Positions 1 through 50,993 of a stretch of DNA of 50,993 nt are shown piece by piece. Origin of the DNA: an uncultured bacterium. Its GTDB lineage: Bacteria > Cyanobacteriota > Vampirovibrionia > Gastranaerophilales > Gastranaerophilaceae. How positions within the stretch are numbered: position 1 is the stretch's first letter; every line of letters begins with the position of its first letter. The stretch covers positions 1 to 50,993 of the forward strand of contig CACXDL010000095.1 of NCBI GenBank assembly GCA_902766395.1. Reading direction: 5' to 3'. A program made the translations under genes and the position numbers. The notes under the pieces are model-generated. The model made no database searches. It was not told where the DNA came from and saw nothing but the letters and a program-made list of their open reading frames with translations.

Positions 1-39
1 ACCCAGAATTTTCTCAACGCCATTGTCTTGCCAACCTTT

Positions 40-1389
40 TCACCAAGTGCCAACTCCGCAACCTAAGTCTAATACACTTTTGGGGCTATAATATTTTTTG
101 AAAATATTTAATACTATTTGCGCGGAGTTGTAAGATTCTTCAGCCTGTGATTTATAAAAATCTTTATCATATATTAAATTATTTTGGTAGTCTGGTTCCA
201 CAATTTTTATAGGTTCTTTATTATAGTGGCTTATAAATTCTGCAAAATTAAAAATTTTTTTATTTAAAATTTTATAATTTTCCTCTGTTATGAATAATTC
301 TTTTTGTAAAGCAAGAGATTGTTCTTTTATTTTTTTTCTCAAGAACTTTATTTTTATTCCGAGTATTGTTATAACCTTATAAAGATTTTCGTTTTTTACT
401 GAAAATATGTTTTGTATTACGTTTTTATGAATATATAAATATTTGTATATCAAATTTGAACTTAAAAATTTGAAAAACTTTATAAGACGAGTTTTCTCTT
501 TTTTATTTGTTATTACTTTTGTATTTTTAATTATATTAATATCAATATTTAATATGGGTAAAATTTTTCGAATTTTATTTCTGAATATTTTTTTATTTTT
601 ATTTTGTAATTGATGATAATAATTATAAAAATTTAAAAGATACCATATTTTCGCCATTTCTAATTTTTTAGAATTTATATTTTTATCTTTTATAAAATTA
701 TAGAAATATTCAAAATCTTTTACCCAATCAAAAACTTTTTCATCTTTTTTTGAGGTAATTGCTCCATCTCTTTGCCTATAAAAAAATTGATTTTCAACAA
801 AACCAATTCGCTTAGCAAAAATTGCAACTAAACAACCCCAAGAATTATCTTCATAATAGCAATGCTCGACGAATTGTAAATTGTATTTTTTTATAAATGA
901 TTTACTATATAATCTTGCCCAAGCAGGAGTGAATGTTTTTATAAAGTTTGATTCGCTTATCTCTTCTATATTATTATAATTCTTAAAATCTCGCCAACCT
1001 GATTTATAAATATTGGTATTTTCATAATATAATGTTTCTCCGCTGAGTACAATATCGGCATCTATCTCAATAGCTTTATTTAGCATTATTTCACATGTGG
1101 ACCTTTTTACCCAATCATCACTGTCAAGAAATAAAATATATTCGCCAGTTGCGTACTTTAAACCAGTATTTCTGGCTCCCCCAAGTCCTTTATTTATTTG
1201 GTGGATTACTTTGATTCTAGAGTCAATTAGGGCATAATCATCACATAGTGTGGAACTATTATCTGTACTACCATCATCAATACAAATAATTTCAATATCT
1301 TTTAATGTTTGATTAACTACGCTATCAAGGCACTGTTTTAAATAATTTTCAACATTATATACTGGTATTATTACTGATATTTTAGGCAT
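40..1389 (-). CDS. Family 2 glycosyltransferase with interrupted C-terminal methyltransferase domain
   Basis: The N-terminal ~220 residues form a GT-A family 2 glycosyltransferase: the SVIIPVYN start, a CLDSVVNQT helix, and the LFLDSDDW metal/nucleotide-sugar motif near residue 90. It probably transfers a sugar during surface polysaccharide synthesis in the cytoplasm. After a ~180-residue Lys/Asn/Ile-rich linker, the last 50 residues begin a SAM-dependent methyltransferase (VLDLGCGVGTW, motif I). A TGA at 40-42 stops the frame there, yet the same frame continues to the window edge with sensible methyltransferase sequence (KGWQDNGVEKILG). This suggests a nonsense mutation, a sequencing error, or a truncated GT2-methyltransferase fusion. 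The start overlaps the end of the upstream glycosyltransferase gene by 8 bp, so the two are probably co-transcribed. The GT2 call is firm; the state of the C-terminus is uncertain. Confidence 0.85.
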   Translation of the reverse strand: MPKISVIIPVYNVENYLKQCLDSVVNQTLKDIEIICIDDGSTDNSSTLCDDYALIDSRIKVIHQINKGLGGARNTGLKYATGEYILFLDSDDWVKRSTCEIMLNKAIEIDADIVLSGETLYYENTNIYKSGWRDFKNYNNIEEISESNFIKTFTPAWARLYSKSFIKKYNLQFVEHCYYEDNSWGCLVAIFAKRIGFVENQFFYRQRDGAITSKKDEKVFDWVKDFEYFYNFIKDKNINSKKLEMAKIWYLLNFYNYYHQLQNKNKKIFRNKIRKILPILNIDINIIKNTKVITNKKEKTRLIKFFKFLSSNLIYKYLYIHKNVIQNIFSVKNENLYKVITILGIKIKFLRKKIKEQSLALQKELFITEENYKILNKKIFNFAEFISHYNKEPIKIVEPDYQNNLIYDKDFYKSQAEESYNSAQIVLNIFKKYYSPKSVLDLGCGVGTW

Positions 1390-2263
1390 TAGTTTTTACC
1401 TTTCTTTTATAACGATATTTAAATCCTAATACTGTAACTACCTTTTCTGTTTTATCATATGTATTTTTGATTGAAAAAATAAATTGAAATATATTATTTT
1501 TACTTGTTTGTTTTAATAGTCTTTCGAGTTTATTGTCAATTTCTTCAATAGGCATTTTATGTTTATTCCCTAAAAATGCCAATATTTCGGGTTTTACCCA
1601 ACTCGCACCAAACCAGTGTATTGCGTGTGTATCTTCTTCTATACATTTTGGAACAAATCGTTCACAATATCTAAAAGGTATAAAATATCTTTCCGGATAT
1701 ATTGAAATGGTAGAATAGCGGACAATCTCTTGTTTTGATTTTGGTTTATTTGGAAAATCTCCAAAATTTTTTTTCATGCAATATCCAAAAATTTGTGGCA
1801 TATTGTAAATTGGCAAATCCCAAATGGCTGTATTATAAAACTCTAAAACATCCTTTATAAAAGGATTACCTTTTTCTGCTCCAAGAATTGCGGGTTCTAC
1901 AATATCATGTTTAATATTTTTATCCGATTGTAATCCTACAAACGCAGGTTCATTTAAAAATTTATCGAATGATTTTATTGTGGTTACGTCAGTATCGAAA
2001 TATATCCCTCCATTATCATATAAAGTTTTTATGCGAACATAGTCTGAAATATAAGCATACATTTTTCTTACATATACCGCACGGAACCATTTGTTGTTTT
2101 TTAATTCTTCTTGAAAATTGAAATATTCAGTACTATTTTCATTAATTTCTATTATTTCGTAATCAGGCATGGCATATTTCCATGTCTTTATACATAGATC
2201 AACATCGATTCTCTTTGGTTCATTAGCTCCCCATACATAAAATATTCTTTTTGGTATTGTCAT
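1382..2263 (-). CDS. GT32-like (DXD sugar-binding) capsular/O-antigen glycosyltransferase
   Basis: This 293-residue protein opens with IPKRIFYVWGANEPKR, the typical start of DXD-containing glycosyltransferases of the GT32/OCH1 and capsular polysaccharide synthesis group. Its core has DYVRIKTLYDNGGIYFDTDV, where DTD is the Mn/nucleotide-sugar motif. It should add a sugar to a surface glycan from the cytoplasmic side. The ATG follows an AGAGGA Shine-Dalgarno sequence. It lies just upstream of, and overlaps, the GT2 gene, forming a two-gene minus-strand run that leaves the window. The intergenic DNA shared with the divergent XRE regulator carries three copies of an 11-bp motif, so this glycan locus could be under that regulator (inference). 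Donor and acceptor sugars cannot be predicted. Confidence 0.85.
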   Translation of the reverse strand: MTIPKRIFYVWGANEPKRIDVDLCIKTWKYAMPDYEIIEINENSTEYFNFQEELKNNKWFRAVYVRKMYAYISDYVRIKTLYDNGGIYFDTDVTTIKSFDKFLNEPAFVGLQSDKNIKHDIVEPAILGAEKGNPFIKDVLEFYNTAIWDLPIYNMPQIFGYCMKKNFGDFPNKPKSKQEIVRYSTISIYPERYFIPFRYCERFVPKCIEEDTHAIHWFGASWVKPEILAFLGNKHKMPIEEIDNKLERLLKQTSKNNIFQFIFSIKNTYDKTEKVVTVLGFKYRYKRKVKTNA

Positions 2264-2288
2264 TTAATTTTTTCCTCTTTTAATTTTT

Positions 2289-2378
2289 GTAAAACATTAA
2301 TATAATTTCTTTTATTTATGTACTACACTATATTATTCATGAAAAACATTAATAATCAAGCAAAAATTAATGTTTTAC
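2289..2378. promoter_or_regulatory. Three-copy AAAACATTAAT motif, candidate operator
   Basis: AAAACATTAAT occurs at 2291-2301 and 2343-2353, and in inverted orientation (ATTAATGTTTT) at 2366-2376. The outer copies extend to a perfect 13-bp inverted pair, GTAAAACATTAAT (2289-2301) and ATTAATGTTTTAC (2366-2378). All lie between divergent glycosyltransferase and XRE genes, the usual place for an autoregulator's operators. Binding by the XRE protein is inference. Confidence 0.45.
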
Positions 2379-2428
2379 ATAATTAGATATTTGCCCCAAA
2401 GATTATAGATTATTGTTAGAGGTGCTTT

Positions 2429-2749
2429 ATGGATATCAAAAAATTGCTTGGAAAAAGAATTCAAGAAATTAGAAAATCCAAAAATATGACTCAAGAATTT
2501 CTTGCTGAAAAAATTGGGATTGAAACCGTTTCACTTTCTAACATTGAAAGAGGAAAATATTATCCATCTGCAGAAAATCTTAACAAAATACTTGAAGCAT
2601 TTAATATTCACCCATCTGAACTATTTACCATTGAACATTTTGCATCTCACGAAGAGCTTCTTGATGAAATGTTTCATCAGCTAAAAAGTGATGAAAACTT
2701 AACAAGATTAGTTTATAAATTCTACAAAATTGTTCAAGTTCCGGTTTAA
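2429..2749 (+). CDS. XRE-family helix-turn-helix regulator
   Basis: A 106-residue Cro/C1-type DNA-binding protein. Residues 5-65 are the HTH_3 domain: GKRIQEIRKSKNMTQEFLAEKIGIE, then the recognition helix around TVSLSNIERGKYYPS and the closing helix LNKILEAFNIHPSELF. The remaining 40 residues are helical and may dimerise. An AGAGGTG Shine-Dalgarno sequence precedes the ATG. The gene is divergent from the glycosyltransferase run and overlaps the stop of the convergent membrane-protein gene by 3 bp. Repeated inverted motifs just upstream suggest autoregulation and perhaps control of the polysaccharide genes. Ligand or signal is unknown. Confidence 0.9.
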   Translation: MDIKKLLGKRIQEIRKSKNMTQEFLAEKIGIETVSLSNIERGKYYPSAENLNKILEAFNIHPSELFTIEHFASHEELLDEMFHQLKSDENLTRLVYKFYKIVQVPV

Positions 2750-3180
2750 ATCTTATCAAAAATTTTCATTTCCAATGTTGGTTTAGAGAACAATTCAGAA
2801 TTCGTTAATTCCCCGCTTTTATAGATTTTATAGAAATGATATTCCCCACCGGCAAAAATAGTTAACAGTGCTATTAAAATTAATACAGCCTCTAATAATG
2901 TAATTTTATCCGTTTTGCTTTTATTTTTTGCCGCAAATTGCATTATAGTTATAGGCAAAAGCCATAATATTATCATTACAAACAGGATTCTGTCCATTAT
3001 GGATGCAAAATATGTGCATACAACTTCTGCTTTTTGGCTGAAAAGTATATCTAGTTTGTCGGTCGCAATCCATATAAAACTTACAGAAGACAGTATAAAC
3101 AGTGTTATTACAAAAAATATGACCCCTGCTATGTATGTTTTAGTCTCTTGTTTGATATCCAGCTTTTCTAAAAATTTCAT
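2746..3180 (-). CDS. Small four-helix membrane protein, unknown function
   Basis: About 144 residues with four likely membrane segments: VIFFVITLFILSSVSFIWIA, an internal hydrophobic stretch near the ASIMDRILFVMIILWLLPIT region, a VLILIALLTIFAGG helix, and a weaker one. It ends in a short polar tail. I recognise no family. I chose the ATG at 3180 over an in-frame one at 3204: a TACTAT hexamer (minus strand, 3187-3192) lies exactly 6 nt before it, with a TTGAGT-like -35, the same leaderless pattern as other genes here. The gene converges on the XRE gene. Function unknown. Confidence 0.6.
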   Translation of the reverse strand: MKFLEKLDIKQETKTYIAGVIFFVITLFILSSVSFIWIATDKLDILFSQKAEVVCTYFASIMDRILFVMIILWLLPITIMQFAAKNKSKTDKITLLEAVLILIALLTIFAGGEYHFYKIYKSGELTNSELFSKPTLEMKIFDKI

Positions 3181-3288
3181 ATTAATATAGTACATACAAA
3201 ACAAAAAAACTCAAGCTGTTGGGGTAAAATCGCTTAAGTTTCTTTTTTTTGGGGGTAATTATTGGGGTTGTTATTTTTTTATCTCATA

Positions 3289-3579
3289 CTATGCCAAGTA
3301 TGGTAAATGATTTGAAACCGTATTGCTTTTTAATTTGTTTTTGGGAGTGCATAGTATATTATAAGCCTTAACAAAGTTGTATCCGATAGCTTTTAACGGA
3401 TTGGACTGAACAGGATCTGCGTTTGTTGTAATAAATAAATCCTTTTCAAAGTTAATCTTATTGTTTGAATTTTTATCTATAGCCATCAAACCGACTCTGT
3501 TATTTTCATTATTAATATTTTTGTTTCCAAAAGTAATTGGTTTTATTCTTGTTATTTTTACAGGATTCAATGTAATCAT
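3289..3579 (-). CDS. Small 96-residue protein of unknown function
   Basis: A basic, Asn/Lys-rich protein starting MITLNPVKITRIKPITFGN, with no membrane helix, signal peptide or known domain. I set the start at 3579 because an AAAGGAG Shine-Dalgarno sequence lies 6-8 nt upstream; a longer frame to 3633 has none. A near-consensus promoter (TTGACA, 17 nt, TATAGT) lies upstream on the same strand, so this is very likely a real, well-expressed gene. The N-terminal PITFG pattern may be a lineage-specific tag, since AroE in this window carries a similar TGFG in its extension; that link is weak. Function unknown. Confidence 0.6.
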   Translation of the reverse strand: MITLNPVKITRIKPITFGNKNINNENNRVGLMAIDKNSNNKINFEKDLFITTNADPVQSNPLKAIGYNFVKAYNILCTPKNKLKSNTVSNHLPYLA

Positions 3580-3598
3580 CTTGGTCTCCTTTCTGATT

Positions 3599-3660
3599 AA
3601 GTGTTTTTTGAACACTTCATCTAACAATTTCACTATAAACTATAATGATTTTTTTGTCAA
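3599..3660 (-). promoter_or_regulatory. Strong sigma70-type promoter and 5' UTR hairpin of the 96-residue protein gene
   Basis: On the minus strand, TTGACA (3655-3660) is followed after 17 nt by TATAGT (3632-3637), which puts the transcript start near 3625. The leader then contains a perfect 7-bp hairpin (AAGTGTT 3599-3605 with AACACTT 3611-3617) just before the Shine-Dalgarno sequence. The hairpin could tune translation or mRNA stability. This is the best promoter match I found in the window. Confidence 0.65.
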
Positions 3661-3844
3661 GTCCTATTATAAAGTTTTGTTAAGGTCTTCAAACCCAATA
3701 ATAATCAAAACATCCGATAAAGTGCCGTTTTTACACTTAATCTGAGGCTTTATATATTTTGTGCCCAAAATAATAAATTATCCGGTTGGGTAATAATATA
3801 AATTAACAGATATAAAAATCTTATAAAGATTGTAAAAACAACAC

Positions 3845-3895
3845 TTGATTTATAAAAATATTTAAAGTAAAATATAATTGTGAAAAAAATCACGA
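3845..3895 (+). promoter_or_regulatory. adhE promoter with Rex-like operator
   Basis: The 362-nt gap before adhE holds TTGATT (3845-3850), 17 nt, then TAAAAT (3868-3873), a good promoter. Over the predicted start site, 3878-3895, lies TTGTGAAAAAAATCACGA. This matches the Rex box TTGTGAANNNNTTCACAA with the correct 6-nt spacing between half-sites and one mismatch in the distal half. Rex is the NADH/NAD-sensing repressor that controls adhE in many fermenters. A second short palindrome (ATGAT-TAT-ATCAT, 3901-3913) follows. The rest of the gap is plain AT-rich DNA. Rex binding is inferred; no rex gene is in the window. Confidence 0.5.
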
Positions 3896-3941
3896 ATAAA
3901 ATGATTATATCATGTTATTATTTATATAAAGGAGAAAAAAT

Positions 3942-6632
3942 ATGACAACAAAAAGTAAAAAAACTGTTGAAAAACTTGAAAAAAGTCTAAGTAAATCAGC
4001 AGTTGTTGACAGTGCAGAACAATTTGAACTGCTTATTGAAAGAGTTAAAAAGGCTCAAAAAATTTATTCGACTTATACACAAGAACAAGTTGACAAAATT
4101 TTTAAGGCTGCAGCTACGGCTGCAGACAAAGCTCGTATTCCTTTAGCAAGAATGGCTGCTGAAGAAACAGGTATGGGAGTTTTGGAAGATAAAATTATTA
4201 AAAATCACTTCGCAAGTGAATATATTTATAACAAGCACAAAAATGCAAAAACTTGCGGAATCATAAGTGAAGACAAAGCAAACGGAACAAAAATAGTTGC
4301 TGAACCTCTCGGGATTATTGCAGGTATTATTCCTACAACAAACCCAACTTCAACAGCAATTTTTAAATCATTAATTGCTTTAAAAACAAGAAATGCAATT
4401 ATCTTTTCACCACATCCTCGTGCAACAAAATCAACTATTGAAGCTGCAAAAGTTGTTTTGGAAGCTGCTGTAAAAGCAGGTGCTCCTGAAGATATTATCG
4501 GATGGATTGACGTTCCTTCTGTTGAACTTTCAGGGCAGTTGATGAAACACCCTGATATTGCTTGTATTTTGGCTACAGGTGGTCCGGGAATGGTTAAGGC
4601 AGCTTATTCATCAGGCAACCCTGCATTAGGGGTTGGTCCTGGTAACACTTCTGCTGTTATTGATGAAACTGCTGACATTAAAATGGCTGTTTCTTCAATC
4701 ATTATGTCAAAGACTTTTGATAATGGTATGATTTGTGCTTCAGAGCAATCAGTTGTTGTTGTTGAAGATGTATATGAAGAAGTTAAAAAAGAATTTCAAT
4801 ACAGAGGTGCTTATTTAGTATCTAAAGCTGATGAACAAAAAATGATTGATCTTCCGTTTATTGATCCTAACAGAGGAACTGCTCATCCGGCTATCGTTGG
4901 GCAAAGTGCAGTTAAAATTGCAGAATTATCAGGCTTCGAAATTCCTGAGTATTCAAAGATTTTACTTTGTGAAAGACCTTCTGTTGATTGGAGTGATCCA
5001 TTCTCAAGAGAAAAATTATCACCAATTTTAACTATGTATAAAGCAAAAGATTTTAAACAAGCAACTCAAATGGCTTATGAATTGGTATCAAAAGGCGGAG
5101 CAGGTCATACATCAGTATTGTACACTGATGCTCGTTCTCAGGAAAGAATTGATGAATATGCCGAATTGATGCCATCATGCCGTGTACTAATCAATTCTCC
5201 ATCTTCTCAAGGTGGTATTGGTGATTTATACAACTTTAAATTAGAACCATCACTATCATTGGGTTGTGGTTCTTGGGGCGGAAATGCTGTTTCCGGTAAT
5301 ATTGGTGTAGAACACTTATTAAACTACAAAACGGTTGCTGAAAGGAGAGAAAACATGTTGTGGTTCAAGGTTCCTTCTAAAGTTTACTTTAAAAGAGGTG
5401 CTACAGATTTAGCTCTCCGTGAACTTGCGGGTAAAAAACGTGCATTTATTGTAACTGACAGATTCTTGTTTAATTCAGGTGCTGTTGATGCTATTACGAG
5501 TGTTCTTGATGAAATCGGTATTGATCACGAAATATTCTTTGATGTTAAACCTGATCCTACATTGTCAACTATTAAGCAAGCAATGGATATTATTAAACCG
5601 TATGAACCTGATGTATTTATCGCATTAGGCGGCGGATCTCCAATGGATGCTGCTAAAATTATGTGGTTGATGTATGAACAGCCTGATACAGATTTCTCTG
5701 ATATTTCAATGAGATTTATGGATATCAGAAAAAGAATTTGTTCAATTCCTGATTTAGGTAAGAAAGCAACAATGGTCGCAATCCCGACTACATCAGGTAC
5801 AGGTTCTGAAGTTACTCCGTTTGCAATTATTACTGATGATGAAACCGGTGTAAAATATGCGATTGCAGATTATGCACTAACTCCTAATATGGCAATTATC
5901 GATCCTAATTTTGTAGACGGTATGCCAAAAGGATTAACTGCAGCTTCAGGTATTGATGCTTTGGTTCACGCAACAGAAGCTTATGTATCTTGTATGGCAA
6001 CTAACTTTACAAATTCAAACGCTTTAGAAGCATGTAAATTAGTCTTCAGATATTTGGAAAGATCTTGGGCAAATGGTGCAAATGATCCTATCGCCAGAGA
6101 AAAAATGCACTATGCTGCAACAATTGCAGGTATGGCATTTGCTAACTCATTCTTAGGATTATGCCATTCAATGGCTCACAAATTAGGTGCTATGTTCCAC
6201 GTTCCTCACGGTGTTGCAAATGCTTTGTTGATAAGACAGGTAATTAAATACAATGCTGTTGATTATCCGCACAAGCAGGCAACATTCCCTCAATATAAGT
6301 TCCCTAATGCAAAAGAAAAATATGCTCAAATTGCAGATGAACTTGGTATTGGCGGAAAAACAATCGAAGAAAAAGTTGAAAATTATATTAAAGCTGTTGA
6401 TAAGTTGATGAAAGCAATCAACTTACCAAATTCAATTAAAGACTTCGGTGTTTCTGAAGAAGATTTCTATGCAAAATTAGATGAAATGGTTGAATTAGCA
6501 TTCGATGATCAATGTACGGGTGCAAACCCTGCATATCCTCTTATGAGCGATATTAAAGCAATTTATATCGATGCATTTGAAGGTGTTGTAAGAGATTATT
6601 ATCCTGCTAAATCAGCGAAAAAATCTAAGTAA
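3942..6632 (+). CDS. adhE: Bifunctional acetaldehyde-CoA/alcohol dehydrogenase AdhE
   Basis: This 896-residue fusion converts acetyl-CoA to acetaldehyde and then to ethanol, regenerating two NAD+, a main redox outlet in fermentation. Residues 20-450 are the CoA-acylating aldehyde dehydrogenase, with the catalytic Cys in NGMICASEQS near residue 264. Residues 460-880 are the iron-dependent alcohol dehydrogenase: GGGSPMDAAK near 563, TSGTGSEVTPF, and the metal-binding HSMAHKLGAMFHVPHG region. Length is normal for the family, in which the enzyme forms spirosomes. A GGAG Shine-Dalgarno sequence precedes the ATG. Codon choice favours regular, highly expressed patterns. It is monocistronic, with its own promoter, a Rex-like operator and a strong terminator, consistent with redox-responsive expression. 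Confidence 0.97.
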   Translation: MTTKSKKTVEKLEKSLSKSAVVDSAEQFELLIERVKKAQKIYSTYTQEQVDKIFKAAATAADKARIPLARMAAEETGMGVLEDKIIKNHFASEYIYNKHKNAKTCGIISEDKANGTKIVAEPLGIIAGIIPTTNPTSTAIFKSLIALKTRNAIIFSPHPRATKSTIEAAKVVLEAAVKAGAPEDIIGWIDVPSVELSGQLMKHPDIACILATGGPGMVKAAYSSGNPALGVGPGNTSAVIDETADIKMAVSSIIMSKTFDNGMICASEQSVVVVEDVYEEVKKEFQYRGAYLVSKADEQKMIDLPFIDPNRGTAHPAIVGQSAVKIAELSGFEIPEYSKILLCERPSVDWSDPFSREKLSPILTMYKAKDFKQATQMAYELVSKGGAGHTSVLYTDARSQERIDEYAELMPSCRVLINSPSSQGGIGDLYNFKLEPSLSLGCGSWGGNAVSGNIGVEHLLNYKTVAERRENMLWFKVPSKVYFKRGATDLALRELAGKKRAFIVTDRFLFNSGAVDAITSVLDEIGIDHEIFFDVKPDPTLSTIKQAMDIIKPYEPDVFIALGGGSPMDAAKIMWLMYEQPDTDFSDISMRFMDIRKRICSIPDLGKKATMVAIPTTSGTGSEVTPFAIITDDETGVKYAIADYALTPNMAIIDPNFVDGMPKGLTAASGIDALVHATEAYVSCMATNFTNSNALEACKLVFRYLERSWANGANDPIAREKMHYAATIAGMAFANSFLGLCHSMAHKLGAMFHVPHGVANALLIRQVIKYNAVDYPHKQATFPQYKFPNAKEKYAQIADELGIGGKTIEEKVENYIKAVDKLMKAINLPNSIKDFGVSEEDFYAKLDEMVELAFDDQCTGANPAYPLMSDIKAIYIDAFEGVVRDYYPAKSAKKSK

Positions 6633-6652
6633 TAACACTAGAGAATATAATG

Positions 6653-6687
6653 AAAAAGGTGAAAATCTCGGGATTTTCACCTTTTTT
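6653..6687. terminator. Bidirectional terminator between adhE and an XRE gene
   Basis: GGTGAAAAT and ATTTTCACC form a 9-bp stem around loop CTCGGG, flanked by A-run and T-run. It ends adhE on the plus strand and can also serve the convergent XRE gene. Confidence 0.9.
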
Positions 6688-6698
6688 ATTGCATAAAA

Positions 6699-6908
6699 CT
6701 ACTTTTTATCAGGCACATATTCAAATAAATCAGAAACTTTGCAATCAAAATATTTGCACAACTTATCAATGGTATTGATACTGACATTTGCACTTTTTGA
6801 ATTTCGTAATTTTGATAATGTTGTCGTTCCCAATCCTGTAGCTTTTGATATTTCAGCTGCGTTTGTTCTGTGCATCCATATTAAGTCATCAAGTTTAAAT
6901 TCTATCAT
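6699..6908 (-). CDS. Small XRE-family regulator (Cro/C1 type)
   Basis: A 69-residue, HTH-only protein: MIEFKLDDLIWMHRTNAAEISKATGLGTTTLSKLRNSK, then INTIDKLCKYFDCKVSDLFEY. This is the single-domain HTH_26-like group often found as autoregulators or antitoxin-like repressors. I prefer the ATG at 6908 over 6944: family members start just before the first helix, and a TATAAT (minus strand, 6915-6920) lies 6 nt ahead, giving a leaderless mRNA. It is divergent from a 59-residue ORF whose promoter overlaps an imperfect dyad, likely this regulator's site (inference). Confidence 0.85.
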   Translation of the reverse strand: MIEFKLDDLIWMHRTNAAEISKATGLGTTTLSKLRNSKSANVSINTIDKLCKYFDCKVSDLFEYVPDKK

Positions 6909-6937
6909 AACGATATTATAGATTATGTATTGCTTGT

Positions 6938-6984
6938 TTGACATAAGTTATTGCATGGTATAATATATATACCGTATGCAATAA
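6938..6984 (+). promoter_or_regulatory. Promoter overlapped by a dyad operator
   Basis: TTGACA (6938-6943), 15 nt, then extended -10 TGGTATAAT (6956-6964) reads toward the 59-residue ORF. An imperfect palindrome with arms TTATTGCATGGTATA (6948-6962) and TATACCGTATGCAATAA (6968-6984; 2-nt bulge) covers the -10. A repressor bound here would block the promoter; the divergent XRE protein is the obvious candidate. Confidence 0.55.
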
Positions 6985-7003
6985 GGATTATTATAATAAA
7001 TTT

Positions 7004-7183
7004 ATGAATTATAGAGAAAAATATGATTATATTAGGGATAGTTTGGCGATAGGAATCTCAAAAATGGCAGATATGTATAATGAAAAATTTCCGAAAGACA
7101 AAGATTTTGAGGATGTTTTTATGTATGCAATTCAACAGCTCAGGGAGTTTGATAAATTATGGGATAATAAATTATCTTTTTAA
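7004..7183 (+). CDS. Small 59-residue protein, XRE-divergent partner
   Basis: An unbroken 59-residue frame (start MNYREKYDYIRDSLAIGISK, end DKLWDNKLSF) sits directly behind a strong promoter divergent from the small XRE gene. It is acidic to neutral, rich in aromatic residues and predicted helical, with no membrane segment. There is no close Shine-Dalgarno sequence (AAGGA is ~16 nt away). Placement suggests a regulator-plus-small-partner pair, possibly a toxin-antitoxin-like or signalling module, but I recognise no family. The tight packing before mlaE supports it being real. Confidence 0.5.
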   Translation: MNYREKYDYIRDSLAIGISKMADMYNEKFPKDKDFEDVFMYAIQQLREFDKLWDNKLSF

Positions 7184-7211
7184 ATAGGTGATTTTATGAT
7201 ATATTATTTCT

Positions 7212-7946
7212 ATGATCAGATTTCTTGGTGTATGCATACAAAATTTTATAGAGTGTATAAAATATCTTATCGGTGGTAATTTAAGATTTAAGAGTGTAAT
7301 ATCTCAGGCTGCGATGATAAGTTATGATTCATTGCCAATATCATTGATTATTGCATTTATTTCGGCAGCTGTAATTGCGATACAGGTTTCAAAAGAATTT
7401 TTGATGACTGGAGCGGAAGCATATATTGGAGGAACAATTACTTTGGTAATGATAAGAGAAATTGCTCCGGGTTTTGTAGCATTAGCAATAGGTGCAAGGG
7501 CAGGAACAGCGATATCTGCCGAAATTGCAAATATGCAAGTTACATCTCAGGTTGATGCTATTAAAACTTTGCGCATAAGTCCTATAGGATATTACTTTAC
7601 TCCAAGAATTGTTGCTGCAGCAGTTACTGTTCCAATGGTAGTTATTATTGCAGAATTTATTGGTATATTGGGTGGTATGTATGTCGCAAATCAGACAATA
7701 GGTCTTCATCCCGCTCGATATATGGCTTCTGCATGGGCATGGATGAAGACCAAAGATATTTACATAAGCTTATTAAAGGCATGTGTTTTTGGTGCTTTAA
7801 TTGCGTTGGTGTGTGCATCAAAAGGTTATGAAACCAAAGGGGGAGCAAAAGAGGTTGGAACATCTACAACAAGGGCTGCAATACTTTCTACTATCTTTAT
7901 GTTAGTTGCAGATTTTCTTATAAATTTGTTGTTTTATATTGCGTGA
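7212..7946 (+). CDS. mlaE: MlaE-family ABC transporter permease (lipid transport)
   Basis: A 244-residue inner-membrane permease of the MlaE/TGD1 (DUF140) family, which moves phospholipid between inner and outer membrane together with an ATPase (MlaF) and an MCE protein (MlaD). It has five to six membrane segments, including SLPISLIIAFISAAVIAIQV, and the signature block IREIAPGFVALAIGARAGTAISAEIANMQVTSQVDAIKTL. Length is normal. The partner genes are not next to it, as is common in Cyanobacteria. The ATG lacks a Shine-Dalgarno sequence, but an extended -10 (TGATATATT, 7197-7205) ends 6 nt before it, pointing to a leaderless transcript. Confidence 0.93.
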   Translation: MIRFLGVCIQNFIECIKYLIGGNLRFKSVISQAAMISYDSLPISLIIAFISAAVIAIQVSKEFLMTGAEAYIGGTITLVMIREIAPGFVALAIGARAGTAISAEIANMQVTSQVDAIKTLRISPIGYYFTPRIVAAAVTVPMVVIIAEFIGILGGMYVANQTIGLHPARYMASAWAWMKTKDIYISLLKACVFGALIALVCASKGYETKGGAKEVGTSTTRAAILSTIFMLVADFLINLLFYIA

Positions 7947-8032
7947 TGTTTACAAATTTTTACTCTTTTTTAGGCGCTTTATTCTTTTGTTATATAATAT
8001 CAGTTAGTAAGATAAAATTGAGAGGATAAATA

Positions 8033-8380
8033 ATGAATACAGTTACAATTGTTGGAAGAACCGGAAGAGATGCTTCAGAAAACTTTACTTCCTTTGAATC
8101 AGGAAAAACTAAGGCAACTTTTTCTGTTGCGGTGAACAGATGGGATTCAAAAACAAAAGCAGAAGTTACTGATTGGTTTAACATTGAAGTTTGGGACAAG
8201 CAGGCCGAATTTGCTGCTGAATATATTAAAAAGGGAAGATTGATTGCTGTAGATGGTAGAATTGCCAATCGCCGCTGGACTGACAAACAGACAGGTAATG
8301 ACAGAGAAACTTTTTATATAATTGCAAATAATATAAGATTATTAGGTTCTAAAAAGGATGTAGAAGAAGCTGTATTATGA
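8033..8380 (+). CDS. ssb: Single-stranded DNA-binding protein
   Basis: A 115-residue OB-fold protein: MNTVTIVGRTGRDA, FSVAVNRWD, DWFNIEVWDKQAEFAAEYIKKGRLIAVDGRI, then a strand ending in FYIIANNIRLLGS. It coats single-stranded DNA in replication and repair. It is short and lacks the long disordered linker and the usual acidic DDxIPF tip; the tail is only KKDVEEAVL. This resembles cyanobacterial-type short SSBs. A GAGAGGA Shine-Dalgarno sequence and an upstream TATAAT (7993-7998) support the start. Its stop overlaps the start of the sugar-acid kinase (ATGA), so the two are translationally coupled. Confidence 0.93.
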   Translation: MNTVTIVGRTGRDASENFTSFESGKTKATFSVAVNRWDSKTKAEVTDWFNIEVWDKQAEFAAEYIKKGRLIAVDGRIANRRWTDKQTGNDRETFYIIANNIRLLGSKKDVEEAVL

Positions 8381-9693
8381 TAAGTAGTTCTAACATTGCG
8401 GCTATTATCGCGGATGATCTAACCGGTGCAAATGATACTGCATTGCAGTTTATGCTAAATGGTGCCGATACTAATATATTCTTATCTGGAGATAGTATTG
8501 AAAATAATAATGACAGTCAGTCTCAGGCCTGGGCAATATCGACAGAATCAAGAAATGTTTCTCCGAAAGATGCGTTTGAAAAAGTTAAAAATGCTGCACA
8601 TTTGGTCATAGACAGCTTAAATCCTGATTATATTTATAAAAAAATTGATTCAACTGTCAGAGGTAATATTGCAGTTGAAGTGATGTCTATTTTAGAAGTC
8701 ATAAAGTGGGATGCTGCTGTTATAATGCCGGCTTTTCCTCAAGAAGGAAGAATTACGGTTGGAGGGTATCAACTTTTAAAAGGTGTGCCAATCGAAAGAA
8801 CTGAAATGGCTATGGATCCTCATTCTCCTATTACTGAATCTCACCTGCCCACATTAATAAAATCTCAACTTGGTGAAAATCTTGCTGATATTGTAGGTGT
8901 TATTGATTTAAAAACAGTTTTGGATGGTGCGGGACCAATTTTATTAAAATTAAACGATTTAATAGCTGATGGTAAAAAAATAATTATAGCTGACTCTGTT
9001 TTGACAACGGATTTAGAACAAATAGTTTTGGCAATGCGTAGATCTAATTATAAAATTTTGCCTGTTGGGAATGCTGCGGCTGCAAAAGTATTAAGTGATG
9101 ATTGGTTTCCTCCGTTGGAAAGCCATGAAAAATTATCGGTTAAACTTCCGCAATTGCCAAAATTTATCGTTTCAGGAAGTGCAACACAAATTACTGCAAA
9201 CCAGATAAATAAACTTGAACAAAGTGGTGAGTATGATGAAAAATGCTTAATCATAGAGTTAAATATGAATACAGTATTATCAGGTTTAGATGATAGTCTG
9301 GTAGAACGAATTGTATCTAATTTAAAAAATGATAATATTGTTCTTGTTCATACTTCAAATTTAATCAAAAATTTTGACGGTTTTGCAGAAGAGTCTATTA
9401 AAGCCGAGCTGACAAAATCAGGTCTTGCAAGCGTTATAACAGATTATCTAGCTCAATTAACAAAAGCGGTAGTTGAACGGACAAAAGCTATACTTATTAC
9501 CTTAGGCGGAGAAACTTCATATAAATGTTGCAATGCTATAAATGCTAATCAATTAAAACTTATTGATGAAGTATTGCCAGCTATTGCGTTGAGCAAAAGT
9601 GCGAAATCTGATCAATGGATAGTTACAAAATCGGGTAATCTTGGTGGAGTAAATACATTAATTGAAATTTTAAAATATTTTGACAGGCATTAA
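8377..9693 (+). CDS. Four-carbon acid sugar kinase family protein (OtnK/DtnK-like, DUF1537)
   Basis: This 438-residue protein has the N-terminal domain hallmark IADDLTGANDTALQF and the C-terminal nucleotide-binding hallmarks LITLGGETSYKC and VTKSGNLGGVNTLIEIL. The family phosphorylates four-carbon sugar acids such as erythronate and threonate at the 4-position. The next gene encodes a PdxA-type dehydrogenase, the partner that oxidises the 4-phospho acid in threonate pathways (PdxA2). The pair could therefore degrade D-threonate- or erythronate-like compounds, or salvage 4-phosphoerythronate toward vitamin B6. It overlaps ssb by 4 bp. Substrate is inferred from family and context only. Confidence 0.88.
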   Translation: MISSSNIAAIIADDLTGANDTALQFMLNGADTNIFLSGDSIENNNDSQSQAWAISTESRNVSPKDAFEKVKNAAHLVIDSLNPDYIYKKIDSTVRGNIAVEVMSILEVIKWDAAVIMPAFPQEGRITVGGYQLLKGVPIERTEMAMDPHSPITESHLPTLIKSQLGENLADIVGVIDLKTVLDGAGPILLKLNDLIADGKKIIIADSVLTTDLEQIVLAMRRSNYKILPVGNAAAAKVLSDDWFPPLESHEKLSVKLPQLPKFIVSGSATQITANQINKLEQSGEYDEKCLIIELNMNTVLSGLDDSLVERIVSNLKNDNIVLVHTSNLIKNFDGFAEESIKAELTKSGLASVITDYLAQLTKAVVERTKAILITLGGETSYKCCNAINANQLKLIDEVLPAIALSKSAKSDQWIVTKSGNLGGVNTLIEILKYFDRH

Positions 9694-9694
9694 T

Positions 9695-10612
9695 ATGAAT
9701 AAAATAGCAATAACAACGGGTGACCCAAATGGTATAGGAGCAGAAATTACAATAAAGGCTCTTAATATTTTGAAACTTCCAAAAGATAGCGTTGTTATAA
9801 TATCTAATAATGAAATTTTAAATTATTATGGAAATTTGGATATTGATTATGAAATAGTAAATATTCCTTATGACCAAAAGGACATAATTCCAGGGGAAGT
9901 AACAAAAGAGGCTGGGGAATTTTCGTATCAAAGTTTATTAAGGGTATGTACAATAAAACCAAGAGCAATTGTAACCGCTCCTGTTGCCAAAAATTCTCTG
10001 CATTTGGCAGGACATATATTTAATGGGCAGACTGAGGTTTTGCAAAAATATTTGGCACATGATAATCAACTAGCCGAAATGCTTTTTGTTGCCGGAAATT
10101 TCAGAGTTCTGCTTTTAACAAGGCATTGTGCTTTAAAAGATATTAGTTTAACAGAAAAAGTTGTTATTGAAAAAATTCAAAATCTTGTAAAAACTTTTAG
10201 AAATAATTTTGGCATAGAAAATCCAAAATTTGCTTTGTGTGGATTTAACCCTCATGCGGGGGAAGATGGTATTTTGGGAACAGAAGAGAGAGATATTTTG
10301 ATCCCTGCTGTAAAGAAATTGAATGAGCAAGGTATAAATATCACTATGCCAAAGCCATCTGATACTTTATTTGTGGCGGCTGCACAGCATTATTATAAAA
10401 ACGAAAAAGATGAATATGATTGTTATATCGCAAATTATCATGACCAGGGTTTGATTCCGATAAAAACAGTTGCAGGTGCAAAAACTGTCAATACAACAAT
10501 TGGACTTGATATTATAAGAACTTCTCCGGGACACGGTACGGCATTTGATATTGCCGGGAAAAATATTGCAGATCCAACCGGTATGATAGAGGCGATCAAG
10601 CAGGTTTTATAG
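9695..10612 (+). CDS. pdxA: PdxA-family 4-hydroxythreonine-4-phosphate dehydrogenase
   Basis: A 305-residue NAD-dependent dehydrogenase/decarboxylase. Motifs: ITTGDPNGIGAEI, TAPVAKNSLHLAG, the metal-binding region CGFNPHAGEDGILGTEE, NYHDQGLIPIKT, and TSPGHGTAFDIAG. PdxA oxidises 4-phosphohydroxy-L-threonine in pyridoxal phosphate synthesis; PdxA2 paralogues next to DUF1537 kinases act on 4-phospho-threonate or -erythronate. With such a kinase directly upstream, the PdxA2 role is quite possible. I use the ATG at 9695; an in-frame alternative at 9680 would overlap the kinase gene. It converges on the nuclease gene and overlaps its end by 6 bp. Confidence 0.92.
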   Translation: MNKIAITTGDPNGIGAEITIKALNILKLPKDSVVIISNNEILNYYGNLDIDYEIVNIPYDQKDIIPGEVTKEAGEFSYQSLLRVCTIKPRAIVTAPVAKNSLHLAGHIFNGQTEVLQKYLAHDNQLAEMLFVAGNFRVLLLTRHCALKDISLTEKVVIEKIQNLVKTFRNNFGIENPKFALCGFNPHAGEDGILGTEERDILIPAVKKLNEQGINITMPKPSDTLFVAAAQHYYKNEKDEYDCYIANYHDQGLIPIKTVAGAKTVNTTIGLDIIRTSPGHGTAFDIAGKNIADPTGMIEAIKQVL

Positions 10613-11242
10613 ATTACAAATTTTAGAGTATTCGCAGAATTTACAGTTTTCTTTGTTGCATTTAAATGTTTTGTCTGTGTTTATTTTATTACAAATTTCC
10701 GTTATCTTTTGTATATATTCTTGTTCTAAATTTTTATCAAAATTAACGGTAATATTCTTATTTTCTTTGAGATCAAGATATATAAATGACAGTGAAGAAT
10801 ATTGCTTAAGATATTTGTGCATGCATAAAAGGTAAATCATTGTTTGATAATCGTATTGCGGATTTTGTGGAATTTTTCCTGTTTTATAATCCAGTATGTA
10901 GAAATCATTATTCTCTTTTACCACCGCATCAATTCTTCCGCTAAGCCAGTATTTATCGATTTTTGAATAAAGTGTAAATTCTGTTTTCAGGCATTCTTTA
11001 TTAAAATATTCGTTATTTAACAGTAGCTCCCAGGTTTTTTGCTCAGCTTGAGTCAAGTTATTTTCCAGTTTGTCTATTTTTATTTTCTGTAAATAATAAT
11101 TTGCTAAAGCGTGAATTTTTTTACCTTTTTCAAAAGGCAAATCAGATTTAGGCATATTCAGGTGCTCAATATATTGCAAGTAGAATTTTTGTGGACAAGT
11201 TTGATAAACTTTTAACATATTTGGAGAAAAACTATTTAGCAT
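10607..11242 (-). CDS. PD-(D/E)XK nuclease with Fe-S cysteines, RecB/AddB/Cas4-like
   Basis: A 211-residue stand-alone nuclease of the PDDEXK_1 superfamily. It starts SFSPNMLKVYQTCPQKFYLQYIEHL, has the metal-binding GRIDAV and catalytic ILDYKTGK motifs, a YDYQTMIYLLC helix, and ends with C-x2-C-x5-C in ENCKFCEYSKIC. The early Cys of TCPQKF plus the three C-terminal Cys are the classic 4Fe-4S set of AddB- and Cas4-type nucleases. The gene overlaps the end of the giant helicase gene by 7 bp, so the two are co-translated and probably form one DNA end-processing complex. No cas genes are nearby, so Cas4 is unlikely. Confidence 0.88.
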   Translation of the reverse strand: MLNSFSPNMLKVYQTCPQKFYLQYIEHLNMPKSDLPFEKGKKIHALANYYLQKIKIDKLENNLTQAEQKTWELLLNNEYFNKECLKTEFTLYSKIDKYWLSGRIDAVVKENNDFYILDYKTGKIPQNPQYDYQTMIYLLCMHKYLKQYSSLSFIYLDLKENKNITVNFDKNLEQEYIQKITEICNKINTDKTFKCNKENCKFCEYSKICNL

Positions 11243-14200
11243 ATTTTATCCTCCAAAATTGTTGAAAAAATCATATTGGGTTCAGAGTCTCTGAGCTTTT
11301 TACCATAGGTCTGTTCTTTTTCACTTGTAGTTATATATAATTTGTTTTTTGCTCTTGTTATTGCAACATATAGCAGACGCAAGTTTTCACATAGAATTTC
11401 CTGTTTTAGTTCATAGGTCGTTTTATTTTTGTAATTTGGATTTGTGCTTTTTACTTTTTCTGTCAAATCAGAAGATTTCAAATTTATTGAACTAATTGAT
11501 AAAGGAAGATTTTTTTCGCTTAATTCAGGTATGAAAACGAGATTAAATTCATCTCCTTTTGACTTGTGCATTGTCATTATTTGTACTTTCCCTTCCAAAT
11601 TTTTTTTATCGTCATCATCTTCTTCAGAGAAAAATTTAAAACCACTTAAGTTGGCTTTTTTAGATAATTCAGTGAGTCGATTTACAATGTAGTCAAGTGA
11701 ATTATTTGCCATAGATATGCGTTTAATAAGTGTAGAAATCAAGTGTATATTTGATTTATCAATATCAGACTTTATAAGGTGTAAATCATATGCAATTTTT
11801 ACCACCAACTCGTTTGGTGAAAGGTAACAGAGTGATAACCAGTGATTTATATCCCAGTAGAACTGTTCCAGAGAAATATTATTTATGTAGTCACAATTAA
11901 TTTGAATAAAAGGATTTTCATATTTTAAAATTTCTTGTCCGTATACTTTTTTGTAAATTCCCAAATCTGATAAAATCTCATAATTTGTGCTTAATACTTG
12001 ATTGTTAAACGGATCTAAAATAATTTTCATTGCCGCAAAAATAGCTCTAAATATTGATTTTTGCTCAAGACATTGATTTCTTGTAATAACTTTAAAGCCG
12101 CTGTTTTCTATAAGATTTTGCCATGTTGCTACCTGATAATTGTTTCGTAAAAGTATTCCAATAGTGTAATTTGGATTTTTTGCGAGAGTGTTTTTTATTG
12201 TTTTTAAAACAAAATTTTTCTCCTCTTGTGGGGTCGAAAAAATTCCGGATTCTACGGCATTCGTTTCTTCTGGGTTTTTACCTTCAACAGGTGACATGTA
12301 CATTTCATAAAATGAATTTTTTGAATCTTCATCACATAGACTTGTTTTAACAAGTTTATTAGCTAAACCCCAAATATCTTTTGAACATCTTTGAGAACAA
12401 TTCATACTGACATTGTGATATTTGTTTATAAATGTTCTGAAGCCTTCAACATCTGCGTTTGAAAATGTTGATGTTATTGATTGGTTAACATCCCCGCAGC
12501 GAATTATATTTTTATGCTTTCCCGATAGCAAGTTGATAAGTTTTTGTTGTATTTGGGAAGAATCCTGAGCTTCATCTTCTATAATGTATTCACATATTTC
12601 CTGATAGTGTCTTAAAATATCCGAATTGTTTTCAAGAATTTTAACTGAGCCGGAGAGCATATCGTCATAATCTATTAAATTAAGCTCCTTTAGTTTATTT
12701 TGGTATTGCTCATAAAAATTAAAAAACTGTTTTAGTTGCTTATCCGTTGTATTATCTGGTTTGGTTCCTCCGCTCATTTTTAATGCGGAAACTGCTCTGT
12801 CATATTCTTCTGCTTCTTTTGGTTTTATCCCGATATTTGAGGATATTTCATTTAAAATTCTCGCTCTTTGAGCGTCATCGCAAATTTCAAAATCTCCTGA
12901 AAGTCCGAGTTTTTCGTAGTTCCCGTTTTCTTTTAAAATTCTCAGGGCAAGTCCGTGAATTGTGCTTATGTTAGGTAATTTTGAAGAATTTTTATATACA
13001 TTTTTTATTCGTTCTTTAAAATTTCTGGCAGCAGATTCCATGTAAGTTAATACAAAAATATTTTCCGGGTTAATATTGCGTTCCAGTAATTTTAAAATAA
13101 GTGCAAGTAGGATCGTTGTTTTTCCTGCCCCAGGAACTGCAGAAATACCCATATATCCATTTTTATAATCAAGTACCGGTTTTTGGTCTTCTCTTGGAGT
13201 AATTTCAAAGACAGTTTTTTCTTCTTTTTCTTCTTTTTCTTTGTTTGTTATTATAAATTTTTCTATTGCACCAAAATTTTCAACTCCGTTAGAATCAAAT
13301 AAACTAGAGCTGCAATAAATATGCTCCTTGGCACAAAGTGCCAATTTTCGCAAGACTCTGGCATTTTTATCTCTGGACAAATTTATATTATCTTCTATTG
13401 TATATTCATCACTATCCCAGTCTTTTTGAAATACCCATGCATTGTACAATGGGCCGGTATCTGATTTTATCCACTCAGAAGAGGATATATCAAGCCAAAA
13501 CTGATAACGGGTAATAACGTGGTTATCAATGATTTTTTGCGGAGTTGAGATAACAAGATCATTTGTATTTATTTCGAGTATGGAGTATGGATTTTCAGAG
13601 ATTATGGAATTTTCTATTTGCAGAATGATATCAGTTTTGTGTTTGTTAAATTCTTTTCCGAATATGTTTTCAAAGTCTTTTATTTGTTTAATAAAAAAGT
13701 TAAATTTGCTTATTTCGATATGTTCTTTTGGGGTAAAATTAAACAATTTATTGCAGATAAATAAAATTTGTTCAGAAATTTTAAGGTCGGAGTTTTCTAA
13801 CTCTTTAACCAAGTTGATAAAATCATGATATTTCTGAGAGTATTCATTGTCGCTAAATTCAAATGGTATAAGTATTTTATCTTTATCAAATTTTTTAAGG
13901 ATTTGTTCGCAGTATTTAAGAGGAATTCGCAAAAATTCTGATAAAATAACTCTTATATCAAATTCGGAAAGAGAATTTTTTAAGTCAGTGTTTATTTTTA
14001 AAATAGTTATTGCTGCGAGGACATATTTATTTTGGATAAGTTTTTCATTTCCTGTCAGGTATAGCAAATTTATATTTTTAATGTTTTCTTTTAGGGAAAA
14101 TTTTAGCAATTCATCTACATTTGGAGTAATAACAGAAATATCTTTTGGTTTTATCCCGTTTTCAAGTAATTTTGTAATTTCTGTGCAAACTGCGTCGATA

Positions 14201-15105
14201 CATTCAATGCGTTTGGAAAAAGTTTCATAAGAAAAATTATGAAGGACTCTTTGTTCATCATTTAAAACATTATAAAACAAATCTGAGGCGGATTTGTTTG
14301 CTTTTTCGGTTGCTGTAATTCTTTTATCAGAATTAAATGTTTTCTTCAACTTTGTATAATTATTTTTATCTGCACTTAAATATCCGCATCTGCTGGAGCC
14401 TGACGGATCAATTGCAATATAAAAATCTGTATTATTTTTTGATAAATATTCAATAAAATCTATACATATGGGAGTACATTCATCTGCATCGTCTATAAAA
14501 ATATATTTTATGTTTTCAAAATATTTTGTATTTTTATATATAAAATTAAATAAAAGGCATTGTCTGAGGTAATCAAAACCTCTTAATTCAAGTGTTTTGC
14601 GAAGTAGTTTATTAATTGCAAGATTTGCTTCATCCGAAAAACCTTCCTTTAGTATTTTTGCTCTTTCGTCTACTTCTTTGGGGGTTAAATTATTTTGGAC
14701 AATAAGAGAATATCTTCTGAAGATTTGCTGTAATAAAGACATTCTTGAATTGTATCCTTTAAATTTAACTTTTTTAAGAATATCTTTTAATATAAATTGC
14801 GAAACTTCAAGTCCAGATAAATTCGGAAGAATAACAGGGTTATCAAAAATATTGTGGTCTTCCAGAAAAGCCCAGTTATCAGAAACGGTGTTGTAAACGA
14901 GTGAAAAAAAAGAGTGTATGAGAGGTTTTTCCAGAGAACTAACTTCAAGTCTTTCAAGAACTTTTGATAAAAAGTCATTTTTCAATGTTGAATTTTGAAC
15001 CAAAACCAAAATTTCAGATGCCGGAACTCCGCTATTAATTAACCTGACATAATTGTCAAGCAAAATATCTGTTTTATCTGAAACTATGCTTCCCTCAATA
15101 AACAA
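11236..15105 (-). CDS. UvrD/AddA-like helicase with decayed N-terminal helicase half
   Basis: A 1289-residue superfamily 1A helicase. The C-terminal half (from ~residue 630) is complete: Walker A AVPGAGKTT near 655, FVLTYMESAARNFKERI, TIHGLALRIL, Walker B IIEDEAQDSSQIQQ near 843, CGDVNQSI, VQIMTMHKSKGDEFNLVF, and YVAITRAK near 1250. The first ~600 residues look like a second, decayed UvrD domain: a broken Walker A (GSIVSDKTD at 6-14), EILVLVQNS, and IFIDDADECTP near 205 in the DEAQD position. This is how AddB relates to AddA, but here both halves are in one chain and the nuclease is separate. Start codon is TTG with an AAGGGAG Shine-Dalgarno sequence 8 nt away. Likely role: double-strand break resection for recombination. 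Confidence 0.85.
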   Translation of the reverse strand: MFIEGSIVSDKTDILLDNYVRLINSGVPASEILVLVQNSTLKNDFLSKVLERLEVSSLEKPLIHSFFSLVYNTVSDNWAFLEDHNIFDNPVILPNLSGLEVSQFILKDILKKVKFKGYNSRMSLLQQIFRRYSLIVQNNLTPKEVDERAKILKEGFSDEANLAINKLLRKTLELRGFDYLRQCLLFNFIYKNTKYFENIKYIFIDDADECTPICIDFIEYLSKNNTDFYIAIDPSGSSRCGYLSADKNNYTKLKKTFNSDKRITATEKANKSASDLFYNVLNDEQRVLHNFSYETFSKRIECIDAVCTEITKLLENGIKPKDISVITPNVDELLKFSLKENIKNINLLYLTGNEKLIQNKYVLAAITILKINTDLKNSLSEFDIRVILSEFLRIPLKYCEQILKKFDKDKILIPFEFSDNEYSQKYHDFINLVKELENSDLKISEQILFICNKLFNFTPKEHIEISKFNFFIKQIKDFENIFGKEFNKHKTDIILQIENSIISENPYSILEINTNDLVISTPQKIIDNHVITRYQFWLDISSSEWIKSDTGPLYNAWVFQKDWDSDEYTIEDNINLSRDKNARVLRKLALCAKEHIYCSSSLFDSNGVENFGAIEKFIITNKEKEEKEEKTVFEITPREDQKPVLDYKNGYMGISAVPGAGKTTILLALILKLLERNINPENIFVLTYMESAARNFKERIKNVYKNSSKLPNISTIHGLALRILKENGNYEKLGLSGDFEICDDAQRARILNEISSNIGIKPKEAEEYDRAVSALKMSGGTKPDNTTDKQLKQFFNFYEQYQNKLKELNLIDYDDMLSGSVKILENNSDILRHYQEICEYIIEDEAQDSSQIQQKLINLLSGKHKNIIRCGDVNQSITSTFSNADVEGFRTFINKYHNVSMNCSQRCSKDIWGLANKLVKTSLCDEDSKNSFYEMYMSPVEGKNPEETNAVESGIFSTPQEEKNFVLKTIKNTLAKNPNYTIGILLRNNYQVATWQNLIENSGFKVITRNQCLEQKSIFRAIFAAMKIILDPFNNQVLSTNYEILSDLGIYKKVYGQEILKYENPFIQINCDYINNISLEQFYWDINHWLSLCYLSPNELVVKIAYDLHLIKSDIDKSNIHLISTLIKRISMANNSLDYIVNRLTELSKKANLSGFKFFSEEDDDDKKNLEGKVQIMTMHKSKGDEFNLVFIPELSEKNLPLSISSINLKSSDLTEKVKSTNPNYKNKTTYELKQEILCENLRLLYVAITRAKNKLYITTSEKEQTYGKKLRDSEPNMIFSTILEDKIC

Positions 15106-15250
15106 TATAGATACTCCCTTAATGTATTTTATCAGAAAAATATGACTAAATACAACTTTAGTATGATGCGTATTACCTGAAAATTTTCTAATATATAGCT
15201 AACGAAAGAGTGTTTTAAATACAATTATTGAATCGCGAAAGGAGAAAATC

Positions 15251-15478
15251 ATGGCAGTTTCAAAAAAATCTAACTTAACATTGGAAGAACAAATCGGGTT
15301 TAGTGCAGGTGAAATATACAATTACTTGCACGTAAACGGTGCTACTTCATTTGCAAAAATGAAAAAGGAATTAGATTTAAAAGGTAATTTTGCAGATTTA
15401 GGTTTAGGCTGGTTAGCAAGAGAAAACAAAGTTGACATTCAGCAAAAAGGACCTGCTGTAAAAATTAGCTTAAAATAG
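15251..15478 (+). CDS. Winged helix-turn-helix protein (DUF2582-like)
   Basis: A 75-residue winged-helix protein: LEEQIGFSAGEIYNYLHVNGATSFAKMKKEL, then GLGWLARENKVDIQQKGPAVKISL. It matches the small DUF2582 wHTH group found in several phyla with no established function. A GGAG Shine-Dalgarno sequence sits 6 nt before the ATG. It is monocistronic, with a clear terminator downstream, and its regular codon use suggests good expression. It is divergent from the big helicase gene. DNA binding is inferred from the fold. Confidence 0.85.
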   Translation: MAVSKKSNLTLEEQIGFSAGEIYNYLHVNGATSFAKMKKELDLKGNFADLGLGWLARENKVDIQQKGPAVKISLK

Positions 15479-15509
15479 TTATTTTACTTGAACAGTAATC
15501 TGGATGAGT

Positions 15510-15539
15510 GGCGGATTTTATAATCCGCCATTTGTTTTG
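15510..15539 (+). terminator. Terminator after the wHTH gene
   Basis: GGCGGATT / AATCCGCC stem (15510-15517 and 15522-15529) with loop TTAT, followed by a T-rich ATTTGTTTTG tract. Confidence 0.85.
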
Positions 15540-15575
15540 TAGTATAATAATTTTGTAAGTAAAAAAGAGGTTTAT

Positions 15576-16568
15576 ATGCACAGAATTACATTGATAAATG
15601 GTGATGGAATCGGTCCTGAAATATCTGATAGTGTTGTAAAGATTATAGATAAAGCAGGATTAAAAATTGATTGGGATATTCAAAGTGCAGGTGCAGATGT
15701 TATAGAAAAAGAAGGTACACCTTTGCCGGAAAGGGTTTTGGATTCAGTTAAAAAAAATAAAGTTGCTTTAAAAGCTCCTGTCACAACTCCTATTGGAAAA
15801 GGATTTCGTTCTGTCAATGTGCAGTTAAGAAAATCATTAGATTTGTATGCAAATTTGCGCCCTTGTAAAAATTTACCCGGTGTTGAAACAAGATTTAAAG
15901 ATGTTGACATTGTTGTTGTAAGGGAAAACACAGAAGATTTGTATGCAGGTGTCGAGGAACAGATTGATGAAAATACTGCCCACAGCATAAAAATTATCAC
16001 AAGGGAAGCATCTGAAAGAATATGCCGATTTGCATTTGATTATGCTCAAAAAAATAACAGAAAGGAAGTTTGTGTTGTTACAAAGGCAAATATAATGAAG
16101 CTTTCTGACGGATTATTTTTGGATTCATACAGAAATGTAGCAAAAGATTACCCAAATATAAATAAAAGAGAAATTCTTGTAGATAATTTGTGTATGCAGC
16201 TTGTTCAGGATCCGACAAGATTCGATGTTTTGGTATTGCCAAATTTATACGGTGATATTGTTTCGGATTTAACTGCAGGATTAATTGGGGGCTTGGGTGT
16301 CGCTCAGGGTGCTAATATTGGCAAAGAATGTGCTGTTTTTGAGCCCGTTCATGGTTCTGCTCCTGATATAAAGGGGCAAAATAAGGCTAATCCTACGGCC
16401 TTGTTGTTGTCTGCGATAGAAATGTTAAAATATATAGACGAAAATCAGATTGCTCAGAAAATAGAAAAGGCTTTATTTGCAACTTTATCTCAGGGCTTTA
16501 AGACTGCAGATATCGGCGGAAATCTTTCAACAACCGAATTTACAGATAAAATTATTTCAAATTTATAA
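15576..16568 (+). CDS. NAD-type isocitrate dehydrogenase (isocitrate/isopropylmalate family)
   Basis: A 330-residue beta-decarboxylating dehydrogenase: ITLINGDGIGPEI start, substrate loop VNVQLRKSLDLYANLRPC, DIVVVRENTEDLYAG, LYGDIVSDLTAGLIGGLG, and the cofactor loop EPVHGSAPDIKGQNKANPTA. The S-x-N/R-x-x-L-R-K and ENTEDLYAG motifs and short length fit monomer-sized NAD-dependent isocitrate dehydrogenases (IDH3-like) or homoisocitrate dehydrogenase better than LeuB, which has longer insertions. It would make 2-oxoglutarate for glutamate synthesis. An AAGAGG Shine-Dalgarno sequence precedes the ATG. No other TCA or leucine genes are adjacent, so the exact substrate is inferred. Confidence 0.85.
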   Translation: MHRITLINGDGIGPEISDSVVKIIDKAGLKIDWDIQSAGADVIEKEGTPLPERVLDSVKKNKVALKAPVTTPIGKGFRSVNVQLRKSLDLYANLRPCKNLPGVETRFKDVDIVVVRENTEDLYAGVEEQIDENTAHSIKIITREASERICRFAFDYAQKNNRKEVCVVTKANIMKLSDGLFLDSYRNVAKDYPNINKREILVDNLCMQLVQDPTRFDVLVLPNLYGDIVSDLTAGLIGGLGVAQGANIGKECAVFEPVHGSAPDIKGQNKANPTALLLSAIEMLKYIDENQIAQKIEKALFATLSQGFKTADIGGNLSTTEFTDKIISNL

Positions 16569-16637
16569 ATATTAATCATTGTTACCTAATACAAAAAGAT
16601 ATGTTGAAATTTAAAAATTTATCATTAGATATGTAGT

Positions 16638-17669
16638 ATGGCGTTTAATACTACAAAAAATTATTACGAAATTTTAGAGGTTAGCACAGGTTCAACTATT
16701 ATTGAAATTAAATCTGCTTACCGCAAACTTGCGCGAAAATATCACCCCGATATTAATAAATCCCCCGAGGCTATTGAGATTTTTAAAGAAATTACAAAAG
16801 CATATGAAATTCTTTCTGACGAAAAAGAGCGCCGTAATTATGATATATTAAACGGAATTTTTAAAGAAGAAGTAAAAGAAGAAAAAGAACAACCAAATGT
16901 AAATACCAATAATAGTACCGCATCGAAACCTAAAAAGCCGCAAAAGCAATCTCAAAATAATAAACCGGATTTTTTCAAAGCTTTCAAAATTTGGAGTGCA
17001 AAGTTAAAGAAAAATAAACGAACGAAAGAACTTCATAAACCTAAAAAAGGTGAAAATATTACTACCGAAGTTGTAATTACTCCCGATGAAGTAATCACAG
17101 GCAGTAAACGTATTATAAATATCCGAACAACAAAACAATGTCCGAAATGTAACGGACACAGGTTTGCAAACGGTGACAAATGCCCGCAATGCAACGGCAC
17201 AGGTATGATAACCGAGGCAAAAAAAATTACCGTATCTATTCCAAAAGGGGTAAGACACGGTGCAAAACTCCGTTTAAAAGGGGAAGGGGCGTCAGGTATT
17301 AATGGCGGTGCAAACGGGGATGTTTTTCTTATTATAAGAATTGAAACAAAAACTCAGGTTCATTATGATAAATTAAATATTTATTATAACGTGCCGATTA
17401 CCCCATTTGAAGCCGCGTTAGGCGAAGAAATTTCCATCCCTTCTTTTGACGGAACAATTAAATTAAAACTCCCTAAAAATACCTGTTCAGGGCAAAAATT
17501 TCGTATTGCAGGACAGGGAATAAAAAAAGGAGGTAAAATCGGAGATTTAATTGTTACGGTAAGTATTGAATTTTCTCACAATTTGTCGGATGATGAAATC
17601 AGATTGTATCAACAGTTAAAAAATCTGTCGCATGATGATGTGAGAAAGAGTTTCGGGTATGGAAGCTAA
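16638..17669 (+). CDS. DnaJ-like co-chaperone with reduced zinc finger
   Basis: A 343-residue J-domain protein. Residues 7-70 are the J domain with the HPD motif in [10 protein letters not shown] ~60-residue Lys/Asn/Gln-rich linker replaces the Gly/Phe region. Then comes one pair of zinc-knuckle motifs (CPKCNG and CPQCNGTG) instead of the four in classical DnaJ, followed by C-terminal domains ([38 protein letters not shown]). It should stimulate DnaK and bind substrates. With only two Cys pairs it can hold one zinc at most, so it is neither a normal class I DnaJ nor a CbpA type. It overlaps queE by 11 bp. No dnaK or grpE nearby. Confidence 0.88.
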
Positions 17670-18327
17670 GATAAATGAAATATTTTCATCAATTCAGGGG
17701 GAAGGTCCTGTAGTAGGTTATAAACAGTTGTTTATTCGTTTTTGTGGCTGTAATTTAGGTTGCAGCTATTGTGATACTGAATTTTCGACAGGAATATTAT
17801 ATTCTCCAAAAAGTTTATATGATGAAATTACATTAAAGTACGATTTATCAACTTTTCATTCAATTTCTTTAACAGGTGGAGAGCCTTTGTTATCATACAA
17901 ATTTTTACAGGAATTTTTGCCAATGGTAAAAGGTCAAACAAAAATTTATCTTGAAACAAATGCAACTATGTATAAAGAATTAAATGAAATAAAAAATTTG
18001 ATTGATATCGTTTCGGCGGATATTAAATTGCCATCTTCAACAGGTAAAAATACTTTTGAATTGCATGAAAAATTTTTATGTGAATGTAAAGGTATAGATA
18101 CGTTTGCAAAAATTGTTTTTGATGAAAATATTACAGAAGAAGAAGTTGAAAAATCTGTTCAAATCGGAAGAAAATTCGCTGTAGAATTGGTTTTACAACC
18201 AAAAATGAATGGGGATAAAATGTCTGTAAGTTCTGAATTTTGTTCAAAAATTCTGGAGAAATTTACCAAAAAATATTCAAAAGTACGTTTAATTCCTCAG
18301 GTTCATAAGTTTCTTGACGTAAGATAA
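17659..18327 (+). CDS. queE: 7-carboxy-7-deazaguanine synthase QueE (radical SAM)
   Basis: A 222-residue radical SAM enzyme of queuosine synthesis that contracts 6-carboxytetrahydropterin to 7-carboxy-7-deazaguanine. Visible motifs: [22 protein letters not shown], the cluster motif [14 protein letters not shown] (C-x3-C-x2-C), and SLTGGEPLL for SAM binding. Other queuosine genes are not in the window. The start lies inside the end of the dnaJ-like gene. Length fits the family. Confidence 0.93.
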
Positions 18328-18371
18328 ATTTTAGAATAATATTTATTTACAGTTTTATAAGGAGAATGATT

Positions 18372-18608
18372 ATGGCAGATGCAAAAATTTTAGCAACAAT
18401 CGAACGTTCTGATACTGAACAATTACAAATTTCAGTTAGTGAATACAAAGGCAGAAGCTACCTGAATATGAGAATATTTTACACAACTGATGACGGTGCA
18501 ACATGGTTGCCAACTAAAAAAGGGGTTACATTCTCTCCTGATCAGTTGGATTTATTAACAGAAGCAATTGAAGCTGCAAGACAGGAATTTATGGCTGAGG
18601 CTGAATAA
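18372..18608 (+). CDS. PC4/YdbC-like single-stranded nucleic acid-binding protein
   Basis: A 78-residue protein with the PC4-type pattern: ISVSEYKGRSYLNMRIFYTTDDGATWLPTKKGVTFSPDQLDLL followed by an acidic helix. Bacterial PC4 homologues bind single-stranded DNA/RNA as dimers and may aid transcription or repair. I use the ATG at 18372 because GGAG lies 7 nt upstream; the ATG at 18366 would be only 1 nt from it. It precedes priA by 8 nt, so they are probably co-transcribed, a sensible pairing for two proteins acting on unpaired DNA. Confidence 0.82.
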   Translation: MADAKILATIERSDTEQLQISVSEYKGRSYLNMRIFYTTDDGATWLPTKKGVTFSPDQLDLLTEAIEAARQEFMAEAE

Positions 18609-18616
18609 TAATTTTT

Positions 18617-20917
18617 ATGGCAGATGTAATTCAAAATAAATTATTTGAACAAAAATTGACGTTAAAAAAACGGCAAAATGAAAATGACGGAGATAATTCT
18701 TCTCCGTCATTTCATAAATATGCGCTCTGTCTTGTAAATATAAAAGCACTGGGAGTAAAAACTTTCAGTTATGAAATTCCTCTGCATTTTCAAAATAAAA
18801 TAAAAATCGGGCAGGTATTGCTGGTTCCGTTTGGAAGACAGGGGATGATAAATGCTTTTTGTGTCGGTTTTAGTGATTATTTACCTTCTGAAATTAAGGC
18901 TAAACCGATAACAAAAATACTTGAAGAAAAACCTTTATTTACATCTGAATATTTAAAATTATTAGAATGGGTTGCAAACTATTATTGTACTGATTTAATA
19001 ACAGTTTTGAATGCAGCAATACCATTAAAACTTATTGAAAAATCCTTAAAAACAGAGTTGTCTGTTGAATTTGTAAGAGATTTTGGAGCTACAAAAAGGC
19101 AGCTCCAAGTTTTAGAAATTCTTAAAAATAAAGGCAAAATGTCTTTATTAGATTTTGAAAAACTTGCAAAAACCACAAGGGCAACAATAAAAAAATTAGA
19201 AGCACTCGGGTGTGTACGAATTACAGAAGAAGAAATTTACAGAAATCCGCTAGATATTTTAAATATAACAAATCAGGAGCCTCTTAATACGCTGTCTGAA
19301 GTTCAGCAGAAAGTTTATGAAGATATTTCAAAACAAATAAAAGAGGAAAAATCTCCTCAAATTTTGCTGCATGGTGTTACGGCAAGTGGTAAAACTGAAG
19401 TGTATTTTAAACTTATTGATGACACAATAAAACAAGGTAAAAATGTTCTGTTCTTAGCTCCGGAAATTGCTTTAGCCTCCCAATTAACCAAAAGATTAGC
19501 TAAAAAATTCGGGACAAAAGATGTTGCAATTTGGCACTCCAGTATTTCTGAAGGTGAAAGATATGATGTTTGGCAGAAACTTTATAAAAATGAAATAAAA
19601 ATTCTTGCAGGAGCAAGAAGTGCTGTATTTGCGCCATTACAAAATATCGGTTTGATAATAATTGATGAAGAACACGAAGGAGCATACAAACAAACAACTC
19701 CGGCTCCACGCTATGATGCAAGACTTGTTGCTAAAAAATTGGCGCAATTTAATAATTGTCCTTTAATTTTAGGTTCTGCAACTCCTGATATTTCCAGTTA
19801 TTATTATGCTGTTAATTCAAATCATTTGTATGAAATGCTAAAACGCTATAATAATGCAAAAGTAGCACCTGTAACTGTTATTAATATGCAGGAGTATGGA
19901 CAGGGAGCTTATAAACATTTGATTTCTCAGCCTTTGCAAACTGCAATAAAGGAAACTTTGGATCAAAAACAACAAGTTATTCTTTTGATTAATCGCAGGG
20001 GATATTCAACTTACACTCAATGTCAGGGATGCGGGCATGTTATTGAATGCCCTAATTGTGCGATCCCAATGATTTGGCACTCAAAAGATAATATGCTCAA
20101 ATGCCATTATTGTAACCATGCTGAATATTTTCCGGATGTTTGCCCGAATTGCGGATGTGATATTTTGAAAAATTCCGGAACAGGAACTCAAAAAATTGAA
20201 CAATACATCCAAGAAATTTTCCAAGGATATAACATTGCGAGGATAGATAGTGATGTTTTGGTTCGCAAAGGTGAACATATAAGATTGTTAGATAAATTCC
20301 AAAAAGGTGAGATTGATATTCTGGTTGGAACTCAAATGATTGCAAAAGGGCTTGATAACCCTAATGTGACGTTAGTTGGTGTAATTTCTGCGGATGCAAG
20401 CTTTAATTTACCTGATTACAGAGCTTCAGAACGAGGCTTTCAGCTACTAACGCAGGTCGCAGGACGCGCGGGCAGAGGAGAATTTAAAGGCCGGGTTTAT
20501 TTCCAAACTTATAACCCTGAATATTATGCGTTAGAAAGTGCGAAATCTCAAAATTATCGTGAATTTTATGATAAAGAAATTATATCAAGGGAAGAGTTTG
20601 ATTACCCGCCATTCAGTCAGATAATCAGAATAATTATGAGCTCCGAAAATAAATTTAGAGCAGAAAAATCTGCTCAGGAAGTTGCATTAAGACTTTCAAC
20701 AATGATAAACAAATTTGGATTTGGGGAAAGACTTGATGTTCTTGGCCCAACACCATGTGTAATAGAACGAATAAACAGTTTGTGGCGTTTTCAGATTATA
20801 TTAAAAAACAAGCTTGGAGATAAAGGTCATCAATTTGTATCGGGATTTTTATCAAAAATTACAGCACCAAAAGATATCAGAATGACTGTTGATGTTGACC
20901 CTTTAGATATTTTATAG
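18617..20917 (+). CDS. priA: Primosomal protein N' (PriA helicase)
   Basis: A 766-residue replication-restart helicase that loads the replisome at repaired forks. It has an N-terminal DNA-binding domain, Walker A GVTASGKTEVYF near residue 252, DEEH box near 350, LGSATPDISS, and the zinc-binding insertion from ~468 to 520 with C-x2-C pairs (CQGCGHVIECPNC, CHYCN, CPNCGC). QVAGRAGRG is motif VI. Full length. It follows the PC4-like gene and converges with aroE, overlapping its end by 6 bp. The ~30-residue Lys/Gln-rich start before the canonical N-terminus is slightly long. Confidence 0.96.
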   Translation: MADVIQNKLFEQKLTLKKRQNENDGDNSSPSFHKYALCLVNIKALGVKTFSYEIPLHFQNKIKIGQVLLVPFGRQGMINAFCVGFSDYLPSEIKAKPITKILEEKPLFTSEYLKLLEWVANYYCTDLITVLNAAIPLKLIEKSLKTELSVEFVRDFGATKRQLQVLEILKNKGKMSLLDFEKLAKTTRATIKKLEALGCVRITEEEIYRNPLDILNITNQEPLNTLSEVQQKVYEDISKQIKEEKSPQILLHGVTASGKTEVYFKLIDDTIKQGKNVLFLAPEIALASQLTKRLAKKFGTKDVAIWHSSISEGERYDVWQKLYKNEIKILAGARSAVFAPLQNIGLIIIDEEHEGAYKQTTPAPRYDARLVAKKLAQFNNCPLILGSATPDISSYYYAVNSNHLYEMLKRYNNAKVAPVTVINMQEYGQGAYKHLISQPLQTAIKETLDQKQQVILLINRRGYSTYTQCQGCGHVIECPNCAIPMIWHSKDNMLKCHYCNHAEYFPDVCPNCGCDILKNSGTGTQKIEQYIQEIFQGYNIARIDSDVLVRKGEHIRLLDKFQKGEIDILVGTQMIAKGLDNPNVTLVGVISADASFNLPDYRASERGFQLLTQVAGRAGRGEFKGRVYFQTYNPEYYALESAKSQNYREFYDKEIISREEFDYPPFSQIIRIIMSSENKFRAEKSAQEVALRLSTMINKFGFGERLDVLGPTPCVIERINSLWRFQIILKNKLGDKGHQFVSGFLSKITAPKDIRMTVDVDPLDIL

Positions 20918-22045
20918 ATTTTCAAGAGCTGCTATTTTCATATCCTTGAAATCAGGTATTCTTCCTGTCCATATTTTTTGGGCTTCAACAGCCTGATATA
21001 TAAGCATATCCATACCGGTAATTGTTCTGTAATTATGCTTTTGAGCCAATTTTATAAATAGCGTTTTTTTAGGGTTATAAATAACATCATAGACAACCGC
21101 ATCAGCAGGTAAAGTTTGTAATTCCTGTTCTTCGACAGGTGTGTAGCCTGAAGCATGTCCCTGCATTCCTATAGGGGTAGCGTTTACCAAAAAATTGATT
21201 TTGGATAAATCCCTGATTCGGTCTATCTGATACGAATTAAATTCAATATTTGGAAATGTTTTACGTAAATACTCCATAAATTCAATAGAATTTGCAACAT
21301 TTCTTGTATAAATTTTCATTTCTTTAACCTGATATGAGGCTAATGCACATATTGCAGCTCTTGCGGCCCCTCCGGTTCCCAAAATTCCTACGGTTTTTCC
21401 AAATAGAGAAATGTCATTTGGAATTGCATTTTTAAATCCGGCAGCATCCGTATTAAAGCCCTTAATAAAATGAGTTTGCGGATCAATATAAGCTGTATTT
21501 ATGGCATTAACAGTGTTTGCGGATGCATCAACCTCATCAAGAAACATTGTAACAGGCAATTTTAGCGGTATTGTAACATTAAATCCAGTATAGCCGTTGT
21601 TTCTTAAATATTTTATTCTTTCAACAAGATCTTCAGGTTTTGTTTCTAAAATTTCATATGTTGCGTTAATCCCTATACTTTTAAAACCTGCTTCATGTAT
21701 ACATTTTGATAATGAATGACCTAACGGATACCCGATAAGCGCAAATTTTTTAATACTGTCTTCATTGTTTTGTGTTGAATTTGTCAAAGTTGTTTGAGTT
21801 GAAGCGAATGAAGGTTTCTGTATATACGCTTCTTCTTTTATGCACGCAGGAGTTGTTTCTGCTGTTTGCTGTGTCTGGAGATTCATTATTTCACCAGATG
21901 TCTGTTCTTTCTTAACACTTTTTTCTGTTTGACTAAGAGCACCAAATCCTGTTTTTGGTTTTTCGGCTTCAGTTTGTTCTGATGCGGCAAGTTTTGCCGC
22001 TTTCATTGCTTTATATTTTTCGTATAGTTCTTTGCTTACTGTCAT
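20912..22045 (-). CDS. aroE: Shikimate dehydrogenase with a long N-terminal extension
   Basis: Residues ~98-377 are a complete AroE, reducing 3-dehydroshikimate with NADPH in the aromatic amino acid pathway: FALIGYPLGHSLSK, GFNVTIPLK with the catalytic Lys, NTDAAGF, GTGGAARAAICAL, YTRN, NATPIGM, and MDMLIYQAVEAQKIWTG. The first ~97 residues are an unusual Lys/Glu/Gln/Thr-rich, probably disordered extension, starting with the helix VSKELYEKYKAMKAAKLA. Normal AroE is ~270-290 residues. An internal Met at 54 could start a shorter form. It is divergent from the uridine-kinase-like gene and converges on priA. Confidence 0.94.
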   Translation of the reverse strand: MTVSKELYEKYKAMKAAKLAASEQTEAEKPKTGFGALSQTEKSVKKEQTSGEIMNLQTQQTAETTPACIKEEAYIQKPSFASTQTTLTNSTQNNEDSIKKFALIGYPLGHSLSKCIHEAGFKSIGINATYEILETKPEDLVERIKYLRNNGYTGFNVTIPLKLPVTMFLDEVDASANTVNAINTAYIDPQTHFIKGFNTDAAGFKNAIPNDISLFGKTVGILGTGGAARAAICALASYQVKEMKIYTRNVANSIEFMEYLRKTFPNIEFNSYQIDRIRDLSKINFLVNATPIGMQGHASGYTPVEEQELQTLPADAVVYDVIYNPKKTLFIKLAQKHNYRTITGMDMLIYQAVEAQKIWTGRIPDFKDMKIAALENL

Positions 22046-22171
22046 AATATATTTATTTTACTATATTATGACATTTTGTACAAAATTATTAAAAAATATT
22101 CAAATGACTGGCAAAAATTTTTTTTCTTGTGTATTATTACATGCATATCCAGTAAATTAGTTGGAAATGAA

Positions 22172-23023
22172 ATGGAATCTTTAAAAGAAAAAGAAACAGA
22201 ACGTATAAATAAACCTGATTTTAATCTCAAGTCTGGACGCGAGTTGCTGGCATTTTACCTTCAGACAAAATTTAAACAAATAATATTATATGATAATAAG
22301 CAGGATATACCTATTATAAATGCAATAAATCCGACTTTTATAAATCGTTTCAGCAAAAGAATTATTGCTAATCCTTCAAGACGCATGCTAATTGGTGTTA
22401 CAGGAGAATCAGCAAGCGGTAAATCTACTATATGTCGTGAAATTAAAAATGTAATTGAGCAATTATCAATGCCGGTAACGGTTTTGAGTACTGATAATTA
22501 TTTTAATGATATTTCAGAATTGATAAATAAATACGGCTCGTTTGATAATCTTCGTGATAATGGCTATGATTTGGATGCTCCTTCTAATTTCAAATTAGAT
22601 ATACTAAAATCAGATTTAACTGATTTGGCTGATGGAATTGATATAAAGGCTCCTATGTATCTTCCAAACGGAACCGGAGTATCTGTTCCAAGTGCATTGG
22701 ATGTAAGCTCTCAAAAAATTATTGTTGTTGAAGGTATTGCAACAATGTATGAGGATATTAAAGATATTTTTGATATAAAAATATATGTCGAAACAGAAAA
22801 TGAATTAAGAAAGAGTCGTTTTATTTCAAGAGCAGTAGAAGAGAGAAATCAGGATAGAGAAAATGCCCTGAAACATTGGCAATATATTACTGATGCAGGT
22901 GAAAAATATGTTAAACCTTTCAGGCAGGAAGCTGATTTGGTTTTAAACGGTAATTCTGATTTAAAATATTTTGCCCATATTCTTGAGTATCTTTACGATA
23001 TTACAAATAATTATGCGATATAG
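22172..23023 (+). CDS. Uridine kinase/phosphoribulokinase-family P-loop kinase
   Basis: A 283-residue protein with Walker A GVTGESASGKST, the substrate block VLSTDNYFNDI, YDLDAPSNF and a second strand IIVVEGIATMYE, followed by a lid helix rich in Arg (KSRFISRAVEERNQDRE). These features place it in the uridine kinase/PRK family, but it is longer than Udk (~210 residues) and differs in the lid, so the substrate is uncertain. I favour the ATG at 22172; an in-frame TTG at 22076 would add 32 residues with a hydrophobic patch but no support. It converges on ribD with 1 nt between stops. Confidence 0.8.
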   Translation: MESLKEKETERINKPDFNLKSGRELLAFYLQTKFKQIILYDNKQDIPIINAINPTFINRFSKRIIANPSRRMLIGVTGESASGKSTICREIKNVIEQLSMPVTVLSTDNYFNDISELINKYGSFDNLRDNGYDLDAPSNFKLDILKSDLTDLADGIDIKAPMYLPNGTGVSVPSALDVSSQKIIVVEGIATMYEDIKDIFDIKIYVETENELRKSRFISRAVEERNQDRENALKHWQYITDAGEKYVKPFRQEADLVLNGNSDLKYFAHILEYLYDITNNYAI

Positions 23024-23024
23024 T

Positions 23025-24065
23025 TTACTTGCTATAAATTAAGAGTATATCAGGAGAAAATGTATGTATTTCTGTAAGATGCAGATTTGTGCATTCTGAA
23101 ATTTGGTTCTTTTTGTCCCCATAGAAGCAGGACTTACCGTCGTTATCACCAAGAATTTTAGGTGCAATAAAGTGATATAGCTTGTCTGCAAAAGGAAGCA
23201 TACTTTCATTAAGCCTTCCTCCTGATTCAACGAGCACGCTCATAATTCCTAATTCATAGAGCTGTTTTAAAATGAATTCGATGTCTAATTTTTTGTTAAT
23301 AACCGGTGTTTTTATGTATTTTATATTTTCGTTATTATTTTTTACATCATATTTCTCATCGTGAAATACACAGATTTCACCATTTTGATATATATTTGAG
23401 TTTATATCTGTTTTTAAATTTCTATCAAGTATAATTTTCTTTCTGTGCTTCATTGTTGGATTATCTGCAATAACCGTAGAAGACGAGGTTAAGATTGCAT
23501 CATATTTTTGGCGAATATTTTTAACTTCATTTCTTGATTTCTCAGATGTTATCCATTTAGAATCACCATTAATAGTTGCAATTTTTCCATCAATTGTTGT
23601 TGCTGTTTTTATTGCTACAAATGTTTGTTTTTTTATTTTGTTTTTTATGAAGATTTCATTTAATTTTTTACATTCGTCTTCCAGTACAGGCCCCAAAACT
23701 TCAATTCCGGCTTCTTTTAAGGTTTGCAAACCTTTACCCCCAACAATTGGATTTGGATCTTGCATCCCGTATACGACTTTTTTAATACCTTTTTCTATAA
23801 TTATGTCCGTGCAGGGAGGTGTTTTACCATGATGGCAGCAGGGTTCTAAATTTACAATTAAAGTGCAGCCTTGTGCGTTTTCTAACTTATTAAGAGCATT
23901 CCTTTCGGCATGAAATTCACCATATTTTTCATGATATCCTTCAGAGATAATTTCTTCTCTGTTATTCAAAATAACACAACCGACTAATGGATTCGGAGAT
24001 GTTGCACCCCTCCCTTTTATTGCAAGTTCTATGCATTTTCCCATGTATACATCATAGTTAGTCAT
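23025..24065 (-). CDS. ribD: Bifunctional riboflavin deaminase/reductase RibD
   Basis: A 346-residue riboflavin-synthesis enzyme. The N-terminal deaminase (1-145) shows PNPLVGCVIL, the zinc ligands HAERNAL and EPCCHHGKTPPC. The C-terminal reductase has ATTIDGKIATINGDSKWITSEKSRNEVKNIR and VESGGRLNESML. It carries out the second and third steps from GTP to lumazine. No FMN riboswitch precedes it; instead TAAAAT (minus strand, 24072-24077) lies 6 nt before the ATG with no Shine-Dalgarno sequence, suggesting leaderless expression. Other rib genes are not in the window. Confidence 0.95.
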   Translation of the reverse strand: MTNYDVYMGKCIELAIKGRGATSPNPLVGCVILNNREEIISEGYHEKYGEFHAERNALNKLENAQGCTLIVNLEPCCHHGKTPPCTDIIIEKGIKKVVYGMQDPNPIVGGKGLQTLKEAGIEVLGPVLEDECKKLNEIFIKNKIKKQTFVAIKTATTIDGKIATINGDSKWITSEKSRNEVKNIRQKYDAILTSSSTVIADNPTMKHRKKIILDRNLKTDINSNIYQNGEICVFHDEKYDVKNNNENIKYIKTPVINKKLDIEFILKQLYELGIMSVLVESGGRLNESMLPFADKLYHFIAPKILGDNDGKSCFYGDKKNQISECTNLHLTEIHTFSPDILLIYSK

Positions 24066-24134
24066 AATTGAATTTTATACCAAATTGTGTTAAATTAAAA
24101 CAGTGTTAAAGTATTTATAAATAAGGGGGGCATA

Positions 24135-24836
24135 ATGGTAGATATCAGATATATAAATCACAGTTCATTTGAGTTAAAAAATGGTGAAAATTCAGTTTTG
24201 ATTGATCCTTGGGTCGATAAAAACAAAGATTACAACTGGAAAGAAGCTCCTATAACAGATATAATTCTTACTCATGCTCATGGCGATCATTTAGGTAATG
24301 CTGTTGAAATAGCAAAAGAAAAGGATATTACAATTACTGCCGTTGCCGAATTAGCTGCATATTTGTCAAAACAAGGAGTAAAAACTAAATCTGTGGGTTT
24401 GGGAGCTTGGTTAAATTACAGTTGGGGAAGAGTTGTGTTACTTCCGGCGTTTCATTCAAGTTCTTTGCCTGATGGTACTTATGGTGGTGTTGCAGCAAGT
24501 TTGCTATTTGATATGGATGGCGTTCGAATTTTTCATGCGGGGGATACTTGTTTAACAGGAGAAATGAAAACAATTAGAGAGCTTTATGCTCCTCAAATTG
24601 CTATTTTACCTATTGGCGGCAATTATACGATGGATGTTGAACATGCTGCTATGGCTGCAAAATGGTTGGGTGTGAGAACTGTAATTCCTATGCATTATGG
24701 TTCTTTCCCTGAAATAGAAGCTGATTTGCAAAAGTTTGCTCAACTTGTTGCGATGGGTAATACAAATTGTCAGATTTTTGATACATCATCTATAAATGGT
24801 GCAGTACAAAAAGAAAAGTCTTCTAAAAAGAAATAA
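24135..24836 (+). CDS. Metallo-beta-lactamase-fold hydrolase (UPF0173)
   Basis: A 233-residue metal-dependent hydrolase of the UlaG/UPF0173 type. Metal ligands are visible: HSSFEL, TLTHAHGDHLGN-type HxHxDH (here THAHGDH), HAGDT, and PMHYGSFPE. Family length is ~225. Substrate unknown. A run of six G gives a strong Shine-Dalgarno sequence. gshB follows after 17 nt, so the two are probably one transcript. A short Ser/Lys tail ends the protein. Confidence 0.9.
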   Translation: MVDIRYINHSSFELKNGENSVLIDPWVDKNKDYNWKEAPITDIILTHAHGDHLGNAVEIAKEKDITITAVAELAAYLSKQGVKTKSVGLGAWLNYSWGRVVLLPAFHSSSLPDGTYGGVAASLLFDMDGVRIFHAGDTCLTGEMKTIRELYAPQIAILPIGGNYTMDVEHAAMAAKWLGVRTVIPMHYGSFPEIEADLQKFAQLVAMGNTNCQIFDTSSINGAVQKEKSSKKK

Positions 24837-24853
24837 TATTAAAAAGAGGTAAT

Positions 24854-25831
24854 ATGAAAACTTTATTTATAATTGACAGGGTTGAACTAAAATATTTTGA
24901 ATTTAATAATTTAGTAACAAATTTTTGGATTATAAAAGGTTTGCTGGAACGAGGATGTGAAGTTGCAATTGCGACGATAGATATGCTGAAATTAAAATCC
25001 TCAGTTCCGTTTGCCTCTTTTTTTAATGCATATTTAAAAAATGAAAATATATTTTATGATAAAGACAAATTGTGTGAAGATAAAATAGATAATTTTGATT
25101 TGGTTATGTTCAGACCGGATCCCCCAGTCGATTTGGATTATATTAACGCAACATATATAATGGATTTTGTTGATTCTTCAAAAACTTTAATTATGAATAA
25201 TACAAATGCCGTACGAAATTTTAATGAAAAACTACATGCTGTAATGTTTAATGATTTAATGCCAAAAAATATTGTGACTTCTTCTTTTGAAGATATTATT
25301 AAATTTTTGGATGAAAATAATGAAATAATTTTAAAACCTCTGAATCAATGTTTTGGAGGCGGAGTTATGTATCTCAAAAAAGGGGATAAAAATACCGCTG
25401 TTATCATAAATCAAATGACTCAAAACGGTAAACGTATGCTTATGGTTCAGAAGTATATAGACAAAGCGGTGTATGGCGATAAGAGAGTTCTTTTCTTAGG
25501 TGAAAAAATACTTCCATATTGTGTTCAGAAGGTTCCAAGTAATAATGATTTTAAATTCTGTGAACATAAAGATTCAAATATTTTAAAAGCGGTTTTGTCT
25601 GATTCTGAAATTGAAAAATTTAAACCGGTTGCTCAAAAACTTAATTCCATGGGCATTTATATGGCCGGTTTGGATGTTATTGATGAGCAAATTATTGAGA
25701 TTAATGTAACAAGTCCTTGTTATTTTATAAAAGAGATTAATCAGCATTTTGGATCTAATATTGAAAATGATATTGTAGATTTTATTATTTCGAAAGTTCA
25801 TAGTTATAAGAATTTATTGACATCTATATAA
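24854..25831 (+). CDS. gshB: Glutathione synthetase-like ATP-grasp ligase
   Basis: A 325-residue ATP-grasp protein of the prokaryotic GshB type (Gly added to gamma-glutamylcysteine). It has FRPDPPVDLDYINATYIMDF in the N-terminal domain, NTNAVRNFNEKL, the central LKPLNQCFGGGVMYL glycine-rich loop, QKYI, and the terminal INVTSPCYFIKEIN. The usual INVTSPTGIRE is altered to a Cys-Tyr-Phe-containing loop, and the loop before FGGG is also unusual, so the substrate may not be exactly that of GshB. An AAGAGG Shine-Dalgarno sequence sits before the ATG. It follows the UPF0173 gene closely. Confidence 0.83.
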   Translation: MKTLFIIDRVELKYFEFNNLVTNFWIIKGLLERGCEVAIATIDMLKLKSSVPFASFFNAYLKNENIFYDKDKLCEDKIDNFDLVMFRPDPPVDLDYINATYIMDFVDSSKTLIMNNTNAVRNFNEKLHAVMFNDLMPKNIVTSSFEDIIKFLDENNEIILKPLNQCFGGGVMYLKKGDKNTAVIINQMTQNGKRMLMVQKYIDKAVYGDKRVLFLGEKILPYCVQKVPSNNDFKFCEHKDSNILKAVLSDSEIEKFKPVAQKLNSMGIYMAGLDVIDEQIIEINVTSPCYFIKEINQHFGSNIENDIVDFIISKVHSYKNLLTSI

Positions 25832-25858
25832 AATAAAAAGCCGGTTCATCTGAACCGG
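25832..25858 (-). terminator. Minus-strand terminator (weakly bidirectional)
   Basis: CCGGTTCA (25841-25848) pairs with TGAACCGG (25851-25858). The minus strand continues CTTTTTATTTTA, a proper U-tract, so it ends the 51-residue gene. The plus-strand tail is poor, though it may also help end gshB. Confidence 0.8.
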
Positions 25859-25905
25859 TGTGTTATTAAATTTCTCTCTTCTTATTATTTTATACTCTTT
25901 AGAAA

Positions 25906-26061
25906 CTATTTTACTGCTCTTAGGTTTGTTCTTACCCCTGCAGTAGAGTTTACTGTTGCCGCGTTAGCATAAGCCATAGCGCGACGCTTTTTTGCTCCTC
26001 TTAATATTAACTCAACACTTTCGCATCTATTATAGGATGGTGTTGTTATCTTTTTTATCAT
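25906..26061 (-). CDS. Small basic 51-residue protein, unknown
   Basis: A 51-residue, strongly basic frame: MIKKITTPSYNRCESVELIL, then RGAKKRRAMAYANAATVNST and a short Arg-containing end. I set the start at 26061 because GGAG lies 9 nt upstream; the longer in-frame start at 26091 lacks one. A minus-strand terminator follows at 25832-25858, which supports a real transcript. The Lys/Arg patch GAKKRR suggests nucleic-acid binding or a peptide role, but I recognise no family. Confidence 0.55.
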   Translation of the reverse strand: MIKKITTPSYNRCESVELILRGAKKRRAMAYANAATVNSTAGVRTNLRAVK

Positions 26062-26160
26062 AATTACTTTCTCCAAAAATTCTAAGTACAAATAAAATAT
26101 CGACTAAATTTTTGAAAAACTTTAGAATATTTTAAAGAATGTAAACAAATATTAAATATA

Positions 26161-26185
26161 AACAAAAGGCGGTTATAAACCGCCT
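26161..26185 (-). terminator. Terminator of the GGDEF gene
   Basis: AGGCGGTT (26167-26174) pairs with AACCGCCT (26178-26185) around ATA. The minus strand then reads TTTTGTTT, so it ends the GGDEF gene. Confidence 0.8.
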
Positions 26186-26231
26186 ATTAACCAGATTTAC
26201 ACTATGTAAGTGTTCAGAAAGGAACTTTTTT

Positions 26232-27104
26232 CTATTCTCCCAAATTTAATTGTGAGAATTGTACAATTTTGTTCTTGCCACGTTTTTTAGCATTGTAGAG
26301 TGCGTGTTCTGCATATCTTATAATTGTATTTGCATCTTCTTCACTATCCGGAACACAAGGGAATGTTGCGATTCCGCCTGAAATAGTGATAGGATGACGT
26401 TCTTCTTCTCCTGCAGGAATAAATTCCATGCGTTCAACTTCTTTTCTGAATCTTTCTGCAAATAAAAATGCATTTTCTTCAGAAGTATTAGGAAGAACAA
26501 CTACATACTCTTCATCACCATAGCGTGTAAGAATATCTTCTTTACGAATAACTTGTCTTAGTTTATCTGCAATTGATTTTAATAAAACGTCTCCCCATTC
26601 GTAACCATATATATCGTTTACGGATTTAAAGAAATCTAAATCAAATAACAACAATGATAAAGGTGTTGCATAACGTTTTGCTCTTGAAATTTCTTGATCC
26701 ATGCGTTCAAGTAAATATTTTCTGTTATGTAAGCCTGTAAGTTCATCAGTAGTTGCAAGAGTTTTTAGCTTGTCTCTCAATTCCCTGATTTTAAGCATGT
26801 TCTTTGTTCTGACAACTAATTCCTGTTTGTCAATTGGAGTTTTTATATAATCAAAGGCTACGGATCTTACTGTTGCGCCTTTGAATGTTTCCCCAATAAA
26901 TAATAAAGGATATTTAAACTTTGTTACAGCCAAAACATCTTTAACATTTGGAACATCTTCTATAATAACAACTCCTGGATTTAATTCCTCATAATCCCCA
27001 AGTTTAGAAGCGTCTTCAATTCTGATATTAGAATCTTCAATTGATGCAAGTGTATCTCCTATATCAGAAGTCTTCTTTGTCGTGTAAATTACAATATTTT
27101 TCAT
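26232..27104 (-). CDS. GGDEF-domain protein with degenerate receiver and altered active site
   Basis: A 290-residue protein. Residues 1-110 resemble a response-regulator receiver (VVIIEDV in the acceptor strand, FDYIKTPID at the switch Lys) but lack the paired acidic residues of a phosphorylated one. Residues 125-290 are a GGDEF domain: TDELTGLHNRKYLLERM, LLFDLDFFKSVNDIYGYEWGD, RKEDILTRYGDEEY, ISGGIAT. The signature aligns as GDEEY rather than GG[DE]EF, so the second Gly is Asp; the RxxD inhibitory site (RKED) five residues upstream is intact. It may be a weak diguanylate cyclase or a c-di-GMP receptor. Start at 27104 chosen for its GGAGAGG Shine-Dalgarno sequence. Confidence 0.88.
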   Translation of the reverse strand: MKNIVIYTTKKTSDIGDTLASIEDSNIRIEDASKLGDYEELNPGVVIIEDVPNVKDVLAVTKFKYPLLFIGETFKGATVRSVAFDYIKTPIDKQELVVRTKNMLKIRELRDKLKTLATTDELTGLHNRKYLLERMDQEISRAKRYATPLSLLLFDLDFFKSVNDIYGYEWGDVLLKSIADKLRQVIRKEDILTRYGDEEYVVVLPNTSEENAFLFAERFRKEVERMEFIPAGEEERHPITISGGIATFPCVPDSEEDANTIIRYAEHALYNAKKRGKNKIVQFSQLNLGE

Positions 27105-27168
27105 AACTACCCTCTCCACTTTAAAGGATAGCATATGAGCATGTATCAAGCAAAATTGTTAAGAATGT

Positions 27169-28440
27169 TTACAGTTGAACTCTGATAAGGCTGTCAACAC
27201 TGATTATTGCCGGGTCATTTTTGAATGCGCCAATAACATTTCTAATTGATTTTTCTTTGCATAATTCCGTTATAACAATTATATTTGCGCATTCATCTTT
27301 GATTTGTTTTTGTACAATACTTTCAACACTAATATTGTTATCGCCGCACACTTTACCAATATTACCTATAACGCCCATAACATTTTTTACGGTTATAGCC
27401 ATGTAATATTTATTTTCTGTGTCAACTATATCAATAGGCTCTGCATCTTGTGTATGAAAACATCTCATCATTGGTAAAATATAATCTGATTTATCCAGTT
27501 CGGAAACTATGGCTAAAATATCACCTACAACAGAACTTGCGGTTGGAAATTCTCCTGCTCCGGGCCCGGATAGTGTGACTTCTCCGACGGGATGTCCTGT
27601 TAATGTTACAGCATTTGTAACATAATTTATATGTGCCAGAGTTTTGGATTTTGGAACAAGCATAGGGTGTACTCTTACATCTGCTCTTCCTTGTTCATCC
27701 AGTTCTGCAGACGCAATGAGTTTAATTTTATATCCCATTTCATTTGCGGCTTTCATATCTTCAGGGCGTATTTTTGTAATACCTTCACGATAAACATTTT
27801 CAAGTTTTATCCTTTTGCCAAAAGCAATAGTTGCAAGTGTTGTAATTTTATATGCGGCATCAAAACCTTCAACATCTCCTGTTGGATTTGTTTCGGCGTA
27901 TCCCAAATCCTGTGCTTCTGTTAGTACGTCTGTATAAGATTCTCCAAGTACGTCCATTTTGGTAAGGATGTAATTTGTTGTTCCGTTTAAAATTGCTTTT
28001 ATTTTATTGATTCTGTTTCCTGCAAGAATTGTTTTAATTGGCATAATAAGTGGAATGCCGCCTGCAATCGCTGCTTCATATAGTATAACTCTGTTGTGTT
28101 GCTGTGCAAATTCAAACAATTCCTGGCCATGTTTTGCCAATAACTCTTTATTTGCGGTGACGATGTGTTTTCCATTTGCGATTGCTGTTTTTATTAAATT
28201 AAATGCAGGCTCTGTACCGCCTATAAGTTCTGCTACAATTTGAATTTCAGGGTCATTTACAACTTCATATGCATTGTCTGTAACAATGCTTGTATCAAGT
28301 CCATCAATATTTCTTTTTTTATTTATATTGTGAACAGCGATTTTAGTTACTTCAACATTTTCAAAACTTTTTAGGGTTTTAAAAACCCCGCTGCCAACGG
28401 TCCCAAGACCGATTAAACCAATTTTAATTTTATTTTCCAT
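27169..28440 (-). CDS. hom: Homoserine dehydrogenase
   Basis: A 423-residue NAD(P)-dependent enzyme reducing aspartate semialdehyde to homoserine for threonine and methionine. Motifs: KIGLIGLGTVGSGVF, TANKELLAKHG, EAAIAGGIPLI, ILNGTTNYILTKM, ETNPTGDVEGFDAAYK, and a C-terminal ACT domain (MGVIGNIGKVCGDNNISVESI) for feedback control by threonine. Start at 28440 rather than 28446: TATACT (minus strand, 28447-28452) lies 6 nt before it and there is no Shine-Dalgarno sequence. thrC is 1.5 kb away on the other strand beyond the FliI-type gene. Confidence 0.96.
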   Translation of the reverse strand: MENKIKIGLIGLGTVGSGVFKTLKSFENVEVTKIAVHNINKKRNIDGLDTSIVTDNAYEVVNDPEIQIVAELIGGTEPAFNLIKTAIANGKHIVTANKELLAKHGQELFEFAQQHNRVILYEAAIAGGIPLIMPIKTILAGNRINKIKAILNGTTNYILTKMDVLGESYTDVLTEAQDLGYAETNPTGDVEGFDAAYKITTLATIAFGKRIKLENVYREGITKIRPEDMKAANEMGYKIKLIASAELDEQGRADVRVHPMLVPKSKTLAHINYVTNAVTLTGHPVGEVTLSGPGAGEFPTASSVVGDILAIVSELDKSDYILPMMRCFHTQDAEPIDIVDTENKYYMAITVKNVMGVIGNIGKVCGDNNISVESIVQKQIKDECANIIVITELCKEKSIRNVIGAFKNDPAIISVDSLIRVQL

Positions 28441-28486
28441 AAACATAGTATATCATAACAAAATAAATATCGCATATTTTTACAAA

Positions 28487-28514
28487 TTGATATTCGCGAA
28501 AATATTGCTATAAT
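28487..28514 (+). promoter_or_regulatory. Promoter of the FliI-type ATPase gene
   Basis: TTGATA (28487-28492), 16 nt, TATAAT (28509-28514), then 7 nt to the ATG at 28522. There is no Shine-Dalgarno sequence, so the mRNA should start at or next to the start codon. Confidence 0.6.
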
Positions 28515-28521
28515 AAAAAGT

Positions 28522-29874
28522 ATGGAGCAAGCTCAAATAGATAAAAGTGAATTAGAAGACCTAAAACAGAGGGTCAAAGCCAAACTTGATGAAATACAGC
28601 TTTTTTCATACAAAGGTTCTGTATCAAAGCTTTTGGGCCTTACTGTAGAAGTCAAGTTGCCGGGTTTAAAAATAGGTGATTTGTGTTTCATTGAGACTTA
28701 TGATGGGAAACAAAAACCCGCGGAAGTTCAGGCTTTTAAGGGTGAAGTTGCGCAATTATCGTTACTTCTTGATGGCGAAGGAATAGGTCAGGGAAGTCTT
28801 GTAACATCCACAGGTAAACCAATAATTATTCCTGTAGGGGATTTTTTACTGGGGCGATTGATAGATCCAATGGGTAATCCTATTGACGGTAAGCCTTTAG
28901 ATTTGTCTCGTGCAGAATGGAAGGCAATAGAGGGCCCTCCTCCGGGGCCTTTTGAGCGGCCGATTATAACCGAACAATTCTCAACAGGCGTTCGTGCAAT
29001 TGACGGTTGTATGACAATGGGTGCAGGTCAGCGTTTGGGGCTATTTGCAGGCTCCGGGGTTGGTAAAAGTACCCTTTTAGGTATGATTGCCAGAAATTCT
29101 GACGCAGATGTAAACGTTGTGGCACTTATTGGTGAACGTGGAAGAGAGGTTAAAGAGTTTGTTGAAGATGCTCTTGGCGAATATGGTATGTCGAGATCTG
29201 TTTTAGTTTGTTCTACTGGGGATAAACCTCCTCTTATTCGTCAAAAATGTTTATTAACTGCAACAGCAGTTTGTGAATATTTCAGGGATCAGGGTAAAAA
29301 AGTATTTTTAATGACTGATACCGTAACACGTTGTGCAATGGCTGGGCGTGAAGTTGGTTTATCTTTAGGCGAACCACCTACAATGAAGGGTTATCCGCCA
29401 TCAATTTTCTCTTGGCTGCAAAAAGTATTAGAAAGAGCCGGTAACAGTGAAAAAGGATCAATTACGGCATTATACACGGTGCTTATGGAAGGTGATGATA
29501 TAAATGACCCTATTGTAGATATTGTTCGTGGTATTGTTGATGGGCACATTTTCTTGTCAAGAAAAGTTGCAGAGTCAAATCATTATCCGGCAATTGATGT
29601 TTTGGGAAGTATTTCCCGTTTGATGAGTTCGATAGCATCTCCTGAGCATAAGCAGGCTGCGGCCAAATTAAGAACATTGATGTCTTTATACAGAGAGAAT
29701 AAGGACCTTATTGATGTCGGTATGTACCAGCAAGGTTCAAATCCGCGTTTGGATACAGCTATAGAAATGATGCCGAAAATTAATGCATTTTTGCAACAGC
29801 GTACTGATGACAGTGTAACAATGGAAGGTACAATTAATCAACTCATTGAAATGATGCAGGGAGTGGAAATTTAA
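28522..29874 (+). CDS. fliI: FliI/SctN-type flagellar or type III export ATPase
   Basis: A 450-residue ATPase of the flagellar/T3SS group, related to F1-beta. Motifs: [36 protein letters not shown], Walker [12 protein letters not shown] near residue 176, [39 protein letters not shown], and [16 protein letters not shown]. These distinguish it from ATP synthase and V-ATPase subunits. It would drive export of substrates through a flagellar or injectisome gate. No other flagellar or secretion gene is in the window; hom lies divergent upstream and thrC follows, so it is an orphan here. Whether the genome keeps the rest of an apparatus cannot be seen. Confidence 0.93.
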
Positions 29875-29923
29875 AAACGATTCTTTTTGTAGTACGATAT
29901 ATAAAAAGAATGTGAGGGAAGGT

Positions 29924-30973
29924 ATGTATACAGGTTTAATTAATAAATACAGACAATATTTACCGGTAAGTGAAACAACTCCGGTTGTAACTTTAAATGA
30001 GGGAAATACTCCGCTTATAAAGGCAGATAATTTAGCAAAAAAAATTGGGATTGATGCTGAAATATATTTAAAATTTGAAGGGTGTAACCCAACAGGCAGT
30101 TTTAAAGACCGTGGTATGACAATGGCTGTAACTAAGGCAAAAGAATCCGGTTCCGGAGCGATTATCTGTGCTTCAACAGGTAATACTTCTGCTTCTGCTG
30201 CAGCTTATGGCGCTAAAGCAGGTTTAAAAACTTTTGTTTTAATCCCTGACGGTTACATTGCTTTAGGAAAATTGTCACAGGCTATGATGTACGGGGCTGA
30301 AATTATTGCCATTCAGGGGAATTTTGACAGAGCTCTTGAAGTTGTAAGAGAAATTTCCGAAAAATATCCGATAACTCTTGTTAATTCAGTAAACCCATAC
30401 AGAATAGAAGGACAAAAAACAGGTGCTTTCGAAATTTGTGAAGCATTAGGTCAGGCTCCTGATTATCATTTCATTCCTGTTGGTAACGCAGGAAATATTA
30501 CTGCTTACTGGAAAGGGTATAAAGAATTTTATGAATTAGGCAAAATACCTGCAAAACCTAAAATGATGGGTTTTGAAGCTGAAGGTGCAGCTGCAATTGT
30601 AAAAGGTGAAAGAATTATGAACCCTGAAACTCTTGCGACAGCAATAAGAATCGGCAACCCTGCAAGTTGGGATAAAGCAGTTGCCGCTCGAGATGAAAGC
30701 AATGGTATGATTAATTTTGTTACAGATGATGAAATTGTAAAAGCATACAAACTTATTGCTTCTTGTGAAGGTGTTTTGGCAGAACCTGCTTCTGCTGCTT
30801 CTGTTGCGGGTTTGATAAAAGTTAAAGATCAGGTTAAAAAAGGTTCAAAAATCGTATGTATTTTAACAGGAAACGGTTTAAAAGATCCTGATAATGCCAT
30901 TAAATATTCCAATGCAGATGTTAAAAAGACATCTGCAGAGCTAAACGATATTCTAAAGGTTATGAATATCTAA
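29924..30973 (+). CDS. thrC: Threonine synthase
   Basis: A 349-residue PLP enzyme converting O-phosphohomoserine to threonine. It matches the cyanobacterial/class 2-like short form: [49 protein letters not shown] with the PLP Lys, [15 protein letters not shown], and [13 protein letters not shown] use the ATG at 29924, which directly follows a GAGGGAAGG Shine-Dalgarno sequence; the GTG at 29912 would lie within it. It is 49 nt after the FliI-type gene and may share its transcript. It works in the same pathway as hom nearby. Confidence 0.95.
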
Positions 30974-30977
30974 TAGT

Positions 30978-32015
30978 TTATAGCCAGGGCTTAATTAAAA
31001 ATTTGATTGCATTTCCTGCAATATGTTGTTCCATGGCATATTCAACTTTTTCCAATGGAAGGGTTTCGGTTATTAGTTTTTCAACTTCAATTTCACCGTT
31101 TGCTATGTATTCAAGTGCTTTTCTGAAGTATTGAGGTGTATGGTGAAAAACACTCATCATTTTTATATCGCTATAGTGCATTTTTGTTGTGTCAAAACTG
31201 ACTTTGGAACCTGATTTGCACCCTCCGAAAAAGTGGACTGTCCCTCCGGGTCTTACATATTCAAAAATTTGTTCCCAAATTTCAGGTAAACCGACACATT
31301 CAATTGCAACATCAAGCCCTTTCCCTTCGTCAGAAAAATCTTTAAAAATCTTTTGAGGATTTTGATATTTTTTCAAATCTATAATTTCGTCTGCATGTGC
31401 AAAATCTTCTGCCATTTTTAATTTTATAGGGTTTCTGCCTGCTACAATTACTCTTGCTCCCATAAGTTTTGCAATTCTTGCAAACATTAATCCAATTGGA
31501 CCAATACCAATAATGCCAACGCTTTGACCTTCTTTTATTTCGGTTCTGTATGCTCCGTGTACAACATTTGCCAACGGTTCACAAAATGCAGCTTTATCAA
31601 AACTCAAATTATCAGGTAAAATCAGCATATTTTTTTGTACAATTCTTGCAGGTACGGTTATATATTGAGCATAAGCACCGTTTAAAAGATCCAAATTTTC
31701 ACATAAATTATATTGTTCATGCTTACAGTAAAAACATTCTCCGCATGGCGCAGAATTTGCCGCAACAACTCTGTCGCCGACTTTAAATCCTTTAACTCCT
31801 TTTCCTGTTTTTTCTACAATACCTGAGAATTCATGTCCAAAGCCTGATGGTATTTTTTTTATTAAAACAGGGTGTCCTCTGCGAAATGTTTTTACATCTG
31901 TTCCGCAGGTTAGTGCAGACATAACCTTTACAACAACTTCGCCATCTTTGGGTTCTTGTATGGGAACATCTTCAAATTTTATATTTTTAGGTCCGTAATA
32001 TCTGATTGCTTTCAT
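30978..32015 (-). CDS. Zinc-dependent medium-chain dehydrogenase (sorbitol/threonine dehydrogenase-like)
   Basis: A 345-residue MDR-family enzyme. N-terminal GroES-like domain with catalytic zinc ligands (CGTDVKTF, GHEFSG) and four structural-zinc Cys in CGECFYCKHEQYNLC; Rossmann domain with GIIGIGPIGLMFARIAKLMGA. The substrate is a secondary alcohol or polyol; the exact one cannot be told. The ATG is immediately preceded by a hairpin and U-run, the terminator of the upstream unknown gene, with a TATAAT inside its loop that could be the -10 of this gene. It converges on thrC, 4 nt apart. Confidence 0.9.
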   Translation of the reverse strand: MKAIRYYGPKNIKFEDVPIQEPKDGEVVVKVMSALTCGTDVKTFRRGHPVLIKKIPSGFGHEFSGIVEKTGKGVKGFKVGDRVVAANSAPCGECFYCKHEQYNLCENLDLLNGAYAQYITVPARIVQKNMLILPDNLSFDKAAFCEPLANVVHGAYRTEIKEGQSVGIIGIGPIGLMFARIAKLMGARVIVAGRNPIKLKMAEDFAHADEIIDLKKYQNPQKIFKDFSDEGKGLDVAIECVGLPEIWEQIFEYVRPGGTVHFFGGCKSGSKVSFDTTKMHYSDIKMMSVFHHTPQYFRKALEYIANGEIEVEKLITETLPLEKVEYAMEQHIAGNAIKFLIKPWL

Positions 32016-32017
32016 GT

Positions 32018-32056
32018 AAAAATCCTAACATGATTATATCACATTAGGATTTTTTT
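32018..32056. terminator. Terminator between an unknown gene and a dehydrogenase gene
   Basis: AAAAATCCTAA (32018-32028) pairs with TTAGGATTTTT (32044-32054), loop ~15 nt. On the minus strand the stem is followed by TTTTTAC and then the dehydrogenase ATG; on the plus strand by TTTTTTT. It ends the 258-residue gene. The loop carries TATAAT on the minus strand. Confidence 0.75.
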
Positions 32057-32076
32057 ATAATTTGTTTTATTCTTGA

Positions 32077-32853
32077 TTAGTTAAATAAATTTACAACATT
32101 TGTTCTGTCTTTATTATATACAACACTTGTGCCAACCGTACCGTCAGATCTTAGCAAATCTCTATATACACAATTGTATTCAGGTTTTTCTTTGTTTGTT
32201 ACCCATACAGTTTTCATTGTTTGCTTTCCGTTTGCATCGTATTCTTCTACGATATGGTTTGTGCTGTATTTATTTTCTTCTGTTTGTTCGGTGAATTTTA
32301 CCCCTTTAGCCTTAAGATTATTTATATAATCTTCAACTTTTGTTTGACAAGTTAACCCGTCATGGCTGATTGTTTCCTGTGGTATTTCGTCATTGTAATA
32401 GTGATGGGTATGGAATTCTAATTTCCCGTTTGCATCTTTACCATCGGTGCAGATTCTTTTGTCTTTGTTGTAAGAATATTCTTCAGAGCCTAAATATACG
32501 GCTTTGCCATCAATATTTTTCCATACATTAACTTTGGATTCTTTATTGATGTCTGTATTGTATTCTACTATATCTGTGTATTCTTCATCTTTTTCTATTT
32601 TGTAATCTTTGCCTTCGACTTTTCCGTTTTTATTTAATTTAGCTACATATTCTTCAATTGTCGGAGCTTTAAATGTATTAACCTGCGGAGCAGCATAAGC
32701 CATTGAAGCTGCGCTTGCAGCACTTGATGCAACTTCTGTTTGCTGTGGAGCTTCATTCTGAGGCTTAGAAACAGCGGTTTTTTCATCCGGTTTAGTTACT
32801 TGTTGAGTTTTTACCTGCTGTATTAAATTAGTGCTATTAATTGAGTCAACCAT
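32077..32853 (-). CDS. Unknown 258-residue protein with duplicated domain
   Basis: No family recognised. Residues 1-60 are Gln/Thr/Ala/Ser-rich and disordered-looking with no signal peptide. The rest contains two diverged copies of one ~75-residue unit: first around IEEYVAKLNKNGKVEGKDY...IVEYNTDINKES..NVWKN, then VEDYINNLKAKGVKF...IVEEYDANGKQTMKTVWVTN, each beginning with a short helix and continuing as probable beta-hairpins (cf. EEYSYNKDKR and VVYNKDRTN at equal places). Start at 32853 chosen for the AAAGGGG Shine-Dalgarno sequence 6 nt upstream. It has its own terminator. The unstructured N-terminus would suit an exported protein, but that is a guess. Confidence 0.75.
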   Translation of the reverse strand: MVDSINSTNLIQQVKTQQVTKPDEKTAVSKPQNEAPQQTEVASSAASAASMAYAAPQVNTFKAPTIEEYVAKLNKNGKVEGKDYKIEKDEEYTDIVEYNTDINKESKVNVWKNIDGKAVYLGSEEYSYNKDKRICTDGKDANGKLEFHTHHYYNDEIPQETISHDGLTCQTKVEDYINNLKAKGVKFTEQTEENKYSTNHIVEEYDANGKQTMKTVWVTNKEKPEYNCVYRDLLRSDGTVGTSVVYNKDRTNVVNLFN

Positions 32854-32925
32854 ATATTCCCCTTTCAAGTTCTATAAAATTATAAAAACATTTTGGGAAA
32901 ATTTATTGCTTGTATGTGAAGTTTT

Positions 32926-33903
32926 TTAAATTTTGATGTATGCTTTTAAAATTTTATTACTCAATGTATCGTCAATTGCTTTTTGAACTTGTTCTAAAGG
33001 ATATTCTGTTGATAAATTTTTTACTTTAACTTCTTTATTTTTAAGAAGTGTAAGGGAATCTTTAAGATCTGCAGGAGAAGGCGAGTAACTGCCAAGAACA
33101 GTTAATTCTCTGTAATAAATTTCATTATTAGGAAATCCGTTATTTTGAGGTGTTGAAGAAAATACAAGAATTTTGCCGCCATCTCTGACGTATTTTAATG
33201 CCGTAGGAATTGCTTTATCTGAGCCTGATGTCATAAATACGCAATCAACTTTTATACTTTCACACAAATCAGGTACTAAAAAGGCTTCTATTCCTATATT
33301 TTTCAGTAATTCAACTCTTGAAGATATTAAATCACATCCGATAACTTTATATCCGAAGGCTTTTAAGGCTTGAGCCATAAGTATTCCAATTGAACCTAAA
33401 CCAACAACCAATGCACTTGAATTTTCTTTAAGAGAAGCTCTTTTTACGGCTCTTATGCAGCAACCGAGCGGTTCATAAAACGCTGCTTCGTCATTAGATA
33501 AGTTTTCGGGCTTTATGTATGCAACATTTTGTAAATGTTCTTCGGAAACGAAAACAAATTCGCTAAAGCCGCCTGGTTTAATGTTTGTTTGTTTAAAATG
33601 TCTGCACATCGAAACATTTCCGTTTTTGCAGTATTCGCATTTGCCGCACGGTATGTGGTGAGAGGTTATGATTACATCTCCTGTTTTAAAGTTTGTTTCT
33701 GAGTTTATTTCAAGTATTTCAGCGACAATTTCATGTCCTAAAACTGTACCTTCTTTTGCGAGATGCTGTTTTAGTTTTACTATATCAGAACCGCATAAAC
33801 CACATCCCAAAACTTTTACAATAGCGCCTTTACGTCCGCTTAATTTTTCATCTTCTCTTTCTTTTGTGATAATAATATTATTTTTTATTTCTGCAATTTT
33901 CAT
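32926..33903 (-). CDS. Zinc-dependent medium-chain alcohol dehydrogenase
   Basis: A second MDR enzyme of 325 residues, distinct from the one at 30978-32015. Visible: GCGLCGSDIVKL and LGHEIVAEI for catalytic zinc, structural-zinc Cys in PCGKCEYCKNGNVSMC, and ALVVGLGSIGILMAQALKAFG for NAD(P). It is ~20 residues shorter than usual. AGGT before the ATG is a fair Shine-Dalgarno sequence. It sits upstream of the unknown 258-residue gene on the same strand with 72 nt between. Substrate unknown; resemblance is to sorbitol/threonine dehydrogenases. Confidence 0.88.
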   Translation of the reverse strand: MKIAEIKNNIIITKEREDEKLSGRKGAIVKVLGCGLCGSDIVKLKQHLAKEGTVLGHEIVAEILEINSETNFKTGDVIITSHHIPCGKCEYCKNGNVSMCRHFKQTNIKPGGFSEFVFVSEEHLQNVAYIKPENLSNDEAAFYEPLGCCIRAVKRASLKENSSALVVGLGSIGILMAQALKAFGYKVIGCDLISSRVELLKNIGIEAFLVPDLCESIKVDCVFMTSGSDKAIPTALKYVRDGGKILVFSSTPQNNGFPNNEIYYRELTVLGSYSPSPADLKDSLTLLKNKEVKVKNLSTEYPLEQVQKAIDDTLSNKILKAYIKI

Positions 33904-33953
33904 TTTTACCTCTCAATATAATAATTTTAACATAAATGTATATAATAAGATTC

Positions 33954-33982
33954 TGTACAAATAATATCTTCTTTGTTATAAT
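33954..33982 (+). promoter_or_regulatory. Probable rubrerythrin promoter
   Basis: TGTACA (33954-33959, four of six consensus bases), 17 nt, then TATAAT (33977-33982), about 50 nt before the rubrerythrin start. No clear PerR-type box seen. Confidence 0.5.
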
Positions 33983-34033
33983 CTGAATTGTAAAAATAAG
34001 GTGTATAGTATTTTAGGAAGAAAGGTGGTTATA

Positions 34034-34570
34034 ATGAAATACGTATGTACAGTATGTGGATGGTCTATTGATGCGGATAAGCAACCAGATAAATGCCCTA
34101 TTTGCGGCGCAACAACATTTTCCGCAGTTGGTGGCGGCGAAAAAGTTTATGCCTGTGAGCATAAGGTAGGAGACGGAAAAGTTGAAGATGCTGAAATCAT
34201 GGAAGGTTTGAGAGCAAACTTTAATGGTGAATGTTCTGAAGTTGGTATGTATTTGGCAATGTCAAGAGTTGCAGAAAGAGAAGGATACCCTGAAATTGCA
34301 GAGGCATATAAAAGATACGCTTTCGAAGAAGCAGAACACGCTGCTAAATTTGCAGAACTTCTTGGTGAAGTTTTGACAAACTCAACTAAGAAAAATCTTG
34401 AAATGAGAGCTGAAGCAGAACACGGTGCATGTGAAGGAAAACTTGCAATTGCAAGAAGAGCAAAAGAATTAGGCTATGATGCAATACATGACACAGTGCA
34501 TGAAATGGCAAAAGATGAAGCACGTCATGGTAAAGGTTTTGATGGCTTATTAAAAAGATATTTTTCTTAG
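34034..34570 (+). CDS. Rubredoxin-rubrerythrin (reverse rubrerythrin) peroxidase
   Basis: A 178-residue peroxide-scavenging protein of anaerobes. Unlike classical rubrerythrin, the rubredoxin domain is N-terminal: [24 protein letters not shown] holds the two C-x2-C iron ligands. The diiron four-helix domain follows ([57 protein letters not shown]). It reduces hydrogen peroxide using NADH-derived electrons in the cytoplasm. Start at 34034 from the AAAGGTGG Shine-Dalgarno sequence and the MKYVCTVCG family start; an upstream in-frame ATG at 34001 is less likely. It has its own promoter and terminator. Confidence 0.95.
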
Positions 34571-34591
34571 CTTAACTTATTTATGAATAAA

Positions 34592-34649
34592 AATTAAATG
34601 GCTCTGAAACTGTACAAAATAAAAAAGTTAGTTTCAGAGCTATTTAATT
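34592..34649. terminator. Long bidirectional terminator
   Basis: AATTAAATGGCTCTGAAACT (34592-34611) pairs with AGTTTCAGAGCTATTTAATT (34630-34649) over nearly 20 bp with one mismatch; a T-run follows. It ends rubrerythrin and, on the other strand, overlaps the stop codon of the MFS-glycosyltransferase gene. Confidence 0.85.
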
Positions 34650-36866
34650 TTCTTTTATAATTTTTTCAAATTTAGGGAAAACTACTTCGCTTGTATAATT
34701 TTTTAATGTTATTTCTCTGGCTTTTTTTGCTTTTATTTTCCGTTCTTCCGGATGATTGAGATAATATTTTGTAATTTTTACAAATTCTTCTTCTGTTTTC
34801 CACATCGGGATACTATCTCCGTACATTTCTTCAATTTCCGGCATATAATCAGAAATGATAAAAGCTCCGGATGCTGTTGCGTCAAAAATTCTATTACTAA
34901 TAAACCCAAATTCTTTCATTGATGTCATTGTGTCGTTAAAAACTATACCGGCAGAACTGTAATATTTTCTTAAAATTCTGTTATCAATATACATTCCTTT
35001 GGTATATTCAAGCGGCCATCCGTCTCCATAAATACTTATTGGCAGATTGTGTTTTATAGCATATTTGGCGGCTTTTCTGTCAAAATGATTATTTCCGACA
35101 AATAATATGTCACTTTTAAGCGAAGCATCATAGTCAGGAAAGAACTTTTCTGTGTTTGTAAATTGTGGAATATAATAAACAGGGATATTTAATTTATCCT
35201 TTAAAGTATTGTATATTTTAATAGAACTAACAGCAAATACATCATATAATTTCAAATTTTTCTTTATTAAATCTATGTATTCATTGAAAGAGTTTTTATT
35301 TGTATTTTTATCGTCAAAGTTTAGTGAATATGCCAGCCAAAGAATATTCTTATGGTTCTTTTTTATATGACTTTTGCTGTTGTTAAAGCTTCCTAACAGG
35401 AAAATATCATATTTTGTGCAGAAACAATGATCTACGGATTCAAAATCTGTGCAAACTGCAGGATAACCGTTATTTTCAAATGCTATTTTTAGATCGCTTG
35501 CCAGCCATTTGTCACCGCCACCGGCAAAATGTGATATTTGCACAGGTTTATTACTTTGTTTATAAAAATACTTTGTGAAGCACATGTTATATACTACTCT
35601 TATATTGTCAGACGAAATAATCCCTACAATACTAATTACAATGAATATGGCTATTAAGATTTTTTCTCTGATATAATTTTTTACATTTTCAATATTTAAG
35701 AATTTTAATAATAAGAGTCCGCCAAGTGCAATTAACACATATAAGTATATGTTATAAATTTTAAAAAGAGTTAATTTTGCAGATAGATATTTTGGAATAA
35801 TAAGGATAATTGCGATGCTTATTCTTGTAATGAACATATTTGTGGAAGCAATATATCCTCGTATTTGATTTGGAGCTTGTTTTTGCAGATTAGAAGACAT
35901 TGTTATAGTAAATGCCAATTGGCAGCATATGTTCAAACATAGCAGCAAAATCAGCAATATACACAATGTGTTATTCAGCATCCCAATTTTAAATATATTA
36001 AGTAAAAAAACTATTGAGGCAATATCAAAAATATATGTTGTAATTCCGATATTTCTCAAAGATATATACTTATTGATTTTATATGTATAAAAACTTGCCC
36101 CTGCCCGAAGTACGTTGTTTACAAAAATAACAATACCGAACAAATATACAGGAACCAGAGCCGCTTTCATCAATGGTTGAAAACTCCAAAAGAAAAAATG
36201 ACTAAATGCGGCGAAAAGGCTTGATAGTAATATAGGATATACAAATTTTTTCGATTTATATATGTATTTAGCTGCTGCAGATAACTTTGTAAAAGAAAAT
36301 TTGTATTCCGATGTAGATTGTGCTCTTTTTAATTTCAGTGAAAGTAGTATTGCTGTGGTCATGATTATGAATTCGGTTCCAAGTAGCGTTTGAACTCCGC
36401 ATTTTTCATATAATATTGTCCCCAGAATTGAAGCAACAGCTGTTCCGCAGCTTAGGAAAAAATTCAATTTTCCATATGATTTTATCATTTCATTTTCTTT
36501 ATGATTTTGTTTCAAAATATCAAAAATATATGTTGATTCTGTTGTATCAAAAATTGATTTTGATATAGCTCCAAGGATTTCTCCTGCAAGAATTACAGCA
36601 TATCCGTGAAAATTCATCCACAAAATTATTTTGCCTAAAAACAGAACATATGAAATAGTTATAATTGTTTTACGTTGAAAGTAATTACTTATAATTCCTA
36701 CGGGTATTTGAGTAATTACATTTACAAGAACCGCGATACCCTGAAATAAGAAATAATCTGATAAAGTTAAACCATTGCTTAAATAAAACAGATATAATAC
36801 GGGTAATAATAATAATTGAGATTTTAAAAAAGCTGTTATATTAAATATTTTTAGTGAATTATCCAA
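34644..36866 (-). CDS. MFS transporter fused to a CgeB-like glycosyltransferase
   Basis: A 740-residue two-part protein. Residues 1-~430 form a 12-helix major facilitator module (YFLFQGIAVLVNVITQIPVGIISNYFQRKTI has the MFS loop 2-3 pattern; GEILGAISKSIFDTTESTYIFDIL). Residues ~440-740 are a soluble glycosyltransferase of the CgeB/Glyco_trans_1_2 type: FAGGGDKWLASDLKIAF, ILFVGNNHFDRKAAKYA, ISIYGDGW, FNDTMTSMKEFGFISNRIFDATASGAFIISDY, then a terminal helix. Start is TTG with GGAG 7 nt upstream; no stop or frame break occurs at the junction, so it is a true fusion. It might couple sugar or lipid transport to glycosylation; function unknown. Confidence 0.85.
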   Translation of the reverse strand: MDNSLKIFNITAFLKSQLLLLPVLYLFYLSNGLTLSDYFLFQGIAVLVNVITQIPVGIISNYFQRKTIITISYVLFLGKIILWMNFHGYAVILAGEILGAISKSIFDTTESTYIFDILKQNHKENEMIKSYGKLNFFLSCGTAVASILGTILYEKCGVQTLLGTEFIIMTTAILLSLKLKRAQSTSEYKFSFTKLSAAAKYIYKSKKFVYPILLSSLFAAFSHFFFWSFQPLMKAALVPVYLFGIVIFVNNVLRAGASFYTYKINKYISLRNIGITTYIFDIASIVFLLNIFKIGMLNNTLCILLILLLCLNICCQLAFTITMSSNLQKQAPNQIRGYIASTNMFITRISIAIILIIPKYLSAKLTLFKIYNIYLYVLIALGGLLLLKFLNIENVKNYIREKILIAIFIVISIVGIISSDNIRVVYNMCFTKYFYKQSNKPVQISHFAGGGDKWLASDLKIAFENNGYPAVCTDFESVDHCFCTKYDIFLLGSFNNSKSHIKKNHKNILWLAYSLNFDDKNTNKNSFNEYIDLIKKNLKLYDVFAVSSIKIYNTLKDKLNIPVYYIPQFTNTEKFFPDYDASLKSDILFVGNNHFDRKAAKYAIKHNLPISIYGDGWPLEYTKGMYIDNRILRKYYSSAGIVFNDTMTSMKEFGFISNRIFDATASGAFIISDYMPEIEEMYGDSIPMWKTEEEFVKITKYYLNHPEERKIKAKKAREITLKNYTSEVVFPKFEKIIKEN

Positions 36867-37104
36867 ATAGGTCTCCAGTCCAAGGTTTATTTGAGTAGAA
36901 TTATAGGATAAATCACCTGTTTAGTCAATTTAATAATAGTGTATCTTTAAATTGGATATTTATTTGGTTTTTAAATTAATTTTATTCATGTTTTGCAAAT
37001 ATTACAATAAGTTAATGCTCTTAAAACCTTTGTGTTTCCGGAGTTTTTATTATACATCTTTTAAATGATTACTATTTTGGCTTTTTTATGGTAATTTATA
37101 TACT

Positions 37105-37770
37105 ATGAATAACAAGATAAAAATAATATTATTTGTAATCACAGCATTGTTTGTACTTATTGTTTCGGCATTTGGCTTGTCAAAAGTAAAAGTAGATGAC
37201 TTCCATAAGGCTGCAATTGTCTTTGTAGTCGATGCTTCTGCTTCAAACCAAAAAGAATTACCAAATCAAATAAGAACATTAAAACAGTTATGTTCAATGT
37301 TAGATCCGGAGGATCATATCAAGGTTTTAAGGGTTTCTGAAACTTCATATCTGATATATGAGGGTTCTCCTCAATCAAGTTCTGAGATTCGTAAATCAAT
37401 GGAAAAATTTACGGAGTACAACAGCAAAGAATATGGTACTGCATATGGTTTATCACTTAAAAAGGCATTTACTCATGCACTAAATATGCAAAAGGAGGGT
37501 TATATACCAGCTGTTGTTGTAATGGGTGATCTTGAAAATGAAGGTGAAGTATCAAAACAAATAGATTGGAATACTTTGCCGCAAGAAGTCAAAGATATTG
37601 CTGACAAAACAGGTAATTTTTCAATGATGTTTTTGTTTGCGGAACCTGAAAAGCTTGATAATGTAAAAGAAAAACTGGCACCTGTTTTAGGTGAAGATAA
37701 ACTTATTATTGGTACAGAAACTACTGCTTCAAAGTCTTTAAGAAAATTCTTAAATGCGATTGGCAGATAA
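37105..37770 (+). CDS. Membrane-anchored von Willebrand factor A-like protein
   Basis: A 221-residue protein with one N-terminal membrane helix (IKIILFVITALFVLIVSAFG) and a VWA domain likely facing the periplasm. The metal-ion-dependent adhesion site is present: DASAS (VFVVDASASN, residues ~42-50), Thr in EYGTAYGLSL, and Asp in VMGDLEN. VWA domains bind protein partners through the metal. First of three closely spaced same-strand genes (gaps of 20 and 3 nt) with an FHA-like polytopic protein and a TonB-like protein. No Shine-Dalgarno sequence; an extended TGGTAATTT lies 7 nt before the ATG. Specific role unknown. Confidence 0.75.
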   Translation: MNNKIKIILFVITALFVLIVSAFGLSKVKVDDFHKAAIVFVVDASASNQKELPNQIRTLKQLCSMLDPEDHIKVLRVSETSYLIYEGSPQSSSEIRKSMEKFTEYNSKEYGTAYGLSLKKAFTHALNMQKEGYIPAVVVMGDLENEGEVSKQIDWNTLPQEVKDIADKTGNFSMMFLFAEPEKLDNVKEKLAPVLGEDKLIIGTETTASKSLRKFLNAIGR

Positions 37771-37790
37771 GAGCCAGAGAGTAGACATAA

Positions 37791-39389
37791 ATGAATGTTG
37801 AAATTAAATATGGACAGGAAATAAAAGATTTTGAAAACAAAGCCGTTATTTCAATAGGAAATGGTGGTGATTGTGATTTTATATTAGAAGATGCAGAAGA
37901 AGATATTCTTGTTAAATTGGTTTATTCTCAAAAATATAAGAACTATGTGCTTATAAATTCATTAAATAACGAAAATATTTTATTTAATAATAAAGTTTTT
38001 AATAAAGTTTTGGTTCCTCCCCATTTTTCGATTAGTACTAAAAATGCTGGGACAATGTTGGTTGTCATAAACAACATTGCAGATCATGATGTAAAATCAA
38101 TGAACGAATCAGATGATAATAGAGTAAACAAGATAAAAAATGGAGTTAAAAAAAATATTATGGCAGGTAGTGATAAATTGCAGGATTTGTTTAACAATCC
38201 TACGGAGCGTAATCGTATTGCGATTGTAAAAGAAATTGGTTATAAGATAGAAGCTTTAAAAAATTCAATGGCATCTGTTGCTGTTACATCTTTTATTTTG
38301 AATGCTGCTGTTGTTATATTGTCTATTGTCTGTGCATTTGGGATGACAAATTATTTGTTGGGTTTAAAGGTTGATACATCTGCCTCTGTATTAAATCTGA
38401 CAACTAATTATCCGTTTTTAATCTGTTTATCTACAATCGTTCTTGCGCTATCTTTTATATTGAAACAGGCGATATATTCATTGCTTGAGTTTAATCAGGT
38501 CAAAAAATACGGAGAAACAAATTCTGTTCAGAAAGCAATTATATACATATCAATTGTATTTATGTTTATTGTTTATGTGATTAATTTGTTTTACTACAAG
38601 GAAATTCCCGGTTTAAAACTGGCATCTGTATTTATTTCTTTGCTGTTTGTCGGAGCGTTAGCTACTGTTTCAATTGCAAGTGGATATTTTAAATTTCAGA
38701 AGAAAAATTATGATTATCAATTAATGAATTGTGAATACAGAGAGGATTTTGAAGCCGTTTTAAAAAATTATAGAATGTTGATATCTCAGTATGTTAATAA
38801 TATGAGTGAGAATAAGATAAATAATGTAAGAGGAAATCTTGTTAATAACCAGATGAAGATGATTTTCGAAATGTTTATCGGTATTTTAACTGCTCCGTTC
38901 CTTGCTTATGGTGTTTCAAATACTTTAGCTTCGTGTTTTCCAGAAGCTGCGAACTGGGTAAGAGTTTCTGGACTGAGGTTTAGTCCGATATTTCTTGTTC
39001 TTGCCACATTTTTAATTATCTTTGCTTTTTTCTCTTTTGTAAGAGCGTTTACGATATCAAAGCAAATAAAGGCTTCAGAAATTATAAAATTTGATGGGTT
39101 TCATGATTATCACAGCCACGGGGTGACTATTCTTGGCTTAGATTCAATGAGAGGTTTAAATAAAGAAAAAAATATAGTAATGTTTATTGCATGTTTTATT
39201 ATTCTTATTGAGTTTACAATGAACGTTTCCTATTTTATAACAGAGATAGGCGGAGATTTACAAGGTATGTTTTTGAGTTTTGTCACTGCACTTGTTCCTA
39301 CAGCATTGCTTGTTGCCGAAACTCATTTGTTGAGTTCTACTATGCATAAAATTAACAATTATAATGAATTGTTGTCTATGTTGGATTAA
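37791..39389 (+). CDS. Polytopic membrane protein with FHA-like N-terminal domain
   Basis: A 532-residue protein. Residues 1-100 read like a degenerate FHA/SctD-type beta domain (ISIGNGGDCDFILED, VKLVYSQKYKNYVLINSLNN, ILFNNKVF). After a charged linker there are about eight membrane helices, e.g. SFILNAAVVILSIVCAFGM, LICLSTIVLALSFIL, IYISIVFMFIVYVINLFYY, MFIACFIILIEFTMNV and FLSFVTALVPTALLVAE. The end faintly recalls ExbB/MotA-type proteins, but I cannot confirm it. It is the middle gene of the VWA-FHA-TonB-like run. Likely the inner-membrane core of an envelope-spanning assembly (inference). No family recognised with confidence. Confidence 0.65.
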   Translation: MNVEIKYGQEIKDFENKAVISIGNGGDCDFILEDAEEDILVKLVYSQKYKNYVLINSLNNENILFNNKVFNKVLVPPHFSISTKNAGTMLVVINNIADHDVKSMNESDDNRVNKIKNGVKKNIMAGSDKLQDLFNNPTERNRIAIVKEIGYKIEALKNSMASVAVTSFILNAAVVILSIVCAFGMTNYLLGLKVDTSASVLNLTTNYPFLICLSTIVLALSFILKQAIYSLLEFNQVKKYGETNSVQKAIIYISIVFMFIVYVINLFYYKEIPGLKLASVFISLLFVGALATVSIASGYFKFQKKNYDYQLMNCEYREDFEAVLKNYRMLISQYVNNMSENKINNVRGNLVNNQMKMIFEMFIGILTAPFLAYGVSNTLASCFPEAANWVRVSGLRFSPIFLVLATFLIIFAFFSFVRAFTISKQIKASEIIKFDGFHDYHSHGVTILGLDSMRGLNKEKNIVMFIACFIILIEFTMNVSYFITEIGGDLQGMFLSFVTALVPTALLVAETHLLSSTMHKINNYNELLSMLD

Positions 39390-39392
39390 ATA

Positions 39393-40190
39393 ATGCTGAT
39401 AAATGTTAAAAAAAGTTATATAATCATTGGTATATTAATTTTTATAGTTGTATCTTATCTTGTGTTGGTTGTGGATACTAAAATCGGAACGGTTCGTTTC
39501 CGATCAAAGGGACTGGTTATAAATCAGACGAACCCAAAAATAAAAAATAAAAATGTTGATATAAGTATCAAACAGTCTGAAGTATCTGCTGAAAACAAAA
39601 AGCTTGATCTAAAAACACAAAATGTAGATGTAAAATCATATGATGTAAATGTTGATAATAAGAATAATATAAAAAAACAAATATCGGATATTGATAATTA
39701 TGATATTAACTATTCCGGAGGAGGTTCTGAGGGAACTGAAACCAGATTGAAGAATATTGCAAGGGCAATAAATAACAATAAGTTTGAAGGGCAAAAGCTT
39801 AAAATTGGGGAACAAAAAAGGTATAAATATGAAAATGTAAGCTGGAATTCCTGGAAAAGTAATATAATAAATAAATTTTTAGAAGATAGTGTATACATAA
39901 AATCTTTGGATGATTATGGTATGGGGACTTGGTTTTATTACTCTTTTATCGTTACAAAATATGGCGAAATAGAGGATGTTAAAGTAAAATCAATGTATTT
40001 GAGTGAACATGATAAAACTTTAGTCAAAAGATTAATAAAGAGTTATGCACATAAAGATATAACTGTATTTCCGGTGGGCACAAAAAGAGAATCAGTAAAA
40101 GTTGACGCTATAGTTTTGCTGGGGGATTCCGAAAGCAAAGCAAAACCTTCTGATTTTCACGATTTTGAAAAAATTAAAACAGAGTATTAG
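39393..40190 (+). CDS. TonB-like periplasm-spanning protein
   Basis: A 265-residue protein with one N-terminal membrane anchor (YIIIGILIFIVVSYLVLVV), then ~90 residues of extended Lys/Asn/Asp repeats (KNVDISIK, KLDLKTQNVDVKS, YDVNVDNKN), and a C-terminal domain like TonB_C: NVSWNSWKSNIINKFL, YSFIVTKYGEIEDVKVKS, LVKRLIKSYAHKDITVFPVGT. This is the architecture of energy transducers that cross the periplasm. It starts 3 nt after the previous stop, so translation is probably coupled. A canonical Pro-rich linker is lacking. The partner receptor is unknown. Confidence 0.7.
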   Translation: MLINVKKSYIIIGILIFIVVSYLVLVVDTKIGTVRFRSKGLVINQTNPKIKNKNVDISIKQSEVSAENKKLDLKTQNVDVKSYDVNVDNKNNIKKQISDIDNYDINYSGGGSEGTETRLKNIARAINNNKFEGQKLKIGEQKRYKYENVSWNSWKSNIINKFLEDSVYIKSLDDYGMGTWFYYSFIVTKYGEIEDVKVKSMYLSEHDKTLVKRLIKSYAHKDITVFPVGTKRESVKVDAIVLLGDSESKAKPSDFHDFEKIKTEY

Positions 40191-40191
40191 T

Positions 40192-40851
40192 TTATTTTAG
40201 TCCGTTATCAACAATAATTTTTGCAAGTATTCCGTTAACAAAAGAAGCACTATCATCTGTTGAATATTTTTTAGCAAGTTCAACAGCTTCATCTACAACA
40301 ACTTTCATAGGTGTTTCTTTTACATATAAAAGCTCAGCTATGGCAATTTTTAAAATGTCTTTGTCAGTCTTAATGAGTCTGTCAAAATCCCATCCTTTTG
40401 CGTTCTTTCTTATTTCTTCATCTATATTTTTATTATTTTTTTGGTATGCATCAATGATTTTATGTGCATAATTTTTTACATCTTCCTGAGAATCAAGTGT
40501 TGTAAATTCTGCAATCTCTAGTCCTAATAATGCTTTTTCTGCAACATCTATCATTTCTTCAATTCTGCCTGACAAATCCGAACTCATAATGACCGGAACA
40601 GGAATATTTTGAGCGCCCATTGGTCTGTTTAAGTTTATTTCGTGTTCTGCTTCATAATCTTCAATTCTGTTTTTCATATCTATAAGCGCACCAAGAGAAA
40701 TTTTAAGTTCATCTCCGGCACTACTCAATAAAGTTCTTATTGAGCGAACCATCATTTCGTTAATATCTTCATTTGTATAATTTTTTACATTCTTTTCAAA
40801 TTGTGAAAACAATATAAATGCCAATTCTCTTGATGCTCTGCGGGCTTGCAT
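40192..40851 (-). CDS. nusB: Transcription antitermination protein NusB (long form)
   Basis: A 219-residue NusB. The start MQARRASRELAFILFSQFEK and the end KTDKDILKIAIAELLYVKETPMKVVVDEAVELAKKYSTDDSASFVNGILAKI match NusB, which binds boxA in rRNA leaders with NusE. A ~60-residue insertion after the first helices makes it much longer than the usual ~140, as in cyanobacterial NusB proteins. AGAGG sits 8 nt before the ATG. It converges with the TonB-like gene, 1 nt apart. Confidence 0.92.
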   Translation of the reverse strand: MQARRASRELAFILFSQFEKNVKNYTNEDINEMMVRSIRTLLSSAGDELKISLGALIDMKNRIEDYEAEHEINLNRPMGAQNIPVPVIMSSDLSGRIEEMIDVAEKALLGLEIAEFTTLDSQEDVKNYAHKIIDAYQKNNKNIDEEIRKNAKGWDFDRLIKTDKDILKIAIAELLYVKETPMKVVVDEAVELAKKYSTDDSASFVNGILAKIIVDNGLK

Positions 40852-40919
40852 ATTCCATACCTCTCATAATCTTTACAAGACCTATCCTAGCACAAAAACC
40901 TTTATAAGTAAATGTGATA

Positions 40920-42887
40920 TTATTCATAAATTCGAGTGTAATTCCAGTAACTGCTAAAAACTTTTTTTACATATTCTCTTGTTTCAGTATATGGAATTTG
41001 TTCTACAAATTCATCGGTGTCAGAGTATAGAATATTTGATTTCCATCTCTGTACTGAGCCAATTCCTCCGTTGTATGCTGCTATTGCAGAAATGTCTCTG
41101 TTATTTAGTAATGAATGAATTGTTTTGTAGTATAAATTTCCCAATTTAATATTTGTTTCAGATAATAATAAATTTGAAACAGAAATATCTATATTGTTTT
41201 TGTTCGCGATATCCAATGCTGTTTGAGGCATTATCTGCATTAAACCCATTGCTCCTGCAGAACTCCCTGCTTTTTCATTAAAGTGGCTTTCTTCTCGGAT
41301 AATTGCCAATATCAAAGCTGTGTCATTGTTGTATGCATTTGCATAATATTGTATTGTGTCATAATAGTGTAACGGATAAATAAGCTTCCATCGGGGATCT
41401 TTTTTATTTGGTTTTTTCTTTAACCTTGCCATTCCCTTTTGTGCAGTGTATATAGAAGTTGTTTTTAAGCCTTTTTTGTATTGAACCCAGCTTGTTACAA
41501 ATTCATTTTTTGCGTATTTTTCTATTAAGTCATAGTCTTTAAGAGCGATAAGATCTGTAATTACTTTATCCTTAACTGTAACAGGAAATACTATTTTTTT
41601 AGGTGTAATGGTATTTACAACAACAGAGTCTGTGTATTTGTTAAGTATCCAAAATGCACGATATGCGTAGTATGAATCAGGATAATCATTTATGATACTT
41701 TTATATATTGATTTTGCTTCCTCGCTATTGTTTGATTTTTGTTCGATTTTCCCAAGCCAGAATTTTACCATAGGGTTTAGTTCTGAATCAGGGAATTTTT
41801 CAATAAATTCGTTCGACAGTTTTTTTGCATCTGTATAATTTTTGTTAATAATATCATTTATAATAATCTCTGATAAGGCTTCCGGAGCATACTTGCTTTG
41901 TGGAAAGTTTGAGTATAATGAGGAGTAACAAAAGTTTTGTTCTGATTCCGGGGAATATTTGCATTTTAAATTCCAAATAAAATCTTTATTTTTTTCTTTT
42001 GCTATACTGAATAATCTTGAAGTGTAAGAATAATAATTATCCTTTGTTTTTAACAAATCATAAACAGCTTTTTCGTATTCTTTCCCCTTTACGTTATTTG
42101 AATATTGAGAAACCCCAAGTTCTATAAGAGCGTTTGCCTCCTGTAATTTATTCAGGGCGATATAATTTGAAATTCTTACAGCCCAAGAATTTGTTATATC
42201 TGACTGTTGAAAAATATTTTCAGCTTCATCATATAAACCTGCATAGTAATATGCTTTTGCAATAAGTGTTTTGTCTTTAGGAGTAATATTCTCGTTTATA
42301 ATTGTCCATAATTTTGAAATCTTTATTGCAAGTCTTCCGTTTGGGGCATAATTAAGATACTTTCGAAGTCCTTTTTCTATTTCTTCCAAATCTGCTTTTT
42401 CCGGTTTTGTATTATTCTTTACGTATGTATTTATTTTAATAATTGATATATAAGCTTCAGCTGCATATTTGTAGTCTTTGCTCATATCGGAGTTAAGTAT
42501 TTCTGAAAATAACTTTTTGGCTTTTGAAGGATTTTTTTCAATGAGTAATTGCGCAGCATTGTATTTTGCATCATTTGCAAGTCTGCTTGCCGGATAATTA
42601 TTTATAATTTTTAGATAGCAGTTAAGTTCTGAATTAGTATCTCCGATGGCCTGAGCGCTAATCGCTTGTCTGTATAGAGAAGCCGGTTTTAGATGAGAGA
42701 GGTGTCCTATTTTTGAAAATAAATAGAATGAATTTTGATAATTTTTGTTGTTATAATCCTCCAGTGCCTGTTTGTATATGTTAACGCTGTGGATTTTATT
42801 TTGGTATATTCTTGCAAAACACAAGCCACTTAAGGCGCATAATACTAATATGGAAATTTTTAAAGTGGTTTTTATATCAATATTCAT
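40920..42887 (-). CDS. slt: Soluble lytic murein transglycosylase (Slt70-like)
   Basis: A 655-residue periplasmic enzyme that cleaves peptidoglycan glycan strands. An N-terminal helix (ISILVLCALSGLCFARIY) anchors or exports it. Residues 30-470 are TPR-like helical repeats (e.g. ALEDYNNKNYQNSFYLFSKIG, SELNPMVKFWLGKIEQKSNN). The SLT domain is at ~515-645: ALILAIIREESHFNEKAGSSAGAMGLMQIMP with catalytic Glu near 529, then AIAAYNGGIGSVQRW. The length fits Slt70. Monocistronic, divergent from mscS. It may open peptidoglycan for turnover or for envelope machines. Confidence 0.93.
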   Translation of the reverse strand: MNIDIKTTLKISILVLCALSGLCFARIYQNKIHSVNIYKQALEDYNNKNYQNSFYLFSKIGHLSHLKPASLYRQAISAQAIGDTNSELNCYLKIINNYPASRLANDAKYNAAQLLIEKNPSKAKKLFSEILNSDMSKDYKYAAEAYISIIKINTYVKNNTKPEKADLEEIEKGLRKYLNYAPNGRLAIKISKLWTIINENITPKDKTLIAKAYYYAGLYDEAENIFQQSDITNSWAVRISNYIALNKLQEANALIELGVSQYSNNVKGKEYEKAVYDLLKTKDNYYSYTSRLFSIAKEKNKDFIWNLKCKYSPESEQNFCYSSLYSNFPQSKYAPEALSEIIINDIINKNYTDAKKLSNEFIEKFPDSELNPMVKFWLGKIEQKSNNSEEAKSIYKSIINDYPDSYYAYRAFWILNKYTDSVVVNTITPKKIVFPVTVKDKVITDLIALKDYDLIEKYAKNEFVTSWVQYKKGLKTTSIYTAQKGMARLKKKPNKKDPRWKLIYPLHYYDTIQYYANAYNNDTALILAIIREESHFNEKAGSSAGAMGLMQIMPQTALDIANKNNIDISVSNLLLSETNIKLGNLYYKTIHSLLNNRDISAIAAYNGGIGSVQRWKSNILYSDTDEFVEQIPYTETREYVKKVFSSYWNYTRIYE

Positions 42888-42983
42888 TATTTAGAATTAT
42901 ATTATAAATATATTTTAATGTTAATAAAAAAATGCATTATTTTATGCTAGAATTTGGAAAAGGTTAATTATAAGGGTAAAGAT

Positions 42984-43808
42984 ATGGCGACAGAATTTCA
43001 TGCAACAGGTATAGCAATAGCGGTAAATGTTGTTATAATTATTGTACTTTTCAAGGTAATTGATGTTATAAATAAAAAATCACTTGAAAAAATAAAAAAT
43101 CAGGAATCAGATTCTCCACTATTAAGATTTGTTCCTATATTGATGAAAATATTAAAAATACTGGTTGTTTTTCTTGCTATTACCGGAATTCTTCAAACTA
43201 TGGGTTATTCGATGTCTTCAATAATTGCAGGTTTTGGAATTGGCGGTTTGGCTGTAGGTATGGCCGCAAAAGAAACCATTGCAGATGTTTTTGGAAGTAT
43301 TTCAATTTTGACCGATCATGTATACAAAATCGGGGATTATGTTAAAGTAAATGGTGTTGAGGGTTATGTAGAAGATATAAATATACGTTCTACAAAAATA
43401 AGAGATCTTGATAATTTTTTGATTTCGGTTCCAAATAATGTTGCGGCTAATGCGCTTATCACGAATGTATCCAGAGCTAAAAAACGCTTATTAAAAGAGA
43501 CCTTTGGGGTTGTTTATTCGACTAATAATGAGTTATTGCAAAGAGCTCAGGACATATTGAGAGAAATTGCAACCGAACATAAAGAAATTCATAATGATTT
43601 TACTGTAGCAATTCACGATATGAGTGAAAGTTCAATAAATATACGTTTTATGGGATATGTAAAATCAGGGTCATACTTCAAATTTTTAAAAGTCAGAGGT
43701 GATTTTTTACAAAAAGTCATTGCGGCTTATAGGGCTGAAGGTATTGATTTTGCTTTTCCTTCCAGATCTTTGTATATTGAAAGTGGTTTAGAAAAAATTG
43801 AAAATTAA
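42984..43808 (+). CDS. mscS: MscS-family small-conductance mechanosensitive channel
   Basis: A 274-residue inner-membrane channel that opens under hypo-osmotic stress. It has a first helix (IAIAVNVVIIIVLFKVIDVI), a second (ILKILVVFLAITGILQTMGY) and the Gly/Ala-rich pore helix SSIIAGFGIGGLAVGMAAKE, followed by the beta domain IGDYVKVNGVEGYVEDINIRSTKIRDLDNFLISVPNN. I use the ATG at 42984 with AAGGG 8 nt upstream; an in-frame TTG at 42954 has no support. It overlaps rlmH by 11 bp. Confidence 0.93.
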   Translation: MATEFHATGIAIAVNVVIIIVLFKVIDVINKKSLEKIKNQESDSPLLRFVPILMKILKILVVFLAITGILQTMGYSMSSIIAGFGIGGLAVGMAAKETIADVFGSISILTDHVYKIGDYVKVNGVEGYVEDINIRSTKIRDLDNFLISVPNNVAANALITNVSRAKKRLLKETFGVVYSTNNELLQRAQDILREIATEHKEIHNDFTVAIHDMSESSINIRFMGYVKSGSYFKFLKVRGDFLQKVIAAYRAEGIDFAFPSRSLYIESGLEKIEN

Positions 43809-44268
43809 AATTATAGCCTTAGGAAAGATAAAAGAGACATATTTAAAAAGCGGTGTAGAAGAATTTTTAAAAAGATTAACACCCTATGCTTCAGTTTCTG
43901 TTGTTGAAATCAGTCCAATCGAAATAAAAGATGAAAATTTAACTGATAAAATACTTTTGCAAGAAGGAGAAAGAATTTTATCAAATATAAAAAATACTGA
44001 TTATGTAATAACAATGGAAATAAAGGGAAAAGAATTTTCAAGTATTGAATTTGCTAAGAAAATAGAAGAACTTACAAATACCGGAGTTACGGAAATTGTT
44101 TTTGTAATCGGGTCTTCATGCGGTATTGGAAAAAATGTTTCGGAGCGTGCAAATTTAAAAATGAGTATGTCGAAAATGACGTTTCTGCATGAATTTGCAA
44201 GATTAATTCTTGTTGAGCAGCTTTACAGAGCTTTTAAAATTATAAAAGGCGAGGTTTATCATAAATAG
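43798..44268 (+). CDS. rlmH: 23S rRNA pseudouridine-1915 N3-methyltransferase RlmH
   Basis: A 156-residue SPOUT methyltransferase: KIKIIALGKIKETYLKSGVEEFLKRL at the start, EIVFVIGSSCGIGKNV at the SAM knot, and the terminal ILVEQLYRAFKIIKGEVYHK. It modifies helix 69 of 23S rRNA in assembled ribosomes. Start codon is TTG, inside the last codons of mscS, so translation is likely coupled. Convergent with the matrixin gene, 5 nt apart. Confidence 0.95.
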   Translation: MKIKIIALGKIKETYLKSGVEEFLKRLTPYASVSVVEISPIEIKDENLTDKILLQEGERILSNIKNTDYVITMEIKGKEFSSIEFAKKIEELTNTGVTEIVFVIGSSCGIGKNVSERANLKMSMSKMTFLHEFARLILVEQLYRAFKIIKGEVYHK

Positions 44269-44273
44269 TTATG

Positions 44274-45080
44274 TTATGATTTTTTCTTCATTGATGTATC
44301 TCTGTGGTGTTTTCTTAATTGCTCTTGTAAATCAGTTGAAATTTTAATATTTTGTATTGTCATATTGTATTTTTTTAAATTTCCGATATTTTCGGATTCA
44401 TTTAAAAGATCTCTTTTTGTCGGCATATCATCAAGAGAAGTTTTAACTTTTTCAAAATCTGTTTTTACTTCTTTGGAAATAATTTTTGCAACAACTTCAT
44501 CTAAATCACTTCCGGAGACATTATATCTTGAAGCAATTTCATTAACGGTTTTGCCCTGAGGGAATGTATACAGCCAATTTACAGATAGTTTATCTCCTGG
44601 ACCTACATGGGTGATGCCTTTTTGATGGGGTGTAAACATAATATCATTTTTAAACGGACTATGACCTAATCCTATTGCGTGTCCGATTTCATGCAATATT
44701 GTGTGATAAATTTCTCCTTCGTTGTTATAATCCGCATGTACCAAGCCTTCGGTTAAACCTATCATAACTTCTGCGCTATATAGTCTGTTAGCTCTGTCAT
44801 ATTGAAATTTACAGTGTCCAAGCGCTTGCCTTTGAACTCTTTGCCATTCAATATTAACATTTGATGACAGTAAATTGTCTACAACAACAAAGGATACTTT
44901 ACCATTAGAAACTTTATGCCATTCATCAAGTGCTTGTTTTACATATTGTCTGTATTTCTGATCCTGCCCCGGTTTTGAGTAGAATTTCATAGGCGCAATA
45001 TATACTTTTAATGGCATTATACTCCATCTTATTAAGCGCCCGCTTTTTACAGATTCTTGTAAATATGTTTTCTTATTCAT
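44274..45080 (-). CDS. Matrixin-type zinc metalloprotease with LysM-like segment
   Basis: A 268-residue metzincin. It has the zinc motif HEIGHAIGLGH (residues ~127-137) and a downstream Met-turn (DIMFTPHQKG), as in matrix metalloproteases (M10). The preceding ~90 residues hold the catalytic beta-sheet (LKVYIAP, ALDEWHKVSNGKVSFVVVD, NIEWQRV). The tail contains a LysM-like piece (GKTVNEIASRYNVSGSDLDEVV) and a basic end. There is no signal peptide or pro-domain Cys switch, so export would need another route or it acts inside. TACAAT (minus strand, 45087-45092) lies 6 nt before the ATG: leaderless type. Substrate unknown. Confidence 0.85.
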   Translation of the reverse strand: MNKKTYLQESVKSGRLIRWSIMPLKVYIAPMKFYSKPGQDQKYRQYVKQALDEWHKVSNGKVSFVVVDNLLSSNVNIEWQRVQRQALGHCKFQYDRANRLYSAEVMIGLTEGLVHADYNNEGEIYHTILHEIGHAIGLGHSPFKNDIMFTPHQKGITHVGPGDKLSVNWLYTFPQGKTVNEIASRYNVSGSDLDEVVAKIISKEVKTDFEKVKTSLDDMPTKRDLLNESENIGNLKKYNMTIQNIKISTDLQEQLRKHHRDTSMKKKS

Positions 45081-45145
45081 ATTTTTATTGTATAATAAAA
45101 AGCACGTTAAGAAAAGAATTTAAACAGACTAAGGAGATATAAATT

Positions 45146-45493
45146 ATGGGTATGAACTTAATGAATTTAATGAAGCAGGTTCAAAATGTACAGAAAAAAG
45201 CAGGTGCGATGCAGGAAGAACTTGCAAATTTAGAGATTGTCGGTGAAAGTGCCGGAGGCTCTGTAAAAGTAACTTGTGACGGTCAGGGTAAATTCAAATC
45301 TATTAAAATTTCTGCAGAAGCAATAAATCCGGAAAATCCTGCAGCTGTTGATCCTGACACTATAGAGATGCTTGAAGATATAATTTCTTCCGCAATGAAA
45401 GAAGCAACCCAAAAAGCTTCAAAAGAAATGGAAGAAAGAATGAAGAAAATTACAGGCGGAATTAATATTCCGGGATTAAATTTTGGTAAATAA
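45146..45493 (+). CDS. YbaB/EbfC nucleoid-associated protein
   Basis: A 115-residue YbaB-family DNA-binding protein: LMKQVQNVQKKAGAMQEELANLEIVGESAGGSVKVTCDGQGKFKSIKIS, then DTIEMLEDIISSAMKEATQKASKEMEERMKKITGG. Dimers bind DNA around the nucleoid. A strong AAGGAG Shine-Dalgarno sequence precedes the ATG, and a TATAAT lies at 45091-45096 for this strand. Its stop overlaps the recR start, the classic ybaB-recR pair. Confidence 0.95.
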   Translation: MGMNLMNLMKQVQNVQKKAGAMQEELANLEIVGESAGGSVKVTCDGQGKFKSIKISAEAINPENPAAVDPDTIEMLEDIISSAMKEATQKASKEMEERMKKITGGINIPGLNFGK

Positions 45494-46089
45494 TGATATA
45501 TCCAAAGTCGATAGCTTCATTAATTGAGCAATTTCAAAAATTCCCTTCAATAGGCCCAAAATCTGCTCAGCGTTTGGCATTTTATTTGTTAAGAATGCCT
45601 TTGGCTGAGGTGCAGAATTTTGCAAAAATTATTGTGGAAGCAAAAGAAAATACAAAAACTTGTGATGTTTGTTTTAATATCTCAACATCTTCTCCATGTG
45701 AAATCTGTTCTTCTTCAACCAGAGATAAATCTATAATTTGTGTTGTTTCAGAATCAAAAGATTTAATAGCGATTGAAAAAACGAATGAATATAAGGGGCT
45801 ATATCATGTTCTTCAAGGTCTGATTTCTCCGATGGATGGTATAGGTGCAGATGATATAAGAATAAAAGAGCTGCTAAGCCGTTTAACAAATGAGGATGTA
45901 AAAGAGGTAATATTAGCGCTGAGTCCTTCTGTTGAAGGTGAAGCTACGAGCCTTTATTTAACAAAATTGATAAAACCCTTTGGAATAAAGGTCTCTCGCA
46001 TTGCTTTTGGGTTACCGGTTGGGGGCGATTTAGAGTACGCTGATGAAATAACGATTGCAAAGGCGTTGGAAGGCCGGCATGAAATTTAG
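45493..46089 (+). CDS. recR: Recombination protein RecR
   Basis: A 198-residue repair protein that helps load RecA at gaps with RecO/RecF. It contains the helix-hairpin-helix FQKFPSIGPKSAQRLAFYLL, a C4 zinc finger (CDVCFN...CEIC), a Toprim domain (IICVVSESKDLIAIEKT, VILALSPSVEGEATSLYL) and the terminal GLPVGGDLEYADEITIAKALEGR. Length is typical. It overlaps ybaB by 1 bp. Confidence 0.97.
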   Translation: MIYPKSIASLIEQFQKFPSIGPKSAQRLAFYLLRMPLAEVQNFAKIIVEAKENTKTCDVCFNISTSSPCEICSSSTRDKSIICVVSESKDLIAIEKTNEYKGLYHVLQGLISPMDGIGADDIRIKELLSRLTNEDVKEVILALSPSVEGEATSLYLTKLIKPFGIKVSRIAFGLPVGGDLEYADEITIAKALEGRHEI

Positions 46090-46114
46090 CCAATGCTATT
46101 GATAAGTTTATTGA

Positions 46115-46143
46115 TTGATAAAATATATATAATGGGCTAAAAT
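46115..46143 (+). promoter_or_regulatory. Promoter of the OppF/DppF-like gene
   Basis: TTGATA (46115-46120), exactly 17 nt, TAAAAT (46138-46143), then 6 nt to the ATG at 46150. No Shine-Dalgarno sequence: a leaderless arrangement. Confidence 0.65.
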
Positions 46144-46149
46144 ACTCTT

Positions 46150-47142
46150 ATGAAATTGTTAGAAATAAATGATTTGTATGCAGACTATGTTTCAAACAAA
46201 GGTATAACCGGAAAGAAACAGACTATTCACGCTATAAACGGGTTAAGTTTATATGTTAAAAAAGGGGAGATATTGTCAATTGCCGGGGAATCCGGATGTG
46301 GAAAATCTTCTCTTGCAAAGTTAATAATGAAATTAATTGAGCCAAAAAGTGGCGAAATAAAATTTGAAGACAATAATATCTTAAATTTAAAAAATAAAAA
46401 TGATATAAAAAATTTTTATAAGAAAATTCAAATGATTTTTCAAAATCCTTATTCGAGTTTGAACCCAAAATCAACTGTTGGCTCGATTCTTCGGGAGCCT
46501 TTAGAAATTAATACAAACTATAACTCAAAAGAAATAGATAAAATCATTGAAGAAAAGCTGGCGCAAGTTGGTTTAGACAAATCTGTTTTAAAACTATATC
46601 CGCATGAGTTTTCCGGAGGTCAAAGACAGCGCATAGCAATAGCAAGAGCGTTAGTGTCAGAACCGGAACTAATTATTGCTGACGAACCTGTGAGTGCTCT
46701 TGATGTTAGTATTCAGGCGCAAATAATAAATTTAATCAAATCACTAAAAGATAACAATAACTTAACTTTTTTGTTTATATCTCACGATTTGAGTGTAATA
46801 AGATATTTATCAGATCGTATTGCAATTATGTATCTTGGGGAGATTGTCGAAACGGGTCAGACCGAAGAAATTTTTGAAAATCCAAAACATCCGTATACAA
46901 AAGCTTTGTTAGCTTCTGTTCCAAAAATGAGTGCATCCGAATCTGCAGAGACGGTTTCTCTATGTGGAGAGTTGCCTTCTGCAGAGAAATTACCAAAGGG
47001 TTGTAAATTTCATACACGATGTCCTTACAGTATGGAAATTTGTAAAAAATCTTCTCCTTTTGTGTGTGATTTTTCTTCAACCCATAGCTGCAAATGCTTT
47101 TTATATGATGAAAATTGTTTGAATTCTCTTTCTCAAAAATAA
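46150..47142 (+). CDS. Oligopeptide/dipeptide ABC transporter ATP-binding protein (OppF/DppF-like)
   Basis: A 330-residue ATPase: Walker A GESGCGKSS near residue 46, FQNPYSSLNPKSTVGSIL (Q-loop), signature FSGGQRQRIAIARAL, Walker B LIIADEPVSALDV, and switch His in FISHDLS. It ends with the oligopeptide C-terminal domain carrying Cys (GCKFHTRCPYSMEIC), a common Fe-S-type motif of this subgroup. It powers uptake of peptides or nickel-like solutes. Its permeases and binding protein are not in the window, so the substrate is unknown. Confidence 0.9.
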   Translation: MKLLEINDLYADYVSNKGITGKKQTIHAINGLSLYVKKGEILSIAGESGCGKSSLAKLIMKLIEPKSGEIKFEDNNILNLKNKNDIKNFYKKIQMIFQNPYSSLNPKSTVGSILREPLEINTNYNSKEIDKIIEEKLAQVGLDKSVLKLYPHEFSGGQRQRIAIARALVSEPELIIADEPVSALDVSIQAQIINLIKSLKDNNNLTFLFISHDLSVIRYLSDRIAIMYLGEIVETGQTEEIFENPKHPYTKALLASVPKMSASESAETVSLCGELPSAEKLPKGCKFHTRCPYSMEICKKSSPFVCDFSSTHSCKCFLYDENCLNSLSQK

Positions 47143-47170
47143 ATATTTATTGTTATGATATAATTTTTTT

Positions 47171-47614
47171 ATGGAAAAACAAGTTATTACCGTCAATAAA
47201 AAAGCCTTTCATGACTACAATATTTTTGAAAAATATGTAGCAGGTGTTGTGCTGACAGGAACTGAAATAAAATCTGTAAGAAATAATGCTATAAATTTAA
47301 AAGACAGTTTTTGCCGTATAGATGAAGGTGAAATATATATGTATAACTGTCATATATCTCCTTATTCAAATGGTAATATTCACAACCATGAACAAAAGCG
47401 TACGAGAAAACTTTTGTTAACAAAGAAAGAAATTTTTAAAATCACCGGGAAAATAAAAAAAGACGGTTATACCCTTATTCCTTTAGAAGTCTTTATTACA
47501 AAAGGATTTGCTAAAATTGAAATAGGTTTGGCAAAGGGTAAAAAGCTATACGATAAACGCGAAGATATGGCTAAAAAAGACATTCAAAGGAAGATTCAGC
47601 AAGGTAAATACTAA
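47171..47614 (+). CDS. smpB: SsrA-binding protein SmpB
   Basis: A 147-residue tmRNA-binding protein for ribosome rescue: VITVNKKAFHDYNIFEKYVAGVVLTGTEIKSVRNNAINLKDSF, HNHEQKRTRKLLL, GYTLIPLEVFITKGFAKIEIGLAKGKKLYDKR, and a basic tail. Expected length. TGATATAAT, an extended -10, lies 6 nt before the ATG (47159-47164) with no Shine-Dalgarno sequence, so the mRNA is probably leaderless. Convergent and overlapping by 4 bp with the PH-like gene. Confidence 0.97.
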   Translation: MEKQVITVNKKAFHDYNIFEKYVAGVVLTGTEIKSVRNNAINLKDSFCRIDEGEIYMYNCHISPYSNGNIHNHEQKRTRKLLLTKKEIFKITGKIKKDGYTLIPLEVFITKGFAKIEIGLAKGKKLYDKREDMAKKDIQRKIQQGKY

Positions 47615-48159
47615 TGTAAGTTACAATATTTATATATATGCTGATCATATGATGCATTAATTCCACATTCGGACAATGTGTTCACAATAGAATTGATGTC
47701 TTTTTTAGAATGTAATTCTATAGAGACTAATTTCCCGCCTTTAATAACAATATCCATACTGCTGTTTACAAAATGCCGCAATATGAGATCTGCGGAAAAG
47801 CCTTTCATTTTTGGAGGTTCTTTATAGCGTATTTTTATAGTTTCTATATCTTCAGGTTTTATTTCTAAACCATTAAAATCAAGAATCCCTGTATCAGTGT
47901 ATAACGTGAAGAATTTTAAATCTTTATCTCCGACTTTCCATTTTTTTATGTTGTCAGAATGTATTTTTTGCTTAAAATATAGCAAAATAAAAAATGGTAT
48001 AGCTAACACGATACTTATATAAAACAAAATTTTATGACTAAATAACAAAAAAATTATGGCTAAATATGGCAAAGCCAAGAAATAGAAATTTATTTTTAAT
48101 TCCTTAGAATTTTCAACAAGTGGATAAAAAGTTATATTTTTTCCATTTCGTACTTCCAT
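47611..48159 (-). CDS. Membrane protein with PH-like domain, unknown
   Basis: A 182-residue protein with two adjacent membrane helices (INFYFLALPYLAIIFLLFS, ILFYISIVLAIPFFILLYF) followed by a ~115-residue soluble domain whose strands (LKFFTLYTDTGILDFNGLEIKPEDIETIKIRYK) resemble bacterial PH-like domains. I start at 48159, not 48183: extended -10 TGGTATAAT (minus strand, 48166-48174) lies 6 nt ahead with a TTTACA -35 18 nt farther on. Function unknown. Confidence 0.7.
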   Translation of the reverse strand: MEVRNGKNITFYPLVENSKELKINFYFLALPYLAIIFLLFSHKILFYISIVLAIPFFILLYFKQKIHSDNIKKWKVGDKDLKFFTLYTDTGILDFNGLEIKPEDIETIKIRYKEPPKMKGFSADLILRHFVNSSMDIVIKGGKLVSIELHSKKDINSIVNTLSECGINASYDQHIYKYCNLH

Positions 48160-48192
48160 GTTTATATTATACCATATTTTCATATTTAATGT

Positions 48193-48221
48193 AAAAAAAA
48201 CCTGATTTTTGTAAAATCAGG
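48193..48221 (-). terminator. Intrinsic terminator of the 57-residue protein gene
   Basis: CCTGATTTT (minus strand) pairs with AAAATCAGG around a short loop, at 48201-48221, followed by eight T (48200-48193 on the minus strand). A strong minus-strand terminator about 50 nt after the small gene's stop. Confidence 0.88.
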
Positions 48222-48273
48222 GATAAAATTTGTAGGGGAAAAATTAAATTGGTTAAATATAATATATAAAAAA

Positions 48274-48447
48274 TTATGCGATATGTAATAATTGTTTGTT
48301 ATATGCTGCGATAAAATTCATTTGTTCAAGTAATAATTCAGTTTTATCAACAAATGGTTGAGGCTGAACAGCAACAGTAGTGGTTATTTGATCTTTATAA
48401 ATGTTTTGTAAATTCTTATCAATTTTTTTCAAATTTTTAAGTGCCAT
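48274..48447 (-). CDS. Small 57-residue protein, unknown
   Basis: An uninterrupted frame: MALKNLKKIDKNLQNIYKDQ, then ITTTVAVQPQPFVDKTELLL, ending EQMNFIAAYNKQLLHIA. It has AGAGG 9-11 nt before the ATG and a strong terminator downstream, so it is very likely real. Predicted two amphipathic helices separated by a QPQP hinge; no signal peptide or membrane helix. It is divergent from the 647-residue unknown gene, with both in a region of lineage-specific proteins. Function unknown. Confidence 0.65.
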   Translation of the reverse strand: MALKNLKKIDKNLQNIYKDQITTTVAVQPQPFVDKTELLLEQMNFIAAYNKQLLHIA

Positions 48448-48622
48448 TTTAAAAGCCTCTCTTTTTATCTCTCTTGTATATATAAAGTATATACTTGAAT
48501 AATTATTTCAAAGAGTGTTTATTTTGTTACATAACTTTACATTAGATATAATAAGTTAATATTTAAGCAAATAATTATTAAAATATGTTTTTATAATTGT
48601 ATAGGGAAAAATAGGGAATCTC

Positions 48623-50566
48623 ATGTCTCAACAAATACCCACAATAGGTGGAAAACCATTAAATATTAATCAAATCCAAAATCCTGCAATGCAGGGTCAG
48701 GGTTCTGATGCAGTAAATCAAGCTCAGCAAGCGGCAAACAATTCATATCTTGCAAACAGGGCGAAAGCTTCTCAAGATGCTGATCCTGCAACGACTCTCG
48801 GCCTAACCACCGCAATTGGATATGGTATTGGTCAGGGTATGGATGTGTTTAACAAAAAGTCAGGTGGAGAGTACGAAAAGAGTATTTTCGGACGTTTAGG
48901 CGGTTGGGCTGATGCCTTTTCAAAAAATACAAGAGTTGGAAGAGCTATAGAAAATTCTCTTCAAAAAATTAATGCATATATCACATTAAAATCACGTTCA
49001 AGTAAAATTCTTTATGCATTGAAACATCATGCAACAATGCCGGATTGGAAGATTGTTAAACAAATGGGGTCTGGATTAAAAGGTTTTCTTGGTACTGATA
49101 CGGAAAATGTTTTTGAACATTTTATGAAACCTATTGATGGCAATTTCCAAAAACTTGAGCAGTATGGCATGAGTCAGGAAGAGATAAACAATTTCAGACG
49201 CAGCCTGACCGGAACAAAAGCAGAACAGGTTTTGGAACTTCAAAAGAAAGAATTAGAAAAATTAGGAGCTTCTGCTTCTGAAGTTGCGGGAAAAACTATA
49301 GAAGAATTAAAAGATTTAGCAACTGAACTGAAAGCTAAAAAATTGGGTTTTGCAAATTTAGCCGAATATAATTTTTTAAAAGGTAATTTTGTAGATAATC
49401 CTAATGTTATTAGAGATGTACTTGAAAAAGCAGATAAGAATATAAAAATTTCTGTGTGGCGCGGCGATGGCTCTACGCTATTTGGTAAATTAAAATCGCA
49501 TTTCTTAGGAAGAACCGTTTCATTAAGCGAATTATATAATAAATATAATGTAATATTAGGCAAGGGCAATAAATCATATCTTGGGCGAGCATTACCAAAA
49601 GCATTGGCTTGGATTACAGAAGGCGGCACAAACCGCTTTGCCGGTGGTAAATTAGCACCATTTATGCAGGCATTTTTCTTTGCTGATATGTTGTACCATG
49701 CTGTAAAGGCACCTGTAGGTGAAAAAATTAAGACTTTTGCCGAAAGAGTTGTAAATGATTTCACATACTTTATTGGCGGTATTGCCGGTGTTGTCGGAAT
49801 GCATAAACTTATCGGTTGTTTCAAATATATAGGCAACAATGATGCAGGCAGAGAAGCATATAGAGCAGCTTTAAAAGCTTTTAATGAACAGGTAAAAGCA
49901 AAAGCTTTTGCAAGTAAAGCAGATTACAATGCCGCAGGAAAAGCTGTTGATGCTCTTTTAAATACTGATGGTCTAAAGTGGTATCAAAAAATCTTGCAAA
50001 AAGCTGCTTGTATTATGAATATGGGTAATGAGCATAAATTAGCTTATCGGTCTAATAAATTAATAAATAATAATTTTTTAAGACGTGTTTTAAATACGAA
50101 TATTCTTGGTGTACCTTTGAGATTTGCGTTACCAATGATAATCGTATCTCCATTCCTCGCTAAATTGACAACAAAAGCGGCTCATTTGATTTTTGGCAGG
50201 CCAACTCATTCTGTATTAGATGAAGAAACAGAAGAAGAAACTTCGAAACAAAAAGATGGTATTAAAAAACCTGAAAATCAGTCATCCTCTGTTACTCAAA
50301 CTGCAAAAGCTGATCCTAATAGTTATGCTGATACAAATTTAATAAAACGAAGAGCAAATAAGCAAAATTCCGGTTCTCATGAATCAAATGATGTTACTAA
50401 AACTGAAAAAAATAATGATAAAAATGTAGAGCCCGTAAGGACTTATATTCCATCTCCTGTAGGCATGGTTCAAACTTCTCCTGACAGAACGGCTTATGAT
50501 AATGCTATGTCGAAAGCAGATTCTGCAGAAAAAGAAATAGAGCAGATTTTAGCTAATTACAGATAG
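48623..50566 (+). CDS. Large unknown protein, 647 residues
   Basis: I recognise no family. The first 55 residues are Gln/Asn/Ala-rich and disordered, without a signal peptide. A Gly-rich block (TAIGYGIGQGMDVF) precedes helical, basic segments. Two hydrophobic stretches occur: near residue 390 (YFIGGIAGVVGMHKLIG) and near 490-510 (LRFALPMIIVSPFLAKL). The last ~110 residues are polar and disordered (EEETEEETSKQK, Ser/Asn-rich), ending in a helix. A TAGGGA sequence before the ATG serves as Shine-Dalgarno. Codon use is regular. Possibly an exported or surface-associated protein (inference only). The ncRNA gene follows directly. Confidence 0.8.
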   Translation: MSQQIPTIGGKPLNINQIQNPAMQGQGSDAVNQAQQAANNSYLANRAKASQDADPATTLGLTTAIGYGIGQGMDVFNKKSGGEYEKSIFGRLGGWADAFSKNTRVGRAIENSLQKINAYITLKSRSSKILYALKHHATMPDWKIVKQMGSGLKGFLGTDTENVFEHFMKPIDGNFQKLEQYGMSQEEINNFRRSLTGTKAEQVLELQKKELEKLGASASEVAGKTIEELKDLATELKAKKLGFANLAEYNFLKGNFVDNPNVIRDVLEKADKNIKISVWRGDGSTLFGKLKSHFLGRTVSLSELYNKYNVILGKGNKSYLGRALPKALAWITEGGTNRFAGGKLAPFMQAFFFADMLYHAVKAPVGEKIKTFAERVVNDFTYFIGGIAGVVGMHKLIGCFKYIGNNDAGREAYRAALKAFNEQVKAKAFASKADYNAAGKAVDALLNTDGLKWYQKILQKAACIMNMGNEHKLAYRSNKLINNNFLRRVLNTNILGVPLRFALPMIIVSPFLAKLTTKAAHLIFGRPTHSVLDEETEEETSKQKDGIKKPENQSSSVTQTAKADPNSYADTNLIKRRANKQNSGSHESNDVTKTEKNNDKNVEPVRTYIPSPVGMVQTSPDRTAYDNAMSKADSAEKEIEQILANYR

Positions 50567-50574
50567 TAACACGT

Positions 50575-50603
50575 TTGATAATCTTATAATTATATGTTAT
50601 TAT
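50575..50603 (+). promoter_or_regulatory. Promoter of the structured ncRNA
   Basis: TTGATA (50575-50580), exactly 17 nt, TATTAT (50598-50603). The predicted start near 50610-50611 coincides with the first base of the RNA's closing stem. Confidence 0.65.
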
Positions 50604-50610
50604 CTTGTAA

Positions 50611-50780
50611 GCTCTGTATAGGTGTTAATTTTGTTCCTACATTTATATAAATAGGGAGAGTTAACTCCGTGAGGTTGAAGTATACCCGCCGATTTTATCG
50701 CTAGCGGGAAACGGATTACTCAGGGTTCTCACCCACCTGCGAGCCTAGCAGGTAACAAAATCCGCTTATACAGGGCTTTT
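50611..50780 (+). ncRNA. Structured ncRNA, 6S RNA-like rod with central bubble
   Basis: This ~170-nt non-coding stretch folds into one closed molecule. GCTCTGTATAGGTG (50611-50624) pairs continuously with CGCTTATACAGGGC (50763-50776): 14 pairs, three of them G-U. After a 3x1 internal loop, ATTTTGTT (50628-50635) pairs with AACAAAAT (50754-50761). A side hairpin (ACCTGC/GCAGGT, 50735-50753) lies on the 3' side of a central bubble. A terminal rod is formed by GTGAG/CTCAC, AGTA/TACT and a CCCGC/GCGGG hairpin. It ends in CTTTT. Size, closing stem, 3'-side bubble hairpin and dedicated promoter fit 6S RNA, which inhibits the housekeeping RNA polymerase. Conserved 6S sequence was not checked; another regulatory RNA is possible. 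Confidence 0.55.
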
Positions 50781-50834
50781 AAAAGTTGTGTAACGTTTTG
50801 TAACAACACGCCTTTAAATGTTAAAGTTTTTATT

Positions 50835-50885
50835 AGTGACTGCCGACATGAAAGATATAGGAAACCGAATGAAAGGACAGTCACT
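50835..50885 (+). promoter_or_regulatory. Start-site hairpin enclosing the ribosome binding site
   Basis: AGTGACTG (50835-50842) pairs perfectly with CAGTCACT (50878-50885), and the ATG begins at the next base. The 35-nt loop holds the AAAGGA Shine-Dalgarno sequence. Such a stem next to the start codon could make translation sensitive to a ligand, protein or temperature. Confidence 0.5.
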
Positions 50886-50993
50886 ATGGGAATGAGTGCA
50901 TCTCAGGCAAGATTCTTGAGTTTGACAGCCAGAAAGACAAACGTTGAATATGAAGGACAACAAATTAACCAACAACGTACTGCGCTTTCAAAT
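50886..50993 (+). CDS. SQARFL-type N-terminal protein (partial, runs off the edge)
   Basis: The first 36 residues of a gene cut by the window end: MGMSASQARFLSLTARKTNV followed by EYEGQQINQQRTALSN. It is a helical, heptad-like, Gln/Arg-rich start without a signal peptide. From memory, this N-terminus is recurrent in gut Gastranaerophilales proteins of unknown function, and it recalls N-terminal export/assembly helices of flagellar-type axial proteins. AAAGGA gives a Shine-Dalgarno sequence inside the upstream hairpin loop. Only the start is visible, so length and function are unknown. Confidence 0.75.
   Translation, partial: MGMSASQARFLSLTARKTNVEYEGQQINQQRTALSN

Follow-up and report, generated by a model that had tools for sequence, protein, structure and literature searches.

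A divergent 6S RNA gene in a Gastranaerophilales-type bacterium

An intergenic stretch close to one end of a 50,993-nucleotide piece of bacterial DNA (the window, by which we mean the whole stretch that was analysed) raises the question of which RNA, if any, is made from it. The original prediction had described a discrete, structured, non-coding RNA gene and proposed that it could be either the lineage's 6S RNA or a new RNA class. 6S RNA is widespread among bacteria and occupies their main RNA polymerase. We conclude, with a probability of roughly 0.96, that the locus is a single 6S RNA gene (a homologue of ssrS/ssaA) of a Gastranaerophilales-type bacterium, specifying an RNA of ~170 nt that would mimic an open promoter. 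The evidence for the gene comprises family membership, a covarying structure, a promoter kept in position, a single copy and a primary sigma factor encoded in the same genome.

Family assignment and predicted fold

The gene lies in the intergenic stretch that separates a 647-amino-acid ORF (48623-50566) from the ORF starting at 50887. No ORF of at least 60 amino acids was found in 50567-50886, which agrees with the view that this DNA is not protein coding. When the whole window was scanned with cmscan, RF00013 (6S/SsrS) matched at 50608-50780 on the forward (+) strand, to which all parts of the RNA described below belong. The match scored 47.4 bits, the gathering score being 46.4, spanned the model fully (positions 1-187 of 187) and was the sole Rfam match over gathering score within the window. 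The search of Rfam covariance models that had been advised with the original prediction therefore returned 6S, and a permissive scan found no other Rfam family at the locus down to E = 1. The gene is 173 nt long, with a predicted start at about 50608-50611, and the genome has no second 6S copy. A score just 1 bit over the gathering cut-off is marginal and counts against 6S identity; we therefore carried out independent tests beyond Rfam.

The predicted fold has a minimum free energy of -62.7 kcal/mol, compared with a mean of -41.3 +/- 4.0 for shuffled sequences (z -5.4), and none of the 200 shuffles was as stable as the native sequence. Overall, the RNA is predicted to form a closed rod with a closing stem, an inner helix, a central bubble carrying a hairpin on its 3' side and a long apical arm. 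The closing stem P1 pairs 50609-50624 with 50763-50778, its 3' strand and the following TTTT together occupying 50763-50780. Such a helix had been predicted with 14 pairs; the helix itself is present in the fold, but it has 16. The rest of the predicted architecture was recovered as described, with an inner 8-bp helix, P2 or downstream duplex (50628-50635 with 50754-50761, the latter strand being AACAAAAU and supported by fold and covariation), a preformed hairpin in the 3' central bubble (50735-50753, ACCUGC...GCAGGU, pairing 50735-50740 with 50748-50753) and a terminal rod, here the internal or apical arm at 50654-50734. The 5' central bubble, in the region of CCUACAUUUAUAUAAAUA, covers 50636-50653. 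The 5' strand of P2 would serve as template for a product RNA, the putative start of which is C33 (50640) in the 5' bubble, and the apical arm would mimic an upstream duplex with a -35-like region.

Covariation, promoter and neighbouring genes

The structure was predicted from the window sequence alone and then counted on an alignment of 55 sequences sampled across the genus, family and order, made without reference to structure. Standard pairs were found in 94.6% of cells, as against 82.3% in shuffles, and sliding the partners by 1-3 columns left at most 46% paired. Changes on both sides occurred in 28 of the 54 pairs (21.4 in shuffles), a count that no shuffle and no slid register reached, and in 326 cells (80 in shuffles); relatedness inflates the comparison with shuffles, yet the slid registers keep that relatedness and also fail. 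An RNAalifold consensus yielded the same helices. In the closing stem (helices 1 and 2), 12 of 16 pairs had changed on both sides. P2 (helix 3) was 99.3% paired, with pairs switching from AU to GC and from UA to AU, the apical arm (helices 4-8) was 94-99% paired, and the 3' bubble hairpin (helix 9) was 98.5% paired, with CG/UA/GC switches at one pair. Compensatory changes among relatives, which had been named as a test of the prediction, are thus strongly evident.

The predicted promoter was found at 50575-50603 (+), where a -35 element, TTGATA (50575-50580), is followed by a 17-nt spacer and a -10 element, TATTAT (50598-50603), which was identified by sequence match and is kept in position among relatives. 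A TG one base 5' of the hexamer adds an extended -10. However, three promoters of such consensus score were found in the AT-rich stretch against 3.4 expected, which is chance level. We therefore rejected the consensus-score scan as evidence and used position-specific conservation in its place, relying on a fixed-offset count alone, as an automatic best-hexamer search sometimes chose a wrong TATAAT. A TANNNT hexamer was present 30-33 nt 5' of an invariant TTTTGTTCCTACA core in all 31 genus members (background 7.8%), and TG preceded it in 27 of them (background 0.7%). These results bear on whether an AT-rich sequence might merely fold by chance beside a coincidental promoter. The chance-level consensus score of the promoter, taken alone, would fit such a coincidence, but the fold z-score, covariation above all shuffles and conservation over the order do not; covariation and order-wide conservation refute it, and we regard its probability as negligible.

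At the 3' end, the closing stem is followed by the short T-run of the original prediction, with 4 Ts in the window and at least 5 in most relatives. Because the stem mostly runs into at least five Ts in relatives, it may also act as an intrinsic terminator. The position of the RNA, 106 bp 5' of a same-strand ORF, would also suit a structured leader or attenuator of the gene starting at 50887. However, the 36-aa start of the downstream protein was not found beside the RNA in any other species' locus examined; the upstream protein, by contrast, is present in nearly all genus loci. In addition, a T-run follows the closing stem, and the closed rod shape is kept across the order. We rejected a leader role for the downstream gene because this neighbour is not conserved, and we consider it exceedingly improbable.

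Several other features of the neighbourhood were observed. The 647-aa protein, which had no Pfam match, adjoins the 6S gene in conserved synteny, with 37-52% identity in most genus loci. Downstream, the segment 50836-50993, in which the leader of the next gene and the first part of that gene (MGMSASQARFLSLTARKTNVEYEGQQINQQRTALSN) lie, is repeated in the genome: contig C32 closes with a 98% copy, and C41, C61, C77 and C38 carry weaker paralogues. This repeat is probably an assembly break, since the window's contig and C32 both end inside it. An inverted repeat, AGTGACTG ... CAGTCACT (50836-50886), brackets the leader immediately 5' of the ATG at 50887, and in the C32 copy one of its arms is changed. 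SmpB, the partner protein of tmRNA, is encoded at 47171-47614, about 3 kb upstream of the 6S gene; the Rfam scan found no tmRNA in the window.

Distribution in the order and continuity with photosynthetic cyanobacteria

Across 146 genomes of the order, RF00013 matched at E <= 0.001 in 121 and over the gathering score in 31. A model built from this order only, without photosynthetic cyanobacteria (R1), matched in 141 of the 146, with one match each, and gave the gene in the window 182.7 bits. The cut-off of RF00013 thus misses 6S RNA in about 80% of the sampled order genomes and, given the 141 genomes found by the local model against 31, absences reported by Rfam scans in this group would be mostly false. 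In a reciprocal test on 20 photosynthetic cyanobacterial loci with high RF00013 scores, R1 recovered 14 of the 20 6S loci at E < 0.01, at the expected place and on the expected strand. Therefore, the RNAs of photosynthetic cyanobacteria and of this order form one family.

A different class of polymerase-binding RNA with a 6S-like shape, such as Ms1, which binds core polymerase and not holoenzyme, could also resemble this locus. Ms1 is structurally related to 6S RNA (PMC9130861), and the RF00013 score is marginal. Nevertheless, the locus matches 6S in sequence and structure over the cut-off, other Rfam families are absent down to E = 1, and cyanobacterial 6S loci are reciprocally detected; we judge an Ms1-like class to be very unlikely. 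Together, the full-length RF00013 match, the covariation, the presence in 141 of 146 order genomes and the reciprocal cyanobacterial recovery support the proposal of the lineage's 6S RNA. The alternative of a new RNA class is not supported: the RNA represents a divergent clade within an already known family. The 6S gene is real and well conserved, an ordinary though divergent member of that family.

Longer 6S RNAs, of about 184-197 nt, were seen in three genera of the same family (g33, g38 and g40; for example G119, G125 and G128). With R1 they reach only 76-121 bits, RF00013 gives them no score, and they represent a more diverged branch.

Public records containing the genus core include 'Candidatus Gastranaerophilales', 'Candidatus Melainabacteria', a 'Cyanobacteria bacterium' and many other bacterial assemblies, some of them labelled rumen and gut. 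Judging from these relatives, the host belongs to a Gastranaerophilales-type (Melainabacteria), non-photosynthetic gut lineage. In the open-access literature searched, we found no paper that connects 6S RNA to Melainabacteria or Gastranaerophilales; our results extend the reach of this annotated global regulator of transcription to gut bacteria that are related to cyanobacteria and do not photosynthesise.

Proposed mechanism and comparison with known systems

6S RNAs mimic an open promoter and bind the housekeeping holoenzyme; synthesis of a short product RNA by the polymerase, with the 5' bubble as template, opens P2 and releases them (PMC8876501). By analogy, we infer polymerase binding, product-RNA synthesis, release and a growth-phase role for the RNA described here. 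Its fold would be a double-stranded rod, open in the middle, that imitates melted promoter DNA, and when nutrients are short the RNA polymerase holoenzyme with the primary sigma factor would bind the RNA in place of real promoters. Once NTPs return, polymerase would use the 5' bubble strand as template for a short product RNA, predicted to be about 5'-GUAGGAACAAAAUU (or AUGUAGGAAC) and to start opposite C33 (50640), the synthesis of which would open P2 and free the polymerase. The genome encodes an RpoD-type sigma factor, which passes the TIGR02393 cut-off at 391.5 bits.

C33 and A34 are invariant in 55 of 55 sequences, and the 5' bubble/P2 strand AAUUUUGUUCCUAC(33) lines up by sequence with the template of B. 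subtilis 6S-1. The published B. subtilis 6S-1 pRNA is GUUCGGUCAAAACUA (PMC12005410), and an ungapped comparison with the predicted product 5'-GUAGGAACAAAAUUA, in the same register, gives 10 identities over 15 positions. This invariance and identity are only suggestive of product-RNA templating. In constrained folds with the product RNA bound, P2 was lost and the 3' bubble hairpin kept, and no clear central-bubble-collapse helix was seen. With its nearly invariant AU-rich P2/product-RNA template and preformed 3' bubble hairpin, the RNA might tentatively be assigned to a lineage-specific 6S subfamily of non-photosynthetic Cyanobacteriota, although we consider this rather unlikely; if true, the weak A/U-rich product-RNA hybrid could mean that release kinetics differ from those in E. 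coli and B. subtilis.

Among known systems, Ms1 of actinobacteria shares a structural relationship with 6S RNA and binds RNA polymerase, but as core enzyme free of primary sigma (PMC9130861, PMC4191392). Among the Rfam families in the library used, the locus matches only RF00013 with E up to 1. With the RF00013 RNAs, such as E. coli SsrS and B. subtilis 6S-1, it has in common the closing stem, P2, central bubble, apical arm and full model span, as well as the organisation, here predicted from sequence, as a discrete, single-copy unit of ~170 nt behind a sigma-70-type promoter. It differs from them in its somewhat smaller length (173 nt, the model having 187 positions) and in scoring near the cut-off. 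The 3' bubble hairpin, preformed in the predicted free RNA, is shared with B. subtilis 6S-1 but not with E. coli (PMC8876501). In Synechocystis sp. PCC 6803, 6S RNA acts in recovery from nitrogen starvation, and sequestration of SigA polymerase was judged not to be its main mechanism (PMC5721685); therefore, the physiological role here may differ from that in E. coli. Cyanobacterial 6S RNAs (ssaA; PMC5721685) come from the same GTDB phylum and their loci are recovered by R1, whereas their RF00013 scores reach up to 117 bits in photosynthetic members, compared with about 28-62 in this order.
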